From Pegea sp. RAD2-039 (lineage: Eukaryota > Chordata > Thaliacea > Salpida > Salpidae), in NCBI GenBank assembly GCA_034620365.1, contig JAQGEQ010000003.1, positions 744,001 to 808,000 on the forward strand: a stretch of 64,000 nucleotides of DNA. The letters are read 5' to 3'. Both the position numbers and the translations under genes were made by a program. The notes under the pieces are model-generated. The model ran no database searches and was not told where the DNA came from. It saw only the letters and a program-made list of their open reading frames with translations. Positions 1 to 64,000 of this stretch are shown here, in pieces. Numbering within the stretch: position 1 is the first letter of the stretch; each line of letters opens with the position of its first letter.

Positions 1-2
1 TT

Positions 3-128
3 GATTATTTTTTACTTGTGAGACATCTTAGCCATCTTACTAAGCAAAAAACTGTCAACTCTTATGCCTACAAGTCTAAGGTGCTACACAGTTGTAAATT
101 AATTGATGTTGAAGATACTCTTCAATAA
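3..128 (+). CDS. C-terminal end of an unknown protein (partial at window edge)
   Basis: An open frame enters at the window edge (codons from base 3) and runs 41 residues to a TAA at 126-128. The last residues read CKLIDVEDTLQ. The composition (charged residues, mixed codons, less AT than the flanks) looks like a real exon rather than spacer. An AATAAA overlaps the stop (124-129) and more AT-rich, stop-filled sequence follows. No family is recognised. The upstream part lies outside the window, so the reading frame and the exon start cannot be confirmed. Confidence 0.4.
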   Translation, partial: DYFLLVRHLSHLTKQKTVNSYAYKSKVLHSCKLIDVEDTLQ

Positions 129-1645
129 ATATAATTAATACAACAGAAAGTTTGAACAATTTCTGTTTATCATTTTACTTGAATATATCTGGAAATGGAA
201 AGATTACCTGTGATTAATATCTAACTGTAAATTTTAAGTTAAGAAAAATTAAAAACTAAAAAAGTATTTAGTTGTGTTTCGTGGTTCGAAGGGGTTTATA
301 GTAGTCGTCAAGGTCACCTTTGTGTAAACTTTTTTTGTTCAAAAATGTGGTCAGATATTTTAAATAAATGTTCAAGTTACCAAGAAAACATAAAACTAAA
401 CAAACTTGCAGTTTCCTTTTTTCAATTAACACCAGTTCCCCAGAAGAGATGAAGATTTGATGAAAACTGAAAAGCTTGATAATCTAGAAACCCATCTTAT
501 ACAAATGTATATTTTTCAATTTGTATTTTTCCAGACTTATTTGAATAAATTGTTTTTCTTATCAGCTGACGTTATAGAAAGAAATAAAAGGAATGATTTT
601 TATGTTTTAGTGATTCTTTATATTAAAAAATAAAATATCAACATAAGGTTGTCTGATCCACAAATTCCTTAAATAAATCATCAAATAATTTGTTCACCTT
701 TATTTTGAATTTGTTGAATAAATTTTAATATAAACAACTTTTCATTTATTTAAATAAATTGCTTTCAAAAATTTTTAGTTTCTTCGAAAAACTTCTTAAA
801 TTTTTTTTCAATTTTAAATCAATCTTAATGCTTCAGTGTTTTAGTAACTTAAAAAACAAAAATAAATTCAAGATTGCCTACAAATTTCTGTATTAAATTT
901 TAATTTATAAAATGAAAGTTTTGAAATAAAATGAAATCGTATTTGAAAATGAAATATGTTTTTAATAATCTTTGCATCCACCAACTCAATTAAAGTATTT
1001 ACTTTATCATTCAAACTACTAATTATATAAAAAGAAATGAACAATATCAAGTAGCTTGCAAACTTTAAATTATGAGAAATAAATTCTGTACTTTGTTTCA
1101 AATACATTTGAAATTGTTTTTACTTGTCAAAACAGCTGAAAACATTAAATATTTATGTGACTAAAACAAATGCAGTGTGGTATGTGAAATCAATTCAATA
1201 AAATGTAAGAAACTCTGTCACCATAAATTATTACATTACATAAGAAAGAAAAATAACGATTAACTTTTGTTTCTATTTCAAATTCTATCTTTAAAACCTA
1301 AATTCTTCAGTATTTTTTTTTCATTGTAAAAAAATTAATTGTAAATATATATACTACTTTGGTTTTTTCTAAAACTTAAAGCTAGTTTCTATAAATATTT
1401 CTTTTTTATCATCAAATAACCCAAATTATTTTTACAATATTTTAAGTATAACATTTCCACTACACAAAATTTGTCGAAGGTTAGACTTTTCTTTAAGTAA
1501 TGATCTTTAGCGAGTTGATGTTTATGTGCTGAATCTGCTCCTAATGATTAAGCAGATTCTGTTTTAGTTGTTTTTTTTTTCTAACAAATGAAAGTTCAAT
1601 CTGAAATGTTTTTATTTTATAAAGTTGTTTTCCTTTAATTTTTTA
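129..1645. other. Gene-free AT-rich stretch
   Basis: I see no conserved coding sequence, only short AT-driven open frames and poly-A/poly-T runs. The 79-codon minus-strand frame near 868-1107 is Phe/Ile/Lys/Asn-rich with no recognisable motif and is treated as chance. Confidence 0.5.
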
Positions 1646-1649
1646 TTTT

Positions 1650-1832
1650 ATATATATAAATGCGAAGGAGGGTTCCTAAGGAGAGCACATCTCACTAACA
1701 CACATTCTCACGAGTTTTTTATGGTTTTTCTCAGGAGTTTTATATGTCTCCACCTGGGGTCGAACCCGGTACTTCCTAGCTAGATGTACCTTGTAGCTAG
1801 GTGTAGTAACCGCTTCGCCACCAAGCGAAAAT
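1650..1832 (-). mobile_element. tRNA-derived SINE with a LINE-type 3' tail
   Basis: Read on the minus strand, the element begins with a tRNA-like head. An A box TGGCGAAGCGG lies at 1820-1810 and a B box GGTTCGACCCC at 1766-1756, 43 bases apart, which is the layout of an RNA polymerase III internal promoter. A short unrelated body follows. The tail, starting near 1711, contains GTGAGAATGTGTGTTAG and then CCCTCCTTCGCATTTAT before an AT-rich end. The same tail closes the two LINE fragments at 53.8 and 60.1 kb. Family knowledge: SINEs commonly borrow the 3' end of the LINE that copies them. Outer boundaries are approximate and no target-site duplication was established. Confidence 0.8.
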
Positions 1833-4800
1833 AATAATAATTCATTTTTCTATAGAAAACTAACTTCTGAACTTTCATTTACTTATTAGATACATTTTTT
1901 TTATGAAAGATGTCTTTTATTTACCTTGTTTTTGTTTGTTCCTTTCTTTGGTTTAAGAGAATATTTTAAAATAGTAATTCAATTAATGGTTGTTTTTAAA
2001 TAGTATGAAGCAACCTAATGCTCTGTATATGATTGAAAGAGAGCGTTAAAAGTCTTTTAAATGAAAAATATGTTAAATGATTTCTTTATTGTTTTCAGCT
2101 TTGCTGCAAACAGCCATAATTGCAAACTTTCTGTATTTTTTTCATGTGGACAACTATTGTTTCAAAACATTTGGACAAAATCCAACTTTCATTAGCAGTT
2201 CTTAGAACATGGTGCAAAATGATCATTACTAAAAATAAAACTTTTTAATTAAGGTGATATTTAAAAAGAAAAGTTAACTTTCGAATGTTAAACCAGTACA
2301 GCTTAAGGATAAATAAGACTAGATTTTGCTTTTAACTTAAATCTTATGAATTTAAAAATATTTCTTGAAAAATTGTACATGCTAATTTGATTAGCAACAT
2401 AGTTTGTTTCGTCTTATCTATAAAAATGTTGAAAAAGTTGTTCATAAACACAATTCAAATTCATTAAAAGTTAAAACTTAGTCTTCTACAAGTCATCAAA
2501 AATAGATCTTCATCTTTTGTATCTAATTAGGGGGTTTACATCCACTAAAATTAATAAATTAGATCTACAAAAGTACCTGTATTAGATTTCTTCTACTTCT
2601 AATGAAAATAAACGTTTTTTCAGCTTCATTGGCTTGAAAAAGTTTTCAGATAAAAATGTTGAAACATTTTTTATAGTTGCTTGAAAAAAGTTCAAACTTA
2701 AATTCTTGCTTCTAGTTTTTAATTGGCTTATTCAAAAATTTAAGAAATGCTGGTTTTATTGGCTTAAAAAAGTATTAACAATTAATTAGATCAATTTAAC
2801 ACACTTACTTTTAGATTTCTTTTAAATTTTGAATCATAGGAAATCTATTCTTATTAAGATTATCTCTAATTGATAATTCAGATTATTTGGAGGTTTTAGG
2901 TGCTTACGATATTTGTTTAACAGCTATATGGAATTATGGAAGCTTTTTTATTAGGTATGCATACTACTATTAAAAGAAGTACTTTGCAGCGAGCTACAAA
3001 GCATTTTTTTAGAGCTTCGAGCGGATAGATGCAAGTTTTATCTGTGAGCTAAGTTTTTTATCGCTTGATTAGCAGAAGAGTTTTCATTTGTGCTCACCAC
3101 AATACAGAAATCAAAATAGATTATTGAAAAGAAATATTAGAGAACGTTTCTTCAATATTCAATATTCAGCAAATATTCTTTTGGATACAAGTTGCCCAGT
3201 TAAAGATTGCGTCTTAAAACTTAAAAAATGTTATATTTAGAAGATAGCAGAATAGAAGTTTGTATTTTCTTTTAAATAATTCTGTCTATAAATTAAAACA
3301 CTTTTCAAATTAATCTTTGTAATGACCCTACTGATAAGAGCTTATTCTTCAGGCAACCTTATAACTTTTTTGATTAATTAAAATGTAAACTTTTGTTGTC
3401 ATAGCAAGCTTCAAAGATAAAGTAGTTTATTTTAATAGATATTTATCCAAAAATCATTTGAATTAAAATTTAAGTTTGAACAGTAGCTCAGAGATTAATT
3501 CATAACTTATTCATCAAAGAAAATTATGAATTTTAGTTTTTTTTTCAGAACAAATATTTGCAATGAAAAATTCTAAAGACTAAATATTGTTTTTTGGTTG
3601 TTTGATTTAAGCATATTGAAAAGAAAAACTTTTTATTCCTTTATGAAAAATATTGCTTGCTCTATCAAATACTGCTTAAAAATTAAACTTTCTCAAAACA
3701 AAAACAAATAAATACAAATATTTCAAATCTCAGCTTACTAATAAATAGTTTAAAATCACTATAATCAGTTGACATGAGAATTTATTTTGTTGTAAAACAT
3801 CACCAATTTAAAAACAGCGAAAATGTTTCAGAATATTAACAAAATTAAAGTGTTTAAAATAAATAAAAAATCCGATTTGCTTCATGTTACAGATGGTTGA
3901 TCATGCAGTATTATCTTTCATCTGCAAATAAAGATTTTGATATCTTTACAAACCCGTTTATCTATATAGTTTTTATAACTATTTTTGGGTTTATTAGTGT
4001 CTTATTTAACTCATTAAAAAGATTATTTAATTGTTAATCTAATTCTTGAGTATAAAGCATAATAGTTAAACTAAATGAAATATATATTTCATTTGCTTTT
4101 TGTATTTAAATTCTTAGGTTTATTTTTGTTAAAAGCTTATGAAATAACTTTTTTATGAGAAGCTTATCTTTGATGATAATAGACTACTTGCTGATGTTTC
4201 AAAGTTTTTATGGATCAACTTTTTTAGATCATGTCTAAAAGTTGTTATTGTGTCACAAACTTTTTTCAGTATTAAAAACTATCAGATAACTTTGTGGAAA
4301 TTTTAGAAACAAGCTGGTTTTTTATGATTGTTTTTGAAGCAAAAGCTTTAAACATATATAATTTTTAAGTAAATACAACATTAGCATTTGAAGAAAGCAT
4401 ACAAATCTTATAAGCAGCAAATTTGTAGAAAAAGAGTATTTACTTAATTTTTTAGAGTGAAAAATTACTGGAAATATACTCATAATTATACTTAAATTTG
4501 ATATACTCTATTTATCGCTTCACCATAAAATCTACTATTTTTTTAAATTTAATTATTTTTTAATTTAGTTTCAGTTGTTGATCGATATATATTTCTTCAT
4601 TGATAGCTTCAAAAAATATCTTCAAATTTCTGAAGTATTTATTTGAAGTAATCAAAATTTTCAGTTATTAATAAACTTACTATTTGTCTTAAAGTTTCAT
4701 TTTAGATAAAATGATTCAATTAACTAAAAATATTATTCAAAGCAAATTAATTGTAAAAATTATTTTAATTATGAAGTTATTTGTAAATACCAAAGTGTTA

Positions 4801-5824
4801 ATTTATCTTTTCTAATGAGAAAAAATCACAAATTAGTAAATTTTAAGTAATAATTATTACAACAATTTGTTTTAAAGTCATTAAACATTTAAACAGTTGA
4901 CTTGGTTGCTTCAAGGTAGTAGTTACTAATTAAAAGGACAATTATTTGTTAATCTGCGAGGAAAAGAATAAGATTTTTATCTAGAGCTGCTTTTTTTTGG
5001 TCTGGGAGTCTACCAAACTAAAGTACTTTATGATAAGGAACAAAAAATGGTATTTAAAACAAGGAAAGAGAAGTTAAAAAGATATTAAAAGTTGTTATCT
5101 AATTATCTAGAAAAGTTTCCGATTTAAGTCTTATAATTAAATAACAATTAAGCCAAGACAAACTAACAATAAAACATACCTTTTATTAACTAAAAATCTG
5201 TTTGTATAAAACGAGTCAAGCAAAAAGTAAATTGTGTCCGTAAAGATAATTTGTTACAGTTACAAAATGCCGTGGAATGGACCGATTTTGTTTTCAAAAA
5301 GAATGATTGATTCTTACTAGATCAAAAGTTTATTTTGAGCAGATAAAAATGTTATCTTTACAAAGTTTTTTGCTGGAGGTATATAGACTAAATTGTTAGC
5401 TAAAGACACTGTTTAGAAAATAAAAATGTATCTTACAAAGTTAATCAATAAGACAGTTTTCTCAGCATTCACAAAATTATCCTTGTTGATAAAAGTATCA
5501 AAAAAACAGTTTTTAAAGTAAAAAAGATTGACTTAAAAAATATAGAATCAGCAAATCGTAAAACAAAAAGCTCCCAATGAAAACACAAAATCACTGCACA
5601 AAAAACAACAAGGCACTAAAATCTATAAAGACCTTTCCAGCGTTAGACCACTACAAATCTTGACAAATAATTTTCTAGATATGATTTAACATTTTTTTAA
5701 CTATTGAAAGTTCAGACTCAATGTGTATGAAAGTTTGTTTACAGAAAGGTGGTCGAAACCAAAAAAAAAATAAAGAAATCTTTTTCCAAATTATAAAACC
5801 ATCGTAGATAAGACACCAGTAACA
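1833..5824. other. Gene-free AT-rich stretch
   Basis: About 4 kb without a recognisable exon on either strand. The right part includes the 3' untranslated region of the ANKRD10-like gene, which is on the minus strand and ends at 5825. A 17-codon frame at ~5268 preceded by an AG is too short to call. Confidence 0.5.
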
Positions 5825-8800
5825 TTACCACCCTGTCAGCTTTACTCCATGCCATTTGCTTTCTAGTGAATTACTTTTAGATGGTTTTTTATCAAATAGA
5901 TAGTCAGGGAATGACTCGGCAGAATCAGAATAACCATTCCTATGACACCAACCAAGTAAATCATCATCTGGTATTTTCATATCCATTCCAGGACTAGGTG
6001 GGCGTTTAATATACTCATTCATAAGATTGTTCTCGTTTAGTAGAACTGTGTCATCATGAGATCCTTTGAAATGTGGGTTGGCTGGTAATGGAAGAGAAAA
6101 TAAGCCTTCATTTGCTTAATTGTGTTCAGATATTTACAGATGTAAAGAAAATTAGAAAAATGACAAAATTACAGGAAGTATTAGAAGTTTGAGTATTTTT
6201 GGTCAAATAATTTAGTTTTGAAACTAATTTTAGAAGGTTGATGATGAGAAAAAATATTTGTGACTTCATCCATAGGATAAGATGAAACAGGAGGTTTGGG
6301 TAGAATGTTACTTGATGTCTTGATTTCTGTTTAGATAGATGATGATGATGAGATTAATGAAATGTGAAAGAAACATATTGGTGATTAGGTGCTAAAAGTA
6401 TATTTGTAACAAAATGATGGTTAGTAAAAAACTATTTTTACTAGAATTGAAAATTTCAGGTTACCTCTATCAGAGGTTCAGTAATAACCATTAGAATTTT
6501 GAGCTTTAATATAAACTTGATGGTTTGAAAGCACTGATGGCGTTTGTGATCTTTTAAACGACTTTAAAACTGTAATAAGGAAATGGCCTTTAATTGATAG
6601 GAAGGTAACAATGAGCTCATTAATTTCTAAAGTTAGAGAAAATTAAGTTTGGTCAATGATTACTTTTGTTCTGAAAAATTGTTTAAGAATAAAAAATAGA
6701 AAAGAAAAGTGAAAATGAAAAAATAGTTTTCTGAAAAGTTATATAGAAGCTGAAATTCTGTTTTTTTTTTCTCTGCAGATTTCTAAAATATTAAATGTCT
6801 TTGAGAAGAACGAGATATAATGGAGGAGCTTATAAATGAAACCTTGATTTTTAAAATGATATTGTTGATTTCAAATTAATAATTTCTCAAATTGCTGATT
6901 TTTATTTACAAATTATTTTGATGTGCAAAAAATTAAACATGCAGAAAGGCTTGTTAGAGATGATAAAAAGTTCTTTGCTTTGAATATCATTTGGATTTTT
7001 GTTGTAATTTTGTCAATATTTTATTACTTGATGACAGTTTTGATGAAATATAAAAACACGAACCTTCACATGACGTCTTAGCTCGCTTTGTCGACACACT
7101 TGAATCATTTTCATGAAATCTTTTGCGGTAGCTAAAACCAACCCCATTTAATTGATGATTGTCTGAAGAATAGAAGATTTAATTAACACTAATTAAAGTT
7201 TTAGTAAAAAGAATAATTTAGAAAAAAATAAGTTTTTTCACACTTAGAAAGTATTTAAAATCACCTCAAGACTACATCTTATACATTTGGAGTAAGACTT
7301 GAAAACAAATACTTAATGAATAAATAATGGGAGCAAAGAGAAAATTAAATCATTATCTTCAAACATAACATCTTGAAACAGTTTAAAAAATAAAACTGAA
7401 TTCAGAGAACAGTAATTTTTCTGTTAACAAATTACCATCTACGTGTGAAAGAGCATCTGATACTTGTTGGTTGTAATTCTGGAGAAGTATGTAGCACTGC
7501 GAGTGTCGATGAGTTGTTGCCAGATCAATTGCAAGATTGTGACTACTATTTCTAATGCTAAAAAATAGAAAAATTATTTTAAAAAGTTGTATAAAAGTCA
7601 AATATGAAAAAAAAAGTATTACAACTTTGTTTTAAAATAATCTATCAATTATTGAATGTCTATTTTTGAGCAGACTGTAAATTTTAAAAAAATATTTCAA
7701 AGTCGGTGTGACAAACAAAAAAAGAAATATGAAAACTTCTTTAACTTTGAAGGTAATTTTTAGAATGATAATTGTTGGGAAACTTAATAAGTTTTTCATA
7801 AAAAGTTCCTGATGAAAACTAGGAATAAAATTTATTTGAAAATACAAACTTAAAAAGTATGTTTGGTTTGAAAACAAATTTCTAAAAGATCTACGTCAAA
7901 GTTCAGGAAAGAAAAAGTTCAATTTAAAAACAGAGAAATTTGTCTAGCTTCATTTAAACATAAATAAACTTTTTTTTAGTATCTTTTTGACAATATTAAA
8001 AGAAACAAAAGAACTTTTGTATAAATGATGAAATTATTTTAAAGATAAATTTAATGTATAAATAGATTCAAACCAACCACGTATCAACTCCACATCTCAA
8101 TAAGACTGAAACTACTTGGTTATTACCCGATCTAACAGCTTTATGAAGGGGTGTCTCTAACAAATGATCCTGAAATTAAAGAAAACATCAAAATTTTAAA
8201 AATTACAAAGTAGAATCACTGAACCATAGCATTTAGATTGGCATTAGCTTCATTGAGGACTTTGATTGTATCTGGATGGCTTCCAAAAGCAGCAAGATGT
8301 GCTGGTGTCTGCTTGTGTTCACTAGTTTTTAAATTTTTATCAACTCCCATTTTTATCAAACCAATAAGTACTTGATTCTGCAAGTTTTTTGTTAAAAACA
8401 TTTTATTGATAATATTAAATAAATATATGATAAAATATATTATATATAGTTAGATTAAATGATAGAAACATACAAATCAAATTTTCTATTTTATTCAATG
8501 CATGGCTGCAGATTATATATAATATATAAAAATTATATAAAAGAGTAAAAGAAAACTTGACTGCAGAAAAATAATAAAAAGGTCTATAGTTTAAATATGA
8601 GTAGTGTAGAAAAAAATAAGAACATTATAAAAGTAAATAAAAGTTGTTAATTGAAACTGCAAAATAAATAGAGAGAATGAAGACTGGTATTATTATATAT
8701 CTAATTTCATATAATATTTGTAACAATTTAGTTAGCTTACAGAATAACTCATCAAAATTAATAAATAAAAATTAAAAGTATAAAACAAATAATAAAACCA

Positions 8801-9114
8801 TAGTTTAAGAGGTCTATAAAATAAACAAATCTATAAAAATTTAAAGTATAAATCTGACTATAATTTTTCTATCATTATATTAAACATTCAATCAAAACTT
8901 ATTTTTATAATAAAAAGTTTACCTGTCCATAGTAGGCAGCCCAATGAATTGGTGCCCAACCATAAAAAATATCTTCTTGCATGAGAACAGAGTTACTTGG
9001 ATATTCTGTCATTAATTTATTAACACTTTTGTCAAGAAAATTCAAATCACCGTCTCTGCATGCTTTATGAAAAGGATATTCATCTTGTAAGATTTTTTCT
9101 TGAGAACAATCCAT
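5825..9114 (-). CDS. ANKRD10: Ankyrin-repeat protein, ANKRD10-like
   Basis: Eight exons: 9114-8923, 8377-8225, 8169-8081, 7551-7436, 7162-7064, 6569-6489, 6326-6225 and 6081-5825. All junctions are GT-AG and join in one frame of 362 codons plus stop. Exons 1-4 encode ankyrin repeats in ANKRD10 order, with diagnostic stretches FHKACRDGDL, FYGWAPIHWAA, QTPAHLAAFGSHP and ETPLHKAVRSG, then an AIDLATTHRH...LLQNYN segment that mirrors the AADIAQTQGF...LLNLQ region of vertebrate ANKRD10. Exons 5-8 encode a low-complexity Ser/Asn/Lys-rich C-terminal half with a basic RKRFHEN...STKRAK patch that could be nuclear targeting. The molecular role of ANKRD10 is poorly defined; a nuclear or scaffold role is inference. 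The weakest call is the exon 7 donor (ATTA|GTTTCA), supported mainly by phase. Start: first ATG of exon 1, directly before the first repeat. Confidence 0.8.
8487..8520 (-). repeat. Second fragment of repeat family B
   Basis: Within the first intron of the ANKRD10-like gene. It matches the 10.5 kb copy over about 25 bases around GCAGCCATGCATTGAA, followed by an A/T-rich tail on the minus strand. Too short to classify. Confidence 0.35.
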
Positions 9115-9906
9115 TTTTAAATTTTAATAACAATTATTAAATTTTAAAAAGTCTAGCATTTTAATCATAACAAATAGTAAAAAAATTAGTAAAATTTAAT
9201 GAAACCATTTAAAAATATATTCAACTTATGATTGTTCTATATGTAGTACTATTTTTTGAATAAAATTATTTATAAAACTTAATTCAAGCTAAGAGTAACT
9301 AAATTTACTTAATTCAGTTATTAATAGCTAATTTTTAAGAAGTTAATCATTTATAGTAGCTAACTTTAAAGTTTCAAAGCTTGATTTGATAAAGTAACAA
9401 TTATATTGAAAACTCAAGCAATCTCTTAGAAAATTCACAAAACTCTTATAGTCAGCACAAAGTATAAATTTATCTAAAGACTCAATTGTATAAAAGTTTT
9501 AATTTCAAAAATATTAGTTTCTTAAATTATGATAAAAATTTTTTATTTGAATCACTAATTATCAATGTAAGCGAAAAACTTTTACATTCTTCATTAAAAA
9601 AAAACTTCTCAAAAAATCAGTACTAAAAAAATAATAGACAAATATAAAAAATTAACATTTATAAAAAATAAATTTGTCACAAATAATACATTAAAAAAAA
9701 TATATAAGAAATCTTTCAAGAAACTTTTACTTAAAATTTCTAGAATAATCATACAGATTGATTGAAGCAAGTGAAAAGTGAGATGAAAATGGAAGGCTAT
9801 AAGTATGACAGCAAATATATCACATCTACCTTTATTTGTACCAAAAACATATTTCTTTTATTCTCTTTAAGAGATACCGGCAGAATGGAAAATTTTGAGA
9901 ACTAAA

Positions 9907-9951
9907 ACTTACTCAAGCGTGACGTTAAATGAGTAGTTTCTCAGCGGGAAA
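9907..9951 (-). promoter_or_regulatory. Possible 5' noncoding exon and promoter of the ANKRD10-like gene
   Basis: About 0.8 kb upstream of the start codon. On the minus strand an E2F-type word TTTCCCGC (9951-9944) and a CRE-like ACGTCA (925-920 of the 9 kb block) are followed by a consensus splice donor GTAAGT at 9912-9907. This arrangement would fit a short first exon spliced to an acceptor just upstream of the ATG (weak TAG at 9153). It rests on motif matches alone. Confidence 0.2.
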
Positions 9952-10434
9952 AAGTAATAAAAACATTAACTAAAAAGGCTTAATATCAACTTTATTTGTA
10001 AACTTATATATTAATAAATAAAGTGATTTAAATTATTATATACATATTCCTATAATAAAAAAAGGATAACAAGACAAAATTAAATAATTTTACTATTGAT
10101 AATTTGATAGTTATGATTGGATATAATAGCTTTATATATTGCAAAAGTTTTGCCGGTCTTAACTAGTCTCACTAAAAGTCAAATTTAGAAAAGTTTCTTG
10201 TGCGCGAAATCTTACAAAAATAGAAGACATTGCAAATTGTTGCTGATACTATTTAAAAGTTGTATCTTTAGAGAAATTAATATCAAACGTACTAACGCTG
10301 TATATAATGGAATATCACTTTGTATGTAATCTGACAACTGAAAGCATATATGATCACAACATTATGGACTTTGAGCAAAAATATTTTGGGAATAAATTTT
10401 TCAGACTATTATGTACTTTTTAAGAAATTGAATT

Positions 10435-10560
10435 CAGACACTTGACAAATATCAAAAATAACGTGTCTGAACAATGCACGCATTCAGGTTAAAGTTGCTT
10501 TTATTTATTTATTCTTTTCAACGCATGGCTGCGGATTACAGATTATACAGCTCTTATACC
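10435..10560 (-). repeat. Degenerate dispersed repeat with AATAA tail, family B
   Basis: On the minus strand this segment carries ATAATCTGTAATCCGCAGCC, then ATGCGTTGAA, then AATAAATAAATAAA. The core recurs in the same orientation at 8487-8520. A dispersed core followed by an (AATAA)n tail suggests the 3' end of another LINE or SINE family. The plus-strand 77-codon frame here (10474-10707) is probably incidental. Confidence 0.4.
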
Positions 10561-12232
10561 AAACACAAGGCTATATCTATTTATTTATATATTAATATGA
10601 CTGTGGAAGATAATGAAAAGATCTTAAGATCGCAGTTTGATACAAATGATTGTAGAAAAAATAGGAATATTTCGCAGGAATCAAAAGCAAACGAACAAAA
10701 TAGGTGATGATAATCAGGAGACTTGCAACATTATAATTCATTTGTTAACAAAATTAATTAAATCATATCTTTTGAACAAAATTTTAAACGAAAAGACTTT
10801 GATGAAGTGATGAAGTCAGGAAGAGGACTGTGGTTACCCTGTTAAAAGAGCTATTAGTCCACTAGATGTTATTAAAGCTGTTGAGTAGATTAGTTTTGAA
10901 TGACAAACCTTTGATGACGTATGCAAGATTGCACTCTTTAACAAAATTGATAAAGTTAAGATGACAGCAATCATAATATTTTTAAATAGTGGTTCGAGGT
11001 AGAAAGCTTTTAAAATACCTTTTTAAGAAGTAACTTAGTTCTATGTCCGTGTTTAAACTCGGTTATAGGACTCAGTTTTCAACCTTTTCATCATTGAAGT
11101 TATGAATACCTAATGAATTACTAATATCAGTAATTCTGCTACGACTTCATTATAGATCAGTTGATCAAATTATCTTATAGAGATTACCGTTTTACTTTTA
11201 TATTTTTTGAAGGATGATTAGATTAATAAGCTTTCAATGCAATTATCTGAGATGAATTTTATGTAATGCTACAAAATAACTTAACTTGGAGGTAATTGTA
11301 ATTAACTGCTACTTTTATACCTTTTTTATTCATATTTTAAATGATAGTATCAGTTGATAAATAAGTTAGTTTCAAAGGTTTTAGTCTTCAAACAACAAAT
11401 TAGATATTAAATAAATATCAGTTGTTAAGTTTTTTCGCATTATTTTTTATTTTTGAAATATATAACTTCAGATTTTTATTTATTTTTCACTTTATTCTGA
11501 AAATGAATAATTATTACTACTTTTAATTTAAAATTTTTAGAATTTGAAACTTTTCTTGATTTTTAACTGTAAATTTTTATGCATGTTTTCTAAACAAACA
11601 AATTGCTATAATATAACAAATACAAAAGTATTTTTAATACATTTTTAATCATTGTGATACATGCTTATATTTTTTAACCAAAATGAAAATAATTTTACCA
11701 AATATTTCTGAAATAGCAGTATATTAAAAATCAAATAATTTTAAAACATAAATAAACGTACAAAGATTCTATTCAAGCTCTTAATCAAAAATCAGTTCAC
11801 ATGCTTTGAAAGTTATAACTACAAAATATAACTAATTATAAAAAATAATATCAAGTTTTTTTATTCTTATGAAAAAAAAATCGATCATAAAAATCAACAA
11901 AAAGAAATTGTTTCTATATTTGGTTGTATAGATTGCAAAAACATTTTTGGTTCTAGTAATCGCTATGATTTAATTGCTTTAATAGTCAACTTTAATAGAA
12001 AATTAAACAAACTTGAGTATATTTAAATACCCTAAGGAAACAAAACTCATAATCTTAAGAAATGTTGATTCAAACCGTTGTTAACTGATAGATAATAGAA
12101 AATTAGTAAATAAATAATTTAAAACTAAATTGCCTGATATATTTTAAGCCATTATAGCTAAAAGGTAAAATTGGTATAAACACAAGATTAGATTTTAGAT
12201 AGCTTAGCACATTTAGAACAAATATCAAACAA

Positions 12233-13103
12233 CTATTCCATACAACAGCAAGCTAAAATCATGATAAAAATACAGACAGGTGAGCTCGCGGCCATCAAGA
12301 AAAATCCTAAATAAAACTGCTGTTCTAATGGAAAATCCACTGAAAATGTTTGCCAAGTGTCAAACATAGCATAAGCTGCGGTGATGCCTGAAAAATGGTC
12401 AATATTTACCATCGCTTATCAATCATCCATATGGGGGTACTTTAAATTCGGAAATTAGTTTTCATGTCAATATAAAATAGTTATTTTCTGGTATTTAATA
12501 ACTATTAAATAAATAAACAGTGATTTGTGCTTTTGTTATCTTCTTTTTTTCATTAATTATTTTATATTTATGTTGCAATTAGTTGTATTGAGTTGTAAAA
12601 GAAGTTATGAGAGATCAAATACCTGCTGTGAAGTAAAAGAACCCAGTGGCTCTATTCATATGTTTTCCTTTTTGTAGAAGGTATAAACCATAGCAGATTA
12701 AACCAATTACCATGCAGCTTATACTTGCAAGTATAAGTATTTGAGATAAATGAATTTGTCCATTACCTGTTAAGTATTCTGATTAAGTTTAGAAGTTTTT
12801 AAAACTGTATTTTTTAAGTATAAACATAAATTCTGTATAAATATTATTTTATATACAGATGGCATATCACTTTAATCAATACTAATTATAGTAGTTTTAA
12901 TTATCATTACTGTTAAGACTGTGACAATCGATATGTCCTTCCAAATCAAAGTAACAATAACGAAATAAATCCCTGCTTAGTTTTCTCGCATCTTCTTTAT
13001 CAGACTCTTTAGCTTTTATCCAGTGCTCCGAAAATGCAGCACTTAATTGTAAAGAAATGCCAGCTAACATCAACAATACAACTCCATATTTTAACTTTTT
13101 CAT
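12233..13103 (-). CDS. Claudin/PMP22-superfamily four-helix membrane protein
   Basis: Three coding exons (13103-12911, 12766-12623, 12387-12233) join in phase to 163 codons plus stop. Four hydrophobic segments are visible: residues ~5-23, ~71-92, ~102-118 and ~138-160. The first extracellular loop carries a claudin-superfamily-like pattern: Trp (in SEHWIK), then LFRYC and a second Cys 10 residues later (C..DLEGHIDC). The usual GLW is LF here, so Trp is replaced by Phe. Between helices 2 and 3 there is a basic RATGFFYFTAG segment. The claudin/PMP22/EMP/calcium-channel-gamma superfamily works at the plasma membrane in junctions or as channel or receptor partners; which subfamily this is cannot be said. 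Start: MKKLK, immediately downstream of an AG acceptor (13112-13111). A consensus donor ACAG|GTAAGT at 14130-14128 may end a 5' noncoding exon. Confidence 0.7.
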
Positions 13104-16100
13104 TTTTGTACTGAATAAAAAGAAAATATGATCAGATATCTTAAGCTCCAACTTAATAAAGCTCTTATTTGTAGGATAGAATATCAAATAAAGACTTATT
13201 ATTCTTTAATGGTAATAATATGCTCCTATTATAAATATAAGAATTTTTGTAAAGAATTTCAATGAATGTCTTAGTAGAAGGAAAGTAAAAGATTTAACAT
13301 TTTGAATCCGACTTTTGTATAACTGATACAACTTGAAGGTTAATAATTTAGTTACGATATTCTATTTAAAAAGTTTCATCATTACTAAAAGACATGTTTG
13401 AAGGTTTGACTAAAGCTTTCATAAATCAGAAATTTTATAAAAGTCATATAATTTTTAATTTATTAAAAACTTGACTGGAAAACAAAGTCACAAAAGGCTT
13501 TGATTTGAATTACTTTATTCTATATAAGCTGTAATTCTGATCTTTAAAATCAAATTGTGACAACTTAATCTAATTTAGAACCGTATGATTTGACTATTTG
13601 AAGAACATTAAACTAAATCATTAGTAAATTAATTTTAAAGCGTTTCAAATGGAACACATTTTACCTAGAACAAATGTTTCTGTTTCCAGGAATATTTATC
13701 AATCATAAAATTTGGTTAATATATATAATTTTATTGATTTATATCATAATTTTAGATTTGAAAATTGAATACTTTCTTTATCATTTATTATATTCTTTCC
13801 TAACGAATAAGAATAAAATATTTGGTTGCAATTAATACTGTTTTATTAAATTTGATAAGTTTGAAATACTTATTTTTAAAAATCAAACCTTTTATCTATC
13901 AGAGTAAATTCTGAAATAAAAAATTAGAATTACTCAGGTGTTTTTTAGCTTTAAAAAATAGTACAAATACTCATTTGCAAACATAAAAGAGACCTGCAAA
14001 AATTATGATCAGATAGTTTTTCTGGTTACAAAGTAATAACTTGAACTTGAGTAATATACTTTACTTTTAAAAGACAGCGATAACTATTTTTATATAAATC
14101 TAGTTTCATCACTGATAATAATTACTTACCTGTAACTCTTCTTGCTTCATAAACTTATGGTAAAATATAAAGTTTCAGGAAAATAAAGATTTACTGCATC
14201 TGTCTACATACGACACAACATTATAAGAAGATAAATGGTGCCTATTTCACTTAGAATCTCACTTCAGCTCAAACTTGCTTATTTCTTGCATCAATTTTTA
14301 AACATATTTTGCGACTTTTTAAGCTTCCTGATGAACATATCATTAATAATAAACTATGTTTGAAAGTCACTTAAAAATATTTAGAAGAAAATTGTGTGGC
14401 TTTAATTAAAACATCATTTTTGTTTATTGTAAATACCCATTTGAAAGTATATACTCTATGAATAAGATTATTAATAAACTAATATTATAAGATTTGTATG
14501 TATAAAATTTTTAAGTTGTCTGCTCTTATAATTTTAGTGGATAATTGTTAACAATTTTATTTTTGTATAACATGTAGTTTACTTTAATTATTTTCAAACA
14601 ATGATTTACTTCTTGACTGTCTAGGTGGTTATGTTGAAGTGAAAAATAATGGTGACAATAAAAAGTAATTAAAAATTTAATCCCAAAATACTATGTAACT
14701 GAAATTTGTTTTTAAAAAAATATTTTTTCAAATTCTTTACTGTAAGCTTAATCAAAAGATCATTTATATTTTCAGTAAGGTAATTGTAACTTTTGCTTGA
14801 CATTTTTACGATATTTTTCTTCATATATCTTGAACAGAAAAATATTTGTAAACAAGTTTGTTGAAAAATTGATTAAAGTTTAAAAATTACAACTAAACAT
14901 TTCAATAATGCAGTTTCCTCATATCATACATTCCACTTTTTAACTTTTTCAGAAAATACTTTTCAATTATGAAACAACTATCATCTAAATAGTTTTCTTA
15001 AAACTTTAGAAAACCCCCTATTTTGCAATAATTTAGATTTTTTTAAAACTAACTTAATAAAAACTATGTAATTATTTGAGTAGTACAATTATCATAAAAA
15101 TTATTGTAATTTAATATACCAAAATGTTTTGATTTTGTTTCAGGCATAATATCTTTGGTTATATTTTATATATACTATGTTAACTTATAGCTAGTTAAGC
15201 TGTAAGTGTTGAATGGTGTAATCATGAAGAAAAGTTTTTGAAAAAGGATATTACACAAGTATTTATTTTATTAAATTTTGCCGCTAGATAGCAGCAAAAA
15301 ACTTTTAGTCTACTTTGAAAAGATGAAGAACGATTTAGTCTTAAAAAACATAGTCAATATAATTTCGTTTAGTTTTTTCTAAGATAGGAGTTAATGATTT
15401 TTAATATTTGTCGATTTGAACAAAATTATAGATAATTTTTATAATAGTGTAAAGCTGGAAAAACTTGTTTTTATCTAACTACTTGACCTTTACCCAAAGT
15501 TAATGAGTGTTCATAACAATATACAAACTAATTTGCTCATAATTTTATTGAATTAAATGAACAACTTAAATCAGCTTAATACTGATTTATTAAAAAGGTT
15601 AGTTGTAGACATTTTTCTTTAGCAATAAAAATTATTTTGTGTTTACAATACAACTTTATAACAAATATTTACCAAGTTTTTTAATAGTTACAGATGCTAG
15701 CACTTTGCGGACAGGCAGTATCAAAATTATATTGCACAATATTTGTATACAAACCTTTGCGCTTATTAAACACAATAGTCATCTACAGATTTGAACAAGT
15801 TGGTAAAATTATAAAATTGAAAAGTTGGTTTCATTAGAGTTGAATTTGCTGCTTATTAAAAGTAACCTTCAAGTCGTATGCAAATAAAACTAACAATACA
15901 GTGTGTGTGCGAATGTAAGTTACTTTTATAAATGAGTTAGTTAGATACTTTTGTCAACCAGCCTTCTTCTTTTGTTAAATATTCTTTAAAAAAATTGTAA
16001 ATTATATTTTAGTTTAATGTGTGGGTAATACTTTTTTATTTATTGTTAGTATTTATTCGCTTTATACTAATTTTTATGAGTCAACTGCATAACTAACATT

Positions 16101-16901
16101 ACTTATATTCAAGTATAAAGCAAGTTTGTTTTGTTTTTTTCATTTGAAGCATACTTGAGTTTAAATTTTCTTGTAAATTTTATTTCTCTAAAAAGCTGTA
16201 TCGATTCTTCTCTGCCAAGTATTTTTAACTGATATATTTAAATATTATTTAAAGCTTGTAAACAGTTTGAGTTTACTGACTCTATATTTGAATTTTCTAT
16301 TGAATATAACAGAATTCTAAAAATTCTAGAAAGCTCAAAACTTTTTCTGAAAAATAAAGACAGGAAATTGAATAGCAAACTTATTAAATTAAATAACACT
16401 TTTGCAGAGATATTTGAGATTTTAGATTACTTCAGAAGAAAAAGTATTTACTTCTAGTAAAAATGTAATTTATTCTAAAACTCAAAAGATTAGATTATTA
16501 CAATAAGTTCAAAGAGTTTTATGAACATTAAAAATTGTTCTTTGTTTTCTTTGAAGATTTCTTTAGTCATCTTAACAAATTATTATTAAATATTTCTTAT
16601 CTTACATAACTGTTTTTCGGTCAAGCATTCAGTGAACTGTTTTGAAGTATAAAAGCTATGTAATAGTCAGTACCTAGCGGTTGTTGTAATATAAAGCACT
16701 TCTCAAAAATTAAATTACTTCTAAAGTTAGTATTTATATTTTACGAGGACTACTAAACCTTATTTTGTAAAATAAGGAAGTAGCTAGCCATTTATTTATT
16801 GTCAAATAAAAACTAAGCTTTATTTAAATTGTTATTCAAAAGTTTTTAAATTAAATAGTTGAAACTTTTAGTTTTAGACGTAGTTTTGCAAAGACTTGAA
16901 A
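13104..16901. other. Intergenic stretch; divergent upstream regions
   Basis: Lies between the start of the minus-strand claudin-like gene and the plus-strand ALDH gene, so it should hold both promoters. The only structured signal is a minus-strand donor ACAG|GTAAGT at 14130-14128, which may end a 5' noncoding exon of the claudin-like gene (exon roughly 14270-14130). No other exons or RNA genes seen. Confidence 0.4.
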
Positions 16902-19900
16902 ATGGAACTTCCTCAACCAATCGAGAAACCAGAAATAAAATATACTGAAGTAAGTGATGTAGTTTCGTCTCAAATAAACTTTTATAACATATAATTTTTT
17001 CAAGAAGATTCTGAATAACATTTGTTTGATGTACTAATGTTTTCAGTCAACTTGTAAATATTTTTCTTGGCTAATGTTGTTTTTGGACAATGATTTTTAT
17101 GGCCTATACTATTTTGAAGGATTTGATTTTTCGAGTTTCTCAACTATTTTAATGAATTTTCATTTCCTGAAAAAAATAAAAAAAAACTTTACAATGTCCA
17201 CTTAAAATTATATTAGTTTTATAAAAGACGATAGCAATATTTTTTTATCTCAGTTATTTCCTAATCGAAAGTCTTGGTATGAAATCTTATCTGTTTTTGT
17301 AGATTTTTATAAACAATGAATGGAGAAAGTCTGAAAGCGGTAAAACATTTGCAACGATTAATCCATGCACTGAAGAAGTGATTTGCCAAGTACAAGAAGG
17401 AGATAAGGTTACAAAAAATGTTTAAAAACCGAAAAACATCCTTAAATTAAATAGAAAAAGCTCTACCCTTAATTCTTTAAAGCTTTGTTAGCACGACATA
17501 CAATTACAGTAATATAAAATAAGCTTTTGCCTAATCAAAATACAAATTTCTTGGCAACTTTAATCTTTATTAATAAAATATTTTCTTTTTAGGCTGATGT
17601 TGAAGTTGCAGTAAAAGCAGCTAAAGAAGCTTTTAAATTAGGATCACCATGGAGATCTATGGACGCCTCAGATAGAGGAAGATTGATGTACAAGCTGGCT
17701 GATTTGATGGAGCGAGATATAGTTTATCTTGCTGTTAGTCGAAAAATAGATCGTATTTCTTAGTAATACATATCGAGCTTTTGTTGTGATATCTAAATAT
17801 AGCTTGCCCGAAAAAGTCATCACAGAGATATATTTTATATAAAGCTTTAGATTGTTTTATTTCAAAGTCTGAATTTTATATTGTTTATTCATTGCATGAC
17901 CTCAATGTCTAAATTATTGACTTAAACTAGTTTTATTTTAACATCAATTTTTACATATCTAAAAATAATTTTTGTTTAAGAGCTTGGAAACACTGGACAA
18001 TGGAAAGCCTTTTTCAGATTCTTACTTTGCTGACCTAACCTTGTCAATTGCTACATACAGGTGAAAGTTTTAAACTATAATTATTATTAATATCATAAAT
18101 TACTTTTAAAATAACTTTAACGTAAAGTTCGATAAGAAAATGGTACAAAGATTACAAAAATGAAACAAGCTCGTGGGAGTTATGATATTTACAACATCTG
18201 TTTCTAGATATTATGCTGGATGGGCAGACAAAGTTCACGGAAAAGTCATTCCTATCAGTAAGTAAACCATTAACATTATGGGACAAAAGACATATGACAA
18301 AAATGAAATATTCGTTTTGATTAGCTGGCGACTACTTCTCTTATACTCGACATGAACCTGTTGGAATCTGTGGGCAAATTATTCCCTGGAACTTTCCTTT
18401 ACTTATGCAAGCATGGAAACTAGGACCAGCACTTGCAACTGGAAACTGTGTTATAATGAAACCAGCTGAACAGACACCACTCACCGCCTTGTATATTGCT
18501 GCACTGATAAAAGAGGTAACAACCTTTTATCCACAATCATCTTTTCTCAAATACTTGTACCTAAATTGTTGACATTAGATACCTTGCTGTACTTGATGCT
18601 ACAAGTACCTAGCCACCTGCAATTTTCACAGCTTAAGTTGCTAAATTAACCAAATTAACCAATGATAGTACTCTATATGGTATTTGAATAAGCGTAGCTA
18701 GTGTTACAAGATTACTTTTTTATCACTTATAGCTTTATGGCATTATAAATTTCTATACTTTTGAGTTTAATAGTATGATAAAGAGTTTGAGTTTAGATAC
18801 AAGCAACGTTAGTTTAAATTACCACATAGATCATAAAACTTAAACAGTATGAAGCTGGATTTATCAAACACTTTAATTTGTTTACTGCATCAGCCAACAG
18901 CACCAAAGCAAGAAAAACTCTGTGCTTGACGATGTAGGGTGCTAAGTATCAAATAAACGCCCTTTAAAAGTTTAGTTTGTACCAGTAATAGTTTGTAGTT
19001 CATTTAATTAAGTTTAAAGAGATATAGACTAATTAAGTTTTATTGGTTTTTTACTCTATCAGTAGAATTCTAGCTATTATAATCTCTTATCAATACACTT
19101 TAAGTTTTACATGATGCTTTTACCAGGCTGGATATCCTGCTGGTGTGGTTAATATAATTCCAGGTTATGGTCCAACTGCTGGTGCAGCAATCTCAGAACA
19201 TATGGAAATTGACAAAGTTGCTTTTACTGGTTCAACCGAGGTAAAGTTCTCTTTGAAATCTTATTTTTACTAATTATTATCTTAAGTTTATAGTGGTTTT
19301 TGTTTTTGGAAATTATAATCTGTCAAAACTAAGTAAAAAGTTTTTTTGTTTTCTTTGATAGGTGGGTCATATCATTTCGAAGGCAGCTGCTTGTAGTAAC
19401 TTGAAAAGAGTTACATTGGAGCTGGGAGGAAAAAGTCCTAATATAGTATTTGCTGATGCAGACTTAGATCTCGCTGTAGAAAAATCTCATTTTGGTTTAT
19501 TCTTCAACCAGGTAGAAATCAGTTTTACAAATTACAAGTTAAAAGATTTGTTGAAATGATTATAAACGAAATATTTAGTTTTTTGCAAACTATTAAGCTG
19601 ATTAATAAGTTGGTTGAAAGCTTCAGAAAGTTCAATTGTAAAGCTGGAAATAATTTGAAATAATGATGTGTTGATTGTGAAAACTGACATTTTTTAGGGT
19701 CAATGTTGTTGCGCTGGTTCTAGAATATTTGTTGAAGAATCTATTTACGATGAATTTGTGAAACGAAGCGTTGCAAGAGCGAAAAAACGAACTGTAGGAT
19801 CTCCATGGCAACAAGGAGTAGAACAAGGACCCCAGGTTAACCTTTTAGAAATCGTTTAGTGTTTACTGACCTTAATTTTAGGTAGATAAAGAGCAGTTTG

Positions 19901-20665
19901 ATAAAATTCAAGATCTTATCAAAAGTGGAGTTGAAGAAGGAGCTAAATTGATGTGTGGAGGAAGCAAACATGGTGAGAAAGGTTACTTCATACAACCCAC
20001 AGTTTTTGTTGATGTTCAAGATCATATGAGAATTGCTAAAGAAGAAGTTCGTTTGTAGTCGAGCTCAATCAAACTTTTTAATAAAACTTTTTATCAGATT
20101 TTTGGTCCTGTTCAACAAATCTTTAAGTTCAAGACAATTGATGAAGTTATTGAAAGAGCAAATGACTCAACTTATGGTCTTGCAGCAGCTATCTTCACTA
20201 GAGACTTGGATAAATCAATCGTAGTCTCACAGAGTCTTCGAGCAGGAACTGTTTGGTGAGATTTCAGAAATTTATTTTTAGGTTGAAATTAGATTACAAG
20301 AAATTGAAGTTAGTTTAAAATGGGAAAGAAAATGAATAAAAATCGTTTCGTTTGTTAAAACAGGATTAATGATTATGACAAATTTTCTCCGATGACTCCT
20401 TTTGGAGGCTACAAGATGTCTGGTCATGGCAGAGAACTTGGAGAGTATGGTTTAGAAGCTTACACAGAAGTTAAAAGTGTATGAACCAAAATTTGAATAT
20501 TAAATTTACAGAAATTTATTTCAAAAATATATTTACATTTTTAATTACTATGGAATTTAAATTACATTTTTTTCAGTTTTCTTAAACAAAGTATCAAAAT
20601 ATTTTTTAATTTCACTTTTATATACTTTTCAGGTGATCACAAAAATTTCAAAGAAGTCTTCCTGA
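16902..20665 (+). CDS. ALDH1: Cytosolic aldehyde dehydrogenase, ALDH1/ALDH2 class
   Basis: Thirteen exons: 16902-16949, 17303-17407, 17593-17733, 17981-18060, 18208-18257, 18325-18515, 19127-19240, 19362-19511, 19698-19835, 19882-20046, 20098-20255, 20364-20478, 20633-20665. They join to 495 codons plus stop, the normal family length. NAD(P)-dependent oxidation of aldehydes to acids is the expected reaction. Visible catalytic features: IIPWNF (Asn ~164, oxyanion), [11 protein letters not shown] (general-base Glu ~263), [13 protein letters not shown] (nucleophile Cys ~297), KEEIFGPVQQ and [18 protein letters not shown] near the end. The N-terminus ([20 protein letters not shown]) resembles ALDH1A and lacks a mitochondrial presequence, so a cytosolic enzyme is likely. 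Retinal versus general aldehyde preference cannot be decided. Introns 9 and 10 are only 46 and 51 bases. Confidence 0.95.
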
Positions 20666-20758
20666 GGTTTATATAAAAAACTGTATCTTCCAGTCAGCCT
20701 TAATTAATTGCTTTCTAATTTGCTTTCTGTAGATGATCACTGAAATTACTTGGTGTAA

Positions 20759-20764
20759 AATAAA
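20759..20764 (+). terminator. Poly(A) signal of the ALDH gene
   Basis: Canonical AATAAA about 95 bases after the stop codon, in the expected place for cleavage and polyadenylation. Confidence 0.5.
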
Positions 20765-23700
20765 TATCAAAATTAATCACTAAATGTTTGATATTTTTAT
20801 CTAATTATTTTTCTTTTCTTTGTTTTGAATTTTTAAAAAGTTAGCAACAACTTAAAATTAGAATTAAAAGATTTTAGCTTATTTCTTAACGAATCGTATA
20901 AACTCGTTCAATCATCTTGTCGGGTTTCACTGTAAAGTCTCCATGACATTTTACAAGAAGCTTATGATCAGTTAAATAAATGAAATTCTATTAAAAATAA
21001 TTTTGGAGAAGATAATTCAATTCTTTCAAATTTTTGAACAATTTTATTGAATTAATTTTCAAATTGTTTACAGAAAATTATTAATTATTAACATTTCATG
21101 ACTAACAGTTAAACGATGGATTGTCTAATCAATTAGTTTTGAATTAGAAGTCATAACTTTTAATCAGTTTCTTAATTTTTATTTGCAACTAAAAAATAGA
21201 TGACCAAAAAAGTATTAAACGAAATAATTTGTCTTTAAATCAACTGCTGAAGGCTAAAATTAATTCTATCAAATTAAAATAACTAAGCTAAATCAAAAAT
21301 GTTTAAGTTTTGAGGATTTTGTGACATGGAAAAGATTTTAGAGATGACTTGATCGTTTTAAAAAGTCAAAACCCTGGTTCAAACTTATTTTACTTTTTAT
21401 ATTTCTTACTAAAATTTATAATAAGTATTTTATAGTTACTTTTTATTAGGAGTAAGTTCGGATTTTAGTCCTTTAATTAAAACTTGCCACACTTGTCAAA
21501 CTTCGTCAAAATGATTTAAGGGATTATATTTTAAGTTGAATCTATTTTGACATCTAAGACTAATATTAAATATGTTTATGCTGATTGTAAAAGATTTAAT
21601 TATCATGTGATATAATAAGAATGACTTTGTCATGTTTGAATTAAGAGTCATTTTCAAAATCTATTTATTTTTTTCTGAAAAACATTTAAGTCCCTACATA
21701 TGAACAGACAGTGGCTTGCAATTAATAAAAATATATAATCTTATTCCAACATCTCAAATAAAATCTAAAAAATGTGATTATACTTGGGATAATTGATCAT
21801 ATGAAAATAATTTAATTCATTAAAAAATCTCTTGCATCTTGTCTAAGTTTTTTAAGTCATAATTTTTACTGTGAAAAAATTTATAAATAAATATAATATT
21901 TATTACTGTATCTCAGATTATAAGATCATTATATTTAGTAAGATATAAGAATTAAACTGTGACAGATATCTTTTAAACTTACAACAAACTTATATTTTCA
22001 AAAAAAGTAATCGACATCTATATACAATTTTGTATATAACTAAGATGTATGAAGCAATTTATAAAAGTAAAATGAATAAAAACGACAATGCAAAGATTTT
22101 AGAAGAATTCAGCTAATTTAGAAAAATACAATTTAAAAATATCTTCAAAAGTAATTTCAAAAATTTACAGAAAAATGTAATCTGCAACAGTTTTATATTT
22201 GATTCAATTTAATTTTTAAGTTTAAATAAAACTACTAAAGCTTAAAACTCTCATTCGTGTTCACTACTAAATAAATTTTTTGTTTCAAAAGAATTTTATT
22301 ACAAAATAAAATCAAATGATGTATTTGAACGTACAAAATATAAACAAATTTATAAAGTAAAGTAAAATATTAAATCTTTTCAAGGCTACTCAAAACATCA
22401 ATATATATTATAAGTATAGATAAAATATTTATAAAGTTTACATTTATAAAAAAAAATTATGTTTGAAACTACAAGAATATGATACTGATCTAAATTTCGT
22501 GCTGAACACAACTTAATACAAAACTAATAAAGTTGCCTTTACATCTCTGATATATAAAAACGATTATTTATAAACAAATTCTAGTATACCTATATAACAT
22601 ACATCTATAGTAGTGTAAAAATAGTGTTTTCTAATAATAAATTCAAAGATTGCTACATTCATTTGCTAATTAAAGAGAAATGTGGTCGAAACGTTTTAAA
22701 TATATTTTCTCAAATCATTTTTATAAAGATATTTATGTACTTAAGAATTTGAGAAAAATATCAATTAAGCTTTTATGTTTGATGTAACTTTCATCTTATT
22801 TTAGCAGTCTTGATTACGTAATTATAAAATAATTATTTAAAATCTTCTTACTTGGCAAATGAATATATACTTCCTGCTCTTTATTGTGATTCATTTCTAT
22901 TTCAAGCAAAATTGAACTTAAAATACATTTTCCAATCTACTCTTATTAATCTTACTGGATTAAAATAATCCTTTTACTTAGTTTCATCTAAAAATACTTT
23001 TACTTTCTTTTACTCATATAAATTGACTTCATTATTGTATATGACTGAATTATTTTTGAAGCAATTGCTGATAGCAAAAAGTAAATAAATATACAAAGAA
23101 AGTGAAGTTAAAGAAGGTAGTTTTAAAATTAAGAGAGTCAATAAAAGCCCCATAAATTTAATCTAAACAATATGCATCTGGTTTCCATACCATGAAAACC
23201 AGCTATAAATAGAAAAAGAAATTACTTTTCAATATTCTATTACGTAAAAAAGTCTTTAATCATAGTTTATTATCTTAAATAATCTTTGTTTTAAAGAAGG
23301 TATTTAAAGAAGTCTTAAATAAGAGCCGTGATTAGCTTAGATTTCGATTGAGTTCATAGTCAGCTTTATATCATTAAATTAGTATCAAATATATTTAAAA
23401 ACTACCTTTGTTATAATTACACAAGTATATAAAGATATTTGGAGAAATGATTCGTTAAAACCTAAACAACTGTTTTCTATATATAAACATTTGATGTATT
23501 TCAAATGATTTATTTTTAGTGATAAGTTTTTCTTCAAATGCATTTTTACTGTAAAATAGCATGAGATATATTTAAACTTTTATCGATACTAAAAATAAAA
23601 TGTTGTTTAAACTTTGGGTGTTCTGCAATTTATTCAATATTTTTATTTTCAATTTTTATTGGCAAAATGTCTGAATAAAAAACAGAAATTTTATCTAAAT

Positions 23701-26700
23701 TAGCGTCAATATTTTTCTTACAATAATTTTGTCCGAAAAATGAAGAAAAAGTATTCAGAGTTTAATTATTTCTAAGATTTTTTTCCAGATTGAAAAGCAA
23801 ATAAATCAAACTAAAATATAAGCTGAAGACAATTCTTCTTGTCTAATTAGATTTGGATATTTTTAATTAACGAATAAATTTTGTTATAGAAAATATAAAT
23901 TGCAAAACGAGTAATATTTTATTTGAATAAATACTTTAGCTATAATACTTTAAAATCTAAAACTCCTTCCTGTCCAGGAATTATAGATTCTTCTTAATAA
24001 ATACATTTTTCTGTCTTAATGGTGAGCAGCCTAAGGTTGGAGTATTGCCAAGCTCACTGGAGTACTTTCATTTGTCTACCATCCAGTTTTTCTTATGAAT
24101 GATCAATATGAGGACAAAGAACCTTCAAAAATATTAGGACAAAAACCCTCAAAAATATGAGGACAAACGCTCTCAAAAATTTGAATAATTTTGATATATA
24201 ATTTCTCCATTTTTCTGATGTTAACTTGTTTAAAATAATCGTTGATAAATTTCAGGTGTAGACTACACCACTATTAATACAGATCAATACGATCAAAAAC
24301 TAAAGACATATTTGTAATCATTTCTGCCAATTTTCATTTTCATAAATATTAGTAACAATCAAAGGAAAACTTGTTTAAACTTTGCAGTTGCTATTTAATT
24401 GGGTTTAATTAGTTGGAAATTTGTTTTCTATAAATTACCGTTTTATGTGACAACTACCGATAGAGAAGTCTTTCTTCTCAATGCTATCTCGTTTGTCATT
24501 GTAGATGTCGTAGCACTACAAGAAAATAGTGGATTAAGTGACGTTAACTTTAAACTTATAAAGAGAGATAGAAGATTTTTTCTGAAAATTCATTTTTTTG
24601 AATGATCAAGTTTCAAGTTTCGTTCGTTAAAGAAAGTTAATAGCTTTGAGGTTTTTTGAAGTTTATAAGCCGAAACGAAGTAAATTTCATGACTATATTA
24701 TGTTCCTTGTTTAATTTTGTTATTTATCAGATTTAGAAAACCTTAATCGCGCTTTTAATTGGCTGATGAAAAAAAGAGTTATTAAATAATTGTTAATTAT
24801 TGACGGAAAGATAACTCCAGCTTTTTGTTTTATGTCTTTGTCAGGTAGAACAGAAAATGATGAAATTATAAAAATGAATCCATTATATGATTTTTGAGAT
24901 ATTCCTAAAATGTACAAAGATCAATTTTCAATTCAATCAGGTAACTTTGTCAAAAATAATTACTCTTTGATTGACAAGCTAAAACTGTTTGGTATCATTG
25001 GCAAAGAAAATTACGTTTTTCGTTCCTAGTATAGAAGCAGCTAATACAGCCAGGCTTTTATTTTTATAAGCTTAATTTCTTTTCTATTTACAAAATTTTG
25101 GCTCTGATTGTTTCATTCTTGAACTATTTAAAAATCTTTTATAAATGACAAAGGTCAAACCAATAGCTGTCACTAGATTCAAAATTCAAATTTTTATCTT
25201 TTTTTTTCAGCCAACCTTTAAGTATTTCCAATGCGACTAATTTTATAGAGTTGTTGTTTTTAAGCTTTAAAAAATTACAATAAAATGTTTTAATGACTTA
25301 AAAGATGATATAATAGATTTAGCACAATAAAACTTTGCTTACGCTCCGAAGTATACCTTTGTTTGATCAAATATAAACCTATTTTTGTTTCAAAGTTTAG
25401 TTCTTTTTGTTTTGAAGTTTTTGTAGAAAAATAATTATGATAAACTATTTTTAAAATATAGTACTTGATATTGTTGACTTTGTACATCTGTTTTTTAGTT
25501 TACTTTCTTCAAGTAGGTGATATTTAAAACAACTAATAAAACTATTCCAAGCTTTAAAATTTCAAGATTGAAATATACTATTCAAAAAATCACAAGTTTT
25601 CTTTTTTAAAACTCAAATCTAGTTTTTATTTTATGCTCTAAGTAGTGAGAGATATTTAAACTTTGTATTTTCTACCTTTCTCATATTTGGATGACATTTC
25701 AATTGTAATCTTATATGAGTTAAACAATTATTCAGTTTTATGTAAAATTATTTTTGAGGATTTTATTGTTATGAAATCTGAAATAAGAGATCTTTAAAAA
25801 GTACAATCTATTAACAAAGTTTCAATTAAAGCCCTTTACTAATAAATTCTTATTAATAATATTCTTGATATTAGTTCAGCATATCTTTTTGTGCTATAAA
25901 CTCAATTAATACGTTTTAATTTGATGATAAACTAATCATTCAACGATTTTATCAATTCTTGCTCGTAAATCACTTGCTATCGAGTTTTTATAAAATAAAA
26001 CCTTCAATCGAGAATAAATCAATTTTATTCAAAGCTGAATATCTAAAACGACCAAAACTGTTTGATAATCAATTCCAGAGTTATTTTCATGAGTAAATAA
26101 GCTGTATTGTGAATTGTTATCAATAAGTTTAGGCGATGGAAGACAAAAACTTATGCATTTATGTTGTTAGATGGAAAAATATTTACATAATCATTGAATA
26201 AAAGAATTTCTTATTTTTATATTTGAATGGATTTTTAAACATTTTATAATAGGTACTATAAAAGGTAACTTTGATTTAATTGAAGAAATAAGAATGACCA
26301 ATTCTCTTAAATGCTTGAGCTGTGATTAAATAACAAACTACCAGATGAACACTACTGATAAATGATTAGTTCTTAAGAATTATATAAAAAAAGATTAAAT
26401 TTTACAATTGCTAGTCACAAATTTTACATTTCTAAAACTGCTGATTAATTAGCCTATATTCATAATTTATATATTTAGTTTGTGTAAATACTAAATCAGC
26501 TTCATCTTCGAATTTATAAGAAAAGTAATGTTATCTTAAAAAAGATTTTTTGTTTAGCAAAATTGATACATCCATTTTAAAGGTTAGTTTTAATTAAATA
26601 AGGGGGCAAAGATATTTACTTAATTTAAAGTAGTCAAAGATAGGCTGTATTAAAAAAATACAGCAACATTTTGACTTATCAACTACTAGACATTCACAAG

Positions 26701-27527
26701 CATCACACCATAGTTAAAAGTAAAATTTAAAAAAATAATATAAGTTAGAGTTTAATAGTTACAATTTCTGATTGAAAAAAATATATTTCTTGATATTTGT
26801 ATTTCTATCATTTAAAACAAAGCAAATCTTACTATCTAATTGTAAATGATTAACTTCTATTTGCGATTACAAAATTATCTGACATATTTTTATAGAGTCA
26901 GCTTTCTAAAAACTAAATAGTCGATATATGACGTTACTGTTATTATTAGAGTTTCTTTACTTAATTAAAGATTTCAAAGGTATCAAGTTTCATGTAAAAT
27001 TAGCAATATGGTACTATGTGGCTATTTTTTAAACCAAACAGCAATTGGTTGTAGCTTTATATTTTAAGTTTGCAGTTTTTTAAATTTTTCAGTTTTGAAA
27101 GCTTCTAATTAAGAGTAAAATTTTTTATATAAAAGCTAATTTTTTATATATAAGGATTTTAAGATCATTTTACTCTTTTTATAATAAATAATTACCTTAG
27201 CATCATTTTCATATGTAACTAAAATATTCGTACAGTTTTGAAGATGCTTTTCTGAATATCAAGTTTCATTCAAATTAAATCTATTATTAGCTTAAAATCT
27301 AAAGTTTTCATAATTAGCTAACAAGTTTTTAGTTCATTCATTTACTAATTTAAGATATACTCTTTTATTTTTTGTCTTTTGACTAAACTAAACTTATTTT
27401 TAACTGTCGATTTGTCATAAAATTTATTAATAATATCAAAAAAAACTTTCTCAAACAATTAACAAAACTTTTCTTAGTTTCAGTATTACTTTCAACAAAG
27501 TTTATTATAATATTTTCAATCTTTTAG
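20765..27527. other. Large gene-free AT-rich stretch
   Basis: About 6.8 kb without a supportable exon. Open frames here (for example 24399-24605) are short, Phe/Lys/Asn-rich and without motifs. The one local structure is a small tandem repeat at 24108-24180. The right end should contain the promoter of the LRR receptor gene. Confidence 0.5.
24108..24180 (+). repeat. Short tandem repeat, three units of 24-25 bases
   Basis: Three imperfect head-to-tail copies of ATGAGGACAAA followed by a variable C/T-rich triplet or so and TCAAAAAT: 24108-24132, 24133-24156 and 24157-24180. No function is implied. Confidence 0.8.
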
Positions 27528-27647
27528 GGGAAGAATGGTGTTTTGACTGGTACCAAACAACCAAGTACTTCAGTTATTAATAAAATAGAAGTACAGCACA
27601 AGCTCATGGTTAGATTTAGAACCTAACAACAAATTGTTAAGAAAAAA

Positions 27648-30600
27648 ATGAATAAATGGGTGTATAGATTACAGAGACCTCGTTTCAACCTAAACAAGAT
27701 GTTACTTTTAGTAAACTTGTTGATGTACAATTTACTTGACACTTCATTTGTATCAACTGCAAGCTTTCTAGAATGCCCTTCGTCTTGTAAATGTGTCTCA
27801 TCAGCCGAACTGAATCTATTATCAACAGATTTGAGTCAATGTCTGGAAAAAACTGATAGCTTTGTTGTCCTTAAATGCAATGGAAATAAATGGCCAGAAG
27901 TTATACCAGCAGATACCCGAGCTTTATACCTGAACGGTTTTGGGTCACAACATTTACAGTTACCATCAAACTCAGCAAATTTTTCTGATATTTCATTTCT
28001 GCAAATGACAAATTTTAAACGATTGAAACTAAAGCCACAAAGTTTATCTTTATTTCCTCGTCTCAAGTGTATACGCTTACGAGACAATACAATCAATTCC
28101 AAGTGGTGGGCAAGTAGTTTAGTACCAACTGTTGATTTAGAAGAACTTGACCTTTCAAGAAACCATATTCATCGTCTGAACGAAACCAGTTTTGCTGGAA
28201 TGCTCAAATTAAAAAAGTGAGTAATTATTTCCAAAGCTTTGTTGATTTTAGTTCTAATCTTTCCGTTCTTTTGTATTTATTAAAAGTGAAATGCTAACAG
28301 CAAATCTATGTAAAGGTTAAAAGCTGTTATCTACCTTTTGACATCTTAGGTGAATGTGAATAAGCCTAAGATGAGCGGTTTAAGATTCACAAGCTTTAAT
28401 TTAATTCATTTTTTAACTGTTTCGCTCCCTGTGGATTAAATAGGATGAAATTTAATGAATAAGCTTCCTTAGAATAAAATTTTGTAGTCTTAATACCTGA
28501 TCAATTTTAACAAAAGTTGATCTTCTAAAAACCTTTAATAATAAGAAGTTTAAAGTTCAATGAGTTTGTTTTACTCTAGATAAATGAAAGTACAACTAAA
28601 AGCCTAAACTTCAATAACAAAGGTTATTACTTACATTCAGTTGGTGTTTTTTAAACTAAAAGTTTTCTTGAGTGCCAAGGTATCCCACATTTGAATTAGG
28701 TGCTGAGTGCAAAGTTAGGTGCAAGGTTAGATACTTTGTGCTTCTTCTAAGTACCCTCAACCACTAATTACAAGATTTATCTTTAATGAAAGGTTTTTTT
28801 GGCTTCGGTTTATTGTTTGAGAAGTTTTATTAAACCATTAAAATTATCTAACGACTTTGAATTATCGTTTAGCTTTTCATAAAAATCGAAATAATATCAA
28901 AAGAGCTTTAAATTAAAATGTTATTACTTCACTATAAGCGAAGCTACTAAAACTTAACTTTATAGAAATTCAAACTTTGATCTGTTAGTAAAGTTTTACT
29001 TTTATTAGTGATAGTAATTTTGTGATTTACTTTTCAACTGAAGTTAGTTTTACATACAAAGCTCGACAAATTGTTTCATGTTTGGCTATTTTGGGTCAAA
29101 AGTTCAAATAATTTAGAGCTTTAACGATACAGCGCATTTTTTATAGTCATTCCGTAAAAACGCAATAACATCAAGTTGTAAAGTTTAATAATTTTTTTTC
29201 GAATTTTCATTCATAATACGTGAGGCATTAAATAAATTTTAGTAAATTTTATTTAACTTTTTTAAATTCTTTTTTCGGAAGAAAGTGACCTAAAAAAATG
29301 TTAGAATAAATTTTCAAACTATTTTAAATCAGCCAAAAAAGTAAGCAGTCACACGTTAACCATTATACATAAGAGTTTACTAAACTTGAATCTAATCTGA
29401 ACGAACCATTAAATTTAATCAAAGAAATTGCTTAGCTATTGAAGTACTTAGCTATTTTCATTTATTTTCTGATTACCACAAATGTTCAAGTTTTAAAAGT
29501 TGAAAAACCAGATTAGCAAACATAAGATTAAAAGATCTCTTTCTTAATAGAAAGCTAAATAAGAAAATTGGAACTAGAATATCATATTTAGATTAGTAAA
29601 TAATAAACTGAAGGCATAACTGTTTAATAGTATACTAGTTATTAACTGTGACTTAGTTTTACTATTTTTTGTTTCTTAAAATCATGCTTTGCTGTGTTCA
29701 GCAAATTATCAATCTAATTAAAGAATTGTACTGAAAAAAGGAGAAAAATTTTAAATACTTATTTTATTATTCTTAGAATAAACTTTACCAGAAAGAAAAA
29801 GGTTTTATAACTACTCATAACTACTCTAACGTCATCTTAAGCTCACTAATCAATGGGTGAAAAATTCAAATTTGCATTAATTGTATTTTACTAAACTATA
29901 ATTTATTAAAATTTGTTAAATAATTAATATTTATTAGATTAAAGTTTAAAATTTTGATCAACTGAGCTAAATAATTAAGAGAAGCAAGTTCGTATTCCTA
30001 TAGCTCATCGTTCTAATATGTTCTTTTGAATGAGATTTGACTTAATTATTTTTTGCTTCATCCAAATTATTAACCCTATTTGAAATTCTATTGATAGCTT
30101 CAAAACATTGATAACTGAATGCCAAAGATTCAATTTTTCAATGAAAGCAGCTCATGAACTTGATCAAAGTGTTGAAAGATAATAACCTGAGTTCTTTTGA
30201 AGAGTGATAAAAGATATTACTGAAAAATGAAAAAAATTTAAAACCAAAATAACACAGAAGTGATTTTTCTTGAAAAAAATTGCTACTGTAAGTTAGCATT
30301 TTTAAAAAGTTTCGAAAAACCAAATATATATGTAATCTATCTGTGAAAGTTTATTCTTTGCCAATTGTTAACAACTAAATATTCAAGATTATTGATAGAA
30401 TACTTTTAAAATTCCTATTCAACCTTTATCTTTAATTTTCTATATTTTCAAATATCTTATATTTGCATCAAGTTATTTTTGATAAACTGACAGTCGATGA
30501 TTACATTTAGGAAGAAAATAACTTCATAAAAATCTTCACAAGCTCTTTGAGATCATTGCAATTCTGAAGAGTAACTCACCATTAACACTATTTATTCTTA

Positions 30601-33600
30601 ATTAGTATACTAATATATGCTGATGTGAAGAATATATAAAGAATACATTATTTGGTCAAATCCAATATACTAAAGTATGCTAATGGAAAGCGGTTTACTT
30701 AACGAAATATTTTAAAGATTAATTTTAAAAACCTAAGTAGTAGTAAAAATGTCAACGGATTAAGTTAAACTCTTGAATAAACACACTAGTTGAAAGTTTT
30801 ATTTAAGATAAAGCTTAATTCTTTTTTAATGAACCTTGAATATTTCTTAAGATTGCAATTCAAATTCAAACTTCGTTTCGACGCAGATTAGTCTCTTTCA
30901 ACAAATATTTTGTTTAAAAATAATAGTCTGTATTTAGTGAAATGAGCATTTAACTACTTTACAATTGATTTATGCTAACCAACAAACACTCAAATTGTTT
31001 GTTTGTCAAATGTAATTCTGTTCTAAAGTTTTTGTTAAACTTATTTAACCTTCAAAATATTGTTAGTAGATAAAAGATTGGTAAAGGTTGATGATAATTA
31101 AATATAACTTTGGACTACATCAAGTTTTAATGCAGTTAAGCTCTGTAGCTGTGAGAATGGATATTGTTTCTTAATTTTATCAAATATTAGTAAATCACAG
31201 CTTTACAATGACACAGTCTTAGATCTGCTAACTTAAATATAGTTTGTCATCACTACTCTTTAACAATTTAAATAGATCATCATTGCAACTTCAAAAAGAT
31301 ACGTTTGGGTTTAATTAGTCTTTTGCGTCACACGGTTATGTAAAAATACTAGCTCTAAGCTTGTTAATAAGAACCTTATGAATTAGTTCACTTATTATTA
31401 GTTTGTAGTTTAGGTTAATTTTACTATTGAACATTAATTAACATCAGTAGTTACATTTTTTAAAGACCTGGTTATATGATATGATTCAATATAACTTAAC
31501 TTAATGTTAATCAGATTTAGTCTGAATGAATACAGTAAAAGTCTCTAACTAGCTTTTTTCCAAGCAACTTATTAGTAATGTGTAGTAAATAGCTTCATAG
31601 AAAAATGAAAATTTCTGTCATAAATATTTTTGCTCTAATTTAGCCTTGGAGTGAAATCACCTGGAGTTTTAAGACTTTATCATTTAAAAATATCTTGAAA
31701 CCGAAATCTCTTGAGAACTATAATCAATATAATAAGAGTTATGTTTTTAAAATACTTATATTACACAAAGGACTTGGTCTATACTTATTATAAATTACAT
31801 AAAAATGCAATTATTTGCAGGTTAAATCTAGCTTATAATAACATTGTTGTTATAAAGCCATTTACATTCGAAGAACTTTCAAATTTGGAAATTTTAGATA
31901 TGACAGGTAACTCCCTTTCAGTAAATGGATTACAAACGGCATCTTTTTTTGGATTGTTGAGTTTAAAAGAGCTTCGTATTGGCGAGAATCATATAATGGA
32001 AACTGTTCCGAAGCTTTCAGCAAGCGGATTATATGATAGTCCTCTCAAAATATTAGATTTACATGGCTTCAAAAAGTTACAGATCTTAAAACGTGGATCA
32101 TTTGAAAACTTAAAGTATTTGCGTGAATTAAATCTCAGCAATTGTGCAATTACAAAAATTGAAAGAGGGTGGTTAGATGTCTATACGCATAGATACTTAG
32201 AAGTGCTGGACATTTCTAAAAACTTTTTGACAAAGATAGAGTCTGACACCATTGCAGCTACCAAACTTCCTGATGCTGCAGTTTCTACAGACAATCAGCA
32301 ACTTTATTCCTTACCAAAACTAGAATGGCTAACTCTGAGCAACAGTCACCGACTGTCAAAGCTTGATGGAAACGCCTTCAATTATGTCCCATCTCTAAAG
32401 TTTTTATTTTTACAGGTTAGTAAATTTACTAAAAAGTTTTTAGGGAAACTTATAAGCATGAATTCAAAGCTTTTATGTATAAAAAGTTGTGGTTATACTG
32501 AACTATTTTTTTTGCTTTTAAGAGGTACTTAAATTTCAATTTGATTTGATGAAATTTGTGAAGTGTTTTAAGGCCTTAACTAGATTTTTAAACTTAACCA
32601 TTAGATGATATTTACAACACTTAGTATATATGAAGAATAATTTCTTTGATTGCTAAGAAGCGTATTAGATATAATCCCATTAGGAATTACTTTAATTCTA
32701 CTTCAAACGAACAATCAATTTTATTTTGTAAGCAATATCTATCATCAAAGTAGTAGTTAATTTAAGTTCAAACTTTAATTTGTTTGAAACTTTGTTAATA
32801 AAATAAAAGCAGACTTTAAAACTGTTTACCAAATTTTCTGACAAATCATGTAATTGAATATTTTTCTTAATTATTTAGACAATAGAAATTTAATATATTA
32901 TTAGTTATTTTTGTTTATTTTCTGTACCTACTTCGTATGCAAGCACTTTTTAACTGATAAATTTTTAATGTTAGAATTAGGCAGAGAACCCAACGGTGTG
33001 AGCGCTTATTAATTATCTGCTTTTAAATTCAACTTAATACTTTAAATTTCAGAGAAAAAGTCCTGTTTAAAAACTTTAGAAACAATAAAATGCTTCCTAA
33101 ATAAAAATCTTCCTCTGATTTTGGAAGTTAAAATTAATCTCGCTGTTTGCTTCATCAAATCATTTTTAGTCAACCCTTGTATTTAAATAATTATTATTAA
33201 GATAACTTTGAACATATAAATTGACAAATTATTTCTTGATTGATAAATTACTTCTATAAACCAAATAAAACTTATTTATTTTCACAACAAAAGCTACTTA
33301 AAAGTGTTCATTAAGCAATTTTGTGGAATTTTATGTAACAGAAACTAATAGCTAATTAACTTAAATTTAGTAGTTCATCATTACCTACATCATTATAATC
33401 AATTATTTTTATTTACAATTTTCAGAACTGTAATATTAGCCAAATGAACATAGCAGCAAACGATCCTTTAAACCCTAAAAAAATGAATTTAAAATCTACT
33501 TTACCAAATTTAATCTCAATTTGGATATATGGTAACCCTTTAAAATGTAATTGCCACATAAAAGCTTTGATTAAAGCCACTCAACCTCCAACTAAATGTA

Positions 33601-36600
33601 AAACTACTGTATTTGGGAGTAAATCAAAATGCAACAATCCTCCAAAACCAAGCACACCAATTGTTATTGACCCATCTACCTATACTAGAAACAACATAAC
33701 AGTTGTTGTGAGACATCAAAACACTAAAAGGGCATATTGTCGAACTGATGGTGCAGATAAGGCTGTTGATATACAATGGGTAAATCTAGAAGAGATGAAA
33801 TGTGAAACTGGTGCGGTTACTATCTTTGTAAGCATTGTTCTTGGTCCTCTTGCATTTGCGGCTGCAATTCTAGTTGCATTTGTTTGTGGGTGAGTACTAA
33901 ACCTTATTTTTGCTTTTAATATTTTAAAAAAGTTTTATTAATTTATATTGAAATCTTTTATTACAAAAAAGTTTATTTAAGACTTTCATAACGATTTATT
34001 TAGTGCTAAATAGTCTAATAACGAGTAATTATTAAATAGTTTATCATAATGCTATTAAGCAATAAAAACTAAAACAAGCTTAAGGTTAAACTTTACCATT
34101 TAACATGAATTTCTGTTCTATTTATAGATTGATCCAATATTTGCTTAATATTCTGCTTTAAGACAGTTTCTATTTAGATTAGATAAAAAAATCTATAGTC
34201 TCAAAAATCGTCAATGATAAAAAAGCTTAAAAGTGAAAATTAGCATTATAAGTGGTTTGAATTTAGGAAATGCTCAGTTGTATCCAAGAACATTTTTTTA
34301 AAAATATAGATATATAAAGAGTATCAAAGTATTTTTCACCATTTCAATTTACAATAATTTGTTTACTACCTACAGATCTTGTACATGACACCAGGAGGAT
34401 ATCTTGTAAGTTACTTTGTTAGACTTCACGTTTGCAAGCTTTTGAGTTTCAGTTTGTCAGCGTACATCTTGCATTCACCGTAACAAAAACGAAAATAAAC
34501 TTTCAAATTCGTGTCCTTAAAATTACAGTAAAGTCCAAAACATGTAAATGATTATAAAATAAAATTGGTTAGGTAATTGTAACAGATATATCTATCAAAA
34601 TGTGTTTACTTGAACTAGATGATTTAAATAATTTTAAAGATTTTTAAACTAAGATAATAAAAACCAACTAAATAAATATTGTCAATACTTGTGAACAAAA
34701 CAAGTTAATGCTCTTAAAAACTGAGTTGCCAATTCAGAAACATGATACTTACTATAAAAAGAAATTGGCAATTTACAAATTGATCAGTTAATCGAATTGA
34801 AAGACTTTTGAACTCATTACAAAGAAAATAAGTTCATTAAGAATATTAAAACTGCCATTAAAATACATAAAATAATTCAATTACAGCTTATTTTATAGAA
34901 ATATAATTCTACTAAACTATACTTTCAATTTATTTGTATTTTGAAATTGATTATTACCATTGATGACATCATCGATTTCATAATTTGTGTTTGAAGTGTT
35001 TTTTATATCAATACAACCAGTAAACCTATTAAGTATTTTCTAAATTTCATATTAGGTTAGAGACATTAGTTTCATATTCATTATTGTTTTACTGCTTACA
35101 GAATGCTTCAAAATATAATATTTAGATGATTTTTCTGTATTTATCTCAAAAACATGTTAATCTCATTTAGTAGTTTGTAAAGAGGTGTTTAAGCTTACTA
35201 TTCGTTTTTTCAATTCAAAATTTCAATGCAATAATTGTTTATAGTTTACATTTTCTGTATTATGAATATAGTTTTATTTTCGTCACCTTTAAAGCATTCC
35301 ATACTTTTTATGAGACTTTATCATAAATAATTTTAAATTTTTGAAAACTTGAATAGTTTTTTGTGATTTATTCATAAAATTAAAATTTTAAAGTAATTTT
35401 TAAGTTTAGATTCCGAAAATTATTGAGTCTGCCAAACATTAAAGCAATCAAATACTAATTATAAAGCTCAAACATATAATTCGTCAACTAAAACAAGTTT
35501 TAAAAAACATTTGAAACATTTTACTGAGCTTAGCGTAAGAATTATTTTCAAATAAATTGAAATGTTTAAAATCTTAATGGTAAACGTAATCAGACAAGTA
35601 ATAATTGATCAGTATTTAGCTTAAGTGATATCACTTAATGCATGTTATAACATTGCTAGCATTTTAAATGACCTTAAACATAGTATGCTACAAACCAAGT
35701 TTTAAATAAAGCTTATTTTTGAAGCTTCTTTATTAGTCACATTATGCACGTTGGTTTTAAGCACTTGTTCAAACTTATAAACTTTTGACATCTGAAGATA
35801 TGAAACTAATGATTTTCTAAGCTGGCAACTACATAAATCTTCATAAAAATCTTAATTATTTGCGGTTATTTTCAGTCTTTTTCGAAGTTTGATCCAAAGA
35901 ATTCGATTTTACCATTCTGGAAAATACCGAGCTTTTAATCAGAAAAAGTTGATGCTAGAAATGAAACGAAAACCGGGAAATATATTTACTAATAGAGAAG
36001 GTTATGAAAAGTCCGAACATCTAACAATGAAGCGTAAAGGAGCTAATTTACAGTAAGATTGTTTATACTTGTGTTCTTTTTGCTCTTACTTTTGATTGCT
36101 TCTTTGTTGAGCTAAGACAATCAAAATATTTTTAGATAGTTGTAGAAGTATTGCTCGATATTTTTATAACTAATTCATTTCATAGATACCTCATATTCAT
36201 TTGTTTCTTTTTAATTGTTTTACTTATAAGAGTTACCTTGGAAATTTTCTTTAATGAAACTTAACCGAATGTAGGAAAAAAACAAACATTTTGTCTTTAT
36301 TTCCTTTTTGACCTTTTATCTATGCTTTTTTTAACCAATTCATAAATATACACAACTGATATTTTGAGGTCGCCCAGTAGCACTCCATTGATACCATTAA
36401 ATCTTCAAAAATGGGTTGTAAACAACGATCAGGAGTATGATGAAGCTACAGGGTTTGTTAAGGCAGTAGAGTTACACTCAGATAATATTAATTACTAGCA
36501 ATAACAACATGAAGCTGACTGCATGTTAATTTATTTGCACAATTTTTCATGATGAGCAATCAAGATTTTTAACGATTGACCTTTGCTACTTTAACTTAAA

Positions 36601-37984
36601 AATTACTTTCTAAAAATGACATAGAAAGAGCTTAAAGCATTTTTCAAAATCATTTAAATGCATTAGATGTTTTTATTACAAAACTGATTTACTTTATCAA
36701 AATGTTAAAATTTAACTTTCAAATTTACATCATTTTAGTGGATTTATTATTTGTATTTATTGAGCTTTTTCAAAACTAACTTCTTTTCCAAAGACATAAT
36801 AGCTAATCATTCATACTTGAACAGTTTTTTTATAAAAATTCAAATAATATTTTTTATAGATGTTTTAAAAATATTTCAAAGTGAACTTTTTTGGGAAAAA
36901 TGAAATTAAATTTTACTAAAATGATTTTAAATTTAATTTGATGCAAAACCAATGAATGTTTGAAGTGGACCATCTATTAGTCAGCTGTTTAATCATTTCA
37001 AATAAAAAACATTAAAGCAAACACTGAACTATCACAACCTGTGTTACGAAAGAAATAAAAACATTAAAAAAATATAAGCGTAAACATATAATAAAATTTG
37101 TCAAAATTTATAAATATTTTAAGAATTGATTTAAAGGTAAGTAGAACGATACTTATAACTTTTATATTTTCTACCAATCAATTTTTGCGTCATTTGCAAA
37201 ATCAGTCTTTGAAGTTATATTACTTTAAACTATTTGCCAAGAAGATGACATATCAGATCCCCCACTGGAGTTAAGCGATATCTTGTATTTGGTTTAATTA
37301 ATTATAAGATTGGATGCAATACTTAGTGTCTATTTTTGCATTCTTATTTTAGTTTTAGTTTTTAATAATCTCTATTCGTATTTTTTGTACTTTGTTGAAT
37401 TGTAGTTATTTGAAGTATATAACTAATTAAACCAAGATTTTAGAAGTTACAAATTTGGTTAGTTTATAAAATTAGTTTAAACTTTGTTAAGAAGCATGAT
37501 TCACAACGACTATTTATAATTTCACAAACAAAATGAAATACAAATTTTAAATTCATAAATAAAGTTATATTACAACTTAAAAGAATTAAAATTCTATATA
37601 TACATTTATATTATTCAAAAGAAATATTTTTCAGAGCAACTTTTTATAATCAGCTACCAAACGAAATTAAAATCAGTAAAATATTTTTTTAGACTTTGTA
37701 ATTTACATCGATTCACAAGCTTGTTATAATTTAGTCAAATGAAATAATAATTTAATAATTAATGTTATATGATTGATACAGTTAAAAATGAGTTAAAGTT
37801 TTATTGATAGTGATGACTTTGACTGAACTCTTTGACATTTTTAATTTTTAGAGTTCGTCATGGTACTAATCTTGTAATGAACAAATTGAAGGCCGCTACT
37901 TTATCTGTCCCATCTACATCAATTGATATAACAAAATTTATAGATGACGACCGAGCTCTTACAGATGGTTCTTTAAGGACATAG
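27648..37984 (+). CDS. Single-pass leucine-rich-repeat receptor
   Basis: Exons 27648-28216, 31821-32415, 33426-33889 and 35876-36052 join in phase, then one or both of 36369-36452/36498 and 37852-37984. Product 644-673 aa depending on the end used. Domains: signal peptide (MLLLVNLLMYNLL, from Met 18; Met 1 is also possible), cysteine-rich LRRNT cap (CPSSCKC, ~43-80), about ten LRRs (~90-425; for example LEELDLSRNHI, LRELNLSNCAI), an LRRCT cap starting GNPLKCNCHIKAL (~426-515), a transmembrane helix (~519-543) and a basic cytoplasmic tail of ~100-130 residues. The architecture is that of animal LRR adhesion or signalling receptors. No TIR, Ig or kinase domain is seen, so ligand and partner are unknown. 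An AG acceptor at 27526-27527 suggests the first coding exon is not the first exon. Intron 1 is 3.6 kb. Confidence 0.8.
28217..31820 (+). other. Intron 1 of the LRR receptor gene
   Basis: A 3.6 kb intron between donor AAAAAA|GTGAGT and acceptor TTATTTGCAG. I see no nested gene or clear repeat in it. The open frame that starts at 31711 only becomes real coding sequence after the acceptor at 31820. Confidence 0.7.
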
Positions 37985-38149
37985 CTCTTTCAGTCTGAAG
38001 ATTGAATTTAATTGATTGTTTAAATTTTCCACTGACTTCAACATTTTGTAATTGAGTTTTTTAACTAAATTTTATAATTTTACTTTTACTTATGATTTTT
38101 TTTTATTATTGTTAAATGATTCCTTGAAACTTATCATGAAATAAATTTG

Positions 38150-38155
38150 ATACTC
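38150..38155 (+). terminator. Poly(A) signal of the LRR receptor gene
   Basis: AATAAA about 165 bases beyond the distal stop codon at 37984. Confidence 0.4.
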
Positions 38156-41064
38156 ATAAATGAATAATTATTACTTATTATTATAAATAGAGAAGTTAAG
38201 ATAAAAAACTATTGAGTTTTATCTGTTAAGTATTTTAAGTCAATTAAAAAATAATTTATTATTAATCAAAATATTTACTTAAGTTTGTGGTTTTGCTGAA
38301 AAAGCAATCTTGACACTTAAAAATTGATTATTTTCGAAAATAGAAAAAATGTAAGTTTAAAAGTTGGTTTTTAATCTTAACAAAATTTTCAATTCACTCT
38401 TTTAATGCAAAAAAAAAACAAGGCCCTTATACTATAAGTTCAATTTAATTAATCAAATTAGTCCAACTATAACTGATTCTAGTTTTAAACAGCAAACTTT
38501 TTTCTTCTTTTATTCACAAATATTCTGATTTAGAAGAATATAGTTTACTGGCTCTCAGAAACATCTCTTTAAATATTCTAAATATATATTCTATCTAGGT
38601 TAATCTATTAAAAGTTTTGATTTTGTTTGATGAATTACAGAAATAAGGTTCAAACGCTGCTAATAGAATGTGATTCTTCAAAATCTTACTTTAAAAGCTT
38701 TAGACCTAATAGTAAATTTATTAGAAGACTCGAATAATAGCCTGATTAAAGGATTACAAAAAGAACTGAGAAAGCTGAAGTCAACCGTTTCTTATAAACT
38801 TTTTAAATTGTATTTTTGGTTTTATCTTTTTAGATTTTATAGTAACGATTAAATTAGGTGCCCATTTGGTTTTACGATAACAACTAACATTAACAATTTT
38901 TCTCTTCTTCAAGAGTTTTATTTATAAAATTTGGATCAAAACTCGGTAAGACCCAAAAATTTCTGAAAACCAAAAAAAAAATGTTTGTTGAAAAAGATAT
39001 AAGCAATTACGATCATAATTAAACACCAACTTATATTAAAATTTTCTCAGAGAATAAATGTAATCAAGAATCAATTGAGGCCGGTAAGGCAGGTAAAATA
39101 CAAAAGTAAGTGGTAAAACTGCTATAAGAAACTAAACATAAAGCTATAAAGGGTTCTGGTTTCGTTCGTAAGCAAGCTCTCTTTTATTTTCACATTTATC
39201 CTTTGTTTAAACTCAAAATATTTTACAAAAAAAGTCTTGCTTGTTTAATTGACAAGAAAAGTTACATTTAAACTTTAAAGCAGTGCTTTGAAATATTGAT
39301 CGAGTGTAGCGAACAAGTTTCATTCCAAAAGTTACAAAAAGCAAATGAATATCATAATAGTAAAAAGAAAAACAAAATAAATAGAGATGCTGTAAAACAT
39401 ACTTTTGTAATTTTTAATATATCCTTAAGTTGAGATAGAACAGTAGAAACAGTATTAAACTCAGAAAAGATAAATGATGTTAAAATTCATGCTCATTGTG
39501 CTTCTAAAATAACCTGGTGTTTCGGCTCATAATTTCAACTCTTATAATTTAAGATCTTTAAATTGCATTAAAAAAAACTGGAATATTGTGGCTATCTTGC
39601 TGTATGCAACCAAATGAGTTATTATAAATCAAAAAAATCTTGCTCAAGACCTATTATTTTTATTGAGTTGAAAATAAAAATACTTCAATTATTTGAAAAA
39701 TAGGGTAGACAAGTTAAGTATTTAAACTTTTTTAACTTTATGCAACATATAGAAATTTCTTTCATACATTAAAGCTATTAGCAGAAACTTCCTAAGATAC
39801 TACATAGTTTTTGGGCTGAGACATATTTCTTTAAAGCCGTTGCATAACGTTTCATTATAGAGGAAAACAGCATGCGCTAAACTAGTTTCTGTTTGTACCT
39901 ACTCCCATAACTTTAATTTCTTTCACAACAAAATGCCACTATTTACCTATAGTTGGGGAAACTACTTTTCTAAGCTTGATAAATGATGGATGTATACCGC
40001 GGTATGCCGTATTGAAGAATTTGAGACAAGACTAAATACTTGGTAAGAAACAGTTGGCATCAAGTAGTTAGAAAATAGATTTCTTTCCGGCATGTGGCAA
40101 GGTTTATTTATATAAAACATATTTAAAGCCAGTCTTACCTACTCGTTTTTAAATATTTTTATGAACTAAAATATTAAGTTGTTATGTGGCTTTTGTTGAC
40201 AGAAAAGACGGGTAGAAGGGCTTTGTGAGTCTGGTGAAATGACAATACATCTAGAAGAAGTAAAACTTCGAATTTAAAGTTGGATTTGGAACACCATAAT
40301 CAGTTTGTCATAGTACTCATTATCGTTCTGGCAGCTCCTGCGACACCAGTTGGGTGCAGCTGCATCAGTCCTTCAGTTCCGCTGAACACCTTTCTGACGC
40401 GGAATCCTATTGCATAGAAAACAACTGAATCTTCATAATTTCTGCCCTAACTTACAAGATGGCCGCTATCTACCGAAGCAGGCCATATTATTTGCAAACT
40501 ACATCCTGTACAAATGACCTTTAATTTAACATAGTTGTTAGTTGTAAAAACCAATGTCCAGTTCTACATTAAAACAACTATACTTCTGAAATATTAGTAG
40601 CATTATTGTACCTTTATCTCTTTTTTGACTCTAAAAAATCTGCGCTTTTGACTATTTATAGAATTACAATGCAACTCTTAAGCTTTAGAATATTGAGATT
40701 CCTTCAACTACTTAATTAATAACTTTAGAATTGGCTCAACATTAATTATAATGATATCAAAGTAACTCTACAGACTGCATAGAAAACTACGACTAGATAT
40801 TTTGTAATAAACCAAGTTAATTTAGTTCTTAGAAAGCAAGCTGAGGTCAAGCAATTGATAATCAACATAATGAGCAAAATGGAAAGCTGTGCTTGTTTGA
40901 CAAAATTTGTAAAGTAGCAGCGTCTACAACAAACATAACAAAACGAGTAGACACTTAAATTAAGTTAGTATAATAGTAACAAAGTTTAAATATTGATATT
41001 TAAACCAACGAAAAATCCTAACTTAAGAAACCAGTATAAACACCACATTCAATTTTCCTTACTC
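38156..41064. other. Intergenic stretch with a GC-richer patch
   Basis: Between the plus-strand LRR gene and the minus-strand WDR59 gene, so both 3' regions converge here. Mostly AT-rich and stop-filled. Around 38635-38745 a short frame (YRNKVQTLL...) vaguely recalls LINE inter-domain sequence but is not convincing. A distinctly GC-richer patch lies at ~40310-40510 and is treated as a finding. Confidence 0.4.
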
Positions 41065-43875
41065 TTAATTTAGACAATTACATAGACAAACAGAAGATGG
41101 ACATTCAGTATTGCTTTGAAAATACCACTGAATATGTTGTAGATGACCTCCATGGCCACAACTTAGACAAAAAGTGAAGCTACAATTCTTTAAAAGAGTC
41201 TGACATACTTGACAAATAGGTCTGAAAGGTTTTGAAGTATCATGATTGCTATCAGGTTGGTCACTAACTAGTCGAACATCAAATGTATCTTGAACGGATA
41301 AATCCTTATTAGATAAATAAGATTCAATTTCAAGGCTTTTAAAATGTTGGTTGATACGTTTCAAATAGTCACCATAAGAAATTAAAGCAGCATCATAAAA
41401 TATATCTTTTTGTGGTAGGTGAGGAACTGAAAGTAATTTATCTTTGATACCATTTTCACTTTCTTCTCTTTCCACGTTATCTAGTTCAAAGAATTGAATT
41501 TGTGAAAAAGTGTCGAGGCTTTTAGTGGAATCGTAGGAATTAAACGAAACTGGGTATTCTGGGTTACTTTGTTGCCTTAGATGATTAACAGGAAGTTTAA
41601 AACTTCTTTTTTTTAAATTTCTAATTGGTGAAATATTTAAATTTTTGACAGTTTTATTTGTCGATTTGATATAGGAAGTTTTTGAACAAGGAGTCTTTGA
41701 AGTTATCAGTCTATTTTTATATACAGAGGATAGAAGAGCCATAGTTTGAAAGTCTTTAATGTCTGAGTAAAATTCAAATAATCGATCAACAAATGGTTGA
41801 CCAGCAGGAGTGTTCTTAAATGGGACACAGAGCTCGTTATGTGAAGTTTCCTGAACTCCAACAGAGTGAGATAGAACATTAACAGAAGACCACAGACGGT
41901 ACAAATCCGGACGTTTACAATCAAATGCAATTTGCTTATTTATTGCACAAATATCAAATGATGCTTCAGTTTTGTACTTTGCTGCTAGGGATTTGCTAAC
42001 TGGTAAGTAAGGGGAGAAATCAAAAATAAAAACTTTAGTCGGAGCAACAGCGAATTGATTGTTCGTTCGACTGTTGAAATATCTCCGAGGCTTCTTTTCT
42101 CTGGGTAATGACTTAGATGTGTTTGAACCAGGAGTAGTTCCATATTCTTGTTGTTGGTTTGATTGGCTATCATTCCAATTCTGGAACGTAACTAAACTTT
42201 TCAAGGATTTAGGAGTTTTTTCAACTCCTGTCTGTGTCATTTTAAAGATAGAAAGTCCAGTAAAAACAACTAAATATCCTGCTCCACAAAAACTAGCTTT
42301 ACAAGTTTTAGGGTAAGGTATATTTTTTAGAGTTTTGATCAATTCTTGTGCGATTGGAAAGTTCTTTGTTTGGAGAGCTTTCACTTTAGATTGTTGCTTT
42401 AAAGTGTCACTAATAGTTTGAAAACACCGCTGCAAATAACCAAGCATTTGGTTGTTTGAGCAAGATAAAGAAGTTTGCTCTACAGCTGATGAAAGATGTT
42501 CTTCGATAAATTTCATTTGAGGAGAATCAGCATATTGAGCAGTGAATTCAAATTTAGGTTGATCATATAAAGGATAACCTTTTGGAAATTTAACAATAAG
42601 TTTAAAGGTTTTAGAATCCCATGAAACAGAAGCTACACAAAAACGAGATGAAGCACTGGTTTCAACTATCTGAATACCAGGAAATTCTAATGACTTTACA
42701 GAGTTTAGCTCATTATCCAATGAGTATGACTTAGAACGCCTTTCCAATTCTGTCTTATAAGGTTCTAGTTGATCTATGTGTTTATCAGAAGTGCTTTCTT
42801 TGTGTAAGCCTATTTCAGGAGATATTTGACTATTTAAATCTAAATTACTTTCAACAAAGTATTCATTAAAAGTGTTGTATTTACTAGAATCCAGATCATT
42901 TGCAACTGAATTCTGTGAAAAGTCATAAGTTGGTTGACAAAACCTTAAGCTTTGATCTTTAGACCACGTGACTAGCTGCCAAATGTTATTATTTCTCTTT
43001 TTTCTCCAACCAAAATCAAGAACTACATCAACATGATTTTCAAACATCTGAGTAGAAACGTCCATCTCATTGATGTCCCATAAACATAAAGGAGTCTCTC
43101 TAACATTTTTAAATGTTAATGAAGTTACACTTCTATGATTTGGATTAAACTGTACTCGCCAAACTGGATACTTAGCACTATAACTTAATGTTCCTTCATT
43201 ATATTTTTTACTTGTATCCCAAAAACTTATATTCGTATCTTGACTGCCAGAAACCAATAGATTTTCAGATATTGGACTCCAATCTATACTATAAATATTA
43301 GAAACATGTGCCATAATACAATTTACAGGAGTACTTGGTGATCTAACATCCCAAACCCTAATATTTCCATCATGTGAACTAGCTAAGTTGAAATCATTTA
43401 TTTTGTTCCATTTTATTTGACTAACACCAGCTACAGTTGACATGGTTAATTTTGGTCTTTTAATTTCCCGTATATCCCAAAGACATATATAAGAATCTAA
43501 TGAACAAGTTGCCATTAAGTTTGGGTGGGAGTAAGACCAATTAGCATCACTAACTGCCCGAGTGTGACCACTAACTGTAGCTAGTTTTATAGCACCACTA
43601 TTATCATCAAATTTCCAAATATCAGCGCTTTTACTATAAGTAGTTAAGAAGTATTGACTTTGATTTATTAATGGATTCCATTCTATATGACTTATATCAT
43701 ATTTATTTTCAATTCCGACTTTATGTTGAACAACTGTTGGATTATCAAGATCAATCATTATTAGATTTCTTTTAGATCCAAGAACTGCTAAGCTACCAGT
43801 TATGTCTATAGACATAGTCGTTGCTTGAATATTTCCATGATTTGAAACAACAACGTCTTGAGACCACCTCATCAT
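41065..43875 (-). CDS. WDR59: WDR59, GATOR2 complex subunit (single exon)
   Basis: One uninterrupted 936-codon frame, close to the length of animal WDR59. An N-terminal WD40 propeller occupies ~1-330 (repeats such as LMATCSLDSYICLWDIRE and NIRVWDVRSP). An RWD domain lies at ~385-490 (VKFPKGYPLYDQPKFEF). A C-terminal zinc-binding RING-like domain shows CQVCQTLLKN, then CLSCGHGGHLQHIQWYF, then CPSSVCLCNC, the WDR59/WDR24/MIOS signature. GATOR2 acts at the lysosome, opposing GATOR1 and so promoting amino-acid activation of mTORC1. Start: first of two adjacent ATGs, three bases after an AG (43880-43879) that may be a 5' leader acceptor. Oddity: no coding intron in a window where neighbours have 3-13 exons. 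Confidence 0.95.
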   Translation of the reverse strand: MMRWSQDVVVSNHGNIQATTMSIDITGSLAVLGSKRNLIMIDLDNPTVVQHKVGIENKYDISHIEWNPLINQSQYFLTTYSKSADIWKFDDNSGAIKLATVSGHTRAVSDANWSYSHPNLMATCSLDSYICLWDIREIKRPKLTMSTVAGVSQIKWNKINDFNLASSHDGNIRVWDVRSPSTPVNCIMAHVSNIYSIDWSPISENLLVSGSQDTNISFWDTSKKYNEGTLSYSAKYPVWRVQFNPNHRSVTSLTFKNVRETPLCLWDINEMDVSTQMFENHVDVVLDFGWRKKRNNNIWQLVTWSKDQSLRFCQPTYDFSQNSVANDLDSSKYNTFNEYFVESNLDLNSQISPEIGLHKESTSDKHIDQLEPYKTELERRSKSYSLDNELNSVKSLEFPGIQIVETSASSRFCVASVSWDSKTFKLIVKFPKGYPLYDQPKFEFTAQYADSPQMKFIEEHLSSAVEQTSLSCSNNQMLGYLQRCFQTISDTLKQQSKVKALQTKNFPIAQELIKTLKNIPYPKTCKASFCGAGYLVVFTGLSIFKMTQTGVEKTPKSLKSLVTFQNWNDSQSNQQQEYGTTPGSNTSKSLPREKKPRRYFNSRTNNQFAVAPTKVFIFDFSPYLPVSKSLAAKYKTEASFDICAINKQIAFDCKRPDLYRLWSSVNVLSHSVGVQETSHNELCVPFKNTPAGQPFVDRLFEFYSDIKDFQTMALLSSVYKNRLITSKTPCSKTSYIKSTNKTVKNLNISPIRNLKKRSFKLPVNHLRQQSNPEYPVSFNSYDSTKSLDTFSQIQFFELDNVEREESENGIKDKLLSVPHLPQKDIFYDAALISYGDYLKRINQHFKSLEIESYLSNKDLSVQDTFDVRLVSDQPDSNHDTSKPFRPICQVCQTLLKNCSFTFCLSCGHGGHLQHIQWYFQSNTECPSSVCLCNCLN

Positions 43876-46800
43876 TTTCTGATTAGGTATTACTTTAGAG
43901 ACTAATAAACTATAAACGAAAAATTATAAAAAATGATGATTATAATTACAAATAATGATAACAAAATTTCAGTATTTGATTTATGATAAAAAAATTTTCT
44001 AAAATGTCTTTATAAATTATATACACCAATAAGTAATTGATCATAAAAACCATTTTTTTAATTTATAAATTCTAAATTTATAACGAAATGAGTTTTCAAC
44101 AAAAGTTTATTATCTAAAGTATTGTGAAAAGCACTTTTATCAAAATACAGTTGTTATTTTGAGCAAATACATAATATTAATATTCTCAAAAATTAATATG
44201 TAAAAAATATTATTGATTAACTTTGGTTAAAACTTTCATTAATATCCATAAACATTATTAGTTAGAAAATTCAAATCTAAAAAGATAAGTTAAATTATTT
44301 TATCAAAGCATAATAAATCTGCACAGTAATCAACTATTAATAATTATATTCAAATAATAAAAAAAGCTATTTTACTAATAATTAAATTAAATTAATTAAT
44401 TAATGATACTATTTTATAAATAACTACTATAAACGAAACATCAGTTTTGAACTAGTGATTTAAGATTATACAAAAATACATCATATATATAAGAAATCTG
44501 CAACAATCATGAAATAAAACATTTATTTATAAATAAAAAAACGCAATTTAAGTAATTTCTCTACAAATGATATACTATACTGACACTTTCTTCATTTTCT
44601 CTACTTCTATATCTTTGTATCTTCTAAATATGTTCTATATTTAGAGCTTTATAATTTGACATCTGAACAAAATAAATAGAATAAATAAATAGTGAAGTAT
44701 TTTTATCATATGATACTTTAAAAAGAAACAAAATTAAGTTGTAAACAATTTAAATTAATATATATTGAATAATTGATATTACTTTTCACAACTTATAAAA
44801 ATAATAAACAAGTAAATTAAAATAGGATCACAACTTTACAAAAGAATCTTTTTAAATCACTTAAATATACAAAATTATATAGTAGTATAGATAACTATTA
44901 TAAACTTCAAAAACAAATTAATAATTTTGTTGTTAAAGTTAAATATATTCTAATTTTCATGAAAATTGACAAGAGACTGTTTAATCAATTAATATAATTA
45001 ACAGTATGCTATAAACAAAGTAAGTTTAAAAATAATCTTGGACAAAAATGTTTGAATGATCATGTAAATTAACATTAATCGATAAAATTAGATAAGTTTA
45101 CTGATAAGCTACATAGATTCCTTTAATAAAAATTTACAGCATGTAAATGCAAACACAGCAAAAATACTATCGTAATTATTATTGTTTGTAGCCAAATGTG
45201 GTCATATAAACATTAACTTTTAGTAACACGCAGTTACTAGTATAAGCATTTAAAATATACTAGTTTTAGAAATATTAAAGAATATCTAATTTAAAATTTA
45301 TTTGAAGTGTTATGTTAAAAAGTTTTTAAGAAACTTATTTAGTAGTAGGTAAACGATACCCTAAATTACATAATGGATAAAAGTAATGCTTATATAATTC
45401 AAATCTAGCAGTTTGCCAAAACTATCTAAAACTAAGAGTTTTCTAAGACTCTAGTCTTAATTAATTTTTTGCTAATAGAAAAAATAAACAATATAAGCTA
45501 AGTAAAATTTGAAAAAAATATTATTAAAAGTCACTAAACAAGTTTTGCTTGATATTATTAGCTTTAAGTTAAAATAGTGATTTAACATAAATACTTGAAA
45601 ACAATACTTTTAGCTACCAACAGATATACATAAAATTGTTAAAGGAAATTGAACTTTTTTAGAAACAAATTTTATAAGAATTTTATGTTATTTTAAATAC
45701 CTTTTTGTTTGTGATACAAATAATTTGAGAATATAACAGTCTTTCTTAATTAGGCATCAAACTTAAGAGTGAAATAGAATTGAAAAACTATTAGGGAATC
45801 CAAAAGTCTTTTAATTCAAAAGACTTTTATTTATCGTAGTTATTTTATAGGATATTGAAAAAACTGTAAGAAGTAAGAACAAAATTTCGGTTTGCTAAGG
45901 AGCTGGATTTGGTAAACGTCAAGCGCTGTAAGATACTGATAGATATATCATCGATAAATTACTAAGTTAACAACCAGACAAAGATAAACGTTAGTTGATG
46001 AAAAGTTTACTTGTAAAAAATTGCTTTATAGAGTGACTTTATTTTGCATGTTTCTAGCAACACATGGCAAAGTATATTCTTTAATAGCAGAGTATCTGAT
46101 TTCCACAAAACAAGTAATCAAAAGCTGTCTCAAAACTTGCACATCTGATAATGACTATAAGGAGTGGAAATTCTTATCTATTCGCCACCTAGAGCTTAGT
46201 ATGAAATTAGATAAGTTGACAACATTTACTCTTTGTTTATAATACATTTAATAATAGATTTCTTTACTTTGCAACTAAGTATAAAGAGATGGTCAAAAAG
46301 ATTTTGATAACGTTTCGATCCTAAAATATTTTCTTATGTTCTGAGAACCAGCTTTATCTGACCTTAGTTAGCTCATACTGATTAAGGTTGATATCAGAAA
46401 AATTTCTCGTGAAAATGTTAAGAAGATAACATGCATTCAGAAACTACTTTCTAGTTTTTTATTAGCGCTTTAATAGTTCGAAAATAGAGCATAAGTTATG
46501 CTTTTATAAGAGTGATACACCAAGAAAGAGTAAACTAAAGGAGTAGTATAAAGATATAATCATGTTTTTTGTCCTTTTGGTAAGTACGTTTGTGACTAAA
46601 CAAGTGGGAAAGTAACACTCTTGTATTCATACTGAAAGACCCGATTCAAGTTGGGACAATTGAGAGTTTATGCAAATGGTTTACACAGATTTATTGCAAA
46701 ACATTTATTTTTCACTGTCATCTTTAATAATATTCATTGCTAATAATCTTAGTTAGTAGCAATTTTCCTTAATTTTAAACAGAAGAATTTTAAAGAAATA

Positions 46801-47125
46801 TAATCAAATAAAGTTTAAGATATGCTTGTATTATTAAAGGAAGAATGTTAAAAGTATGAGTTGCGAAAATTAGCAGTTTCGTCACATATTTCAATAAAAC
46901 AAAAAACAAAAACTTTTATTGAAGCAGCTGCAAAAGTTTAATTATTTATAAATGTTATTTAATTTAATTCTTATTATTTAATTCTATTTGAATTAAATTA
47001 TAGGTTTTATTCTATTAAACAAAACTTATAAATTTTTGAATATTTTATTATCTTTTTACTGTTACTGGGGAATAAATTCAAGTTGTCCTGCCTCAACCAG
47101 CGACTATTTCCCCAGTAGATGATTT
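43876..47125. other. Gene-free AT-rich stretch
   Basis: Upstream of WDR59. No exon is supported. The 73-codon frame at 46021-46242 has unremarkable composition but no recognised motif and no clear splice context, so it is not called. Confidence 0.45.
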
Positions 47126-47350
47126 AACAACAATATCATCTATACAGACATTCACGAAGTCTTTGACTCAGTTTCACATCCTATTTTAGTAAAAGCCCTC
47201 TGAAAGATTGATAGTGGCCCTACTATTATCTCTTAGATTGATCAATTTTCCAATGATGGACAACGAGAAGTAATGATTAAAAACGCTTCTTCAAGTTCTC
47301 TCAAAGGCTTTCAGTGGTGCTCTCTATATATCTTTTCTAAATGATAGGTC
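47126..47350 (+). pseudogene. LINE reverse-transcriptase fragment, palm region (broken)
   Basis: The plus strand encodes NNNIIYTDIHEVFDSVSHPI followed by an in-frame LVKAL, two stop codons, IDQFSNDGQREVMIKNASSS and a shortened SGALYISFLND. This is the non-LTR reverse-transcriptase pattern (Y)TDFxKAFDSVxH ... SGVPQG...LYINDL, with the SGVPQG segment partly deleted. It is a dead remnant. Just beyond it, on the other strand, lies an earlier part of the same kind of enzyme. Confidence 0.8.
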
Positions 47351-47530
47351 ATATGATTGTGAATGATATGCTCTTGAGTTCTGCAGATAACTGAAGTTAG
47401 CGAAACTGGTCTGCAGTTAAGTGCAGTGTTTCTGGGACCCTTTTTATGAATTGGAGCAATAATAGCTTTCTTCCAAATTTGTTAAACTCTTCCTCGCCTC
47501 AGAGTCATGTTAAAGAGAAGCGATAATGGA
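47343..47530 (-). pseudogene. LINE reverse-transcriptase fragment, upstream motif, inverted
   Basis: The minus strand encodes a frame with one stop: PLSLLFNMTLRRGRV, stop, QIWKKAIIAPIHKKG, PRNTALNCRPVSLTS, then VICRTQEHIIHNH. This is the segment that precedes the palm in non-LTR reverse transcriptases (W..A.I.PI.KKG....NYRPISLTS). It runs towards, and meets, the plus-strand palm fragment at ~47345, so the two parts of the enzyme are in opposite orientation. Confidence 0.8.
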
Positions 47531-48107
47531 TTGTGTAATAAACATATTTTCCATTAGGATGTAACTTCTATTTTTCAGCTAAGTCTATATTACTAAATAA
47601 TTACTAAGTATTTTCAATTTCCTTTTTAAAGATTTCTATGAATTGTTTTTGGTTTCTACTTCTAACTTCTTTAAATGTAAGTTTGTCGATTTCATTTCTT
47701 TTGCTAAATTTTCTGTAAAAAAATCAAACATTGTGTAGTTCTAAAGCTCCGGAAAGTTTAGAGATCAGGATTAAGTAAAAGTAAATTTTTCAACAAGTAA
47801 TTATTTCTACGTTTTTTATATATTTTTTATCCTACGAGAGACTGTGATCAACTTTTAAATGATTACAAAGCAGTTGCATATACTTCATGTACCTACAGAG
47901 AATTGTTTAGAGCAACAATGTCTACTTTATTGGTTTTCTGTTTTATAAAACTGCTTAAATTAAAACTGCAATATTTAAAACGGGTTATCAGCAGATGATA
48001 TTTCTGAAAAGTCACAAACTTAGTGAAAGATTTTTGTCATCTAAGATCACCAAAACATCCAAAGCATATATATTTATTTCAAACATGAAAAATGTGACAA
48101 CAAATAT
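47531..48107. other. Spacer beyond the LINE remnant
   Basis: No coding signal seen except a minus-strand AATAAA at 48078-48073, about 30 bases past the DCAF13 stop codon, which is its likely poly(A) signal. Confidence 0.45.
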
Positions 48108-51100
48108 CTAATCGCTGTCAGTATCAACTGCTTGTCCGACAATGTGCTTTCGTCTTTCAGGTATGATTGGAACAGTTCCAGGTTTGGAATTCATTCGACG
48201 ATTTTGCTCCCTACAAATAAGAATAGTTTGAAATGAAGTTGATACTGGAGGAGATAAATAGAATTCCAAATATCACTTTTCAAATGTGACTTTCATGAAC
48301 AAATGTAATTGCAGATTTGAAAAGGTTGAAGAAACTAGAAAACTTGTTCTTACTTTCTCTTTACTGAATTTTTCATCTCTCTCTTTTCCTTTGTAGCGCT
48401 GTAGACTGCTTTTGGAACATGTCTGAAAAGAAATTGATTAAAAAAGGATTTCACAAAGATCAAAACGAGTAGATACAAACCTGTGTTTAGCTATTCGTCT
48501 AATTTGTGGATGATGACGGTACTTTTCCATCAACTTCTGATTGTACAAAGCAGCGGTTTTCTGTCTTGGAGCCAACTTTAAAAAGCGAATAAGTTAAAAA
48601 TCTAAACACAAATAGTCTTGAAATAAAAATAGATATTAAACTATAAACAAATTTCATTTCATAAATAATTATTTAAGTAACCACTAACAACGCTACACAC
48701 TAACTAAACGAAATAATAAATTGATGAAAACTCACATTTCCAAGCTGCTCAGATGCATATGCTTTCCATAATCGAATATTAGTTTCATCAGAACCAGATA
48801 AGATATATCTGCAACCAGTAAATATTAGATGAAGGACTAGAGTATAGACAAGCTTACTTGTTATCCATAGCCCATTTAACGGTAGTTAGTCGCTGCATTC
48901 TTTTAGTATGATATACCTCTCTGCTACGATTTGATTTGGCTGGGAATATACGGATAGTTCTGTAAACACGAAAGGTTAGAACAATTTAACATAACAACTG
49001 TTTTCTTAATTTCAGAATCAATTTATTAAATCATTAGAGATGAAATGGACGAGTGGTTGATTTGATTGGCTACTAATCCATTGGGATTTAGGAATCCGAC
49101 GATTGATAGGTCGCTATAGAGCGCCACCTATCGACCAAGAAAAGTATCTTTCTTAACCATGGGTAAATAGTGCCACTACCCTGTGCATGTTTTAAGACAA
49201 AAGATTTGGGAGTGAACCCAGACAGAAAAAGCTGTCAACTTCTTTTCATCTACTACTTTAACTTACAAATCTTAGCAACAAATCACAAACTACTTACTTG
49301 TCATAGCTACCACTAACAAACTCTTGTCCAGTTGGAGAGTAATCTACATCAAGTACAGCTTCAACATGATCAGTGTGGACATTACATGCATACTTAAGAT
49401 TTCTAATATCGAATGTGTGTAGGCTGTAAGAGAATTTCATAATTGAAATTTATTATCTTAATGCTTGGGTTATTTTGTAAGTTTCCTAGAAATTAAATAT
49501 TATCATGACATAATTTAGTGAAGAAAAATCATGGTTTTTTTAGGAGAGTTTACATTAGGGTAGGTACTTTGATGGCCAATTTACAAGCACTTTCGACCAC
49601 CAATTTGTTTGGAAAGCATTTTTGGGACTTAGTATAGTTGGAATTTTAAATCATTGTCATACTGATGTGGTTCAAGTAATGATTATTAGAAATCGCTGGT
49701 ACTACAAACAAGAAGGTACTTAAAGCCAAGTACTTATTCTAATTTTAATATGTTCACTTATTTCTAACTTACTTATGATCTTCATTAGCAGCAGTAAATA
49801 TAAATGCTTCAATAGGATTCCAAACTGCCACATTACTTCTCATCGCTAAAACGAGTTTGTTGACAGCAACATTAGCTCGGATATCATACAGAATTATACC
49901 TCTAAACATAAAAGTAGTATTTAGAATAGTAAAAAAAGCTGGTGAAAACTTACCTGTCAGAAGCTGTACTTAAACATTGATTAAATTCAATTGGATTAAA
50001 CCGAACAGTGGAAATTGATTCATTCTCATATTTAAACGTTTTGATTGGCTCAGCTCTTTCAGGGTTCCATATGTCGACTGTTTGGCCAGAAGTTGCAAAT
50101 AAATCTTCATGCCAGCTGTAGTCAACACCACTGTATAAAGACTGTAAGTACATTAGTGGTTAGCATTAGGCAAGTCACTAAATAGAATAAGAACCTGAGT
50201 AACAACGGAGTTAATTGGGACAGTATTATCTTCAACACTTATATCTGAATTCCAATGCTTAATTGTTTTATCATCTCCAACTGAAATAATTCTTGTTCCA
50301 TCTCGAGTCGATGTTACTCCTCTAACCCAACCATCATGGGCTTGGACTGACCAAATACACCGTTGAGTTGTAAGATTCCATTGTTTCAACTATAAATAAA
50401 AAAACTGAGTCTTCATGGGTAATTTCAAACTTGCTAATAAAGTTGAGAAAACAGTTTTTGATACAAATAAAATTTAATTATTAAAATTAAAAAAAATACT
50501 ATCTTCTAAAATAATAAAAAAGCTTACATGAAATCTAAAAGACAGATATAAAGTTTATCTACAACATTAATGGATGAAAACAATAAATTTAAAAGCTAAA
50601 GAAATAATTTTTAATTTATAAAACTATTTTATAATTAAAATACAAAAAGTAGACAATTAAAAACTAACTTCTCCATCATAAGAACCAGAAAATATAGAAT
50701 TTAGTTGTTTTCTATGTTTAGACATACAACTAACACCATCTCTGTGACCATCTAAAGAAGCAATAAATGGCTTGGCAAATACTCTATTCAATTTTGTAGC
50801 ATTTAAGGCTCTGATATATTCACGGGAAGCTTGAAATGGGTGCAAAGCTGGATTATAATTCCTTATCACTAGATAATAAAAGTCACAATATATTAAATGA
50901 ATATAATAAACTAAAGTCAAAGTAAAGATGAAAACAAACCATTGAAAATATAATTATTTTATATCATATTTCTAAAATTAAAATTTTATTTAAGATATAT
51001 TAACTACTTTTCTTGAAATGTATCATATTTAAGCAACAAAACTTTTATGTAAAGTTTTAAAAACCTGTTAAAAACATAAATACAATTTTACATAATAAAT

Positions 51101-51452
51101 ATCATTAATTGTAAAAGTAAATTATATCAACAGAAATAACATCTTTTTAAATTATCTAAGTTACTTTTGAAAATAGAAGTTGTAATACTTAATGTTCTTT
51201 AAATTTAATTACTACTTAATAATTACCAACATGAAACTGTTATATCTAACTTCAACATAAATCTAAATGAAATATATTATATCTATAAAAAAATCTCTTT
51301 TATATAAACAGTATTTTAATAATTGCTTTCTTAAAATAATTTGAAATAAATAAGGTAAAAATGAATTATTTGCAAATAGTACCTTTGTGTAGATCCAGCT
51401 TTGTTTCTCTTTTATAATCATCAGGATTTCTGGATAGAACTTTTACTTTCAT
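48108..51452 (-). CDS. DCAF13: DCAF13 (SOF1/WDSOF1), ribosome-biogenesis WD40 protein
   Basis: Eleven exons: 51452-51383, 50868-50669, 50389-50195, 50141-49954, 49901-49773, 49423-49298, 48959-48858, 48808-48736, 48575-48481, 48422-48354, 48210-48108. They join to 449 codons plus stop, against about 445 in vertebrates. The N-terminus MKVKVLSRNPDDYKRETKLD is nearly identical to the family. WD40 repeats fill ~60-330 (GHRDGVSCMSKHRK, VGDDKTIKHWN, YSPTGQEFVSGSYDK). The C-terminal SOF1 domain contains SREVYHTKRMQ, HPQIRRIAKHRHVPK and RRMNSKPGTVP. In the small-subunit processome this protein acts in U3-dependent 18S rRNA maturation in the nucleolus; it is also a CUL4-DDB1 receptor. Intron 6 (49297-48960) carries GC-richer hairpins. 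Confidence 0.97.
49100..49190 (-). other. GC-richer hairpin-forming patch in DCAF13 intron 6
   Basis: Two inverted repeats lie within one intron. GATAGGT (49105-49111) pairs with ACCTATC (49126-49132), with an inner CGCT/AGCG around a 4-base loop. GGGTA (49161-49165) pairs with TACCC (49177-49181). The surroundings are clearly less AT-rich than the other introns. It could be an intronic structured RNA or a repeat scrap. No confident C/D or H/ACA box set was found. Confidence 0.3.
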
Positions 51453-53495
51453 TTTAAATCAACAGAAAAAAATTAGACTACAATAAAAGACTGTCAATAT
51501 AATATAAACATTCAAAAAATTTTAATAAATTATTATATTGTAAATAACTAGTCATACAAACTAACTAACTGTAAATAAATAAATTATTTAGACACATAAA
51601 TGTACAATAAAAAATTATGAAAAATGAATTAAATTTATAATTTATTATATTATTTAACAAAAATGTTATAACTTTTATTTTCATGATACTTAACAATATT
51701 TATTTTACACAAAAATTTATTGAAAACTTATCTTTTTAAAGACCAAAACTTAACACAGAATTTAAAAAAAAAAAAACTTTGTTACAATATAATTATAGAC
51801 AAACAAAATTTGTTGAAAATATTACTGAAAATTCAACTAAATTTGGCAAAACTAATAAAACATGTTAGCATTAAAACATTTTTCAGTAGGAAAAAAGTAA
51901 AGAAAAAAAGCCATTTTCGTAAAACATTTTTTAATTATTTTAAATAAAAATCAAGAAACAAAATTTTATTCTAAAGACTAACAAATTTCATCAAAAAGTT
52001 TTTAATAAAGGATGAAAATGCGGAGAAATTTGAATATCGGGGAAAAAGGATAGTTAAAAAAATAAAATAAATTTCAACTAGTACACAAAATTATTTGGAG
52101 ATCACAAAATAATTAGACTTTAATAAAAAACTAATTTTTTTGTGTACATCATACTTAAGTACATTTCCTACTAAACTAGAAGAAAAATTATTAAAAATTA
52201 AATAAATAATTTGTCAGGTGGTGCATTTTGAAGCTAATGCCTTGTAAATATAAAATTTAGTGTGATTATACTTTCGTACCAGCCTTAAAAATCAGTCAAG
52301 TTAACATTTTTCAAGTCATATAGAACTAGGTTACCAGTTAAAAAGCCCACAAATTTTACTGGCAGCCCAGGAAGAGTCTTGAGTACTTTTGCCAACTAAG
52401 CTGATGTAAATCTTACAAGGTGCACAGAAAACAAAATAACAATTATGAAAATTAAAGTTTTTCTTCAACATATAATCCTTATCAGTAATATTCTTGAAAT
52501 ACCAACATTAGGACAAATTTGTCTCGCAGATGATTATTAATCTAGAGCATAATTATTTATTGATTATTACATAACGGTAGTAGTGCATATGCTTCTGCGA
52601 TAATGAATATTTATAATAATGAACTGCCTCCGCCAAATGCGTCCAAGTGCTGGGAATGCTCCAGAAACAGTGTTAAAGAGAAATTACAGTGAAATAAAAA
52701 GAAGCTAAACAAGTTTTTTCTTCTTCTTTGATATTAGTTTTTAGATAGTTTTGATATTAGCTATCTACAAATAGTAGAATATTTTAGATTCGAACTTCTA
52801 TGCACGCAATATGTATGTATAAGTTATTTGAGTGCTTAAATTGTTAATTATATTTAAAATTACTGACGAAATGAAGAAATTCAAAAATAATCGAACATTT
52901 TTTTTGATGACTTAAGTTTACCAGCTCTAAGTAAAATGTTCAATAGGATTGGCAACTGAAATTATGTTGAATAATCTCAATCATAAGATGAGTTTGAGAT
53001 AAAAGTTATTTTAGTTTCTTCAGTTATAAGAAACTGTATTTGAAATCAAACAAACGAAGTTAGTAAAGTATTTAATTACTGTAAATAAAGTTTAATAGAT
53101 TTCATGAAAGATTTTGCAGCTTTAAAGCCCGATTTTTGATTTAAGTAATTATTTTATTATATATCCAATTTTTTAAATTAAAGTTGTCAACTGCTTTATA
53201 TCAATTGTCACTTTATCAATGAATTATCCTTTTACTGTCACTCTCACATTTATGGCATATTCAATATTTATATCATAAATATTTATCTCTTATAAGTTAG
53301 ATTCAGACAAAAAATTTAAATCAAAATGCAATTTCCAAAAATAAATTAAAATATTTTAGCAATAGTAAGGGGGCGACGTTGGTAGATGGAATATAACATT
53401 GCGAGCCACACTCTTGATTTTGCATATAGACGGCTTAGAAGTTTACAAATTAAACTAAGATGGCAGCAACATCCTGGACGACTAAGCAACCTTAT
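51453..53495. other. Gene-free AT-rich stretch upstream of DCAF13
   Basis: No exon supported. It contains a Lys/Leu-rich chance frame at 51720-51947 and a 29-codon frame (52603-52692) in less AT-rich sequence, discussed as a finding. It should include the DCAF13 promoter. Confidence 0.45.
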
Positions 53496-53873
53496 TAAAG
53501 AAAAAACTACCAGCTCCATATGCAGAATGAGCCTAGAAAACGTAGTTTCAAATCTCACAAAATTTAAAGTTTTTTCTCATACCGCACAATCAGTACCTGG
53601 AACAATCTGCCATCAGAGATTGTCATGTCAAAATCACTTGTGTTGTTCAAAAAAAGGCTGAATTGTTATAATATCGCCAACATTGCCATTTCTAAACTGT
53701 GAATTTTTCTCTTTTACAATACTATGATTCTGTGCAATTCTTCACTGTCATATGCTTTTTCGTTTACACGTCAAATAGATCTAATTTGTGAGAATGTGTG
53801 TTAGCGAGAGGTGCTCTCTTTAGGCACCCTCCTTCACATTTATTGTAATAAATAAATAAATAAATAAATAAAT
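53496..53873 (+). mobile_element. LINE 3' end, copy 1 (5'-truncated, degenerate)
   Basis: The C-terminal end of a non-LTR retrotransposon ORF2 is readable in one frame with a single stop: NEPRKRSFKSHKI, stop, SFFSYRTISTWNNLPSEIV, then SLVLFKKRLNCY and a terminal stop. FFS.RT...WN.LP...V..S...FK..L is the usual end of this class of reverse transcriptase. A ~190-base 3' untranslated region follows and ends with GTGAGAATGTGTGTTAGCG, a small hairpin, CCCTCCTTCACATTTAT and an (AATA)n tail to 53873. Similarity may extend further left than 53496. The body of the element is missing. Confidence 0.85.
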
Positions 53874-55290
53874 GAAATACAACAAATTCGAAAAAAGTTC
53901 ATTTTCTTCTTCCGCAGGTCACTCGCAAATTGAAATCTTTATTAAAGCAAACTTATATAAATTTGTATGCAGAATGAGCCTCATATAAATATGCTGTGAG
54001 ACCTTTCTATTGAAGAGCCTAGCTTTAAGAGCTACTGCTATTTTATCAGATCTTATTTTTCGCCAGTTCTTTGAATATACGATAGATCAAACAAAAGAGG
54101 AACAGTATAAATGTAGAGCTATTATTTATTTTTCTTTTGGCAATCTTTGAAAGATTAGTTTATCAAAGTATTACATAACTAATAAAATTTCTTTCTGAAA
54201 AGTTTAAAAATCAATACGACCATTTACATATAAAAATTAGTCATTTTTAGTAAATTTTAGTTTGTTTCGATAATTTTTTATCTAACAGCCAGAGAATGTA
54301 AAAAGAATATCTAGATTCAGTTAAACAACTAACAAACAAGAAGTTTATTTAGTAGAAAAATAAATTATCAATTTCATGACTTCTCATAAGTTAAATTAGC
54401 CGCTTCTTGTTTCGTTTTATATCTTAATAGAAAGAGACATATATATTTTGTGAATAGTTTTAAATTATAAAAATTATTATCAAATACTATCAGCTAAATA
54501 GTTTCAATACTAAAGATGTTTCTACTTTAGTTTCCATGTGCAACAGTTGAATTTAAATGTAGAACCAAGACTTCAAATAGTCTTTTCAAAGTCTGCTTAT
54601 AACTTTACTTCTAAATTTCTGGAAAAATGGTTTTTTGAGTTATTTTTAAATTAGCTCTTTTTTAATTTAGAACTCTAAAGTAATACAAATATCATCTTAT
54701 ACTAAATATCTGGCAGTGTAATACTAACTTTTACTTACGACGCAATGACTTACTTTATTTAGTAAGTTTTTATTATTTATTTATAGGTCTTTAATCTTTT
54801 ATTTTAGTATAAAAATATGATAATTTTATATATTAATTTAGTTATGCTAAATAGAAGTTATCTTTTTACCAATATACTTAGTTAAAAAGTGTTGAAAGTA
54901 AGCTATGATTCTTGATCGTAAATTTAACTAAGTAATCTACTATCAACTTATCACAGTCTATATTAAATAATAAAGCTGCTTATAGACCTTTTTAAAAATA
55001 ATAAGATTTGATTTTTAAGTTTATTTAAACAAAAACTTTTGATAAAAGTACTTTTAATTAAAATGTAATATCGATCGGTTTTAAGTTTTCAACGCTGTCG
55101 ATTCTGGCTTTTAGTAAAAACACTATAACACTTTTTCTCAATGCTCACAAGTCTAGCTAGCCATTAGTTCTTTTGCTAACTGAGTTTAGGTAGGTCTAGT
55201 CAATTTTAAATTTTATTCATTTTTTAGTTATTTATTCAAGTATTTTTTGTATTATTAGATATTTTTCTGGATTTGTATTTAAACAATTCA
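53874..55290. other. Spacer between the LINE and RPL30
   Basis: No exon seen. The 15-base word ATGCAGAATGAGCCT, present inside the LINE fragment at ~53520, recurs near 53968. This may be a further scrap of the element. The right end should hold the RPL30 promoter. Confidence 0.4.
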
Positions 55291-58200
55291 ATGGCTGTCA
55301 AGAAACAGGTATTTTTAAATATTTATTTTTTAATTGTGTATTGGTCTTACAGCATGATTTCATTTAAGCTTTAAAATATATTTTAAGTTTGCTATTGAGT
55401 TCATTATTTTTTTTATTACATCAATATTGTTACAAATATCATTTTTAAATATCATAATTTGTTTAACTTTATACTTTTACATATCAAATATCAATACTTA
55501 AAGTTTTTGATTATATTTAAAGTTCATCTATTAACTTTTTTAGTCTTATTATATTCATTTTTGCAATGGTTAATTCATGGTTTTGTAGCTTCTATATACT
55601 TTAAAGTGTTGATATTTGGAAAAAAACTGATTTTTAATTCGTTAGGATATTTTAAATACTCTGAACATTTAAACTTCTCATTTTATATAAGTTTTTCTCA
55701 TCTTATTTTGTTAGCCACCTTTTAATTGATGGTTTTAATCTTTTGATATATTCAGATTAATTTGCTTTAATTTATTTTATTATCTTTAAACTAATCAACT
55801 TTAAGAGATTGGTTTTTTGTTCATGACCAGTTTTATAATTTTTTTTTTAAATTTATATCTTTTATCAATACTTCTATTTTTTTTAGAAAAAGGCTCTGGA
55901 CAACATCAACTCTCGTCTCCGACTGGTGATGAAGAGTGGAAAGTACAATCTTGGATACCGTGAAACTTTGAAGACTCTTCGTCAAGGAAAAGCTAAACTC
56001 ATTATCTTAGCTTCTAATTGCCCAGCTCTTAGGTTAGAGAATATTTTTGAAGATCTAACTGCAAATCTAAACCTCTAAAATAAGGCCTATCTACTGTTTA
56101 ATATTAGATTTGGTAAAATATTGAGGAATAAAACCTCCATGGCTTGTTCAGCAGATTATGCATCAACTTGGCATTAATCTTTAAACACCATGGTACATTT
56201 GTTATATTATAAATTTATTATTATATTTTTTTTACTAATTAATCTTTATTAAAACAATATTAGTTAATTTATAAAATTAGTTTAATTTATTTTGAATTTA
56301 TAATTAAGCTTATTTATATATATATATTTATCATGTTAATTTTAAGTGTCTCTTTTGGTGGCATTTTTATGAATTCTTTTCGATTTTTTTGGTAGTAGGA
56401 AAATAACCTTTAAAGCCAATATCATGTAAAGATGCAAGTTGATTATATTTTCAGAACTAGTTGTAGTCATCATGTTTAGTCAGATCCAATAAAATTTAGA
56501 TTATCAGTTATCACATATAATAATTACTTTTGATTTTAATATTAATATTTATATGATCAAATATCAGTTATGCAGCATATTTTTACTCCCAGAGAAAAGT
56601 TATAATTAAAAATGTCTATAAGTTGTCGGTATTATGCTGAAAACTTTCCTGAAGTTGATGATATAGTCATGGTTAACGTGCAATCGATCGCTGAGATGGG
56701 AGCATATGTTCGCTTACTGGAATATGACAACATAGAAGGCATGATTTTGCTGAGTGAGCTGTCTAGGAGACGAATTCGTTCAATCAACAAACTTATTCGT
56801 GTTGGAAGAGATGAATGTGTCGTAGTGATTCGTGTTGACAAAGAAAAGGGATACATCGATCTGTCGAAAAGAAGGGTTGGGGCAGAAGATGCCAAAAAAT
56901 GTGAAAACCGTTACTCAAAAGCTAAATGTGTTTACAGTATCTTACGGCACACAGTTGAATTGTTACATGCTGCTGGTAATATGGTAGATTTTGAAGATTT
57001 ATTTCAACGGACTGCTTGGTTCTTGGATGAAAAATACAAACGTGAGAATGAAAAGTGTAAAGCGTCTTATGACATGTTTAAAAGAGCTGTAGATGATCCT
57101 AGTATTTTAGATGAACTCAAAATTAGTGCTGAAGAACGGACCTTTTTGATAAGGAATATTGAACGAAGGCTAACACCTCAAGCTATGAAAGTCAGAGCTG
57201 ATATTCAAGTTTCTTGCTTCGCTTATGAAGGGGTAGACGCCGTCAAAAAAGCTCTAAATAAAGGATTAGATTGCTCATGTGAAGAACATAATTTAAAAAT
57301 TAATCTTATAGCACCTCCTACTTACGTTTTAACAACCCAATCTTTAGATCGTATGCAGGGCATTGAAGCTCTACAGAAAGCTATGGATGAAATAGAAACT
57401 TGTATAAAAGATTGTGGTGGAAATTTTGAAGTCAAAATGGCTCCTAAACTAGTTACTGATGTTGATGACTTTGAATTACAAAAAGAAATGGAAAAACTTG
57501 CCCTTGCTAATGAAGAAATTGATGGTGATGATGATGTAGATGGTGAAGATGACGAATAGATGGTCACTGGCCATGTACCTTATCAAACTGACATCTTTAA
57601 CTCTCTACACTTTCTAATTTCAGGACATTAACAAAAGATATCAATAAGAATTTTCAGTAAAACTCATTTTTATGTTCTTTGGCTTTCGGGTGGATTTTCT
57701 GACCTTTTTTGTTTGTTTTTAGACCGTTATCAGCAACACTTTTCCTATTTTCTTCACCGGACTTATTGAGATTTTACTTTATTATCCATCAGTTATTTAT
57801 ATACATAGAAATATTGTGTGTTTGATGTTATTCTGGTAGTCACTAAATAGAAACATTACATTTTGATGTGGCAATGTTCATATTGTTTACAAATTAGTTT
57901 AAGTCCGCGATATTCTTCTATTAAAATGGTATTTTTCTTCAGAAAATCCGAGATTGAATATTATGCTCTCCTGGCAAAGACCGGAGTTCATCACTACACC
58001 GGAAGCAACTCCGAACTGGGAACAGCTTGTGGAAAATACTTCCGAGTCTGCACATTAGCAATTACCGATCCAGGTACCAGCTTTGTTCTTAAATCTTTTT
58101 TTGCTCTTCTTATTCTATTGGGTTTTTGCCACATATGCAAAAGTCAGATCAAAGAAGGAGCAACATCAATTGCCAGTTATAACTACTACTTAGCTCATAT

Positions 58201-58359
58201 TGCTATGTAGATTTAAGACTGTCAAACATTAAACTATTTATAATTCTTCACACAAACCTTTAAATGGAAAGTTGTTACTTAATCAAGTTTTATTTTTTAG
58301 GTGACAGTGACATTATTAGAAGTATGCCATCTGCTGCAGGAGGGAATACTCAAGAATAA
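55291..58359 (+). CDS. RPL30: 60S ribosomal protein eL30 (RPL30)
   Basis: Four exons (55291-55308, 55887-56032, 57943-58073, 58301-58359) join in phase to 117 codons plus stop; vertebrate RPL30 has 115. Family-typical stretches: [74 protein letters not shown] and [10 protein letters not shown]. It is a structural protein of the large ribosomal subunit, and yeast L30 regulates its own splicing. Exon 1 encodes only six residues, a common layout for ribosomal protein genes. Intron 2 (56033-57942, 1.9 kb) contains a complete eIF2-alpha gene on the same strand. Poly(A) signal AATAAA at 58377-58382. Confidence 0.97.
56612..57559 (+). CDS. EIF2S1: Translation initiation factor eIF2 subunit alpha, intronless, nested in RPL30 intron 2
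   Basis: A single 315-codon frame, full family length. The N-terminal S1/OB domain (~14-88) contains the phosphorylation site [12 protein letters not shown], with Ser 51 counting Met, the residue that PERK, GCN2 and related kinases modify to shut down translation. It also has the kinase-docking [12 protein letters not shown] helical domain follows ([19 protein letters not shown]), then the C-terminal alpha/beta domain ([31 protein letters not shown]) and an acidic tail ending [11 protein letters not shown]. The protein delivers initiator tRNA to the 40S subunit as part of eIF2-GTP. Nothing is truncated or frameshifted, so it appears functional. An AG acceptor (56591-56592, after TTTTTACTCCC) lies 19 bases before the ATG and may mark a spliced 5' leader. 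Confidence 0.96.
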
Positions 58360-58376
58360 GCTGTTTTGATTATTTC

Positions 58377-58382
58377 AATAAA
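58377..58382 (+). terminator. Poly(A) signal of RPL30
   Basis: AATAAA 18 bases after the RPL30 stop codon, giving the very short 3' untranslated region typical of ribosomal protein mRNAs. Confidence 0.6.
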
Positions 58383-59839
58383 GCGATTAAAAAAACATCT
58401 TTAGTTTGATTAATTTTATTTGTTAGGGCTATTAGGTGAAGATACAATTGAAAAATAAACGTTTTTAACTTCATCTCTAACTGTTTACTTACAGTAGTGT
58501 CCTTGTTCAAGTAGTTTATATTAATCTTATTGTAAACATCTAGAATGATTTCTTATTCTTAAATACTCATTAATACAACTTTGAGCTTAATGTGAAGGAA
58601 TACTTCTAGGTTGCATCGTAATACTGAAAATATATGCTTTTTTTCTATTAGATGGTTGAGGTTTTATTGTTCTGAGGCAAAAGAGAAGTACAAAGTAAAT
58701 GATAATTGACAAAAATAGCAATACATTGAAGAAGACAAATGATTAACACTAGACTGGTCCTATCACCTTTATTTTAAGTTTTAAAAGTCTACAATTGATT
58801 AACTTGTTGAATCTGCGAAAAGTATATTCAGTTCCATCTACTTCATCTTTACAATCATCTTCAAAATCTGCATTGGTTGGTATATAAACTTCTTAAACAA
58901 TGTTGAGAAAAAGCAAATTTAGTTATTACTTGTTTGTTGTTAGCATGCTTCAAAAACATGGCTGCTATGCTTGTAAGTCTGCAGCAAATCAGATTCTAAA
59001 TTAAACAGATGGTTTGAATATAAATGAATAATTATTCAAATATCATTCAGTTAAATTTAGGTTTAAAAATCATCTGCTTCTTTGTGTTATATTATGTTGA
59101 TGAAAGTATGTATGTCATCAATCACAAAATTCATCAAAACTGAAGTTTAGTTTCGTTTATACATAAGGTTAGGAAATCAAAGTACTAGATTGAGTTAAAC
59201 CCATTTGTTAATTAATCTATTGTAGGAAACAAAACGCCTTGCAGGTAGTTTAAATCAAAGTTTTCATTTTACTTTAAGACGAACAGTAGATTTATAATTA
59301 ATTTCATTAAAAACTTTTAAATTAAAAACTATACATATAGCTGAAATATAAAACAATAAGAATAAGTGTTCTAATCACGTGTAAAGCTTGTCGAATAAAC
59401 CCCGCAGATTGTGAGTCTCTTTGTCGATTATGTACTAATGAGAAATCATAAAGCCATATTTTACACCACAAAAATATAAGAGTTGAATTTTTAAGACGAA
59501 ACAAAATCTATAAATTATTTCATTTCTTAGCAACTATTCTGAATATTTATCTTTTATATAAATAGACATACATATTTTTTTAATACTTTGATTTAATAGC
59601 TATTGTGTTTCTGCTGAAGCTACAAAATAATTTAGAAAAGTTTATTTAAGCATTTATACGTGCTTTCAATTCGAAATAATCAAAAATTACTAAGACAAGT
59701 TTCATTGGAATATAAATAAACAGTTAATGAAATTAAAAACAAGTAAGTTGTTTTGAACTTCAACCATCTTACTTACATCTTACCACGAACTTACCATTAC
59801 ATCTTAATAAGCCTATATCACCTGGTACATTGGTCAGAG
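58383..59839. other. Gene-free AT-rich stretch
   Basis: No exon or RNA gene seen on either strand. Short frames such as 59322-59504 (-) have no motif or splice support. Confidence 0.45.
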
Positions 59840-60168
59840 CAAATTTTTTCTCATACCGCACAGTTAATACATGGAACCAGCTGCCATCAGAAATTGTCAT
59901 CTCGAAGTCGCTCGCGTTGTTCAAAAAGAAGTTGAACCGTTATGATATTGCCATTTCTAAATTGTGATTGTTTTCTCTTTCTTATATTATTAACATTCTA
60001 TGTAATTGTTCACTGTTATATGCTTTGAGGGCTACTGAAATGCCATGTGTTACATCTTTTACTTTCTATATTTTTTACTAAATAGATGTTATTTGTGAGA
60101 ATGTGTGTTAGCGGGAGGTACTCTCTTCAGATACCCTCCTTCGCATTTATTGTAATAAATAAATAAAT
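59840..60168 (+). mobile_element. LINE 3' end, copy 2 (5'-truncated)
   Basis: The same family as the 53.5 kb copy. The frame reads FFSYRTVNTWNQLPSEIV, then SLALFKKKLNRY and a stop. The 3' untranslated region contains GTGAGAATGTGTGTTAGCG, the hairpin GGTA...TACC (60117-60135), CCCTCCTTCGCATTTATTG and an AATAAATAAATAAAT tail. Compared with copy 1, the untranslated region carries insertions and the hairpin has paired substitutions. More severely 5'-truncated than copy 1. Confidence 0.85.
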
Positions 60169-60188
60169 CTGTTTTGAACATAATTCGG

Positions 60189-60600
60189 ACTACCCAATGT
60201 CTGTGAGAAATACAAGAGTATCAAGTACTCCAAGAACTATTGTTACAGAAACATCACTAAGAAAGACTAGAAAAGCAGGGAAAACAAGAAAGACGACTAC
60301 TACAACATCACCAAAAAGACGAGAATAACAACAAAGACAAAAACAGCAGCGGCTACATACACAACAGAACATTTTTGCAATAAACAAATAAGACATACAA
60401 ACGTGTCACCGACACCAAAAACCACGGTTACAACGTCACTATTAAAGAAAAGAGCTGCTGTGACAACAATAAGCGTCTATGGGAAATACAAAAGTATAAG
60501 CGACAAGTGCAGCAATTTCCACAACTTCGCCAAGAAAGACAAGAACAACAAGAAAGGATAACAAAAACAATAAAAACTTTTAACAATAATTCTAATTTAG
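60189..60600 (+). repeat. T-poor, ACA/AAG-rich low-complexity segment
   Basis: Immediately after the LINE tail the plus strand becomes rich in A, C and G with few T, built from AAGAC/ACAACA-like words. Two plus-strand frames read as Thr/Lys-rich peptide (from ATG 60198, SVRNTRVSSTPRTIVTET..., then a shifted frame RITTKTKTAAATYTTEH... to ~60560). It may be a degenerate minisatellite or a decayed Thr/Lys-rich coding repeat. Neither frame has splice support or a recognised domain. Confidence 0.45.
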
Positions 60601-61380
60601 TCCAAAATAATGTGAGATAGAGATTTAAAATCGTTTAAAAGAGCTTTTAGTGAAACAAACATTTGGATATAAGATTCACCCTTTCCATCGCGCCAACCTA
60701 CATGCACAATCGTCTTCGACCTAAACCTCAAAAAAGTAATAAAAATCATCACAACAAGTATTTAAAAAAGTCATTCAGCTGGAAAAATTATCATCTTTAG
60801 AAATAAAATGCTAGAACTTGCGGCAGACAAACTAAATATCATACGTATATATAATATAAGGCATTACTGGGGCTTACATGAACAAAACAAATGAAGTTGA
60901 TTAGGTTGTAAGGTTTGGAACAGATTAAAAGAAAATCTTTTCTTGATCTTTTTTAAAATACTGCTAGACTAATACTATGAGTATTAAGGTTTCTGTATTT
61001 ATGGATAAAACAATAATTAAGTGTTTTTCTAAAATAATTTTTTCTATATAGTTATATTTTATGACTTATTTCAAACATTAAGAGTCATCTAATAATAAGA
61101 TAAACTTTGATGAATTAATTTATTTCATTAAAAATATATGCCATTTTCGAACTATAACTTTCTAAATTTTCAAATGGTTTCTTAAAATAAAAGTTTTGCA
61201 AGTTTTGTCATACAACTTTTTATTTTATTTACATCTAATTAATTTCTAAAGATTAATTTTTATTAAATAGTGATAGAAATAATTTGTGCTCCTTAATTAA
61301 TAATTAGGATGAAATTTTTTGGCAATAATAGTTATTTTTAGGTGACTCATACTAATTTTTGGTAATTTAATTTTTTTATC

Positions 61381-63656
61381 ATGGCAAACAAAAGATTAAT
61401 TTATATTGGTAAGTTAAAATCGTTCCTTACTTGTTAAAGCAATTATTAAAAACATTTAAGAATTGTGATAAAAGTTTTATAGAAATTGTGGTTTAAAAAA
61501 TATTATTTATGTTGTATAGTTATAATATATATAAGAGTTATATATATATATCTAATGATTCTTTTTTAAATTGTTATAAAAGTTATTATTTTCACATGCT
61601 TCTAATAAACATGAAAAATTTATTTTAATTCTTGAAATTTATAGTTGTCATCATTTGTATAAAACTTTTATATTTAAATTAAAATGATTCAAAAGTCAGA
61701 TAATAAGTAATAATTTTTAACTATTTTTATGAAATTTGGCAGTTTCAAATCTATATTTTTTTTGAAATGAAACTTTTGTTTGATTTAATGTTTTAAATAT
61801 TTGAAGGTGGCTTGGCTGAAGAAGCTGATGAAAAGATGGTACATGCTTCGTTTATACCATTTGGAGATATTGTTGATATTAATTTACCAATTGATTATGA
61901 GACTGAAAAGCACAGAGGGTTTGCTTTTGTAGGTTAGTTGATTAAAGCTTCTTGTTTGTCAATATATTAAATAGTACAACTATTTTTTTACATTTTTAGA
62001 ATTTGAGCTTGAAGAAGATGCCAAGGCAGCCATTGATAATATGGTAAGTCATCATTCTTTTTGTATTAATTTATAAAAATTATTGAAGTAAAACTAAATC
62101 TTTAAACAAGATTTGATTTTCATTTGATTCTAATAGTTTAATGATGGCCTAAACTTTAAATTTTGTGGATTAAATTAAAATTTTATTGTAGTAGGTTGTT
62201 GTTGAATAATTTAAAAATATTAAGCCTTTATTTCATCTTATATAATTTTGTTATCAAAATTATTTAATATTTTGAGCGTAAGAATTATTATCAAGTTAAA
62301 ATAAATTGCAGAATGATTCAGAAATTTATGGAAAAACAATTAGAGTAAATGTTGCCAGACCTATGTATACAAAGAAAGAAGGACTCTCTCATAGACCAAG
62401 TAAGTTAACTTGATTATATTTTTCTTATATAAATTGTTTTTCTTCAGCGGAATTTTACTATATAATTTTTAATTCTTATATCCAATTAGAGTTAATTTTT
62501 AATGAGTTTTATGTCTCCAACAACGCAATAAAAGCTCAAATAAAAATTACTGCCAAAGCCTGTTTGCTTTCAGTGTGATGGTCTAAACATAGATTAATCT
62601 GGATCGGTTGTACCTTCACTCCCAAAATAAGCGTTGATTCCTGCAAAACCTTGTCATGAGAAATAAAAGATTTTCTTTTTAGTTTGGGCTGATGAAGAGT
62701 GGTTAAAGAAGTATGCAATGAAAGATGAAGATGCAGATGAAAATAAAGTAACTGAAGAGAAAACATCTAAAGAGACTCCTCAGAAAGTATCAAATCCAAG
62801 AGTAAGAACTTTTCAACTCACATTTTGTCTAAAAAACTAAATAACTTATGCGTACAGGTGTACTTTGATATTCGAATAGGAAGCCAGTACACCGGCCGAA
62901 TAACAATGGAGCTACGTGCGGATGTTGTTCCAAAGACAGCAGGTATTTGAGATGTCAACCATCAGTACAACTAACTTAATTTCATTTATTGAATTGTAGA
63001 GAACTTCCGTGCTCTGTGTACTCACGAAAAAGGGTTCGGTTTTCGTGATAGTGCTTTTCATCGAATAATTCCTCAATTTATGTGCCAAGTGAGTAGTCGA
63101 GATATTTGTGTATTTTATTTTCTAGTTTTTATTTAGGGAGGAGATTTTACAAACAATGATGGTACAGGTGGAAAGTCAATTTATGGTAGAAAGTTTGATG
63201 ATGAAAATTTCAGATTGAAACATAATACTCCAGGTGTAATATAATACTACTAATTACAATTTTTGAAAATTATGATTGAAATACTATTAGCAATTGAAAG
63301 ATTTCTAATTATATATTCTTTATTTTAAAGGGCTTTTATCAATGGCTAACTCCGGGCCTAACACAAACGGTTCGCAGTTTTTTTTGACTACCGAAAAAAC
63401 TGAATGGTTAGACGGAAAGCACGTTGTATTTGGAAGGGTTAAGGAGGGTTATGAGATAGTCAAAAAGATTGAAGTAAGCCTCTAACTTTTCAAGTTGAAT
63501 TATTAAATAAAAGATTATCTAGACATGATTTTAATTATATAATATACAGATTTGACTTTCAAATAATTTTCTTACCTCTGAATACAGGCAATTGGTTGCA
63601 AGAGTGGAAAACCCCGTCAAAAAGTTGTAATCAGTGATTGCGGGGAATTGAAATAA
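61381..63656 (+). CDS. PPIE: Cyclophilin E (PPIE / CYP33), RRM plus peptidyl-prolyl isomerase
   Basis: Ten exons: 61381-61408, 61807-61932, 62000-62043, 62312-62399, 62683-62801, 62858-62942, 63000-63088, 63137-63233, 63331-63473, 63588-63656. They join to 295 codons plus stop; human PPIE has 301. The N-terminal RRM (~6-84) has RNP2 LIYIGGL and RNP1 HRGFAFVEF. An acidic linker with [20 protein letters not shown] follows, then a cyclophilin domain (~136-294) with [15 protein letters not shown] (catalytic Arg), [32 protein letters not shown] and [13 protein letters not shown] (the Trp needed for cyclosporin binding). PPIE is a nuclear spliceosome-associated isomerase, also linked to MLL/KMT2A regulation in vertebrates. 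Poly(A) signal AATAAA at 63783-63788. Confidence 0.97.
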
Positions 63657-64000
63657 TCAACAACAACCACTCATTTGTGTTTATCAGTTTTATGTTGAGA
63701 CTTTGGTCAACGAAATAAGATTTTTTATATTATGTTTTTCATGTATTACTTCATGGTTTAAAAGTCGTATTTACTTTTCAAAAATAAATTCAAATCTTCT
63801 GAGAAAACTTTATCTAAATTATGAGTTAGTAAGAAGTCTGTACTTAGAGATTGTAGGAGGGATTTTAGGTAGTTGATCTCATTTGATACACAAAAACTCG
63901 TTAGATGCACAGAAACTTTAATATTTTATCTTCGAGATTTTCAATTGTAGTTTTATTATCAACTTTTCATTGAGATTTCTTAGCAATTAGAAAATATTTA
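63657..64000 (+). other. 3' untranslated and downstream region of PPIE
   Basis: Contains AATAAA at 63783-63788, 127 bases past the stop. Nothing else recognised before the window ends. Confidence 0.5.

Follow-up and report, generated by a model that had tools for sequence, protein, structure and literature searches.

The RPL30 Gene and Its Introns

The window, by which is meant the whole 64,000-nt stretch of DNA analysed here, corresponds to bases 744001–808000 of contig C15 in an assembly of 105.7 Mb and 387 contigs. The G+C content across it, taken in 2-kb steps, is 20–33%, and the genome is of the compact, AT-rich animal kind. Contigs C108 and C125 of the assembly begin with TTAGGG arrays, which are present also on C139 and C342. 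Taken with the genes found, these arrays suggest an animal other than an insect or a nematode.

The gene for ribosomal protein eL30 (RPL30) is located at 55291–58359 on the plus strand, as are all features of the locus given below. It consists of four coding exons with GT/AG borders, which join to a frame of 117 residues and a stop. Coding exon 1 (55291–55308) specifies MAVKKQ and is joined in phase, with its GT donor at 55309. Intron 1 follows (55309–55886; 578 nt), with GT..AG ends and leave-one-out splice scores of 8.4/9.3. Coding exons 2 (55887–56032) and 3 (57943–58073) are each recognised by a PDB match, an assembly protein match and an in-phase join, and exon 4 with the stop (58301–58359) by a PDB match and an in-phase join. 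Exons 3 and 4 are separated by intron 3, a GT..AG intron of 227 nt (58074–58300). Between exons 2 and 3 lies intron 2, the host of the gene described in the next section, which spans 1,910 nt (56033–57942) from a GT donor at 56033 to an AG ending at 57942. A candidate RPL30 poly(A) signal, AATAAA, is present at 58377–58382. Among PDB structures, the eL30 chain that fits the predicted product best is 22tu_Lc, with 89 matches over 111 aligned positions.

An earlier note on this DNA had claimed that exons 2 and 3 are in phase across 56033–57942, and the joined 117-residue eL30 frame confirms this. The protein search of the assembly returned two RPL30 matches, which are exons 2 and 3 of this same gene, exons 1 and 4 being too short to show. 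A second RPL30 copy was considered and rejected, as none was found in the 105.7 Mb by this search. The in-phase join to a full eL30, together with the failure to find another RPL30 in the assembly, indicates that the host exons on either side of the guest belong to one gene.

The splice sites were assessed with a model built from 21 introns annotated by hand in the window, each site being scored leave-one-out. These introns come from RPL30, a PPIE-like gene (61.4–63.7 kb) and a DCAF13-like gene (48.4–51.5 kb, minus strand). The donor of intron 2, TAG|GTTAGA, scores 7.7, where the other 20 donors range from 1.6 to 14.0; its acceptor scores 4.3, against −1.2 to 10.0 for the other 20 acceptors. 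The splice sites of intron 2 are thus ordinary, with a typical donor and an acceptor inside the range of the others, and the removal of intron 2 by splicing is itself a prediction. None of the other 20 introns is as long (median of all 21, 160 nt; second longest, 578 nt), and without the guest frame intron 2 would still measure 962 nt.

The eIF2-alpha Gene within Intron 2

Inside intron 2 is a single open frame of 315 codons (56612–57559) for the translation initiation factor eIF2-alpha (EIF2S1). It runs from an ATG at 56612 to a stop at 57559 and contains no internal stops; the chance of an open frame this long at this composition is about 5e-13. Pfam identifies the EIF_2_alpha (E=4.1e-31) and S1 (E=2.3e-16) domains. 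The closest structure is PDB chain 28zu_D (Eukaryotic translation initiation factor 2 subunit 1; E=5.8e-123), which we take to be the human protein, with 193 of 304 aligned residues identical. The block around the regulatory serine is unchanged, the serine itself falling at codon 51 of the guest, and the acidic C-terminal tail is present. The Pfam and PDB matches bear out the earlier description of an undamaged eIF2-alpha frame with regulatory serine and acidic tail inside the intron and on the same strand. The open reading frame lies wholly within the RPL30 intron in the orientation of its host, which makes it a nested gene.

The possibility of another EIF2S1, which the earlier note had raised, was addressed by searching the assembly. 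A protein search (E<=0.001) found one eIF2-alpha place, and a profile search (E<=1) again found one; a second copy is rejected on this basis. The assembly may be incomplete: COX1 was not found in it, and the mitochondrial genome is probably missing. As the single intact and conserved copy, the guest is most simply, and very probably, the working eIF2-alpha gene. Both gene structures, their nesting, and the presence of one found copy of each are direct observations.

Sequences Flanking the Guest Gene

The guest ATG is preceded by 579 nt of intronic sequence (56033–56611), which is where a promoter would be located if the guest has one. This stretch contains 10 ATGs, each of them in a frame of 20 codons or fewer. 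Ten upstream ATGs in 579 nt make it likelier that transcription starts close to the guest than close to where the intron begins. Two acceptor-like sites were detected here by splice-site scoring: a strong one, TGATTATATTTTCAG, at 56440–56454 (score 10.3; 157 nt before the ATG), and a moderate one, TATTTTTACTCCCAG, at 56578–56592 (score 4.3; 19 nt before it). The only donor in intron 2 to score at least 7 is RPL30's own. This scarcity of strong donors is not significant, as 8% of 132 same-sized windows also lack any.

Downstream of the guest stop, AGTAAA at 57656–57661 is a candidate poly(A) signal for the guest, and a T/GT-rich stretch follows it at about 57670–57721. The interval 57609–57722 holds two further acceptor-like sites, ending at 57623 and 57722 (scores 9.9 and 10.7), which are potential decoys. 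The true acceptor of exon 3 scores lower than either of them (9.5 when the model includes it, 4.3 when it is left out), so that mis-splicing into the 3′ sequence of the guest is conceivable.

Strong acceptor-like sites are also seen some 25–63 nt before the starts of RPL30 and of the PPIE-, WDR59- and DCAF13-like genes of the window, at 55228, 61342, 43909 (minus strand) and 51477 (minus strand), respectively. These could mark 5′-UTR introns or an undetected spliced leader. When a close acceptor is defined as a score of at least 7.5 within 64 nt ahead of the start codon, a cut-off picked after the scores had been seen, such a site is found in 4 of 5 window genes, eIF2-alpha being the exception. 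Of the 12 Ras-family loci that have an in-frame ATG, 3 possess one. The background of acceptor-like sites per 60 nt is 11% at a score of at least 7 and 5% at a score of at least 8.

Single-Frame Genes Elsewhere in the Genome

The guest is not alone in having its coding region in one frame. In the proteasome family, 19 matches were grouped into 15 loci. Eight of these have the domain complete within a single frame and six show only pieces of it, with the reservation that a gene whose domain is complete in one frame may still have introns. The ninth locus carries positions 14–189 in one frame, plus a second coding piece. The CCT/HSP60 family behaves otherwise: its 49 matches fall into about 13 loci, with a single whole-domain frame in one (CCT1-like), a nearly whole one in another, and pieces in 11. 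Of the best 30 matches in the Ras family, 10 have almost all of the domain in a single frame free of stops. Two of the Ras-like genes, at L021 and L031 on different contigs (C32 and C40), have near-identical starts and upstream DNA; one of them has an in-frame stop inside the domain match, and the pair looks like a recent duplication.

Other long single frames were encountered in passing. Within the window, a WDR59-like gene at 41065–43875 (minus strand) is a single frame of 936 codons with Pfam WD40 repeats, its RWD and zinc-ribbon matches being just below the cut-off. WDR82-like (L051:6158–7066) and PLEKHF-like (L052:3348–4010) frames were seen by eye near proteasome genes and on the same strand as these. 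The names of the proteasome subunits and of WDR59, DCAF13, PPIE, WDR82 and PLEKHF are our own by-eye assignments.

Taken together, it seems to be common here for a housekeeping gene to occupy a single frame, without this being universal, as the CCT family does not follow. This suggests frequent mRNA-mediated intron loss or gene replacement, and it means that the guest's lack of introns is probably not special. Nesting is another matter. No obvious host gene on both sides was seen within 5 kb of ten genes (9 of the 15 proteasome loci and the CCT1-like gene) in a by-eye reading that is insensitive. One of the ten, the PSMB4-like L056, has a second coding piece and is hence not single-exon. To the extent that this reading allows, nesting is not the rule among these ten.

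Origin and Expression of the Nested Gene

The explanation that best covers the locus as a whole, to which we give a probability of roughly 0.6, is that an mRNA-derived copy of eIF2-alpha sits in the RPL30 intron, has lost its parent, and uses its own promoter, with RPL30 transcripts reading through. Such a copy would have been inserted into an already existing RPL30 intron, and the intron-bearing parent would have been lost afterwards. RNA polymerase II would transcribe the guest from a promoter within the 579 nt upstream, and the transcript would end near the AGTAAA at 57656. Transcripts of RPL30 would pass through the guest, the whole of which would then be removed with intron 2. In favour of this explanation are the intact frame, the conserved regulatory site, the single copy found, the ordinary splice sites of the host and the other single-frame housekeeping genes, which would fit repeated replacement of genes or introns by way of mRNA. 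The CCT/HSP60 loci, mostly in pieces, point the other way. A promoter of its own would be the least demanding mode of guest expression, and the argument for that putative promoter is that the gene needs one.

The marks of retroposition were sought at the locus. The coding region is intronless, as expected of a retrogene, but because single-frame genes look common in this genome, this is a weak indication of retroposition. No run of at least five A was found in 57560–57945 that could be a poly(A) relic. Comparison of the two intron flanks gave a longest common word of 12 nt, where 60 shuffles gave a median of 10 and a maximum of 13, so that no target-site duplication stands out above chance. 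Marks of both kinds fade with age. Protein and profile searches found no intron-bearing eIF2-alpha parent in this assembly, and with no parental copy remaining, the retroposition route is untraceable. Fragments resembling a non-LTR reverse transcriptase and its C-terminal tail were noted by eye in the window at 47311–47481 (minus strand), 53386–53661 (plus strand) and 59737–59967 (plus strand). They represent a possible source of reverse transcription.

Intron loss in place combined with movement at the DNA level would leave the same picture. The ancestral eIF2-alpha would then have lost its introns where it stood, and an RPL30 intron would have been rearranged or extended around the gene, with no retroposition involved. 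The missing retroposition marks fit this course of events, and so do the single-frame housekeeping genes of this genome that have no obvious host, which imply that losing introns and entering an intron are separable. What tells against it is the position of the host intron: the junction of RPL30 exons 2 and 3 presumably sits between the same residues in other animals, which favours an old intron and a newcomer guest. We regard this enclosure as doubtful, though not far-fetched. The insertion of an mRNA-derived copy with its own promoter is preferred, and the remaining alternatives concern how the guest would be expressed.

Co-processing of the guest from RPL30 pre-mRNA is possible but unlikely. 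In one form, a spliced leader would be trans-spliced to an acceptor within intron 2 (56593 or 56455), giving a nested operon in which eIF2-alpha output follows the RPL30 promoter. The enrichment of close acceptors in the window genes and Ras-family loci over a background of 5–11% per 60 nt points this way, as does the strong acceptor at 56455, while use of the moderate one, 19 nt from the guest ATG, would give a leader free of ATGs. RPL30's own donor being the only one of at least 7 in the intron would also fit, were the scarcity significant. A precedent is offered by the glass sponge Aphrocallistes vastus, in which single-exon genes are numerous and occur alongside nested genes and a trans-spliced leader (PMC10282587). 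Against this, 5′-UTR introns account equally well for the upstream acceptors, and the guest itself has no strong acceptor in the close position, its best lying 157 nt upstream. The search of the assembly for spliced-leader RNA genes consisted of one Sm-site pattern, a donor followed by AATTTTTGG, and gave 12 scattered and unlike matches, fewer than the 18 of a reversed control. No evident leader gene was seen, by eye or with Rfam, in the 5S rRNA repeat. The tandem 5S rRNA genes lie at L009:4411–5692, in four full copies 365–430 nt apart, and two proteasome-domain exons are located about 1 kb from them on the same contig. On balance, trans-splicing is unlikely. In another animal, the rotifer Brachionus plicatilis, ESTs showed no spliced leader (PMC1925144).

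In the other form, RPL30 exon 1 or 2 would be alternatively spliced in cis to the acceptor at 56455 or 56593, and the two genes would share a 5′ end. The same acceptor-like sites and the lack of another strong donor in the intron speak for it, and for TXNDC12/KTI12, another tandem nested pair, forced exonization ahead of the inner gene has been documented (PMC3192792). As the RPL30 start codon would then precede the guest ATG, the guest would probably be translated poorly, and we consider this route very unlikely. Stricter than either form is the proposal that every eIF2-alpha mRNA originates in an RPL30 primary transcript, through trans- or alternative splicing to an acceptor of intron 2, with its dose coupled to RPL30. 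This too appears decidedly improbable. If true, how much eIF2-alpha is made would depend on the transcription of a ribosomal-protein gene and on whether intron 2 is spliced out or the guest released, the two processes competing.

It had further been suggested in the earlier note that eL30, which in yeast blocks the splicing of the RNA that encodes it, could in this way adjust the output of eIF2-alpha. The nesting alone speaks for such a tie, and nothing in the analysis supports it. When the locus was scanned for kink-turns with a simple pattern, there was one match, compared with a mean of 1.7 in 30 shuffles. An Rfam scan of the whole window at gathering scores was empty, and at E<=1 the locus yielded one weak match to a snoRNA family; it falls in the acidic tail of the guest and scores 18.4 bits, where the family's threshold is 42. 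In addition, the yeast feedback site, a kink-turn at the regulated 5′ splice site to which eL30 binds, is located at the first intron of the gene, whereas the guest resides in intron 2. With the kink-turn count at chance and nothing in Rfam above threshold, yeast-type eL30 autoregulation was not recovered here and is highly improbable as a link between the genes. Mutual regulation of RPL30 and eIF2-alpha is as yet unsupported.

Comparison with Known Nested Genes

An intronless gene nested in an intron is of a kind already known. Nested genes typically make up 5–10% of the genes in annotated genomes, with 12.4% in one glass sponge; some annotations have near zero, for which the authors blame annotation settings (PMC10282587). 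According to one survey, internal nested genes are typically short and intronless and often stem from duplication (PMC8467205). The present guest likewise agrees with the mammalian and Drosophila picture given there, in which a short intronless internal gene lies in an intron of the external gene (PMC8467205).

It is less usual for two housekeeping genes to be nested on one strand when the host measures 3 kb. RPL30 is a short ribosomal-protein gene and eIF2-alpha is presumably a housekeeping factor. By contrast, external genes in mammals and Drosophila are generally long and rich in large introns, and the internal ones are more tissue-specific (PMC8467205). The orientation differs also: RPL30 and eIF2-alpha share a strand, whereas mammalian pairs are mostly opposite-strand, which holds for 220 of 296 simple pairs in human and 193 of 248 in mouse, or about three quarters (PMC8467205). 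Surveys, as summarised in that source, suggest selection against same-strand nesting (PMC8467205). The unusual part of the RPL30 locus is the combination of features, in that the only copy found, a housekeeping guest and a housekeeping host, a shared strand and a short host occur together. A full-text literature search, which speaks for the word sets used, returned no case of eIF2-alpha nested in RPL30.

Ribosomal-protein genes are strongly transcribed. RPL30 should accordingly be highly active, and it encloses, on its own strand, the one gene detected for a translation factor that is central and regulated by stress. If both genes prove to be abundantly expressed, the locus would provide a natural case for studying how interference is avoided in same-strand nested pairs, and for asking whether the supplies of ribosomes and of an initiation factor are tied. 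As matters stand, it is one more nested gene.

The closest functional parallel is KTI12, which is likewise a single-exon gene in tandem orientation within an early host intron, intron 2 of human TXNDC12 (PMC3192792). There, interference with upstream transcription and splicing was measured in TXNDC12/KTI12 minigenes, and KTI12 transcription from a minigene is stated to be independent of the upstream SV40 promoter, the data not being shown in that source (PMC3192792). The gene pair is a different one, and its effects were tested (PMC3192792), whereas RPL30/eIF2-alpha is described here from sequence. In the case of e(y)2 of Drosophila, an mRNA-derived copy has similarly assumed the main role of a conserved gene; the parent survives there with a role in the testis (PMC12611072), whereas no eIF2-alpha parent was found here. 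At the level of the whole genome, Aphrocallistes vastus offers a likeness, with many single-exon genes and a high share of nested ones in a small genome of 80 Mb (PMC10282587), compared with 105.7 Mb here; this likeness implies no kinship. Of the two glass sponges compared in that study, each has a nested glassin gene consisting of a single exon (PMC10282587).
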